Virus record (IMG/VR): IMGVR_UViG_3300047552_001367
Location: 1-30,784 of that record
Reading direction: 5' to 3' (one strand)
DNA: 30,784 bases
DNA from: a virus
In this document: positions 1 to 30,784 of the stretch, piece by piece
Layout: every line of letters begins with the position of its first letter
Position numbering within the stretch: the stretch's first letter is position 1
The notes under the pieces: model-generated
Told to the model about the DNA's origin: nothing
What the model saw: only the letters and a program-made list of their open reading frames with translations
Databases searched by the model: none
Program-made: the position numbers and the translations under genes

Positions 1-39
1 AAAACTTCGTATAAATTGGTATCAAGTTTGCTTACTACC

Positions 40-64
40 ATGGCGTTTTACTTTGAGGCGCCAT
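40..64. other. Inverted repeat in the left leader region
   Basis: Arms ATGGCG (40-45) and CGCCAT (59-64) pair perfectly around a 13-nt loop. There is no T-run on either side, so it is not a standard intrinsic terminator. It lies in the otherwise gene-free first 130 bases. It could be the end of an upstream transcript or a chance repeat. Confidence 0.25.
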
Positions 65-172
65 AAAGCTGCCGGACTAATGTCAAAAAAATGTCTTCTG
101 AAGTCATTGAATCACCACACCCTAGGCCTTGAATGAGATGCTTAACGCGCAAGACAATGTCGCGTCAAGGGG

Positions 173-201
173 TTGACCGCAGCGTTTGCGCTATGTGTAA
201 T
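173..201 (+). promoter_or_regulatory. Sigma70-like promoter for the late operon
   Basis: TTGACC at 173-178 (5/6 to the -35 consensus), a 17-nt spacer, and TGTAAT at 196-201 (5/6 to the -10 consensus). The expected start of transcription, about 7 nt after the -10 box, falls on or beside the ATG at 208. This is the best promoter match I found in the window, and it sits at the head of the packaging and structural genes. Confidence 0.5.
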
Positions 202-207
202 TTATCC

Positions 208-852
208 ATGAATGACAATACCACGTTAGAAATAAAAGCAGATGCTGCGACAGCGGTGCGTTCCGACATAGAGCGATATTTTAGCGGCAAATTTGTAGAC
301 GATGTTTTGAAGCTGCCGCAAGAGATTTTAGCCCTGACCGAGCTGGAACTTGAAAAAAAGTTTCATCCATCAACCATTGATTTTCTGGTTAGAAAAAATC
401 TTCATCTCAAGCTGAAACAGGCAAGAGACGCTGGTGTTATTGACAAGTTTGAATCGAAAGAAATTTATGAAGGACTTTGCACAAAAACAAATTTTTATGA
501 TCGAATACTTGTAAATCCATATAAAATGGCATGGCTTTTAATACCAATTCAAGCATATGAAGACCTAATTGAAGAGAGTTTCTTTCATGGCTTAAAGAAA
601 GTCCGTGAAATATTGGATATGCCGCTTACCGAAAAAAGCGCACCGCACATAATGAAGGCGCTTGAGTTTTTTACCAACCGTCACTTAGGTCCGGTCATTC
701 AGCGAATAGAGCAAAAGTCCATGAACGTTAATATCAATGGGAATAAAATAGCTGATTCAGTAGACACTGAAACACTTATGCAAAAATATGACGAGTTAAA
801 ATCTAAGCTGTTAAAACCCGTGGAAGAAACTTTTGAACCAGAGCAAGATTGA
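208..852 (+). CDS. Putative terminase small subunit (TerS-like)
   Basis: 214 aa from the ATG at 208. The frame is open from an ATG at 133, but the extra 25 residues are Cys/Arg-rich and unlike the rest, neither start has a clear Shine-Dalgarno, and the promoter at 173-201 would start RNA at about 208, so a leaderless start is possible. The protein is helical and charged. Near its end it has a segment ending EQKSMNVNINGNK, a beta-like stretch resembling the C-terminal part of some TerS proteins. Position also supports TerS: it sits directly before TerL and overlaps it by 20 nt. TerS proteins recognise phage DNA and load the large subunit. The assignment rests mainly on context and weak resemblance; an unrelated phage protein is possible. 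Confidence 0.6.
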   Translation: MNDNTTLEIKADAATAVRSDIERYFSGKFVDDVLKLPQEILALTELELEKKFHPSTIDFLVRKNLHLKLKQARDAGVIDKFESKEIYEGLCTKTNFYDRILVNPYKMAWLLIPIQAYEDLIEESFFHGLKKVREILDMPLTEKSAPHIMKALEFFTNRHLGPVIQRIEQKSMNVNINGNKIADSVDTETLMQKYDELKSKLLKPVEETFEPEQD

Positions 853-2380
853 TTATGAAAAGAAATTAAAAGAAATTAAAGACATGGAAGAGCTGGTAAG
901 CCTTCAGAATGGCTTGCCACATCTTTTTGCTTTCCCTCATTACTTATGGTCCCGTCGAATTTTTGAAAGTAAGAATAAAGAAATTTTATTAACTTCGGCA
1001 AATCAGGTGGGGAAATCTACAGTAGCTATCAGAAAAAATATACATCTGGCTACATCGCCTGAATTGTGGAAAGATTTTTGGCCAGAATTGGGTCCACATC
1101 GCAAGCCTTCGTTGTTTTGGTACCTTCTACCGACTCAGGCCGTAGCAACCACTGAAGTTGAGCAAAAGTGGGTGAAGGATCTTTTACCAAGGGGCGAATA
1201 TAAAAATCATCCAAAATACGGCTGGGAGTTAGAGTACCATAAAGGTGAAGTTCATGCGTTACATTTCAACACAGGCGTAACGATTCAATTTAAAAGTTAC
1301 GCGCAAAAAGCAAAGGACTTGCAAACAAGTTCTGTTTATCATCTGACTTGTGATGAGGAATTGCCTGTTGAACTGCTTCCGGAATTGGCGGCGAGACTTA
1401 ACGCAACAAACGGATACTTCCTCACGGTATTCACTGCAACTCTTGGCCAGCTCCACTGGAAAAACGCAATGGAACCGTCTGTTGCTGATGAAGAGACGCA
1501 CAAGGACGCGCTTAAGATTCAAGTCTCGCTTTATGATTCGATGAAGTACGAAGACGGCTCGCCTAGCCCTTGGACCAAAGAAAAGATTGCTCGCGCCATT
1601 GCCAATTGCCCGACAGAGGCAGAGGTGCAGCGTCGTATTTACGGGCGCTTTGTTAAGTCTGAGGGGTTGATGTACGAGGGCTTCAGTTTAGAAAAAAACA
1701 TGAGTGACCCGCACCACCTTCCTAAAGATTGGCAGGTTTTTTCAGGAATTGATCCTGGCAGTGGCGGCAAGAGCGGCCATCCGGCGGCGATTGTTTTTGT
1801 GGCGGTGAATCCAAATTACCGCGAGGCTAGGGTTTTTAGGGCTTGGCGTGGTGACGGTATTCCTACAACGTCGAGTGATATTTTAGAAAAATACCGCGAG
1901 CTAAAGGGCGCCATGCAGCCCGTGGCCCAGGTGTATGATTATGCGGCGAAGGATTTTTTCATGATCGCCTCGCGCTCTGGCGAAGCGTTCTCACCAGCTG
2001 ATAAGGGGCGCGACCGGGGAGTGGCGATATTAAATTCTCTTTTTAAATCTGGAATGCTTAAGATACAGCGCGGGGACGGCGAGCTTAATAAGCTTGTAAA
2101 TGAACTAACATCTTTAGGAACAAAGACTGCGAAAACCGCAGCTGCCGATGACTTAATTGACGCGCTTAGATATACCTGCATGGCTGTTTCTTGGGATTGG
2201 ACGCTGGTCGATGTGCCCGATAGCGAAAAGAAGAAAATGGGTTTTGGCGGTGAGGAAGAGGCGCCCAGACTTTTGACTGAAAGTGAGCGGCGCAAAGAGT
2301 GGTTTCTAAGTTCTAAAGAAAAACCAGCCGATGAAAAAGTCGAGGATGAATTGGCGTATTGGGCAGAAATGTTCGAATAG
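833..2380 (+). CDS. terL: Terminase large subunit (ATPase/nuclease)
   Basis: Packaging motor and headful or cos nuclease, 515 aa, a usual TerL length. The N-terminal ATPase has a Walker A-type loop TSANQVGKST (residues 54-63, K61), a Walker B region YHLTCDEE (D174, E175), and a coupling-like motif VFTATLG (199-205). The C-terminal RNase H-like nuclease shows GIDPG (D307), VYDYAAKD (D369) and ADDLIDALRY (D440/D443) as its likely metal ligands. The start is TTG at 833, chosen because GGAAG at 822-826 lies 6 nt upstream and it overlaps the TerS-like gene, which suggests coupling. The next in-frame ATG, at 884, lacks a good ribosome site. The family call is secure; the packaging type is not readable from sequence alone. 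Confidence 0.95.
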   Translation: MNQSKIDYEKKLKEIKDMEELVSLQNGLPHLFAFPHYLWSRRIFESKNKEILLTSANQVGKSTVAIRKNIHLATSPELWKDFWPELGPHRKPSLFWYLLPTQAVATTEVEQKWVKDLLPRGEYKNHPKYGWELEYHKGEVHALHFNTGVTIQFKSYAQKAKDLQTSSVYHLTCDEELPVELLPELAARLNATNGYFLTVFTATLGQLHWKNAMEPSVADEETHKDALKIQVSLYDSMKYEDGSPSPWTKEKIARAIANCPTEAEVQRRIYGRFVKSEGLMYEGFSLEKNMSDPHHLPKDWQVFSGIDPGSGGKSGHPAAIVFVAVNPNYREARVFRAWRGDGIPTTSSDILEKYRELKGAMQPVAQVYDYAAKDFFMIASRSGEAFSPADKGRDRGVAILNSLFKSGMLKIQRGDGELNKLVNELTSLGTKTAKTAAADDLIDALRYTCMAVSWDWTLVDVPDSEKKKMGFGGEEEAPRLLTESERRKEWFLSSKEKPADEKVEDELAYWAEMFE

Positions 2381-2418
2381 ATGTTTGACTGGACTTATTT
2401 TTTTGTGAACGATTAGGC

Positions 2419-2724
2419 GTGATTAAGCCTATATCAACAAAAGAATTAGCGAAACTGATTAAAATTTGTAAGAATGAGGGAGTTTCGTCTCTCAAATTTG
2501 GCGAAGTACATATAAGCATGACGCCGACAGAAAATCTCGTCATGACTCCCAGTCCACAGGCCCGTGGATCGGCAAAGAAAGCAGAAAAAATTACGACCAA
2601 AGCATCACTGCAAATGCAGTATGACGAGGCGCAATTACTGGCTGAGACTCTTCATGTTGAAGACCCAGCGGCTTTTGAAAAAATGCTGATCGACGGGGAA
2701 TTTAGTGAAGCAAAAGAAAATTGA
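2419..2724 (+). CDS. Small unknown protein between terL and portal
   Basis: 101 aa, GTG start. The N-terminal 35 residues look like a small alpha/beta unit (LAKLIKICKNEGVSSLKFGEVHI is its core, split across 10-32). The middle is Ser/Lys-rich and the tail is acidic and helical. It overlaps the portal gene by 20 nt, so it is translated with the packaging genes. I do not recognise the family. Small proteins in this position in podovirus-like genomes are often of unknown role. No Cys, membrane segment or signal peptide is visible. Confidence 0.75.
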   Translation: MIKPISTKELAKLIKICKNEGVSSLKFGEVHISMTPTENLVMTPSPQARGSAKKAEKITTKASLQMQYDEAQLLAETLHVEDPAAFEKMLIDGEFSEAKEN

Positions 2725-4864
2725 AGACCTGAATAAGTGTTATCGGGAAGCTGAAGCTTGTGACTCTGAAATCTTCAGCGAGCAACGAAGCAACATTTTA
2801 CTAGTTGCAGGCGAGCATTACAACCGTCGAAATTCAATGTTTTGGAATAGAGTTAGAGACTCTAAAGACTTGTCTTCGGACCAGAAATTAAGACTTACTA
2901 AAAATCACATTTACAAAATTTCGAAAATACGCAAAAATTTAATTCTCTCCCACGCATCAGGTGTGCGTGTATTTCCAAATAACGAGTCTGAGCTTCAAGA
3001 CCAAAAGTCAGCAGAACTTTCACAAAGCGTTTGGCAGTACATAAAAATACAGCAGCATTTTAGAAAAAAGACCCATCAGTTCGTATCTGACTTTTTTGAT
3101 ATTGGCGAAGTCGCAGCTAAAATTTACTGGGACGAATCAAAGGGTAAATTTCTAGGTTACGAGCAGGAAGTGAACGAGCTTGGCGAGCCGATGCTTGATG
3201 AAGACGGCGGGCCAAAAAAAGGGCGCCCACTTTTTTCAGGCGAGTTAGTTATAGAGCGCATTTTGGCTTTCAATTTGCTTCGTGCGCCTGAAGCAAAAAG
3301 CATGGAAGAAAGCCCATATTTGATTTATCGAAAAGTCGTCTCACACGATCATTTAATGGAAATGGTTAAAGGCGACGAAGAAAAAGAAAAAATGGTTAAG
3401 GGCGGCAAAGACGAAACATATTTTGTCTTTGATTCGAACAAGCAAAACTACAATAAAGAAAATAACGTAGTCACTTTGCGTGAGCATTATTACAGACCTT
3501 GTGCTGAATATCCTGAAGGTTATTTTTATATCTGCACAGACCAGGGCATTCTCTGGGAGGGTGAAATTCCATATGGTGTTTTCCCTATCGTTTACGAAGG
3601 CCACGATGAAGTTCCGACCACACCTCGTCACAGATCACCCCTTAAGCAGCTTCGCCCTTGGCAGATCGAGATCAACCGCGCAGCTTCTAAGATTGCAGAA
3701 CATCAAGTCACATTAGGTGACGATAAATTAGTTGTGCAGTCAGGTGCTAAAGTTACAAGCGGCTCAATCTTGCCAGGAGTGAGAACGATTCAAGTTTCCG
3801 GCATGGCGCCCACAATTTTACCGGGGCGCTCTGGCGATCAGTATTTCCAGTATGTCGAGGCACAAATTGCCGAGATGTATAGCGCGGCCCTAATTCCAGA
3901 AGACGCTGAGGAAAAGGGTGAGCAGGACGCATGGTCTTCGCTTTGGAAGGCTGTACGACATAAAAAGAAATTCATTTTAGATTCAGAAAAGTTCGAAAAC
4001 TTTTTAGTAAAAGTTTGCTCAGTTTCTATTGAGCTTGCCAGAAATTACTTTGATGAAAACATGCTTATTCAGGTCGTAGGGCGCAATGAGTATGTGAATA
4101 TTTCTGAGTTTAAAAACACAAATCCACAGAGCTATCAAGTTAAAGTCGAGCCAGCCAGTGATGATCTTGAGACGACAATGGGTAAGCAGTTAATGCTTAA
4201 TCACATTTTGCAATACTCATCAGGCCAAATGGAACGCGAAGATATTGGGCGTTTGATTCGCATGATGCCGATGGCGAATAACGAGCAGAGCTTTAATGAC
4301 TTCACTCTTGATTTTGACCGGGCGACTAATATCATTTTAGCTCTTGATCGCGGCGAGCAAGTGACGCCGAACAAGTACGACAAGGGGCCTTATATCGTTA
4401 AGCGATTAACGGCTAGAATGTCATCAAGTGATTTTCAGCTTTTAGCGCCTCCTATCCAAGAAGCTTACGCCGCAACTGTTGCGCAGTATGAAGAGATGGA
4501 AACTAAAAAAGCGCAAGAGATGAAAGCTATGCAGTCTGACTTTATCCCGACCGATGGCGCTCAGATTAAAGTCGCTTGGTATGTGAAAGATCCTAAAAAT
4601 CCATCACGCTCTATTCAAGCAACACTGCCAGCTAGTTCTATTAACTGGCTTGTGCAGCGGTTATCTGAGCAGGGAAGTGCGCAGGAAGATTTGCAGCGTA
4701 ATGGCGCGGGCAGCGTAGATATAGTTGAGAATTTTAATAAATTAAATGGCGCGGGTAATGTGTCGAGTGAAGCAGCACCACAACAAATGGAAGAAGCAAC
4801 AGCGCCAGAACAGATGACACCTAACCAAGAGCTTCTTTCAAAATTACAAGGGGTTCTACAGTGA
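2705..4864 (+). CDS. Portal protein
   Basis: 719 aa, close in size to P22-type portals (about 725 aa). The portal is the dodecameric ring at one capsid vertex through which DNA enters and leaves and to which terminase and tail dock. Visible features: a helical N-terminus, a long mixed alpha/beta body with WQIEINRAASKIAEHQVT in the middle (a helix typical of the portal stem/wing region), a conserved-looking stretch with QYFQYVEAQIAEMYSAALIP, and a Gln/Glu-rich C-terminus that could form a barrel-like helix. GTG start overlapping the upstream gene by 20 nt. The position after terL and before the scaffold strengthens the call. The exact portal subfamily is not certain. Confidence 0.88.
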   Translation: MKQKKIEDLNKCYREAEACDSEIFSEQRSNILLVAGEHYNRRNSMFWNRVRDSKDLSSDQKLRLTKNHIYKISKIRKNLILSHASGVRVFPNNESELQDQKSAELSQSVWQYIKIQQHFRKKTHQFVSDFFDIGEVAAKIYWDESKGKFLGYEQEVNELGEPMLDEDGGPKKGRPLFSGELVIERILAFNLLRAPEAKSMEESPYLIYRKVVSHDHLMEMVKGDEEKEKMVKGGKDETYFVFDSNKQNYNKENNVVTLREHYYRPCAEYPEGYFYICTDQGILWEGEIPYGVFPIVYEGHDEVPTTPRHRSPLKQLRPWQIEINRAASKIAEHQVTLGDDKLVVQSGAKVTSGSILPGVRTIQVSGMAPTILPGRSGDQYFQYVEAQIAEMYSAALIPEDAEEKGEQDAWSSLWKAVRHKKKFILDSEKFENFLVKVCSVSIELARNYFDENMLIQVVGRNEYVNISEFKNTNPQSYQVKVEPASDDLETTMGKQLMLNHILQYSSGQMEREDIGRLIRMMPMANNEQSFNDFTLDFDRATNIILALDRGEQVTPNKYDKGPYIVKRLTARMSSSDFQLLAPPIQEAYAATVAQYEEMETKKAQEMKAMQSDFIPTDGAQIKVAWYVKDPKNPSRSIQATLPASSINWLVQRLSEQGSAQEDLQRNGAGSVDIVENFNKLNGAGNVSSEAAPQQMEEATAPEQMTPNQELLSKLQGVLQ

Positions 4865-5910
4865 GTACAGAAAATACTCAAGCTGACGTTGCCCCGTCAG
4901 GTGACGTTACCGAAAGTAGCGTTGCACAAAATGGGCAAACAGAGGGTTCTATTCCAGAGTCGTTTAATTCAGTTGAGGGCTTAAGAAAAGCCTCAAAAGA
5001 TTTAGACAGTGGTGCGGGTAAAGAAATAAAGGCAGCGGCTCCAGTCGTGGACGCCACGCCTAAGTACACGCCTAATTATAAATACAAGGCGGCACTTCAG
5101 GAAAAAGAAGTTGATGAGTTTTGGCGCAGTCTTATTAAAGACGCAGAATCAGAAAAAAAGGTGAAAGACCTTTTCACTAAAGTTGACGGTTTTGATTTCG
5201 TGAAACAATCACGAGATAAAATCGAGCAGCAATTTCAGTCTTTATCACAAGATTATCAGGCTCAATCTGAAATCGTTCAAAGAGTCGAGGGCGCTTTACA
5301 GCGTGGCGATTTATCGAGCGCTTTTAGGCAGCTTGGTCTTAAGGATGAAGACGTATTCAAATACACTCAGCAGCGTTTGCAGATGATGGAAATGCCGCCT
5401 GAGCAGAGAAAAGCTTTCGAAGACGCTGAGTCTTTGCGAGAGCAACAGATGATGATGAAAGAACAAATGTCTCAATATCAAAAGCTATACCAAGATCAGG
5501 CGGTGCAGGCCCGCACTATGCAGCTTGATTTTGTATTGTCTCGCCCAGAGATAGCGTCAGCGGCTCAGAGTTGGGATTCTTTACAGGGACAGCCTGGTGC
5601 GTTTCGGGATCTTGTGATTCAGGAAGCGCAAACTGCTTATTACCAAACTGGTCGCGATTTAACTGCTGAGCAGGCCGCTCAAGTGGTTATGCAAAAGTTC
5701 GGTAAGGTCTTAGCTTCAGGTGGGAGTCAGGCGGCGCCGCAAGCGCCAATGGCACCAAGCCAAACACCGCAAGTTACAGTTCCACAAGCAAAGCCAGTCA
5801 TTCCTAATGTTAGTGGTAAAGGTGCTTCACCAATTAAGAAAGCGCCAAAAAATTTAGACGATCTCAAGCGCATGGCCAAAGAGCTGACCGCAATTGAGAA
5901 CGCACAATAG
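4861..5910 (+). CDS. Capsid scaffolding protein
   Basis: 349 aa, low in aromatic residues, rich in Gln, Ala, Glu and Lys. A disordered acidic N-terminus is followed by long predicted helices (EQQFQSLSQDYQAQSEIVQR and a Met/Gln-rich segment near residues 170-215), then a Pro/Ala/Gln linker at about 290-325 and a basic helical C-terminus. This is the usual look of a separate scaffolding protein, whose basic C-terminal helix contacts the coat protein during procapsid assembly. GTG start with a 4-nt GTGA overlap with the portal gene. It lies directly before the coat gene, the standard place for a scaffold. No protease domain is seen, so it is probably removed intact or by another route. Confidence 0.82.
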   Translation: MSTENTQADVAPSGDVTESSVAQNGQTEGSIPESFNSVEGLRKASKDLDSGAGKEIKAAAPVVDATPKYTPNYKYKAALQEKEVDEFWRSLIKDAESEKKVKDLFTKVDGFDFVKQSRDKIEQQFQSLSQDYQAQSEIVQRVEGALQRGDLSSAFRQLGLKDEDVFKYTQQRLQMMEMPPEQRKAFEDAESLREQQMMMKEQMSQYQKLYQDQAVQARTMQLDFVLSRPEIASAAQSWDSLQGQPGAFRDLVIQEAQTAYYQTGRDLTAEQAAQVVMQKFGKVLASGGSQAAPQAPMAPSQTPQVTVPQAKPVIPNVSGKGASPIKKAPKNLDDLKRMAKELTAIENAQ

Positions 5911-5921
5911 GGGATTAAAAA

Positions 5922-7166
5922 ATGGCAACTAATCGTGATTTTAGTTCGCTACTTAATCAGTACCTTCCTTTAGATTTGCTGAAGCAAGAGTACGTTAAGC
6001 GCGACTATTTAATGCAAAAAGTAAATATGGATGAAAGCTGGAAGGGCGGCGATCTTATCGTTCCGTTCGAAGGCCAACACGCATCATCAGTTGAGTTCGG
6101 CGCATTAGCTGACGCTTCTGATATTTCAAAGTATGACTATGTTCGCGGCTCGATCACAACTCAGCCAGAAGCATGGGCGTCTTTGATTTTCCAACATCGT
6201 GATTTGATTCAGCACGATGGTAAAATTCCTGAGAGTACATTCCTCAAGATTTTGCCTGGTCAAGTTGATTCAATGATGAACTATTTTAAAATGGTTATGT
6301 CAGTTCATTTGCTTGGTGGACCACACTTCGCAAAAGCAACTGCTGACGGTACAGCTGGCGGAGTTCTTGCCGTTGACCGTATTGACCGTTTTACTTTGGG
6401 TCAGAAATTGTCGCTTGACGATGACAACTCAGCTGCTGCAACTTACTACGTTATTGCGATCAGCATTGACGCAAAAACAGTAACTTTGTCAGCAACTCGC
6501 GGTGGTGCTGCTGCGGATATTTCAGCGTACACTTTGGCGCAAAACGCTAAGTGCTACCACCCAGGAGCGCAGTCAACAGGTTTCACAGGTCTTAAGAGTC
6601 AGCTTCTTTCGAACGCTAACTCTGGATCAGCGTCACTTTTTGGCCAAACAAAAACAGCTTATCCATTCCTTCAGTGCCCTAACATTTCAGGCGCAGACGT
6701 TACAGCGACAAACATCTTAGATAAGATTTTTGACGCTTACACAGCTCGCATGATTTTGGGTAAAGGTGGACGTGCTCCTGAAGTTCTAATGAGCTTTAAG
6801 CACATGGGTTCAATCTTGAAGCTTCTTCAAGTTGCACAAGGCCCTTACAACGTAGTGCCAAATTCTCGCAAGATGAATTTGTACGGTTGGCAGGAAATTG
6901 AAGTTGGCGGCGTAGGCGGCCAGGTTCTTAAGCTTGTTGGCGTTCAAGAGTGTGACGATGACGTAATTTATTTCCTTGATTGGGAATCAATCACGTTCTA
7001 CTCGAACGGTCTATTCAAGCGCCGACGCGCTCCGGATGGAAAAGAATATTTCGAATCACGCGCAACCACTGGTTACTCATACATCCTCGATCATTGCTTG
7101 TTCGGTGATCTAGTTTGTACGGCACCTTGGAAGAACGCGATTCTGCACAGTATTCCAAACTACTAA
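5922..7166 (+). CDS. Major capsid protein
   Basis: 414 aa; the shell-forming coat protein, probably of HK97 fold. A strong ribosome site (AGGGGA) precedes the ATG. Features seen: an N-terminal helix with LPLDLLKQEYVKRDYLMQKV, an early beta-rich segment starting LIVPFEGQHASS, a central Ala/Thr-rich insertion (residues about 135-200), and a C-terminal domain with the segment NSRKMNLYGWQEIEVGG. It follows the scaffold gene by 11 nt and is followed by a strong hairpin, an arrangement also seen in T7-like phages. No N-terminal delta domain is obvious, consistent with the separate scaffold. Identified mainly from position, length and composition. Confidence 0.88.
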   Translation: MATNRDFSSLLNQYLPLDLLKQEYVKRDYLMQKVNMDESWKGGDLIVPFEGQHASSVEFGALADASDISKYDYVRGSITTQPEAWASLIFQHRDLIQHDGKIPESTFLKILPGQVDSMMNYFKMVMSVHLLGGPHFAKATADGTAGGVLAVDRIDRFTLGQKLSLDDDNSAAATYYVIAISIDAKTVTLSATRGGAAADISAYTLAQNAKCYHPGAQSTGFTGLKSQLLSNANSGSASLFGQTKTAYPFLQCPNISGADVTATNILDKIFDAYTARMILGKGGRAPEVLMSFKHMGSILKLLQVAQGPYNVVPNSRKMNLYGWQEIEVGGVGGQVLKLVGVQECDDDVIYFLDWESITFYSNGLFKRRRAPDGKEYFESRATTGYSYILDHCLFGDLVCTAPWKNAILHSIPNY

Positions 7167-7178
7167 TAGTTAAAAACT

Positions 7179-7205
7179 GGACTGGCTTCTTCTGGGAGCC
7201 AGTCC
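7179..7205 (+). terminator. Hairpin after the coat gene (possible partial terminator)
   Basis: A perfect 9-bp stem, GGACTGGCT (7179-7187) with AGCCAGTCC (7197-7205), closes a 9-nt loop, 13 nt after the coat stop codon. The following bases are only mildly T-rich (gatactttc), so it may act as a leaky terminator or a 3' stabiliser for coat mRNA rather than a full stop. Confidence 0.55.
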
Positions 7206-7229
7206 GATACTTTCACTAACATAACTATG

Positions 7230-7246
7230 GCGTGACCAGTTCACGC
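7230..7246 (+). other. Second hairpin in the coat-downstream gap
   Basis: GCGTGA (7230-7235) pairs with TCACGC (7241-7246) around a 5-nt loop, 24 nt after the first hairpin and 23 nt before the next start codon. There is no T-run. It could be a 5' stabiliser for the downstream messages or part of a processing signal. Confidence 0.4.
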
Positions 7247-7269
7247 GAAACCTGAAGGGGTAAAGAAAA

Positions 7270-7758
7270 ATGGCAATTAAGTCAAATAACGGTGTTCCCG
7301 TTGCAGATGCAAAAGACCTTCTAAACAAAATGAATTCTACAGCTCAGAAAGTTCGCCTTGGTGAGCTGGTGAAGGCACAAAAAGGTTCAGTAATTGCGAT
7401 CTATGATTTCGCAGTTTTGGGCGGCGCGGTTGGATCAAAGAACTTACTAGATGAAAATGGCGTAACTGTAGAGCTTCCCGATAACGCAGTTATCACAAAT
7501 GTTTTGATTGATATTATCACTCCGATTGTTTCTACAGGTAACAACGGAACCGTGGCATTGGGAGCTAATACAACTGATGATTTGCTTCTTGCAGTTGATG
7601 GCGACACACTATCAGGTGTTGCTGCTGGAATTCCAGTCGGAACTGCGGCAACGGCTGTTAAATTAACTGACGACAGAGTGCTTACGATGACAATCGGAAC
7701 CAACGCATTTACCGCTGGTAAATTCGCAGTTCTAGTTGATTTCGCACAAAGCATATAA
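7270..7758 (+). CDS. Putative head decoration or minor structural protein
   Basis: 162 aa with a strong ribosome site (AAGGGG, then TAAAGAAA). Rich in Gly, Val, Ala and Thr, with alternating beta-like segments such as VIAIYDFAVLGGAVGS and LTMTIGTNAFTAGKFAVLVD, and no Cys. A compact all-beta protein directly after the coat gene is most often a decoration, cement or head-fibre protein. It shares general character, but no clear sequence identity, with the next gene. The function is inferred from position and composition. Confidence 0.65.
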   Translation: MAIKSNNGVPVADAKDLLNKMNSTAQKVRLGELVKAQKGSVIAIYDFAVLGGAVGSKNLLDENGVTVELPDNAVITNVLIDIITPIVSTGNNGTVALGANTTDDLLLAVDGDTLSGVAAGIPVGTAATAVKLTDDRVLTMTIGTNAFTAGKFAVLVDFAQSI

Positions 7759-7769
7759 GGCGGTAGAAA

Positions 7770-8261
7770 ATGGGTATTGAAATTGAAACAAAGGGGCGTG
7801 TCGTAACTGTCACGCCCACTGTTGACACAGCAATCTATGCTTCGGGCGATAGAATTGGTTCGATCATGGAATTTACTAATGCCTTAGACGACTCGAGCGG
7901 CACCGCCACAATTCAATCGGTAACCATTGTTGATAAAGCTGCGCAAAGTTCTATTTTGCAAATCTTATTTTTCAATGACCTTCCGACTGTGGCGAGCGCC
8001 GATAATGCCGCGCTAAACATTACTGATGCAGAGATGGCGGCAAAGTGCATCGGTCATGTAAGTGTGGTTGCTGCGGATTATTTCGCTTTATCAGCCAGCT
8101 CTGTTGCTTGTGTGAGAAATATTAACTTGCTTGTTACATCGGTAAAAAGCTCGACTAATACAACGGGCAAAAGCATCTGGGGAGTTATTCGGTCAGGTGG
8201 AACGCCGACTTATACGAGCACGAGTGATTTAGTGATTTCTGTGGGGTTGAAGCAGGACTAG
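7770..8261 (+). CDS. Putative minor structural protein (beta-rich)
   Basis: 163 aa. It follows the previous gene by 11 nt with AAGGCGG as ribosome site. The sequence alternates Val/Thr/Ser strands (KGRVVTVTPTVDTAIYASGD, then a segment with SVTIVDKAAQSSILQILFF) and has the look of a jelly-roll virion protein. The two small beta proteins at 7270-8261 are enclosed by hairpins on both sides, which suggests they are made at a level tied to the coat protein. The precise role (decoration, head fibre or tail knob) cannot be decided from sequence alone. Confidence 0.65.
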   Translation: MGIEIETKGRVVTVTPTVDTAIYASGDRIGSIMEFTNALDDSSGTATIQSVTIVDKAAQSSILQILFFNDLPTVASADNAALNITDAEMAAKCIGHVSVVAADYFALSASSVACVRNINLLVTSVKSSTNTTGKSIWGVIRSGGTPTYTSTSDLVISVGLKQD

Positions 8262-8285
8262 GATTTTTAGACAGGACGTCCAGTA

Positions 8286-8324
8286 GCCCACGGATGGGCG
8301 TCTTTAACTTGCGGGGCCTACCCG
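8286..8324 (+). terminator. Tandem short hairpins before the fibre-like genes
   Basis: GCCCA (8286-8290) pairs with TGGGC (8295-8299) around CGGA and is followed by GTCTTT. A second small hairpin, CGGG (8312-8315) with CCCG (8321-8324), lies close behind. They fill the 82-nt gap between two structural genes. The stems are short, so partial termination or mRNA processing is more likely than full termination. Confidence 0.4.
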
Positions 8325-8343
8325 TAAAAAAAGGAAGTATAAC

Positions 8344-9174
8344 ATGCCACTTTTTTATGGCGAATTACAACAAGCGCACTTAGAAAATCTTGCATCTGAT
8401 CCTGGCACTCCTGCTGTTGGGCGCATCTGGAATAACACAGCATCTTCAAAAGCTAAAATCTATGACGGCACAGACAATAAAGTTTTAGTTACTGAAACGG
8501 GAACTGCGACGTTAACGAATAAAACGCTAACTGCGCCTGTTGTTAACGCTCCGATTATCGACGCGGTAGTTTTCGACGGTCAGGCTTCAACTCCTGCAAC
8601 ACCCGCAGCGGGTTATTATAAAGTTTATGTAAAAGATGATGGGCGAGCGTACATGCTTAATCCAGCAGGACTTGAAGCTGGACTTGGCGGTGGAGGCGGT
8701 GGTGGTTCGTTAAAGTTTTTAGAGCGCGGCAACTCACCAGTTCTAGAGGTTGAAAACTTTTTAGAAGTTTATTCTTTTGTCGCAGGTCTTTCGCAAGAGC
8801 TATATGCGGCGATCAGAGTGCCCCAGACATACTCGCCTGGTTCTCAGATAAATATGCGCGGCCTTATTTATAGTGCTGATACGAGTGGTGATGTTTTAAT
8901 TAGAACACAGGCGACACTAATACGCGCCGAAGTTGATGAAGTAACATCAACCACTAATCAGAGAACGGCGACAAACTCAGCCATAACAATGAGTGCGGCA
9001 AACGATAATGAGCCGCAAAAAGTTGTTTGGGATTTAACGTCATCAAGTGGGCAAATAAATGCGGTCTCAGTTAGTGGCGGCGATTTGATTGTTGTGCGAT
9101 TGTATCGTGATACTGATACGGCGACTGGCGATGTTAAGTTTATTCAATTAGCAACAGAGGTGAGCTTCTCATGA
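8344..9174 (+). CDS. Putative tail fibre or head fibre protein
   Basis: 276 aa, preceded by AAAAGGAAG. The N-terminal 90 residues have a pattern common in phage fibres (GTPAVGRIWNNTAS, then a tandem stretch LTNKTLTAPVVNAPIIDAVV). A flexible poly-glycine hinge lies at about residues 116-123. The C-terminal 150 residues are a beta-rich, probably jelly-roll domain of the type used for host contact. It ends with a 4-nt ATGA overlap with the next fibre-like gene, so the two are translated together. The fibre call is from composition and layout; which receptor it might bind is not visible. Confidence 0.65.
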   Translation: MPLFYGELQQAHLENLASDPGTPAVGRIWNNTASSKAKIYDGTDNKVLVTETGTATLTNKTLTAPVVNAPIIDAVVFDGQASTPATPAAGYYKVYVKDDGRAYMLNPAGLEAGLGGGGGGGSLKFLERGNSPVLEVENFLEVYSFVAGLSQELYAAIRVPQTYSPGSQINMRGLIYSADTSGDVLIRTQATLIRAEVDEVTSTTNQRTATNSAITMSAANDNEPQKVVWDLTSSSGQINAVSVSGGDLIVVRLYRDTDTATGDVKFIQLATEVSFS

Positions 9175-11105
9175 GATACATAATTTTATTTATAGTTTTA
9201 TTTTGCGCACCTGCTTTTGCGACTTTAAACGAAGTCGATAAAACTCAGATTTTTAGCAAAAGCCTTTTAAAAAACGGCGGGTTTGAAAGCGGTAAAGCTT
9301 TATGGACGGCGAGTGCTGGGTCGTTTGCGGTGACAGGAACAAGTCCCATGGTTGGGCTTTATCATTCAACATGGGACGCAGCTGCTTCAGCAGACACGCT
9401 AACTTCTACAGCTGTTACAATCCCGGCGGGTATGTACGGGCGAAACGGTGTTGTTTCTTGTCTCATTACAACGGCAAGCGGAACGGCAACACACACGATT
9501 CAGGCTTATGACGGCTCGAACATTTTATCGAGTGTTACTGTCACAAGCTCAACAATTCCAACTAGAACAAGTGCGAATTTTGTTTTCCCTTCAAGCGGTT
9601 CGATTTCCTTACGGCTATATGCAAACGCGGACGAGCCGAGCATTGCGATTGATGATTGTTACATGGGGCCAGCAGAAGGATTTAATCTCGGAAGCAATAC
9701 GGTCATAACTTCTTGGACAGACTACTCGCCAACAGTTTCAAACTGCGGAAGCTCTACCACGACATACGCACAGTGGCGTCGTGTCGGCACAATGATGGAA
9801 ATTCGCGCCAAGATTGTGACAGGAACCAACACAGCCAATCCGATTAAGGTGTCACTGCCATCTGGATTTACTGGCAACATCCCGTCTGGACACTCTACTT
9901 CAACTCTAGCTGGCTCATGGAGTACGACATACGTTTCAGGTTCGGTAATGACTCCGATAATGCTAAGCACCGAGCTGACCGTCATTCAGTTTGCTAAAGG
10001 TAATTCTGGAAACGGATTCACTCCCGTCAACGCTAACGTAATCAACAACGCTGACACGTTCGCCTTTACCGCCGAAGTACCTATTGCGGAATGGACTGGG
10101 ACAGTTAGCGCGTACTCACAAGACACCACGGCAATGTCTTGGAGTGGATATCATGACGATACCTGTGTGTTTGCTCGCACAAATACGGCCCTTGGTGATA
10201 GTACAGCCGACTCGACATGCACACTTACAGAGCGGACAAACAGAAACTTTGGAACCGTTACGAGCTACCTGTCTGGGTCAGACAAACTTCCTGGAATTGT
10301 CTTTACTCCTAAGCGGGCTGGACGATACCTTGTTCTGGTTTCAGCGGAGTATTTGGCTGGGGCAAACTCGCACCATACGGTTCAATTATTAAATGGCTCG
10401 ACGGCTCTTGATGCTTGCAGCCAGTTGTGGGTCAGCTCTGGATACTACGGATACTGCAAGCTAACTGGCATTGTCGATGCCACATCAACATCTTCTATAA
10501 CTTTAAAGTTATATACGGCGGCAAGCTCTGGCGCGATTACATTACAGGAAAGTGCATCTGGAGCGAACACTGGTTCGGCTATAGAGTGGCAAATCATTGC
10601 GCTTGACCAATCTTTCCCCGGCCCAGTTCTTACTGATTCGCCATGGTCTGCGGACGAAACACTCACGTTCACCGCAGAAACATCAGGAACATTCGCAAAG
10701 GGAACGAACACCACAGACTTCATCCGGTATCAAAAGATTGGGAAGTTTGCTTTGGTACAGTTTCAGTATGTGCAAACTGGCGCTGGCTCGAATGGGGTTG
10801 GTGATATTCTTATTACCCTTCCGGGAGGTTTGTCGGCCGACACAACGCGGGCCACGGTTTGCACATCAACAACGGATGTTGACTGTGATTACGCAGCACT
10901 CCTTAGTACGGTTGGAAGCAACTTCGGGGCAGGCACAAACGCCTTCATTGGTGGAAAGTGTGTTTTATATTCGGCAACTAAATTCCGCTGCATAGGATAT
11001 GCCGGTGGATCTGTGTATAGTTTTTGGGGAGCAAACTCTGGTGGTCTTGCAAACGCCAATACGCGGTTTGGCGGATGGTTACAGGTTCCAATTTCAGGAT
11101 GGTAG
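9171..11105 (+). CDS. Secreted multi-domain beta protein, fibre-like
   Basis: 644 aa. The N-terminus is a clear Sec signal peptide: a positive start, a hydrophobic core with IILFIVLFC, and a likely signal peptidase site after CAPAFA (residue 22). Residues about 30-165 begin NGGFESGKALW, like carbohydrate-binding modules of the CBM4_9 type. Two segments, about 185-310 and 495-644, resemble each other (SWTDYSPTVSNCGSS and LTFTAETSGTFAKGT open them, each followed by an xxRVG/IGK strand and a LPxG segment). A third, about 365-480, contains FTPKRAGRYLVLVSAEY, like C1q/TNF-type beta sandwiches. An exported protein in the tail-fibre position is unusual; it could be a surface or periplasmic protein, or a fibre with a signal-like start. 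Confidence 0.7.
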   Translation: MRYIILFIVLFCAPAFATLNEVDKTQIFSKSLLKNGGFESGKALWTASAGSFAVTGTSPMVGLYHSTWDAAASADTLTSTAVTIPAGMYGRNGVVSCLITTASGTATHTIQAYDGSNILSSVTVTSSTIPTRTSANFVFPSSGSISLRLYANADEPSIAIDDCYMGPAEGFNLGSNTVITSWTDYSPTVSNCGSSTTTYAQWRRVGTMMEIRAKIVTGTNTANPIKVSLPSGFTGNIPSGHSTSTLAGSWSTTYVSGSVMTPIMLSTELTVIQFAKGNSGNGFTPVNANVINNADTFAFTAEVPIAEWTGTVSAYSQDTTAMSWSGYHDDTCVFARTNTALGDSTADSTCTLTERTNRNFGTVTSYLSGSDKLPGIVFTPKRAGRYLVLVSAEYLAGANSHHTVQLLNGSTALDACSQLWVSSGYYGYCKLTGIVDATSTSSITLKLYTAASSGAITLQESASGANTGSAIEWQIIALDQSFPGPVLTDSPWSADETLTFTAETSGTFAKGTNTTDFIRYQKIGKFALVQFQYVQTGAGSNGVGDILITLPGGLSADTTRATVCTSTTDVDCDYAALLSTVGSNFGAGTNAFIGGKCVLYSATKFRCIGYAGGSVYSFWGANSGGLANANTRFGGWLQVPISGW

Positions 11106-11112
11106 GAGATAT

Positions 11113-11214
11113 ATGAACAAGCGAACAAGAATGTATTTAGTTGAAGAGGGTGGGCTGCTGACCATGATATTGGAATCATCTGCATGGGGCCGAACTGATG
11201 ACCACACTCGTTGA
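11113..11214 (+). CDS. Possible 33-aa peptide before the NlpC/P60 gene
   Basis: ATG at 11113 preceded by TAGGAGATAT, one of the better ribosome sites in the region, 7 nt after the fibre-like gene. It encodes 33 residues beginning MNKRTRMYLVEEGGL with no membrane segment, and overlaps the next gene by 17 nt. Its main use may be to carry ribosomes to the ATG at 11198, which has no obvious ribosome site of its own. A regulatory leader peptide and a real small protein are both possible. Confidence 0.4.
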   Translation: MNKRTRMYLVEEGGLLTMILESSAWGRTDDHTR

Positions 11215-11626
11215 CTACGCAAAAAGATTCATAGGTTTGCCTTACATCTTTGGCGGTCAACATCCATCTTTGGGATTTGATTGTTCTGGCTTTATTCAAA
11301 TCATCACACAGTCTGTTGGCGTTGATCCAAGCGGCGATCAAACGGCAATGTCTTTATACAACTACTATGTTGCACAAGGGGCGAAGTCGCCGATAACAGC
11401 AGGGGCGCTTCTATTTTACGGCAAAAGCACTTATGCAATCACGCACGTTGCTTTTGCGATAAGCGAGCACCAGATAGTTGAAGCAGGTGGTGGTGACTCT
11501 ACGACTACGAATGTTGATCGGGCAATCCAGGCCGATGCGTTTATAAGAGTAAGGCCTGCTAATCACAGAAAAGATTTGGTTGCAGTGTTAATGCCAAAAT
11601 ATCCAGAGTGGGTTTTAAATGGATAA
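11198..11626 (+). CDS. NlpC/P60 family peptidoglycan hydrolase
   Basis: 142 aa, a single catalytic domain. The catalytic Cys lies in GFDCSGF (C29) and the catalytic His in ITHVAFA (H83), both in the standard NlpC/P60 setting. The usual third polar residue would fall near HQIVEAGGGD (H91 or E95), so it is not canonical. NlpC/P60 enzymes cut gamma-D-glutamyl-diamino acid or related peptide bonds in the cell wall. There is no signal peptide, so it would need a holin or delivery in the virion. It sits between the fibre-like genes and a block of small membrane proteins; the endolysin role is likely, a tail-associated wall peptidase is the alternative. Confidence 0.85.
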   Translation: MTTLVDYAKRFIGLPYIFGGQHPSLGFDCSGFIQIITQSVGVDPSGDQTAMSLYNYYVAQGAKSPITAGALLFYGKSTYAITHVAFAISEHQIVEAGGGDSTTTNVDRAIQADAFIRVRPANHRKDLVAVLMPKYPEWVLNG

Positions 11627-11867
11627 TATACCGCAAAGTTTTTATGTAATTGTCGGCGGCTTAATACTGGCCAACATCGGCACAGTCGTCACAATTATTT
11701 ACGGCATTGGCAAACTTGTTTGGTGGTTATCGGCTTTAAACTCAAGAGTTCTAAGCGTTGAAGAAAAAATAAGACCAGACGGCCAAATAACTAAAGACAT
11801 AAACGCAGCACACGCAGCGGTTAGAGAATTGAAAAAAGAAGTTTTAAACAAAAAGGGGCTTGCATGA
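11619..11867 (+). CDS. Small membrane protein, holin candidate
   Basis: 82 aa, overlapping the hydrolase gene by 8 nt. One long hydrophobic segment (about residues 8-38, through FYVIVGGLILANIGTVVTI to LVWWL) spans the membrane once or forms a hairpin. It is followed by a charged helix of about 40 residues with a Lys-rich end. This one-span, basic-tail layout fits a class III holin or a similar lysis protein. It has no Cys or signal peptide. Next to NlpC/P60, a role in releasing or timing the hydrolase is the best guess. Confidence 0.6.
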   Translation: MDNIPQSFYVIVGGLILANIGTVVTIIYGIGKLVWWLSALNSRVLSVEEKIRPDGQITKDINAAHAAVRELKKEVLNKKGLA

Positions 11868-12331
11868 AATCGTTAATTTTAGTTCTTGGACTTTTATTTG
11901 TTACGCCGTCATTTGCCACTGAAGCAGTAAAAGAAATCACGGTTAGCGTTGCTTCCCCGGCCCCGGCCCCTGCTGTTGAAGCAGTAGCTCCCATGCCAGA
12001 GACGGCACCAGTTGCAACGCACTTGCCTCCAGCTTGGCTTGAGAAAGTTTTAGACGTTGCTGTTTCAGTTCCGGTTGTAGGTCCGGTTGTGGTTGAAGTT
12101 TTAAAATGGGTTGGCGTTATATCTAGCATTTTAACAGCCATTGTGACGGCAGCCCTTGGACTTATCTGGTCACTCTCTAGAGCTTTAAAGTTAGCGAAAC
12201 TTGTTGATCTGGCTGTGAAGATTGAAGCGCTTGCGGCAAGTCCTGTAATGTATTGGCTGCGTTTTTTCTCAATGTACAACGCTAAAAAGGAAGAGAAAAA
12301 AGATGCCGGAACTGCTCCTAAAGCTGCTTGA
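11864..12331 (+). CDS. Exported/membrane protein of the lysis block
   Basis: 155 aa, 4-nt ATGA overlap with the gene before. Signal peptide at the N-terminus (hydrophobic core LILVLGLLFV, cut likely after SFA at residue 19), then a Pro/Ala-rich stretch (about 31-56), then two hydrophobic segments (about 63-78 and 85-105, containing SSILTAIVTAALGLIWSL), and a basic, Lys-rich end. A protein with a cleavable signal, periplasmic linker and membrane-inserting segments in a lysis cassette could be a second holin, an antiholin or an envelope-disrupting protein. I do not recognise a family. Confidence 0.6.
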   Translation: MKSLILVLGLLFVTPSFATEAVKEITVSVASPAPAPAVEAVAPMPETAPVATHLPPAWLEKVLDVAVSVPVVGPVVVEVLKWVGVISSILTAIVTAALGLIWSLSRALKLAKLVDLAVKIEALAASPVMYWLRFFSMYNAKKEEKKDAGTAPKAA

Positions 12332-12542
12332 TTGGCTAGATAAAAATCTAGCTAAACTTATTTTAGCATTTGGTCTTGGGTATAAGATGGGCGGCAAAGG
12401 CGACGATAAGATGAAGAAGGTTTTGTTAGAGGAAGAAACGAAGAGAAAGCTGTTAGAAAATGAGCTTAAGGTTATTAAAAATAGTGACGGTAAGTCTGAC
12501 GCTGACATTGTCGGCGACGTCATCAACCGCTCAAGACGGTAG
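12303..12542 (+). CDS. Small membrane/coiled-coil protein, inner spanin candidate
   Basis: 79 aa. A moderately hydrophobic segment near the N-terminus (about 14-30, LAKLILAFGLGYKMG) is followed by a highly charged coiled coil (about 35-65, with KKVLLEEETKRKLLENELK). It overlaps the previous gene by 29 nt and the next, signal-peptide-bearing gene by 83 nt. N-terminal anchor plus coiled coil, with the partner gene starting inside it, is the Rz/Rz1 pattern of inner and outer spanins, which join the two membranes and fuse them at lysis. The order of charges and the weak hydrophobicity make this a tentative call. Confidence 0.55.
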   Translation: MPELLLKLLDWLDKNLAKLILAFGLGYKMGGKGDDKMKKVLLEEETKRKLLENELKVIKNSDGKSDADIVGDVINRSRR

Positions 12543-12789
12543 CAATTTGCTAAAGCAGATTGAATCAAACCCGTCAGGTCAAACTTGCTACGACAAGTAT
12601 GAGATGAAAGCACTTGCTAATTACAAGCGCCATTGTGACGGTGTGGAAATGGATTTAAAAACATTTTCAGACCAGTACAATAAATGTTTAATGGCCATGG
12701 GGTGCGAGGATAATATTTCTGACACGCTTTTTTGGTCGTCAATAGTTATGAGTTTATTTGTTGGATTTATTGCTGGCGCTGCCAGATAG
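12460..12789 (+). CDS. Exported protein, possible outer partner of the spanin-like pair
   Basis: 109 aa. The start lies inside the preceding gene in another frame (83-nt overlap). Signal peptide: LRLLKIVTVSLTLTLSATSS with a likely cut after STA (residue 24). There is no lipobox Cys, unlike Rz1-type outer spanins. The mature part has three Cys (SGQTCYDKY, KRHCDG, NKCLM) plus one in MGCEDN, which could form disulfides in the periplasm. A C-terminal hydrophobic segment (about 90-107, LFWSSIVMSLFVGFIAGAA) would anchor it. So it resembles a membrane-anchored rather than lipid-anchored partner. Function is inferred from the overlap and context. Confidence 0.6.
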   Translation: MSLRLLKIVTVSLTLTLSATSSTAQDGSNLLKQIESNPSGQTCYDKYEMKALANYKRHCDGVEMDLKTFSDQYNKCLMAMGCEDNISDTLFWSSIVMSLFVGFIAGAAR

Positions 12790-12797
12790 GGGAATAT

Positions 12798-13178
12798 ATG
12801 GTTACGCTAACCTACGGACTTAAACGGCCATCTACCAACGATAGTGGCGCTACACTTTTCCAAGCCCTTGAAGACAACATCACGCAACTGGATGGCCACA
12901 CGCATGACGGCGTTGATTCACCAGCGCTTCCGGCGCAGTCGATAGTTGGCGTCACGCAAACAATATCAAGTGCCTCGTGGGTCGCAAGTGGCGCTACTGG
13001 ACATTACAGACAGTCAGTGACTTTGCCAGCTGGGTTTTCTTACAACACAGTTACACTTAGTTTCAGATTAACTTCGGGGCATGTGATTTACCCGACAGTT
13101 GAAAAAATATCAGCTACACAATTCTACGTCTACTCAAGTGACAATACTATAGACTTCGTTTTAGTAGCCGGGGGATAA
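12798..13178 (+). CDS. Small tail-associated protein
   Basis: 126 aa. The ATG at 12798 is preferred over an upstream start at 12732 because AGGGGA precedes it by 4 nt and the upstream residues repeat the overlap with the exported protein. The N-terminus (VTLTYGLKRPSTNDSGATLF, then LDGHTHDGVDS) matches a pattern found at the start of many podovirus tail and fibre proteins. The C-terminal 70 residues are a beta domain. It lies directly before the tail nozzle gene with no gap. Role in fibre attachment or tail assembly is inferred. Confidence 0.65.
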   Translation: MVTLTYGLKRPSTNDSGATLFQALEDNITQLDGHTHDGVDSPALPAQSIVGVTQTISSASWVASGATGHYRQSVTLPAGFSYNTVTLSFRLTSGHVIYPTVEKISATQFYVYSSDNTIDFVLVAGG

Positions 13179-15434
13179 ATGGCACTGACCAGCAAACAGC
13201 CGTTCGAAGTGAATGATTTCAGTTTAGGAATCAGCGACGACGCATTTGAATCAGATCCTAGATTTTCTACTGAGCTTGATAACTTCAACATCGAGCCAGA
13301 CGGCTCGCTAAAATCTCGACAAGGTTATGTCATTGAAGTGGCTGGCACTCCGCAAATTCCCGCTGGTGTTAAGCGCATAGGTGCAATTATAAATTACGAT
13401 CACTCGTCAAATCTGTTAGTTCAAAGCGAAGATAAGTTTTATTATAGAAACCCCACTAGCTACACAACACTTGTTGGGCCAGTAACATCAAACGATGTTT
13501 TTAGCGTAGGTGCTGAGACAAATAACATTTCATTTAGCGAGTGGAACAAGCAATTATTCGTAACAAATGACGGCTATCCAAGGCCCATGAAAATTTATAA
13601 GGACTCTGGTGGAACAATTAGAGTTAACACTTCGGGCTTACCCGCACTTGCTACTGCTCCTACTTGTACTCCTGTTGCTGGAGCTAACAGTTATGTTTAT
13701 CGGTTTCATTATTATTTTAGTTACACTGTCGGCAGCCAAACTTTTGAAGATGTTGGGCCTGTTACGCAAGTGAGTGTTACCAGTGCAGCGGCACCAGATA
13801 TTAGCACAATTGCGATCACCGCAATCCCAGTGCTGGCAAATGGTGCGACTGACAATTGGGATACGGCAGCAATCAAGGTGCAGATATTTCGCACCACCGC
13901 TTCTGGAACTTCGTTTTATTATGTCGGCCAAGTTACAAACGGCACGACCACTTATAACGACACGTCGAGTGACACCACGATTCAAAATAACGTTTTGATT
14001 TATACCGAAGACGGCACTGTGGAGGCAGACCCGGTTCCACTGCATAAGTATGTGCATATTGTGAATAACATTGCTTATTACGCCTACATTAAAGACGGGT
14101 CTGTTGAGTATCCGTTTAAGATCAGACAATCAATCCCAGCGGCGCCCAGTGCAGCACCTCTTGATTTCGAGCTAGACGTTGAAGATCAAATCGCAGGCAT
14201 TGGGTCTGTTAATTCAGTGCCGATTGTTTTATGCAAACGCCACGTCTATCGCCTTGAAGGTAACTTTGACCAGTTCGGCAGAGGCGGAATTAACCCCGTT
14301 AGAATTTCAGACACTGCCGGGTGCATCAGCCACTTGTCGATTGTGAGTGCTGAGGGGCAAATTTTTTGGGCTGGTAATGACGGGTTTTATGTTAGTGACG
14401 GTTACCGAGTACAAAAGATTTCAGACAAAATTAATTCTAGATACCGCGCCCTAAGAGAAGCTGCGACTGACGAGAAAAGAATCGCTGGAAAATTCGATGA
14501 AGAAAACAGACGTATTCTTTGGGCTGTACAGTCTGACTCATCAAGCGGCGACAATGATTCTATGGTGGTTTTGGAATTGCGCTGGGGGATTAGATCACAC
14601 TCGACATTCACCACATGGTCCGGCACCAGTATGCGGCCAACGGCACTAGAGTTCTTTGATAATAAATTATATACAGCAGACACCAGGGGATATGTTTATT
14701 ATCACGAAGCTGGACGCTACACAGACCCGCGTGTTGAGACATCTGTTGCTGCTGCGTCTTGGGAGCAGGAAACAATTATTTGGAATTACACGTCTTGCAA
14801 CTATAATTTTGGCGGTGCGTTTTTTAGAAAAAAGCCAACGCGCATTTTATTAACTGCTAGAAACATTGCCAACACTTCAATTCAGATCACCTCACTTGAC
14901 GATGACGGCAAGAGGGAGCGCGAGCTTAAGCCAATTAGATGGCGCAGGAATTTTATATGGGGTGATGTTAACTTTATTTGGGGTGACCCGGATTGCGTGT
15001 GGCGGGGGCTTGGAATTATTGAGCAGTGGAGAAGATTTCCGGCCAGGGGACTTCGGCTATCTTATTGTCAGATTAAAATATCAAACGCTTACTGTGTTAT
15101 TTCAAACTCTGACACCTTAGGCCTTGCGACATTTGACGGCACAGCAAATACTGCCACACTCGCGACTGGCGACTGGCCTAGTGCTTCGACTGATTATTAC
15201 ATATCAACAAGTGCTGACGCTTATGTGACACAGTATCAAGTTACGAGCCAAGCCGCTGACGAGTTAACCCTTGTGGACTCTGGCAATACGCTTCCGACCG
15301 GGTCTTACGCATGGCTTTTAAAGGGCTATAAAAAGGGCGAGCCGTTAAATCTTCAGGGCTATACAATCCATGTGGCCGATGTCGATCAGCAGCAAATGAC
15401 ATACGAGACTGGCGACGATGGGGCTAACGCATGA
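13179..15434 (+). CDS. Tail tubular/nozzle-like protein
   Basis: 751 aa, near the length of T7 gp12-type nozzle proteins (about 790 aa); P22 gp10-type proteins are shorter. The start motif FEVNDFSLGISDD followed by DNFNIEPDGSLKSRQGY is typical of these proteins, in which the N-terminal strand and the SLKSRQG-type turn are conserved. The rest is beta-propeller-like, with repeated strands (for example IVSAEGQIFWAGNDGFYVSD) and a WGDxxFIWGD-type duplicated turn near residue 590. It would form the tail tube end below the adaptor. It abuts the preceding gene and overlaps the next by 4 nt (ATGA). Confidence 0.78.
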   Translation: MALTSKQPFEVNDFSLGISDDAFESDPRFSTELDNFNIEPDGSLKSRQGYVIEVAGTPQIPAGVKRIGAIINYDHSSNLLVQSEDKFYYRNPTSYTTLVGPVTSNDVFSVGAETNNISFSEWNKQLFVTNDGYPRPMKIYKDSGGTIRVNTSGLPALATAPTCTPVAGANSYVYRFHYYFSYTVGSQTFEDVGPVTQVSVTSAAAPDISTIAITAIPVLANGATDNWDTAAIKVQIFRTTASGTSFYYVGQVTNGTTTYNDTSSDTTIQNNVLIYTEDGTVEADPVPLHKYVHIVNNIAYYAYIKDGSVEYPFKIRQSIPAAPSAAPLDFELDVEDQIAGIGSVNSVPIVLCKRHVYRLEGNFDQFGRGGINPVRISDTAGCISHLSIVSAEGQIFWAGNDGFYVSDGYRVQKISDKINSRYRALREAATDEKRIAGKFDEENRRILWAVQSDSSSGDNDSMVVLELRWGIRSHSTFTTWSGTSMRPTALEFFDNKLYTADTRGYVYYHEAGRYTDPRVETSVAAASWEQETIIWNYTSCNYNFGGAFFRKKPTRILLTARNIANTSIQITSLDDDGKRERELKPIRWRRNFIWGDVNFIWGDPDCVWRGLGIIEQWRRFPARGLRLSYCQIKISNAYCVISNSDTLGLATFDGTANTATLATGDWPSASTDYYISTSADAYVTQYQVTSQAADELTLVDSGNTLPTGSYAWLLKGYKKGEPLNLQGYTIHVADVDQQQMTYETGDDGANA

Positions 15435-15775
15435 TAAGCCTACCTGAATTTATATTAAAGGACGTTGAAGACGCTTATGTGAGAGAAAACTTTAAGCGTC
15501 TGGCCTTGTTTTTTCAGGACTTTCCACTGTTTCGTGGGGAGTGGAAATTTTTTGAGATAACCACCACAAAAGCCGAAACAAATTTAAGGGTGTTTCACGG
15601 TCTAGGATTTAAGCCTTTAGACGTGATAAATACCTCGACAACAGGGGCTGGAACTGCAACTTTTAATTACGCACTATTTGACGAGCAAAGTATAGACATT
15701 ACGACGACAGATGCTTGCGTAGTTCGATGCTTTATCGGAGCATATAAAGAAGAATCATCAAGGGTGGGTAGATAA
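15431..15775 (+). CDS. Small virion-associated protein
   Basis: 114 aa. N-terminal helix (SLPEFILKDVEDAYVRENFK) followed by a beta domain with VFHGLGFKPLDVI, a segment that recurs in short phage structural proteins. It is coupled at both ends: ATGA overlap with the nozzle gene and TAATG overlap with the adaptor gene. Two Cys close together near the C-terminus (DACVVRCF). Likely a tail or neck accessory protein; the exact part is unknown. Confidence 0.65.
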   Translation: MISLPEFILKDVEDAYVRENFKRLALFFQDFPLFRGEWKFFEITTTKAETNLRVFHGLGFKPLDVINTSTTGAGTATFNYALFDEQSIDITTTDACVVRCFIGAYKEESSRVGR

Positions 15776-16476
15776 TGGCTTACAAAACAAAGCTTCAAGT
15801 TGTCACGAAAATTGAGCGTGACCTAGACCTTGAAGAAGAAGAGTTTATACAGCCCGATGAGATGACAGAAATCATCAATGACGGTATCACAATCATTGAA
15901 GCCCACATGAACACGCTTGGCCTTCGTGACCAGTATTTTCTCACACGCACCACTTTGAATTTGGTTAATGGAACTGCTGACTATTCTTTGCCAACAAATC
16001 TTTACGAAGGTAAAATTAAGGAAGTCATCTATTCAAACGGCGCAACTATTTACGGCGTAAAGCCACTGACAGGATCATCTTCGGCTGAAGAGATCGCACA
16101 CTTAAATAGATTTTCTACGACTGAGTATTACAGATATAGAATTAGAAACGACTCCTCATCAGCAATATATTTTCAGCTCATCCCTGCTGCTCGTGAAACA
16201 GCCACTGGTGTTATCATCATTGAGCACTTCAGAGACCTAGCGCGTGTGTCGGCAGACGCTGATTTAGTTGAGGTGCCAGAGATTGCTTTGCAATTTCTTT
16301 ATCAATTTATTCGCGTTAAAGTTTACGAAAAAGAAGGCAGTGCGCTTTTGCCAATGGCTAAAGAAGATTTGCAAAAGATAGAAGAGTTGATGATTGCGAC
16401 TCTTCAAGGTCAACTCGCTGATGATTCGAATAATTATGTTGAGATGGATAAATCAATTTTTGAGGAACATTCATAG
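15775..16476 (+). CDS. Head-tail adaptor / tail tubular A-like protein
   Basis: 233 aa, TAATG start. Helical N-terminus (LQVVTKIERDLDLEEEEFIQ, then MTEIINDGITIIEAHMNTLG) followed by a beta stretch with NLVNGTADYSLPTNLYEGK and a helical C-terminus. This helix, LP-turn and helix layout matches podovirus adaptor proteins such as T7 gp11 and related P22 gp4-type connectors, which sit under the portal and join it to the nozzle. Location two genes after the nozzle gene agrees. I am fairly sure of the class, less of the subfamily. Confidence 0.75.
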   Translation: MAYKTKLQVVTKIERDLDLEEEEFIQPDEMTEIINDGITIIEAHMNTLGLRDQYFLTRTTLNLVNGTADYSLPTNLYEGKIKEVIYSNGATIYGVKPLTGSSSAEEIAHLNRFSTTEYYRYRIRNDSSSAIYFQLIPAARETATGVIIIEHFRDLARVSADADLVEVPEIALQFLYQFIRVKVYEKEGSALLPMAKEDLQKIEELMIATLQGQLADDSNNYVEMDKSIFEEHS

Positions 16477-16899
16477 ATGGAAGTGCGGGCCTTTTCAAAA
16501 GACGAATGGCGTAAGGTTTCAAAAGAAATCCACCGCTATGCTTTTAATGAAATCATCGACGATGACCTAGAGACGATTTCACTTGCTCTTATGGCCATGA
16601 AAGATGAAACGCCACAGGCTTACTGCACGTTAATTGATATGGATAAATACACCTGCTACATGCAGCATGGTGGGGCACTGCCAGCGGCTAAGGGCACAAT
16701 CAACGTAGCCAAAGGTTATGTGAAAATGGTTGAGTGGGTGAAGAATAAATATCCACGAATTACGACGAGAATAAGAAACGATAACGTGAGCATGATAAAA
16801 CTAGCTCTTGGTGTTGGGTTTAAAATCGTAGGCGTAGAAGTTTATGAGGATGGCGTTTTTTTAAGTTTAGTAAATAATTCGGAGAGTAAAGTATGCTAA
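16477..16899 (+). CDS. GNAT-fold acetyltransferase-like phage protein
   Basis: 140 aa, starting directly after the preceding stop codon. The C-terminal half reads like the last part of a GNAT fold: a helix after TRIRNDNVSMIKLALGVGFK, then VGVEVYEDGVFLSL, the usual N-x-x-x-x-x-A-x-x-x-GF-x-x-x-G pattern and last strand. The acetyl-CoA loop (normally R/Q-x-x-G-x-G/A) is weak; the matching area is HGGALPAAKGTINVAKG. Proteins of this type occur among podovirus virion genes, where the fold may be structural rather than enzymatic. Which of these applies here is open. Confidence 0.65.
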   Translation: MEVRAFSKDEWRKVSKEIHRYAFNEIIDDDLETISLALMAMKDETPQAYCTLIDMDKYTCYMQHGGALPAAKGTINVAKGYVKMVEWVKNKYPRITTRIRNDNVSMIKLALGVGFKIVGVEVYEDGVFLSLVNNSESKVC

Positions 16900-18035
16900 A
16901 GCGTTCAAAGTTCGACGGCATCAAATCAGTAAGCGGCCAAAAAAGAATTAAAGAGCTAGAGGCACAAAACGCTGCTGCTAAAGCCAGTGAAGCCGACAAG
17001 CTTAGACAGATTAATGAAATGGTTCAACGCGGCCCAGGCTACAGAGCTGTTGAGCAGAGCGCTCAAGAAAAAGCCGCTGGCGTTGTAGCTCCTGGTTTCG
17101 AAGGTGTGAGAGATGTAAAAACCGGGAAACTTTTAGATCAATATAAATCAGACGCTTACGCTGGTGAAGCGCTTCAGAAATTAAAGGGTCAAGCGTTTGC
17201 CGAAGGCGATAGCCCATGGGCAAAAATGCAGCTTGAAAAGCAAGCGCTTGAACAATCACAAGGTCGCGATCAAGCGGCAAGCTCACAAGCTCAGGCACTG
17301 GCGCAAGCGCAGTCAAACCTCATGCGACAAGGTGGACTGTCTTCAGGAGCTAGAACACGCATGGCCATGCAGGGAGCTAAAGACATGGCACTTGCCCAGC
17401 AGAGAGTAAATGCGCAAGGGATTGGCCAGCGCTTAGGCATTCAAGAGCAAGACTTAAATCGCAAGCAGGATTTACTTGGTAAATTTGGTGACGCTGAAAG
17501 TGCAGCGAATGAGAAAAACATTGGCCGCATGAGTGAAGATGTAAGGGCCGGAAGTGCCTTTGACATGGAAAGATACGGTCAGCAGATGGGCGCTTATGGG
17601 GCGGCTAAAACTGCTGAGGCGCAAAGAGCAGCTGCTGGAAGCGGTGGAAAGTGCTTCTTTGAAGATTCAAAAGTTTTAATGAACGACATGACGGTGAAAC
17701 CAATCTCACAAATTAAATCAGGCGAGGTCATATTCGCAGGCGGTCTTGTTTTGGCGAGCCGAAGTTATTACAGCGCTGAAGGCTTTGAGCTTTATGATTA
17801 TGACGGTGTGTTTTTAACGGGATCTCACTCTGTTAAAGAGTGCGGCGAATGGAAGCACGTTGAAGATTCTTTTAAAGCTAAAAAGACAAACATGCGGGCC
17901 AAAGAAGTTTACACGCTTGTTACAGAAAATCATTTCATCGTGGCTAACAAAGTTGTGTTCTCAGACGATGTCGAGACAAATGAAAACTTAATAGACGAGG
18001 CGCAGTCACTTAAGGCGCTTAATAAAGGGGCGTAG
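16893..18035 (+). CDS. Virion-type protein with C-terminal Hint autoprocessing domain
   Basis: 380 aa, ATG after GGAGAG, overlapping the previous gene by 7 nt. Residues 1-250 are low-complexity, Ala/Gln/Lys-rich and helical, like internal (ejection) virion proteins. A glycine-rich joint (AAAGSGGK) leads to Cys254, from which a Hint-type domain starts: block A CFFEDSKVLMNDMTVKPISQ and IKSGEVI; block B LTGSHSVK with H312; block F VYTLVTENHFIVANKVV with H347. The block G His-Asn of inteins is absent (VVFSDD instead), and 25 residues follow. This fits a Hedgehog- or BIL-type domain that cuts at its own N-terminus (between Lys253 and Cys254) but does not splice. The cut would free the virion part, or join it to a nucleophile. 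Seen: the motifs. Inferred: the activity. Confidence 0.75.
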   Translation: MLKRSKFDGIKSVSGQKRIKELEAQNAAAKASEADKLRQINEMVQRGPGYRAVEQSAQEKAAGVVAPGFEGVRDVKTGKLLDQYKSDAYAGEALQKLKGQAFAEGDSPWAKMQLEKQALEQSQGRDQAASSQAQALAQAQSNLMRQGGLSSGARTRMAMQGAKDMALAQQRVNAQGIGQRLGIQEQDLNRKQDLLGKFGDAESAANEKNIGRMSEDVRAGSAFDMERYGQQMGAYGAAKTAEAQRAAAGSGGKCFFEDSKVLMNDMTVKPISQIKSGEVIFAGGLVLASRSYYSAEGFELYDYDGVFLTGSHSVKECGEWKHVEDSFKAKKTNMRAKEVYTLVTENHFIVANKVVFSDDVETNENLIDEAQSLKALNKGA

Positions 18036-18533
18036 GTGGATAAAAACCTCGAAACATTAAGTTCAATGATTACTGATTTCAGTCAAGCAGCTGAGCTAAC
18101 TCCAGCCTTAATTGAAAACAGAAGATCAAGAATTTGTGAGCTTGAGTCGGCGATGAAAAGCCTGCCAGATTCTTACAACATGGAAGAATTTAATGAGGGA
18201 AAAATAACTCATCATTTCGGCACTGGCGTTTATGGTAGAGAATTATTTATCCCAAAGGGCAATGTAATCGTTAGTAAGATCCACCGAGGAAAAACTTTTA
18301 ACGTAATCGCCAAGGGTGTGATTTCTGTAATTTGCCCTCACAACGGGTATAACACTTACGAAGGCCCGCACTGTTTTGTGTCTGAGCCATTCACAAAAAG
18401 AATTGTAATAGCTCACGAGGATACGCTGTGGATTACAAGTCACGGCACACACAAAACCGATCTTGATGAAGTTGAAGAAGAGATAATTGCTAAAGATTTT
18501 GAAGAATTAAAATTATTAAAAGGGGATAAGTAA
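18036..18533 (+). CDS. Cupin-like protein of the virion gene cluster
   Basis: 165 aa, GTG start directly after the Hint-protein stop. The N-terminal 50 residues are helical; from about residue 58 there is a compact beta domain: THHFGTGVYGRELFIPKG, then VIVSKIHRGKTFNVIAKGVI, and a later strand with TKRIVIAHEDTLWITSHGTH. Spacing of His and Gly residues matches a single-domain cupin barrel with possible metal-binding His. Such proteins are found among podovirus tail or ejection genes. The substrate, if any, is unknown; a structural use of the fold is possible. It may work with the Hint protein, since the genes abut. Confidence 0.65.
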   Translation: MDKNLETLSSMITDFSQAAELTPALIENRRSRICELESAMKSLPDSYNMEEFNEGKITHHFGTGVYGRELFIPKGNVIVSKIHRGKTFNVIAKGVISVICPHNGYNTYEGPHCFVSEPFTKRIVIAHEDTLWITSHGTHKTDLDEVEEEIIAKDFEELKLLKGDK

Positions 18534-18534
18534 T

Positions 18535-18876
18535 ATGTCATGGGTAGCAGTAGGCGTAACAGGCGCTTCGATGTTAATGGCAAACGAGCAGGCAAAGGCT
18601 CAACAAAGACAACAAAAAGCGCAGAACATGGCAGCAGCTGCGCAGACTGAATATTCGCCATGGACTAAGATGGGCGCAGGCGAACTTAAAACAGGCGCAC
18701 CAGACCCAACAGCTGCAACACTTCAAGCTGGGTTGACGGGATTTGCCCAGGGGCAAAACATAAAAGCAGGCATGGCAAAGCCAGAAGCTAAGCCTGGTTT
18801 TGAGGCACCAGCAGACGGCATTGCAAAAGATCCGTATGATGAGTTTTTGCTTAAACAAAAAGCTATGGCGAAATAA
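18535..18876 (+). CDS. Small internal virion (ejection) protein candidate
   Basis: 113 aa with GGGGATAAGTAAT before the ATG. The start, SWVAVGVTGASMLMANEQAK, is a short hydrophobic helix running into an Ala/Gln-rich amphipathic helix (AQQRQQKAQNMAAAAQTE). This is the usual opening of small core proteins of the T7 gp14 type, which insert into the host envelope on DNA ejection. It is shorter than gp14 (about 196 aa). The rest is Ala/Pro/Gly-rich and probably flexible. Confidence 0.6.
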   Translation: MSWVAVGVTGASMLMANEQAKAQQRQQKAQNMAAAAQTEYSPWTKMGAGELKTGAPDPTAATLQAGLTGFAQGQNIKAGMAKPEAKPGFEAPADGIAKDPYDEFLLKQKAMAK

Positions 18877-18887
18877 AGGACTAACAA

Positions 18888-20144
18888 ATGGCTGACATTC
18901 CAATGATGCTTCGAAGGCCCCCATCGGCTTGGGTTGATCCAAGAATCAAAAGCCAGAGCAATCTTTTGCAGGCGTCATTAGCTGGCACTGACTTAGAGCA
19001 AGCGCCCATTGAAGAGATGGCCGTGGACGCAGCACCGACACCAGCACCAGTGCCGGAACCAGTCGCAACGCCAGCACCAAAAATGCAGGCGCCAAAAGCG
19101 GCACCAGTTGCTGCGCCAACTCAGCAAAGCACAGAGCAAGAAACTTCATTTGAGGAAAAAACATCAGGCATGGGTCCAGAGGCTGAAGCTCTAAGAGCAA
19201 AGCTTGAAGACATGCGAATGTCGCGCATGAAGGACGAGCAGTCGTCGATTGAAGAATACGGCAAGAAAATTCAAGAGTATGAGTCAGCCCCTACTGGAAT
19301 CGACTGGCGCCCGCTTGCTGGGCTTCTTGACCAATGGGCAGGCGGCAAGGCAGCGCTCACTGCTGCTGAGGCCACAAAGCCTGAAGCGCCTGAATTAAAA
19401 CGCGAGAAGCTTGCGGCCATGCGTGAGAAGTTGTCAGGCATGAAGGGCAGTCTTTCAAAATCACAATACGACGCGCTTAAAGATCAGCTTGATTCGATAA
19501 AAGCCGAGCAGTCGCTGAAGGCGGCAGAGAAAAGACTTGAGAGTAGCCTCAACAGTAAAGACAGATCGCAAGACAGCCTAGAAGATCGCACCATTGAGAA
19601 GTATGTAATTGATATGTCAAAAAGACTTGGTGACGCAAACGCAGTTATTATCTCTCAAAAAATAGATCGCCTTGACCAAAACATTCCAGGTGGGTTATTC
19701 GGCACAGGCGAAGTTCCCGGCGTTGGTATTGGCAAAAATTGGTCGCCACAATTTCTGTTCACCGATGAAGGGTCAACCATAAGACAAGATGCAAAAGCTT
19801 TGCTCGTGGAATCTATCAAAGCCGCAACAGGACTTGCTGCAACAGAAGCCGAACAACAGGCGCAAGCGCAAATTAACGGTTTGTCTAAATCATCTACAGC
19901 CAGAGAATTTAGAGAAGCACTTTCAAAGCAAGTAAAAGATAATTTAGCTAGAGCATCTGAGATTGTAAAAACTTACAAACCAGAAGCGCAGCGACGATAT
20001 AAGGAACGACAAGGCCGAACTGTTGTAGATGTTTTGTCGGCAATTACCGCAAAAGAAGGACAGTCTGGTGGTGGGAATTTTACCGCCGAAAAGCAAAGAC
20101 GACTTGAGGAATTAAGAGATAAAAAAGCAAAGGATGAAATCTAA
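18888..20144 (+). CDS. Putative internal virion protein, coiled-coil
   Basis: 418 aa. Pro/Ala-rich linker at about residues 40-80 (repeats of PAP/PVP), then charged helical segments (KLEDMRMSRMKDEQSSIEEY and a Lys/Glu/Ala-rich run near 160-235). A Gly-rich middle with GGLFGTGEVPGVGIGKNW and a helical C-terminus follow. It has no Cys and few aromatics. Composition and position between two other ejection-type genes suggest a core protein lodged in the capsid with the DNA. No enzyme motif is visible. Confidence 0.6.
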   Translation: MADIPMMLRRPPSAWVDPRIKSQSNLLQASLAGTDLEQAPIEEMAVDAAPTPAPVPEPVATPAPKMQAPKAAPVAAPTQQSTEQETSFEEKTSGMGPEAEALRAKLEDMRMSRMKDEQSSIEEYGKKIQEYESAPTGIDWRPLAGLLDQWAGGKAALTAAEATKPEAPELKREKLAAMREKLSGMKGSLSKSQYDALKDQLDSIKAEQSLKAAEKRLESSLNSKDRSQDSLEDRTIEKYVIDMSKRLGDANAVIISQKIDRLDQNIPGGLFGTGEVPGVGIGKNWSPQFLFTDEGSTIRQDAKALLVESIKAATGLAATEAEQQAQAQINGLSKSSTAREFREALSKQVKDNLARASEIVKTYKPEAQRRYKERQGRTVVDVLSAITAKEGQSGGGNFTAEKQRRLEELRDKKAKDEI

Positions 20145-21796
20145 TGACCGAAGCAGAAGAATTAGAACTGCTTGAGCTTGAAGCCGAAGCTGCGAAAGCT
20201 GAGGCAGCACATGGGCCAGCGCAGAAAGAAGACGAGGGCCTTTGGGGTAATGTGAAAGAAGCAGGCGGCAAAGCACTTGAAATGGTAGGCCGCACTCTTG
20301 ATTACCCAGGCGGCCTTGCGCGTGTTGCATACCAGGGCCTGCAAGATATTCCCTACGCTATACGAACGCAAATTCAAGACGGCGAGATTAAATCAGTTTC
20401 AAAGGCTGATGATTTCTCAAGAGCACTAAAAGGCCAAGCGCCAACTTCTGAAGAGTACATGGACCGTATAGGCATTGAGCCAGGAGTAGGCCGCACACTT
20501 GGCGGCATGGCAAAAGACATTGCGCTTGATCCGCTCACCTACATGACATTAGGAGCCGCACCACTTGTCAAACAAACAGCTAAGGCGGGGAAGAACCTTT
20601 ACAAGTCAGGACTTAAAGCGATTGACGAGGAAGCAAAGCTTTACAATAAAGCGCCCGTATCTGAGCTTCTAATGAAAGAAGGTGTGACCGGAAGTGCTGA
20701 GCAAATTCAAAAAAGAATGGATGAGCTTGCTGAAGGTTACAAGCGCGAAAGAGATTATATTTTAAAGAGAGCTAGAGCTGGCGAAGTAGACATGGGTGAA
20801 GCGATGGCTCCGCTTATGGCAAAAATCCAAGAGCTTAGAAATAACGGGCATCCAGACCTAAAAGCACTCGCCGATGTTTTTGAAAACGATGCTAGAAAAA
20901 TGCTCGATCTTGGAGCAAAGGAACCAGAGCACATTTTAAGAGAACTTCCGGTGCAGTCAAAATTTCAAGGCGAATCGCAAATGCTTGGCGATTATGTGCC
21001 GCCGGAAAGAATAAAAATACAAAGCAAAAGCGGAGAAGGCCTACCAGTTCAAGGGGTAATGGCTAAAGGTAAAACCATTTTAACAAACAAAGGCGATGAA
21101 GTAATAGACCCTCTTAGTTTAAAAGCCCTTAAAGAAGACGTATTTGTTTCCCGCCCAGCAGTGCCAGCTTCTTATGTGGAGCCAGGATATTTTAAGCCGG
21201 GAGAAGTTGTTCCTGAAACATTTATTCAGCAAAAACCGCAAACAGTTCTTGATTTCGGCGTGATTGATCCAAAAACAAATCAAGTAGTTGATCGAATCGC
21301 TGGCCCGTCTCCAATGAAAGCAAACAGCTGGAAATCAATTGAATACAATAAAGTCGGAGATGAGGCGTACAAAGAAGCAGCAAAAACTCCGATGGGAAAA
21401 GAGCTGGGGAAAGCAAAAGCTCGTGGTTTAAAAGAAGCAGTCGAAAATGCTGTGGAGAGAACTACAGGCAAACAATCCGCCGAAGAATTAAAAGACCTTA
21501 ATGACAGGCTTGGGCGCATTTTAACCACAAAAGAAAAAGCGGCGAAAGAGGCGACAAAAGAAATTAAGAAAAATAATTTCACGTCAGTCGATGGCATTAT
21601 CGCTGGCCTTGGGGACTTCAAAACTCTCGCTGTTAAAAAAGCCGCCGATCTTTCAAACATGACAGGCCCCAGAACTAAAGTCGGCAAATACATGGTCGAT
21701 AATGCAGACTCGCTAGGTCTTCTAGAAAAAAATCTGCTTTACTCACCATGGGTAACTATGAAACGGTATCAAGATAAACCAGAGGAAGAAAAATGA
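20144..21796 (+). CDS. Large internal virion (ejection) protein candidate
   Basis: 550 aa, TAATG overlap with the gene before. The N-terminus is an acidic Ala/Glu helix (EELELLELEAEAAKAEAAHG). Residues about 120-145 read GGMAKDIALDPLTYMTLGAA; the LDPLTY segment recurs near the start of large phage inner-capsid and polyvalent proteins. The rest is charged and mostly helical, ending in a segment with YSPWVTMKRYQDKPEE. No lysozyme, transglycosylase or protease motif is seen. It is the longest of the four ejection-type products here, though much shorter than T7 gp16 (1318 aa). Confidence 0.6.
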   Translation: MTEAEELELLELEAEAAKAEAAHGPAQKEDEGLWGNVKEAGGKALEMVGRTLDYPGGLARVAYQGLQDIPYAIRTQIQDGEIKSVSKADDFSRALKGQAPTSEEYMDRIGIEPGVGRTLGGMAKDIALDPLTYMTLGAAPLVKQTAKAGKNLYKSGLKAIDEEAKLYNKAPVSELLMKEGVTGSAEQIQKRMDELAEGYKRERDYILKRARAGEVDMGEAMAPLMAKIQELRNNGHPDLKALADVFENDARKMLDLGAKEPEHILRELPVQSKFQGESQMLGDYVPPERIKIQSKSGEGLPVQGVMAKGKTILTNKGDEVIDPLSLKALKEDVFVSRPAVPASYVEPGYFKPGEVVPETFIQQKPQTVLDFGVIDPKTNQVVDRIAGPSPMKANSWKSIEYNKVGDEAYKEAAKTPMGKELGKAKARGLKEAVENAVERTTGKQSAEELKDLNDRLGRILTTKEKAAKEATKEIKKNNFTSVDGIIAGLGDFKTLAVKKAADLSNMTGPRTKVGKYMVDNADSLGLLEKNLLYSPWVTMKRYQDKPEEEK

Positions 21797-22113
21797 TCTC
21801 ATCACAAGAAGTCGATGACGCAGTAGAAATTCTTTTAAAAGCTGAAGAAATAAAAAAGAACAAAGAACTCATGAAAGAAGTTGAGCCTGCGTTCCAAGAA
21901 AAGATCGACAAGCTTGAAGAAGTGAAATCACTTAAAGACCTTTGGAAGCAGGGGCTTGAAAAGGCCAGTGCTGAAGAAGAGAAGAAAAAAGAATCGTCAC
22001 TGGTAAAAGAAAAAGTGAATGACAAAAATGCTGACGAAGAAGAAGAAGACGAAAGTCTTGAAGAGACTGCTGAAAAAACAAAAAAATCATTAACTGACGA
22101 AGACGAAGATTAG
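21793..22113 (+). CDS. Highly charged coiled-coil protein ending the late operon
   Basis: 106 aa, 4-nt ATGA overlap with the preceding gene. Almost entirely Glu, Lys, Asp and Ala: a Lys/Glu coiled coil (residues 5-75) followed by an acidic tail (ADEEEEDESLEE, then DEDED). No Cys, Trp-rich or hydrophobic core. Acidic tails of this sort are found in scaffold-like, DNA-mimic and chaperone proteins; none can be chosen from sequence. It is the last rightward late gene, and its stop codon overlaps that of the convergent leftward gene by 4 nt. Confidence 0.65.
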   Translation: MISSQEVDDAVEILLKAEEIKKNKELMKEVEPAFQEKIDKLEEVKSLKDLWKQGLEKASAEEEKKKESSLVKEKVNDKNADEEEEDESLEETAEKTKKSLTDEDED

Positions 22114-22514
22114 TGAACGCCCTCAGCAGGGGGTGTGGCAAACTGCGACACCAAAAGCTCAGGACTAACGCCAGCCTCGTCGCAAATTCCTTTCACAATA
22201 ATCCACAGGCAAAATGCAGACTCTAAAGGGTTAATCTCGTTTATTGACTTTATCTCGTAACGTATTGTTTTAAAATCTTTACCTAAAAATATATCGACGT
22301 CTAGAATCTTGCCTTCAATATCAATCGTCATACTGGAATCTGCGTCAATGCTTTCAGACAAAATAAATGCTCCCGATACTAAATTATCACCACGAAAACA
22401 CCGACAATACAATAACCACTTAAGCCCCTGGCGCTCCAGCAGACAGGACTTTTGGCGGTTGAACATGGGTGTTTTAAGGCTAAACAAAAACTTATTTTGT
22501 GCGCCTTCTGCCAC
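22110..22514 (-). CDS. Unknown protein, last gene of the leftward operon
   Basis: 134 aa from a GTG at 22514; a shorter start at the Met of the MFNRQKSC segment (residue 17) is possible, and neither has a strong ribosome site. The C-terminal half is well behaved (MTIDIEGKILDVDIFLGKDF, then EINPLESAFCLWIIVKGICD), alternating strands and helices. The N-terminal half is Cys/Trp/Arg-rich (SCLLERQGLKWLLYCRCFRG) and may not be translated. Convergent with the late operon, sharing 4 nt at the stop codons. No family recognised. Confidence 0.55.
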   Translation of the reverse strand: MAEGAQNKFLFSLKTPMFNRQKSCLLERQGLKWLLYCRCFRGDNLVSGAFILSESIDADSSMTIDIEGKILDVDIFLGKDFKTIRYEIKSINEINPLESAFCLWIIVKGICDEAGVSPELLVSQFATPPAEGVH

Positions 22515-22547
22515 TGTAAATGACTTACCACTGGTGGTTGGCGCTTT

Positions 22548-22631
22548 TTATTTCTTCTTCGCCGTTAAGAATAAAAGAAAAAATATAATGAAACACCAGA
22601 ACAAAACCTGGGCAAAGCTAGCCTCTACCAT
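22548..22631 (-). CDS. 27-aa single-span membrane peptide
   Basis: ATG at 22631, TAA at 22548. The product starts MVEASFAQ and has one continuous hydrophobic stretch (VLFWCFIIFFLLFLTA) followed by three lysines, a textbook single-span peptide with a positive-inside end. The start lies inside the end of the 73-aa gene upstream (14-nt overlap), with AGGGTGG about 10 nt before the ATG. It fills what would otherwise be a gap in this tightly packed operon. Could be a small holin, an inhibitor or an exclusion peptide. Confidence 0.5.
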   Translation of the reverse strand: MVEASFAQVLFWCFIIFFLLFLTAKKK

Positions 22632-22839
22632 GATAGAATCCACCCTTCACGCCCATGTCTGTTAATATATCCTCAATCTCGTGCCACAAAACACTCTTCA
22701 CTATAAACTGGCCGCTCTTATTTCGCTTAATCATAATGAAGCCATAACCCAAAGCCATGGCATTTACCATTGCGTCTCTAGATGGCTTTTCAAGGCGCTC
22801 ACTGAGTCGTGCTAAAACGCCATCTTGTTCTTTAGACAT
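22618..22839 (-). CDS. Small unknown protein of the leftward operon
   Basis: 73 aa. A charged N-terminus (KEQDGVLARLSERLEKPS), a Gly/Ala segment with VNAMALGYGFIMIKRNKSGQ, and a C-terminal helix with LWHEIEDILTDMGVKGG. It overlaps both its upstream (8 nt) and downstream neighbours. No motif recognised. Packing and codon use support a real gene. Confidence 0.65.
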   Translation of the reverse strand: MSKEQDGVLARLSERLEKPSRDAMVNAMALGYGFIMIKRNKSGQFIVKSVLWHEIEDILTDMGVKGGFYHGRG

Positions 22840-23098
22840 AAATCTTTTTTATAGTTTTATTTTCTGTCTTATCAAGTGCGCCCATTGCGTAGGCCAAAGC
22901 CAGATGCTTCCCTATCGCAAGCTTGGCGCCTTCACGAGTCCATGTAAAAGCGCCGCTTGATCCACGAATGGCCGCTTCAATGTCGTCTAGAACACCGTCA
23001 AGTTTCTTATCCACAAAAGAATTAGCGAGCTTATGTACAAGCTCAAGCTTCTGTGACGGTATGCCCCCCGTAGATTTACCGAAATATCTAGACGTCAT
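22832..23098 (-). CDS. Small unknown protein of the leftward operon
   Basis: 88 aa, overlapping the genes on both sides (8 and 11 nt). Helical and basic: PSQKLELVHKLANSFVDKKL, then VLDDIEAAIRGSSGAFTWTR, then a segment with GKHLALAYAMGALDKTENKT. No Cys or membrane segment. No family recognised; the tight overlaps indicate translation with the recombination genes. Confidence 0.65.
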   Translation of the reverse strand: MTSRYFGKSTGGIPSQKLELVHKLANSFVDKKLDGVLDDIEAAIRGSSGAFTWTREGAKLAIGKHLALAYAMGALDKTENKTIKKIYV

Positions 23099-23315
23099 GT
23101 TGAATACCTTCCGTTTCGTAGTTTTTAATAATGTCGCTTAAAATTTGAAATTCTATTTGCAGCTGCCTGTACTCGTCATTTATGTCTTCGTGAAATTTTC
23201 TGTTTTTTTCGCTATCAAAATTAAGCCCAAGCTTCAAATGTCTAACATTGTCCAGCATCAACTTCGATAGTGCGATCAAATTATCTCTAGCTATTAACTG
23301 CTGCAATTCTAACAC
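23088..23315 (-). CDS. Small helical unknown protein
   Basis: 75 aa, GTG start preceded by GGGGATGAA. Almost all helix by composition (LELQQLIARDNLIALSKLML, then EYRQLQIEFQILSDIIKNYE), probably a helical hairpin or coiled coil. It lies 17 nt after the ssb gene in the same operon. Could be a small partner of the recombination proteins; that is context only. Confidence 0.65.
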   Translation of the reverse strand: MLELQQLIARDNLIALSKLMLDNVRHLKLGLNFDSEKNRKFHEDINDEYRQLQIEFQILSDIIKNYETEGIQHDV

Positions 23316-23332
23316 TTCATCCCCACTTACGC

Positions 23333-23779
23333 TTAAAAGCCCATTTCGTCGTTAGTTGCGCCAGGTGCGAAATTATGTAGCGGTTTTTTTGGCGTTGCTA
23401 GCGTAGTCGTTTGCGCTCTTGGCGTTTTAACTTCAGCCTCATCAGTTTGGCGATCACCTATAAATTCAATTTTATCTGCCAAAATATCAGTTGAATATTT
23501 CTTAACGCCATCAACCTCATAAGAGCGCGTTTTTAATTTCCCCTCTAAATAAACCTGTCGGCCCTTAGTTAAATACTTAGCCGCAACTTCTGCAAGCTTA
23601 CCGAACACGCTAACCCGGTGCCACTCAGTCTGTTCTTTCTTTTCGCCTGTCGTTTTATCAGTCCAAGACTCTGACGTCGCAACTGAAAAATTTGTGACTG
23701 TGTTGCCGTTCTCTAGCTGTTTAGACTCAGGGTCTTGACCCAAACGCCCTAAGATAATTACTTTGTTTATTCCTGACAT
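23333..23779 (-). CDS. ssb: Single-stranded DNA-binding protein
   Basis: 148 aa, typical bacterial/phage SSB length. The OB-fold opens with [17 protein letters not shown], followed by [36 protein letters not shown] and [16 protein letters not shown], all in the standard order. The tail after residue 115 is flexible and ends NDEMGF, a variant of the acidic DDDIPF-type tip that recruits partner proteins. A GGAGAACAAAA ribosome site precedes the ATG. It would coat single strands made by the neighbouring exonuclease and feed the Sak4-like ATPase. Confidence 0.95.
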
Positions 23780-23791
23780 TTTTGTTCTCCT

Positions 23792-24190
23792 TTATTCCAT
23801 TTTTTTTAGCCGTTGAACAATTTCAAGAGCTAGTTTTTCATATAAATCTTTTTGTCTTTCAGAAGGATCATCCGACATATAATCAAGCGATGTTCCATGC
23901 TTTATGTCCTGCAAAGCATCGCAGCCTGAGCAAGAGCCGTAACCAACTTTTACATACCAGTATTCACTCGGCTGATAAGCCGAAGCAGCTATCACATAAA
24001 GAAGTGTTCCTTGATAATCACCGTCGTCAATTTCATGAATACGCTTTGGGTCTAGATCACCGTAATCGCCGGAGGATATAACTTCTATTGTTGCCTTAAC
24101 AATATCCAAATAACTTCCGGGATGCTTTTTAAAAGCTTTCCTGAGCTGGGATTTGTTGGCCATAAATCTATCAACGTAGTCTTGAATCAT
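23792..24190 (-). CDS. Unknown protein with paired Cys, recombination operon
   Basis: 132 aa from the ATG at 24190, chosen because it makes an ATGA overlap with the ATPase gene stop; the frame is open from a TTG at 24205. Features: a helical start (IQDYVDRFMANKSQLRKAFK), an acidic turn (EIDDGDYQGTLLYVIAASAY), and a segment EYWYVKVGYGSCSGCDALQD with a CxxC pair that could bind a metal. The second half is helical. Sequence of this kind recurs in phage genomes as an unnamed protein. Function unknown. Confidence 0.7.
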   Translation of the reverse strand: MIQDYVDRFMANKSQLRKAFKKHPGSYLDIVKATIEVISSGDYGDLDPKRIHEIDDGDYQGTLLYVIAASAYQPSEYWYVKVGYGSCSGCDALQDIKHGTSLDYMSDDPSERQKDLYEKLALEIVQRLKKME

Positions 24191-24882
24191 TTCCCCAAAC
24201 ACCAATCTCTGATTAACTTTCCAGTCTCAGCCGTAATTTTAAACGCAGGCTTCCCTTGAAACAAAGAAGTGTTATCTTTCGCCACTGTTGCCAAATTTGT
24301 TTCTTGATCTAAATCAAATTGCAACATCCAGCGATACTCAGTTCCCTCACGCTGAATGTCTTTCACTCCCACACGCTTAGGTTGAACTTTTCCGTTTGCT
24401 CCCGGTTCCATAACGTAATCCGTTTTTTTCTTCACTGTGCAAATGATATGAATCGGTGATGATAAAATTTTATTAAACACAGCCTCATGCTTTGGCGTTA
24501 TCTTCTTCCATGCAGTGAAAGAATTCTTAGTTACCTCACTTGCGTCCTGGTGCATGTCAAGTGAGCCGCCAATACCTGACCACTCGTCACTGATCGAATC
24601 AATAATCAAAACCTTAAGCCCTGCTTTTTCAGCGGCAGAAATTCCTTCGATAAATTTGTCTGGTGAAAAAGGTGGAGTCATTTCTAGAATCTTGAAATTA
24701 CCCTTATCAAGATAACACTGTGCCCGACCGCTTTCTGTCTGGAGCACTCCACAATTAGACAAATCACCGCCCAAGATTCCTTTGGCGATCTCCAAAGAAC
24801 TCCACGTTTTTCCACCACCACTAGGCCCCGCCACACACATTTTCATTCGTATATCTTTACGACTTGCTTCTTTAAATTCCAT
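24187..24882 (-). CDS. Sak4-like RecA-type ATPase (putative annealase/recombinase)
   Basis: 231 aa. Walker A is VAGPSGGGKTWSSLEIA (G19-T26), Walker B is VLIIDSISDEW (D95), and a later strand IHIICTVKKKTDYV fits the RecA core. The length and motifs match the Sak4/AAA_24 group of short RecA-like proteins, which in some phages promote single-strand annealing together with SSB. The AGAAGGAGA ribosome site lies about 9 nt before the ATG, and the gene overlaps the exonuclease gene by 11 nt. The neighbours (RecE-like exonuclease, SSB) strongly support recombination. Confidence 0.8.
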   Translation of the reverse strand: MEFKEASRKDIRMKMCVAGPSGGGKTWSSLEIAKGILGGDLSNCGVLQTESGRAQCYLDKGNFKILEMTPPFSPDKFIEGISAAEKAGLKVLIIDSISDEWSGIGGSLDMHQDASEVTKNSFTAWKKITPKHEAVFNKILSSPIHIICTVKKKTDYVMEPGANGKVQPKRVGVKDIQREGTEYRWMLQFDLDQETNLATVAKDNTSLFQGKPAFKITAETGKLIRDWCLGK

Positions 24883-25792
24883 CTTCTGAAATCTCCTTCT
24901 TCACCGTCCACGCTGGCGGCATTAACATTAAATGTCCTTCGTCAATTCTTTCATCCTGATAACCTGGCCAAACACCACTCGATAAACTTCTCTCAAGCGC
25001 CTGAATCGCAGACAACCACTTCGCATGACCGCCGTCGATAAAATCCTCACTCGCCTCATAAGTTTGAACAACATAAGGAGCCTCAGTTTCAACAGCAATG
25101 AAATAGCCCTTAACCCTCTCATCAGTTAAAACTCTAATGCCTTCCATGTAATGCGCCATACTCAAATCATAATGCATGTTGTACGCCTGACGAGAAAACC
25201 CCGATGGCGAAACATCAGTCGTCGTCTTAAGCTCAATTAAATCACCGCCATTTATCCCATCAATTTTTGATCGCATTAAAAGACCAGTCAGCGGGCACTG
25301 CCAGAAATACGAAAGCTCAACTGTCGCCCCGCCTAAAAGGCGATCAGAAAGAGTGTGACTTCTAACGCTTTCGCAAATTTGAGCAGCAGTGACATGGTCA
25401 TATTCAGAAATCAAATCACGCCCACCACAATCAAGTAACGCCTGCGCCTTACGCTCTTTGCCTTCCTTCGTTCGCCCATCAACATCCGGCATAACGTAAA
25501 ACTCCGAATCATACTCATCAGGCGTCAACACCAGCGAATGAACCACCGACCCTAAAAGCATCGCCGCACTTCTTGCTGAGGGCAAAATTTTATCTATATA
25601 CTTCGCCCGGTAATGCATCGGCGAATGTCCGAAAAGATACTTCAATGAAGTAGAAGAATAATAATTAGAAATCGCGTGATAAACTTTATTCGGCAAATTC
25701 GCAATCACGCCGCGAAATTCGCCTGTGCGCAACGCCAGCTCAACTCCTGCCCCATCGACAGCGATGTTACGCCAATCATAATCTATACGCAT
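24872..25792 (-). CDS. RecE-like PD-(D/E)XK exonuclease
   Basis: 306 aa from the ATG at 25792, preferred over an open-frame TTG at 25816 because GGGG lies 6 nt upstream. Motifs of the RecE/exonuclease VIII group: a helix with LLGSVVHSLVL (H85), an acidic strand RSKIDGINGGDLIELKTT (D178, E187, K189) as the DxELK core, and a QAYNMHYDLSMAHYMEG segment with the Q/Y helix. Such enzymes digest one strand from a double-strand end, giving single strands for annealing. It is the first gene of the leftward operon. Confidence 0.82.
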   Translation of the reverse strand: MRIDYDWRNIAVDGAGVELALRTGEFRGVIANLPNKVYHAISNYYSSTSLKYLFGHSPMHYRAKYIDKILPSARSAAMLLGSVVHSLVLTPDEYDSEFYVMPDVDGRTKEGKERKAQALLDCGGRDLISEYDHVTAAQICESVRSHTLSDRLLGGATVELSYFWQCPLTGLLMRSKIDGINGGDLIELKTTTDVSPSGFSRQAYNMHYDLSMAHYMEGIRVLTDERVKGYFIAVETEAPYVVQTYEASEDFIDGGHAKWLSAIQALERSLSSGVWPGYQDERIDEGHLMLMPPAWTVKKEISEDGI

Positions 25793-25851
25793 TTCAAACC
25801 CCACACCCTTGACCAAACCCAGAATCTAATTTGGAATAAAGACACTTAACT

Positions 25852-25867
25852 TTGAAACGAATTTCAA
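25852..25867. promoter_or_regulatory. Operator-like palindrome between divergent operons
   Basis: TTGAAA-CGAA-TTTCAA, a perfect 6+6 inverted repeat, lies in the 103-nt gap between the leftward exonuclease gene and the rightward nuclease gene. Both operons must start near here, so a dimeric repressor or activator bound at this site could control both. No promoter in the gap matches the consensus well. Confidence 0.4.
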
Positions 25868-25895
25868 GGCAAGCGAAAAGAAGGACTCTAACGCC

Positions 25896-26393
25896 GTGAG
25901 TGATGAAAGAAAAAAATCAGTAGAAAACGCGCTTCACAACTACTTAAAAAAATATCAAAAAGACACCGACAAATTAAACGGCGTAATTAAAAAACGCACT
26001 AACGCAAAACCAGAAAAAAACGTTGAAAAAGAATGCCTTACATGGATGCGCGCCCAAGGCTGGAACGTACAAATTTTCGAAAGTAAGGCCACGCAAATTA
26101 ACGGAGTTTGGCGCAACCAATCAATGAAAGCTGGCAACGCCGACTGCCAAGGCACTCTTCCTGGGGGAATCGCATGTTACATCGAGTTCAAAAGCCCAGG
26201 CAGACTTTCAACATTTAACGCGCCAAAAAACCAAAGACAGATTGATTTCATTCTAGCTAAGATCGACATGGGTGCGTTCGCGTGTGTTGTCGATTCAGCC
26301 GATCACTTAGCTGGTATCTATAATATATGGAAAGAAAAACGCGCAGCTGATCCCGAAGACGCGAAAAATTATCTGCTCGATGCGCTGCCTTGA
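25896..26393 (+). CDS. VRR-NUC domain nuclease
   Basis: 165 aa, GTG start with AAGGA 11 nt before it. After a basic N-terminal helix the VRR-NUC core begins at NVEKECLTWMRAQGWNV (E45), then GNADCQGTLPGGI (D83), then CYIEFKSPG (E97, K99 as the ExK), then NQRQIDFILAKIDMGAFACV (Q113/Q115 helix). All parts of this restriction-endonuclease-like fold are present. Phage single-domain VRR-NUC proteins are thought to act on branched DNA during replication or recombination, probably as a Holliday junction-type nuclease. It is the first gene of the rightward replication segment. Confidence 0.88.
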   Translation: MSDERKKSVENALHNYLKKYQKDTDKLNGVIKKRTNAKPEKNVEKECLTWMRAQGWNVQIFESKATQINGVWRNQSMKAGNADCQGTLPGGIACYIEFKSPGRLSTFNAPKNQRQIDFILAKIDMGAFACVVDSADHLAGIYNIWKEKRAADPEDAKNYLLDALP

Positions 26394-26406
26394 AACTCAT
26401 TCGCGC

Positions 26407-26446
26407 AAAAAAAAAGGCGACCAGACATTTTACCGCCAGGGTCGCC
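26407..26446 (-). terminator. Intrinsic terminator for leftward transcription
   Basis: Read leftward: GGCGACC (26446-26440), a 17-nt loop, GGTCGCC (26422-26416), then nine T residues (26415-26407). This is a canonical factor-independent terminator on the minus strand. On the plus strand it lacks a T-run after the stem and so would be weak after the nuclease gene. No leftward gene lies to its right for over 2 kb, so what it stops is unclear. The 26394-26702 gap also holds the two elements listed next. Confidence 0.75.
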
Positions 26447-26526
26447 CTCACCATTAAATTTGGGTGTGTGCTCAAATATAAAAGGTAAACGCATAATATA
26501 AGACCAGCTCACACAGCGCAAGAGTA

Positions 26527-26585
26527 AAAAGCCCCACACTAACAATTTAAAAGAAGATTATAGGCAAATCTTAAGACGGGCTTTT
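26527..26585. other. Nested inverted-repeat element, possible small RNA or regulatory RNA
   Basis: Outer arms AAAAGCCC (26527-26534) and GGGCTTTT (26578-26585) enclose inner arms AAGATT (26554-26559) and AATCTT (26567-26572) with a 7-nt loop. T-rich bases follow the outer arm on both strands. On the minus strand, TATAAT (26562-26557) lies within it as a possible -10 box, without a good -35. No open frame of note crosses it. Confidence 0.4.
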
Positions 26586-26626
26586 AATTATTAACATGGG
26601 GCCAAACAACTATTGAGCAACATTCA

Positions 26627-26656
26627 TTTGACATGAAACGCCGCGCTGTTGTCAAA
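26627..26656. promoter_or_regulatory. Inverted repeat carrying facing -35-like boxes
   Basis: TTTGACA (26627-26633) and TGTCAAA (26650-26656) form a 7-bp inverted repeat. Each arm contains TTGACA read inward, one on each strand. The matching -10 boxes at 17 nt are poor, so this may be an operator rather than two promoters. It lies 47 nt before the prim-pol/helicase start. A small palindrome TTGTACAA follows at 26681-26688. Confidence 0.35.
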
Positions 26657-26702
26657 ATGGAAATTCGTCTAAAAAGAAAATTGTACAACTTGGGGGTTGG
26701 GT

Positions 26703-28538
26703 GTGGGTGTGACTGATGGCGATCAAAGCCGCGTGGAGCTTTTAAAAGCAGCAGCAATGAAATTCGGCATCATGGGTATGCCTGTTGCTCCAGCAAAAGA
26801 TAAAAGAGTTTATATCCACGGCTGGTCGAAACTCACAGCAGAAGATTTTTTCGACGAAAAATATAAAAGCCACTGGCAAACAGCGACGGGCATTGGCCTT
26901 GTCTGCGGCAAACAAAGCAACACCATTGGCTTAGATATTGATCTGCTACTTAGCACCTGCGATAAAGTTTTACTAAAAAAAATCGTCGATAGATTGCCGC
27001 CAATACTTTCTGGTAAATCTGGCAATCCCGACAAGCGCCCAACACAATTTTTTAGATATAACGGCGAGCCGGGACGCAAATTCACCAACATTCACGTCGA
27101 GATTCTATCAGACGGCAATCAAACAATCATACCACCCAGCCGTCATCCAGAATTTAATAAAGAATACGAATGGGTCGGCACTCCACTTTATAATCTCGAC
27201 CCGGATGATCTGCCAACACTGCCAGACGGATTTATTGACTTCTTAGAAGAACTAAACGAATCCATGAAACCGCAAAAAAGCGAAACTGATAAAACGCTCA
27301 TCGCAAAAAATGGCAGATGCAAGTCAGGCTCACACAATAAATTGTCAGCACTTGCTGTTGCACTATTTCATGACAATTATCCATTTGATCGCCTCGTGAA
27401 ACGAATGATCGAGGAAGATCGTAAAATAAATCACGATGCTGATTATCTATATTTCAACTGCCCATCAAGACCCTGGAAAAATAAAGGCGAAAAAGCAATT
27501 CAAGAAAACGCAACAGACTTCGTGGAAGAGATTTTTAGAAATTACGGCCCAGGCGGAAAAAACGTGAAAGCAGAAGTTTCCAGACGAGAATTTGAACCGA
27601 TACCGGAACAAGAAACTAAAAACGAAATTGAGCTGCTAACCTTAAAAGATTTATTAAATAGACCAGACGAAGCGATCCCGTATCTTGTTGAAGGCTTACT
27701 GCCTGCTGGTGGAACATCAATCATGGCCGCAAAGCCCAAGGTCGGAAAAACTACTTTACTGCGGCAGCTGTCTTTTGCCGTGGCCACGGGTGATATGTTT
27801 TTAAATCGCAGATGCGCAAAAGGGCCTGTTATTTATTTCTCAGTAGAGGAAAAGATCGACGAGATTAAAAACCACTTTAGAGACATGGGCGCCACAGGTG
27901 AAGAAGAAATTTATATCTTCGCAGAACGCGCACCCAGCGACACGATTAAGAAACTAAAGCCTATCTTACAAAATCTTAAACCATCTTTGGTCATTTTGGA
28001 CACGCTCTTTAAAATAGTGCGCATGAAAGATGAAAACTCATACGCTGCTATATCTGAAGCACTCGAGCCTTTGCAAGAGCTTGCTCGAGAGTCTGGAGCA
28101 CACGTCATGTGCGTTCACCACGCGGGCAAGGCTGACCGTGAGGGCGCAGACGGGATATTGGGTTCGACTGCGATCTTGGGGGCCTTTGATACGGCGATAA
28201 TCATGAATCGCAAAGATAAAGCCCGGACCATTAAGACAATTCAACGCTATGGCACCGATCTCGATGAATCGACGCTTCTTTGGGATAAAGATACGCGGCG
28301 CAGCATGTTGGGCCAGGAAAATTGGAAGGTAAAGGCTGACGAACGCAAGAACACGATTCTTGAGTTTATGAGGTCTGTGGGTCAGCCGCTTTCTTTTGCC
28401 GATCTCAAAGAGGGCACTGGAATAGATACTAAGCTTTTGCGCGATATGCTGCAAAAGCTGGTGGAAAAGAAGCAACTTTCGGTGCGCGGAATAGGCACAA
28501 AAGGCGATCCGAAAATCTACTCAATTGGGCTGTTTTAG
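26703..28538 (+). CDS. Primase-polymerase/RepA-like helicase fusion
   Basis: 611 aa from the GTG at 26703 (GGGGG lies 6 nt upstream; the frame opens at a TTG at 26697). N-terminal primase-polymerase domain: TIGLDIDLLL holds the D-x-D metal pair (residues 80 and 82 counted from the TTG), and NQTIIPPSRHPE plus EYEWVG are its usual late motifs. A linker follows, then a RecA-type helicase/ATPase: IMAAKPKVGKTTLL is Walker A (K351), PSLVILDTLF is Walker B (D435), HVMCVHHAGK and GILGSTAILGAFD are RepA-like core segments. A winged-helix-like end (FADLKEGTGIDTKLLRDMLQ) may bind DNA. It would start and unwind replication forks. The iterons directly downstream fit an origin. Confidence 0.88.
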   Translation: MGVTDGDQSRVELLKAAAMKFGIMGMPVAPAKDKRVYIHGWSKLTAEDFFDEKYKSHWQTATGIGLVCGKQSNTIGLDIDLLLSTCDKVLLKKIVDRLPPILSGKSGNPDKRPTQFFRYNGEPGRKFTNIHVEILSDGNQTIIPPSRHPEFNKEYEWVGTPLYNLDPDDLPTLPDGFIDFLEELNESMKPQKSETDKTLIAKNGRCKSGSHNKLSALAVALFHDNYPFDRLVKRMIEEDRKINHDADYLYFNCPSRPWKNKGEKAIQENATDFVEEIFRNYGPGGKNVKAEVSRREFEPIPEQETKNEIELLTLKDLLNRPDEAIPYLVEGLLPAGGTSIMAAKPKVGKTTLLRQLSFAVATGDMFLNRRCAKGPVIYFSVEEKIDEIKNHFRDMGATGEEEIYIFAERAPSDTIKKLKPILQNLKPSLVILDTLFKIVRMKDENSYAAISEALEPLQELARESGAHVMCVHHAGKADREGADGILGSTAILGAFDTAIIMNRKDKARTIKTIQRYGTDLDESTLLWDKDTRRSMLGQENWKVKADERKNTILEFMRSVGQPLSFADLKEGTGIDTKLLRDMLQKLVEKKQLSVRGIGTKGDPKIYSIGLF

Positions 28539-28592
28539 AGCTAAAAACTAGCAAAACAATCAACTGCTGTATATTGCATCTGGCGTTGCCAT

Positions 28593-28832
28593 ATCAAAAC
28601 TATTATGGGTGATTATGGGTGATATATTATATATATACTATCATCACCTATAATAATTTTTAGTTGACAGCTCAAATGCTATATATTAGTTTTTAAATCG
28701 AAAATATTATGGGTGATCGTTTTATGTGTAAGGCAATCACCTATCATTTTTGAGTTTTGTGAAAGTCGTAATAAGCAATATAGAGCATTTGAAGGCATAA
28801 AAAGCCGCCAGATCGAAACTATTATGGGTGAT
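28593..28832. repeat. Iteron cluster, candidate replication origin
   Basis: A 21-bp unit ATC(A/G)AAA(C/A)TATTATGGGTGAT occurs at 28593-28613, 28697-28717 and 28812-28832. A further core copy ATTATGGGTGAT is at 28612-28623. Inverted copies lie at 28643-28655 (ATCACCTATAATA) and 28736-28748 (ATCACCTATCATT). Full copies are 104 and 115 bp apart, near whole helical turns. AT-rich runs (for example 28623-28640) sit between them. The two inverted copies can pair with direct copies into hairpins followed by T-runs. The 335-nt gap 28539-28873 holds only these elements and an isolated TTGACA (28664-28669). Confidence 0.75.
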
Positions 28833-28873
28833 TTTGTTTTTTGTGGTGATTTCAAAAAAAGGGGTAAAAAAGC

Positions 28874-29266
28874 ATGACGTTTGACGAACACTATCTTTGC
28901 CATAAAGCAGTCGAAAGACTGGAGGCGAAATTTAAGAAAATGCAGGCCGATTTGAAGCATGGGGAAAAGATAACAGTCAGACATATTGATGCGGCGCTTG
29001 ATTTGATAACCAACAAAGAGTGGCTGAGATTGAAGAACCACCTTGATGAAGATTTTTGTCGGCAATCGAAGTTCGGTATCTCGCGTTATTTTGGCTTTCA
29101 TGGCAAAAGATGTGAAAAGGACTTTTGGGTAAAGATTAGAAAAGGATGGACAGGCGGCTTTGGGGCCAACGTGAAGTTTTTCGGGAAAAGATGGCACTGG
29201 ATCGCAAGGCACTTCAAAGCGATTGATGACTCTCCACCCATTTCGACCCGCGAGACACACATATAG
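28874..29266 (+). CDS. Unknown basic protein after the iteron region
   Basis: 130 aa, ATG preceded by AAAAAAGGGGTAAAAAAGC. N-terminal half helical (YLCHKAVERLEAKFKKMQAD, then TVRHIDAALDLITNKEWLRL), C-terminal half rich in Lys, Phe, Trp and Gly (KKD/FWVKIRKGWTGGFGANVK region, GKRWHWIARHFK). The high positive charge and aromatic residues suggest nucleic-acid binding. A replication or regulatory role next to the iterons is possible. No family recognised. Confidence 0.65.
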   Translation: MTFDEHYLCHKAVERLEAKFKKMQADLKHGEKITVRHIDAALDLITNKEWLRLKNHLDEDFCRQSKFGISRYFGFHGKRCEKDFWVKIRKGWTGGFGANVKFFGKRWHWIARHFKAIDDSPPISTRETHI

Positions 29267-29268
29267 CC

Positions 29269-29718
29269 TCAAGGCTGCGTCTTCTCGGGACAGCTATACC
29301 AATCTGAGCATTCAGACTGCCAACCATGCACAAAGCCTTGGTAGATGCCTTTAAAGAACAGGTCAGGCTGCCCTACTGAAAACCAGTAGAAGACATAGGC
29401 GAGAAGTAGGACTTTACAAAAGGTCTTAAATTTCCGAGACTTTGTGGATGGCTGACAATCGAAGTCCTTGGACCCTATTGAAACAGAGCTTTCTTCCCGC
29501 AGATCAACGCGCAGAGGCGAATATCGAGGCGCGACGTGTGGAGCCTGTGATTGAACGAGGATCGCCGCGAGTAGTAGATTCTGCCGATCTTGCGCGTCGG
29601 CAAGCTGAAATTGCTGAGAAGTACAGACGTCTCGAAGAACAGCGTCTAATGAACGAGGCTCCTGCGGTTGACCCGGCAACTCAGGGCTATCAATTGCGAC
29701 GGCGTTAAGCGTTTTCAT
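29269..29718 (-). CDS. Single-span membrane protein, end of the right leftward operon
   Basis: 149 aa. ATG at 29718 makes a 4-nt ATGA overlap with the 63-aa gene upstream and has GAGG 7 nt before it. The N-terminal 95 residues are polar and Pro/Gln-rich; one membrane segment (about 99-114, FCKVLLLAYVFYWFSV) follows; a short Cys/Trp-containing end (GWQSECSDWYSCPEK) lies beyond it with two Cys that could pair. Antisense to it, 29442-29708 also carries a coding-looking frame; the ATGA coupling favours this one. No family recognised. Confidence 0.6.
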   Translation of the reverse strand: MKTLNAVAIDSPELPGQPQEPRSLDAVLRDVCTSQQFQLADAQDRQNLLLAAILVQSQAPHVAPRYSPLRVDLREESSVSIGSKDFDCQPSTKSRKFKTFCKVLLLAYVFYWFSVGQPDLFFKGIYQGFVHGWQSECSDWYSCPEKTQP

Positions 29719-29906
29719 TTCTCAACCTCATTATTTTTTAAGATAATTTCAATTTCGCCTTTAGCCCATGTGATAGCCCACAGTTCTGCTTGATCTGTTT
29801 GGCTATTTTCTCTGTTGTTGGCCTTGATCGAAATTTGCAGCGAGATTGTTTTGATTTTCTCGTCTAGTTTTTCTACTAGGTTTTCGATGTCTTTTCGTAA
29901 ATTCAT
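29715..29906 (-). CDS. 63-aa helical protein
   Basis: ATG at 29906 with an excellent AGGAGAAAAA ribosome site; a longer open frame from 29978 is not favoured because of that site. Helical, alternating charged residues (LRKDIENLVEKLDEKIKTIS, then WAKGEIEIILKNNEVEK), probably a coiled coil. A matching hairpin (29920-29933) lies just before its ribosome site. Function unknown. Confidence 0.7.
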   Translation of the reverse strand: MNLRKDIENLVEKLDEKIKTISLQISIKANNRENSQTDQAELWAITWAKGEIEIILKNNEVEK

Positions 29907-29919
29907 TTTTTCTCCTATT

Positions 29920-29933
29920 CGCATTTCGATGCG
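29920..29933 (-). promoter_or_regulatory. Leader hairpin, copy 1
   Basis: Read leftward: CGCAT-CGAA-ATGCG, a 5-bp stem with a tetraloop, ending 5 nt before the AGGAG of the 63-aa gene. A second copy lies at 30661-30674 before the 54-aa gene. Likely an mRNA element for translation or stability. Confidence 0.45.
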
Positions 29934-29943
29934 CGAGACAGTA

Positions 29944-30480
29944 TTATTGGCGAACATAATTATAAGCATTGTTTCCAAACACCAGTGGCCCGCAACTGAG
30001 AGTCATCGAGTCATTCGAGTTCGCAAACACGTTGCAGTTATGCCACGCCGTGAAGACATTCTGGAATTGTTGGCAACCTGGGTTCAACACTTGCGGCGCT
30101 GTTATGTGCCTAACCCGGAAGTTATACTGCCCGTCCCAACCAAGGCCCGTCGCAAATTCAGCCGTATAACCCTCGGGCGGCACCTCGAAATCAAAGCCGC
30201 ATTTCGCTGATGTTGCCACGCAATCCTCGCCAATGGTTAGCGTCTCAGGCTGAACGCCTAATGTGATTTCGAGAGCTGTTGGCGTGAATTGCCACGTTCC
30301 GACTAAGTAGTTGCCAGCACAAGCGCCTTGCACTGTTGGCGGTGGCTCGACTGGCGGCGGGTCAATCGGTGGCTCGTCAACTATCGGCGCCTCAATGTGT
30401 GTTGCTATTTTTGCTGTATCGGTTGATTCGTTACAACCAACAGATAGGACGAGTATAGGTACTAAAATTAGGCGTTTCAT
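29944..30480 (-). CDS. Cys-rich lipoprotein
   Basis: 178 aa. Lipobox at the end of the signal peptide: LILVPILVLSVGC, with Cys16 as the lipid-bearing residue and Asn at +2, which would not be expected to hold it in the inner membrane. A Pro-rich tether (DEPPIDPPPVEPPPTVQ) leads to a globular domain with six Cys (in GACAG, EDCVA, AKCGF, PGCQQ, HNCNV, LSCGP), suited to three disulfides, with strands such as GTWQFTPTALEITLG. GGAGGTGAAAA precedes the ATG and its first codon overlaps the previous stop (ATGA). A phage-encoded lipoprotein of this type could alter the host surface or block superinfection; that is inference. Confidence 0.8.
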   Translation of the reverse strand: MKRLILVPILVLSVGCNESTDTAKIATHIEAPIVDEPPIDPPPVEPPPTVQGACAGNYLVGTWQFTPTALEITLGVQPETLTIGEDCVATSAKCGFDFEVPPEGYTAEFATGLGWDGQYNFRVRHITAPQVLNPGCQQFQNVFTAWHNCNVFANSNDSMTLSCGPLVFGNNAYNYVRQ

Positions 30481-30641
30481 TTTTCACCTCCAGTTTTTAT
30501 TTCGTCGATTAATTTTTTCAATTCTTCGAATCGTTCAAGAGTTTCATTTTTCTGTTCACCAGACTCATCGAACGAACGGCGTTTAATATCGTCGCGCATA
30601 GTTTCCAGAAAAGTTAGGACTATGCTTTCTAGTTTAGTCAT
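30477..30641 (-). CDS. 54-aa coiled-coil protein
   Basis: ATG at 30641, TGA at 30477 overlapping the lipoprotein ATG (ATGA). AAAGGA lies 7 nt before the start. Product: a helical start (TKLESIVLTFLETMRDDIKR), a polar middle and a helical end (LERFEELKKLIDEIKTGGEK). Both halves have hydrophobic residues in heptad spacing. Coupling to the lipoprotein gene suggests a common process. No family recognised. Confidence 0.7.
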   Translation of the reverse strand: MTKLESIVLTFLETMRDDIKRRSFDESGEQKNETLERFEELKKLIDEIKTGGEK

Positions 30642-30660
30642 TTCTCATTCCTTTCATTCG

Positions 30661-30674
30661 CGCATTTCGACGCG
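30661..30674 (-). promoter_or_regulatory. Leader hairpin, copy 2
   Basis: Read leftward: CGCGT-CGAA-ATGCG. Compared with the copy at 29920-29933, an A-U pair has become G-U, which keeps the stem only in leftward RNA (on the other strand it would be A-C). It lies just upstream of the ribosome site of the 54-aa gene. Confidence 0.4.
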
Positions 30675-30680
30675 TAGGGG

Positions 30681-30784
30681 TTATAAGTCTTGAAGCCTTT
30701 TATTTACCGAATCTAGTTCTTTATAAATACTGTCACAGTTAGCGGTTCGTCCTAGTAAGTCCTCCAGCTCGAGTCGGCGTTTGA
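30681..30784 (-). CDS. Partial gene, C-terminal part only
   Basis: An open frame enters from the right edge and ends with TAA at 30683-30681. The 33 visible residues, with RRLELEDLLGR and IYKELDSVNKRLQDL, look like the end of a coiled-coil protein and match the style of the 54- and 63-aa products. The start lies outside the window. If the two window ends were joined, the frame would stay open to a stop at 32-34 with only a TTG as possible start. Confidence 0.5.
   Translation of the reverse strand, partial: KRRLELEDLLGRTANCDSIYKELDSVNKRLQDL

Follow-up and report, generated by a model that had tools for sequence, protein, structure and literature searches.

Known Hint domains and the locus under study

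Virus Hint domains of proven chemistry are mainly inteins, found in replication and packaging enzymes. The inteins of phages are the subject of earlier work (PMC3556154, PMC5259590, PMC5526547). In the established Hint chemistry, a cysteine at position 1 (Cys1) and the Thr and His of block B bring about an N-S acyl shift (PMC4031507, PMC7664689); inteins ending in an atypical Asp have also been investigated, to go by a reference given in PMC4031507. Other described Hint systems are the BIL domains of type B, the Hog domain of Hedgehog and the Vint domain (PF14623; Tetrahymena structure 8r2c), the last named in PMC2362128.

The window, i.e., the whole stretch of 30,784 bases that was analysed, comes from a virus of bacteria with podovirus-like genes. 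One of its genes encodes a protein of 380 residues, free of internal stops, in which an Ala/Gln-rich part (the N-part) is followed by a second domain starting at Cys254 (Table 1). An earlier note on this DNA had read the second domain as a Hint domain with blocks A, B and F. This reading proved correct: residues 254-380 (127 codons, frame intact) are confirmed as a Hint domain by a strong profile match and a confident structural model, and the motifs lie where they were claimed. The whole is probably a virion protein with a self-removing C-terminal Hint module of a Vint/BIL-like type, in which an N-S acyl shift at Cys254, followed by hydrolysis, would free the N-part.

The class 1 inteins share with this domain the fold and blocks A, B and F, and Asp358 of the window protein superposes on their terminal Asn. 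Unlike in these inteins, the terminal His-Asn is missing, as the earlier note had stated. Its place is taken by Ser357-Asp358, and Asp359, at +1, is not a nucleophile. The window domain also lies at the C-terminus, starting where Hint-less homologues end, and has no internal insertion site. With the BIL domains of type B, it has in common a short Hint, Cys1, the TxxH motif, the lack of a His-Asn end and an expected cleavage rather than splicing. BILs, however, have been described from variable regions of cellular proteins, whereas the window family occurs at the C-termini of viral proteins and has F(T/S/A)D instead of His-Asn. The Hog domain has the same fold (Z 12.6), a C-terminal position, a Cys1 nucleophile and no C-side reaction. 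The window differs from it by having no sterol-recognition region, since only 22 residues (359-380) follow the Hint core, and by Thr341 at position F:4. The Asp at F:4 (D46 of Hog) is used by Hedgehog and many inteins and is absent from the window.

Like Vint, the window domain is a C-terminal Hint-like domain without the intein end, and a C-terminal extension is shared in the fold. Vint has been described after VWA and Vwaint domains in eukaryotes, in contrast to the window family, which is carried by viral proteins; Pfam gave no VWA or Vwaint match in the N-part of the window protein, which is helical and Ala/Gln-rich. The C-terminal intramolecular chaperone autocleavage domains of phage tail spikes are comparable in one respect, a C-terminal self-cutting off a virion protein (expected in the window), but, to our knowledge, their fold and chemistry are unrelated to Hint.

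Table 1. Features of the Hint-bearing gene and its neighbours in the window.
Feature	Position	Strand	Remarks
SU10-type head-tail adaptor	15775..16476	+	Anchors synteny and tree
140-aa syntenic neighbour, acetyltransferase-like by eye only	16477..16899	+	No Pfam match
Whole gene, 380 aa: Ala/Gln-rich N-part (probable virion protein) and C-terminal Hint domain	16893..18035	+	
N-part, residues 1-253	16893..17651	+	Homologous to Hint-less sister-virus proteins and to the N-parts of Hint-bearing L052/L103
Gly-rich joint AGSGGK, residues 248-253	17634..17651	+	Coil in full-length model
Cys254 codon, expected nucleophile at the scissile Lys253-Cys254 bond	17652..17654	+	Cys in 95/95 relatives
Hint core, Cys254 to Asp358, 105 residues, blocks A-G	17652..17966	+	Profile, model, structure alignment
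Block B, T309-G-S-H312 (TxxH)	17817..17828	+	Sequence and relatives
Block F, V339-V355 (VYTLVTENHFIVANKVV)	17907..17957	+	Sequence and relatives
Block G position F356-S357-D358, replaces intein His-Asn	17958..17966	+	Asp358 superposes on last intein residue
C-terminal tail, residues 359-380, helix 369-379 predicted	17967..18032	+	Vint crystal structure aligns through 379
Abutting 165-aa 'cupin-like' gene	18036..18533	+	PHROG tail fiber adhesin / short tail fiber protein; outside any Hint system

Sequence evidence for the Hint domain

The Hint motifs of the window protein are Cys254-Phe (block A), T309-G-S-H312 (block B) and V339-Y-T-L-V-T-E-N-H347-F-I (block F). A profile built from 95 viral relatives, with the window left out, matched the protein with 101 bits over residues 254-375, against a best score of 9.6 bits in 2000 shuffles of the domain. 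As the pattern used in finding the relatives was derived from the window's own block B, this block was masked: with the 16 search-motif residues removed, 55.7 bits still remained, and each half of the domain matches on its own. A profile of the window and 46 viral relatives, containing no intein, found inteins in the PDB, namely NEQ068 (block B, E 0.0004) and PI-SceI (block A, E 0.002).

Single-sequence searches gave less. In Pfam, Vint was the best match of the domain (E 0.00036, 20.8 bits) and was also found with the whole protein (E 0.004, 17.4 bits), both below the cut-off of 27 bits. No Hint match to the window protein was found in PHROGs or NCBIfam. Neither tblastn of the domain against 50,697 phage records nor whole-protein and Hint-only searches of viral contigs yielded a true relative; its divergence is too great for patterns of eight residues. 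Of the checks suggested in the earlier note, a profile search gave a weak Vint match for the single sequence, whereas the profile of the viral relatives matched the domain strongly, and structure prediction returned a Hint fold.

Predicted fold

The AlphaFold2 model of residues 244-380, made with an alignment of 47 rows, is a Hint fold with a pLDDT of 91.5 and a pTM of 0.85. By VIA-align, the best matches include BIL2 6y75 (Z 13.7), Vint 8r2c (13.5), BIL 2lwy (12.9), Hedgehog 1at0 (12.6) and DnaB mini-inteins. Over 100-112 residues, the top chains of the BIL, intein, Vint and Hedgehog types superpose with an rmsd of 1.7-1.9. By the aligned ranges listed, residue 254 pairs with intein residue 1, and residue 358 with the last intein residue (for example 454 of PI-SceI 1dfa, 440 of Mtu RecA, 137 of Npu DnaE).

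In the full-length model, the Hint domain keeps its high confidence after the coil of residues 248-253. The top match of this model is Vint 8r2c (Z 12.6), aligned over 252..379, the only one among the matches listed to cover the extra C-terminal helix. An extension common to the viral family and Vint bears on the origin of Vint.

The N-part shows long helices in the same model. The earlier note had called it Ala/Gln-rich and ejection-like; composition and helices agree with this, but no PHROGs, other library or PDB sequence names the protein. Gene position and composition are what suggest an ejection-like role for this probable virion protein. PHROG 11584 gave a weak match (E 0.08), a lead at most. 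Profile matches to picornavirus VP4 in the PDB were rejected as weak (E 0.03 and above) and probably due to composition.

A viral family of C-terminal Hint domains

A DNA pattern for block B (G-x-H-x-V-x3-G-x-W-x2-V-x-D) matched at least 119 loci in viral contigs. Of those listed, 111 have a Hint-like domain at the C-terminal end, and 95 of these are distinct. The window domain, 28-42% identical to relatives, is a diverged member of a large viral C-terminal Hint family. The family signature is present in the window as well: CF..., GG, Y-x-G, GxHxVxExGxWxxVxD(S/T) and F(T/S/A)D near the C-terminus. Cys1, Gly283-Gly284, Tyr303 and Asp358 show little or no variation, and 93 of the 95 have F(T/S/A)D or a similar motif, with the Asp kept, at the block G position. 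The median pairwise dN/dS in the domain among relatives is 0.12. Deviations of the window include Asp258 and Met266, both of them Gly in most relatives, and Ser259, a Thr in 94/95.

Some features suggest that the Hint fold could be kept as a structural or folding domain (a chaperone or a docking knob) with little or no cleavage. The residue before the Cys is Lys in the window, against Gly in 69/95 relatives, the Asp at F:4 is absent and this position is not conserved within the viral family, the block F His is replaced by Arg in most relatives, and a C-terminal helix extends beyond the catalytic core. We regard such a role as distinctly unlikely: it leaves unexplained that Cys1 is present in all 95 relatives though it lies outside the search motif, and that a scan with a block F pattern, which selected neither residue, returned four further members (L156, L159, L160 and L166), all with Cys1 and the block B His.

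In its host proteins, the domain is found close to the C-terminus, often after a Gly-rich stretch. These hosts fall into 14 groups, including tail-fibre-like, Gly-zipper and large structural-looking proteins, and weak PHROG matches and sequence type suggest that they are probably virion proteins. In the family members tested, no Pfam or PHROGs model gave recognition above cut-off, and the same holds for NCBIfam with the window protein. A fold library of viral proteins already labels some phage proteins 'Hint domain containing', so that Hint domains in phages are known as such. The literature searched does not describe Hint domains at the C-termini of phage virion proteins, and this C-terminal family from uncultivated viruses appears undescribed.

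Tandem Hint cassettes occur in the C-terminal part of the ORF in 13 of the 95 distinct members (L034, L045, L058, L059, L073, L074, L075, L076, L080, L117, L132, L145 and L146): an upstream Hint-like domain with a ...VVHN end is followed by one or two residues (K or KG) and then by the Cys of the terminal family Hint.

Outside viral contigs, a stricter block B pattern found one true member in 257 Gb of prokaryotic genomes, L151, whose 5.9-kb contig, from a Syntrophus bin, is itself perhaps viral; the other three of the four matches were due to chance. Two family members, searched against the 50,697 phage records, gave no full-length relative. These occurrence searches cover members that carry the pattern or are similar to the two queries. 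A Gly-Lys-Cys joint was also considered as a class of its own and rejected: the pattern GGGK-CF-xx-GT returned two chance matches and two genuine inteins. The latter (L026 and L027) are large inteins in the TGGGK P-loop of helicase-like proteins.

Sister viruses without the domain

Sister viruses were reached through relatives of TerL and a three-row profile of the N-part. The N-part occurs without Hint in eight loci (L017, the near-identical L018/L019, L020, L021, L022, L023 and L024), which represent at least six other viruses, two record pairs sharing a sample. All of these homologues except L022 end in (G/S)GG(G)KK-stop. At the same joint, the window protein reads ...AAAGSGGK and continues with Cys254, so that the domain directly follows a Gly-rich joint, as previously noted. 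As nearly all Hint-less homologues end here, a cut at Lys253/Cys254 would leave nearly the C-terminus that the sisters make directly. Elsewhere in the sister records (some may be fragments), no Hint was found; there is thus no sign of a Hint supplied in trans, and a split or trans arrangement was discarded.

The nearest sister, L017, has no Hint, is 58% identical over the N-part and stands beside the window in the adaptor tree with full support (100/100). In the alignment, the N-part is 33-58% identical to the Hint-less sisters and 24-27% to the Hint-bearing L052 and L103. Together with L031, these two are more distant N-part homologues that carry a Hint at the homologous position. In the Hint tree, the three do not group with the window (modest support, long window branch); the adaptor tree shows two or more changes of the Hint state. 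The domain may have been acquired independently more than once, or acquired and in some lineages lost.

A domain missing in the nearest sister and sitting on a long branch might be a decayed intein, or a C-terminal extension gained by chance read-through, with no selected function. This explanation seems to us highly improbable. The 127-codon frame is intact with its catalytic motifs, more than 100 viral loci carry the domain near the C-terminus at a dN/dS of about 0.12, and inteins interrupt conserved enzyme motifs and retain His-Asn. With Hint-plus and Hint-minus versions of one protein at hand, Hint chemistry in the building or firing of virions becomes testable: the Hint-minus versions are natural controls and predict the exact cut.

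Proposed reaction

For the self-removal that we favour, Cys254 of the folded protein, aided by Thr309 and His312, would attack the Lys253-Cys254 bond in an N-S acyl shift and form a thioester. Water, as the simplest acceptor, would resolve it. The N-part would be freed with the end ...AGSGGK, near the native ...GGGKK of the Hint-less sisters, and the 127-residue Hint fragment discarded. This would presumably take place during or after virion assembly. The same chemistry could make a Hint of the window type useful in protein engineering, as a small N-cleaving tag.

Cleavage without splicing, anticipated in the earlier note, fits what the sequence offers: block G has no His-Asn, and the Hint-less homologues end at the joint. 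Far-end cleavage and splicing are unlikely with Ser357/Asp358 in place of His/Asn and with Asp359, no nucleophile, at +1. Loss of the C-side reaction is a strong expectation; since Asp-ended inteins have been studied, it falls short of proof. Because of the Lys instead of Gly before the Cys and the absent F:4 Asp, the reaction could be slow, conditional or trigger-dependent.

Instead of water, another virion protein, a sugar or a lipid could capture the Cys254 thioester through an amine, hydroxyl or thiol, which would attach the N-part covalently, as Hedgehog is attached to cholesterol. Acyl transfer is what Hint domains are built for, relatives in the family are found on tail-fibre-like and Gly-zipper proteins, and the helix predicted in the tail after block G, part of the fold, could bind an acceptor. 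We nevertheless consider transfer unlikely: no Hedgehog-type sterol region follows the core, the sister viruses make the same protein without such a step, and no acceptor or partner gene, the adjacent cupin-like gene included, was seen to co-occur. A bolder proposal, to which we give little credence, is a distinct viral Hint class, with a near-invariant Asp for the terminal Asn, in which the Cys thioester would link virion proteins by a covalent bond to a specific acceptor, either another virion protein or a host surface molecule. If true, this would be a viral equivalent of the lipidation of Hedgehog, and the class would be related to the eukaryotic Vint.

Neighbouring genes

The genes around the N-part keep a conserved order: first the adaptor, then the N-part, the 140-aa gene, in some viruses the cupin-like adhesin, a small gene and two larger genes. 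The 140-aa gene precedes the N-part gene in the window and L017 and follows it in most relatives.

The cupin-like gene abutting the Hint-bearing gene had been proposed as its possible partner. The relatives do not bear this out: the gene is present without Hint in L018/L019, L023 and L024, and it was not found in the Hint-bearing L052 and L103. One point in favour is L017, which is without both. The gene is no consistent Hint partner, and the proposal is not supported. The presence of this cupin-like/adhesin gene varies among close relatives, and its position differs among Vibrio, Alteromonas, Sphaerotilus and other phages.

Two further regions of the window can be mentioned. Positions 11198-11626 encode a small protein that matches minor tail protein PHROGs and has, by eye, an NlpC/P60-like FDCSGF motif. 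On the minus strand, positions 23333-25816 hold a recombination block, composed of an SSB, a gene of a conserved PHROG of unknown function with weak similarity to Sak4, and an exonuclease VIII-like gene.
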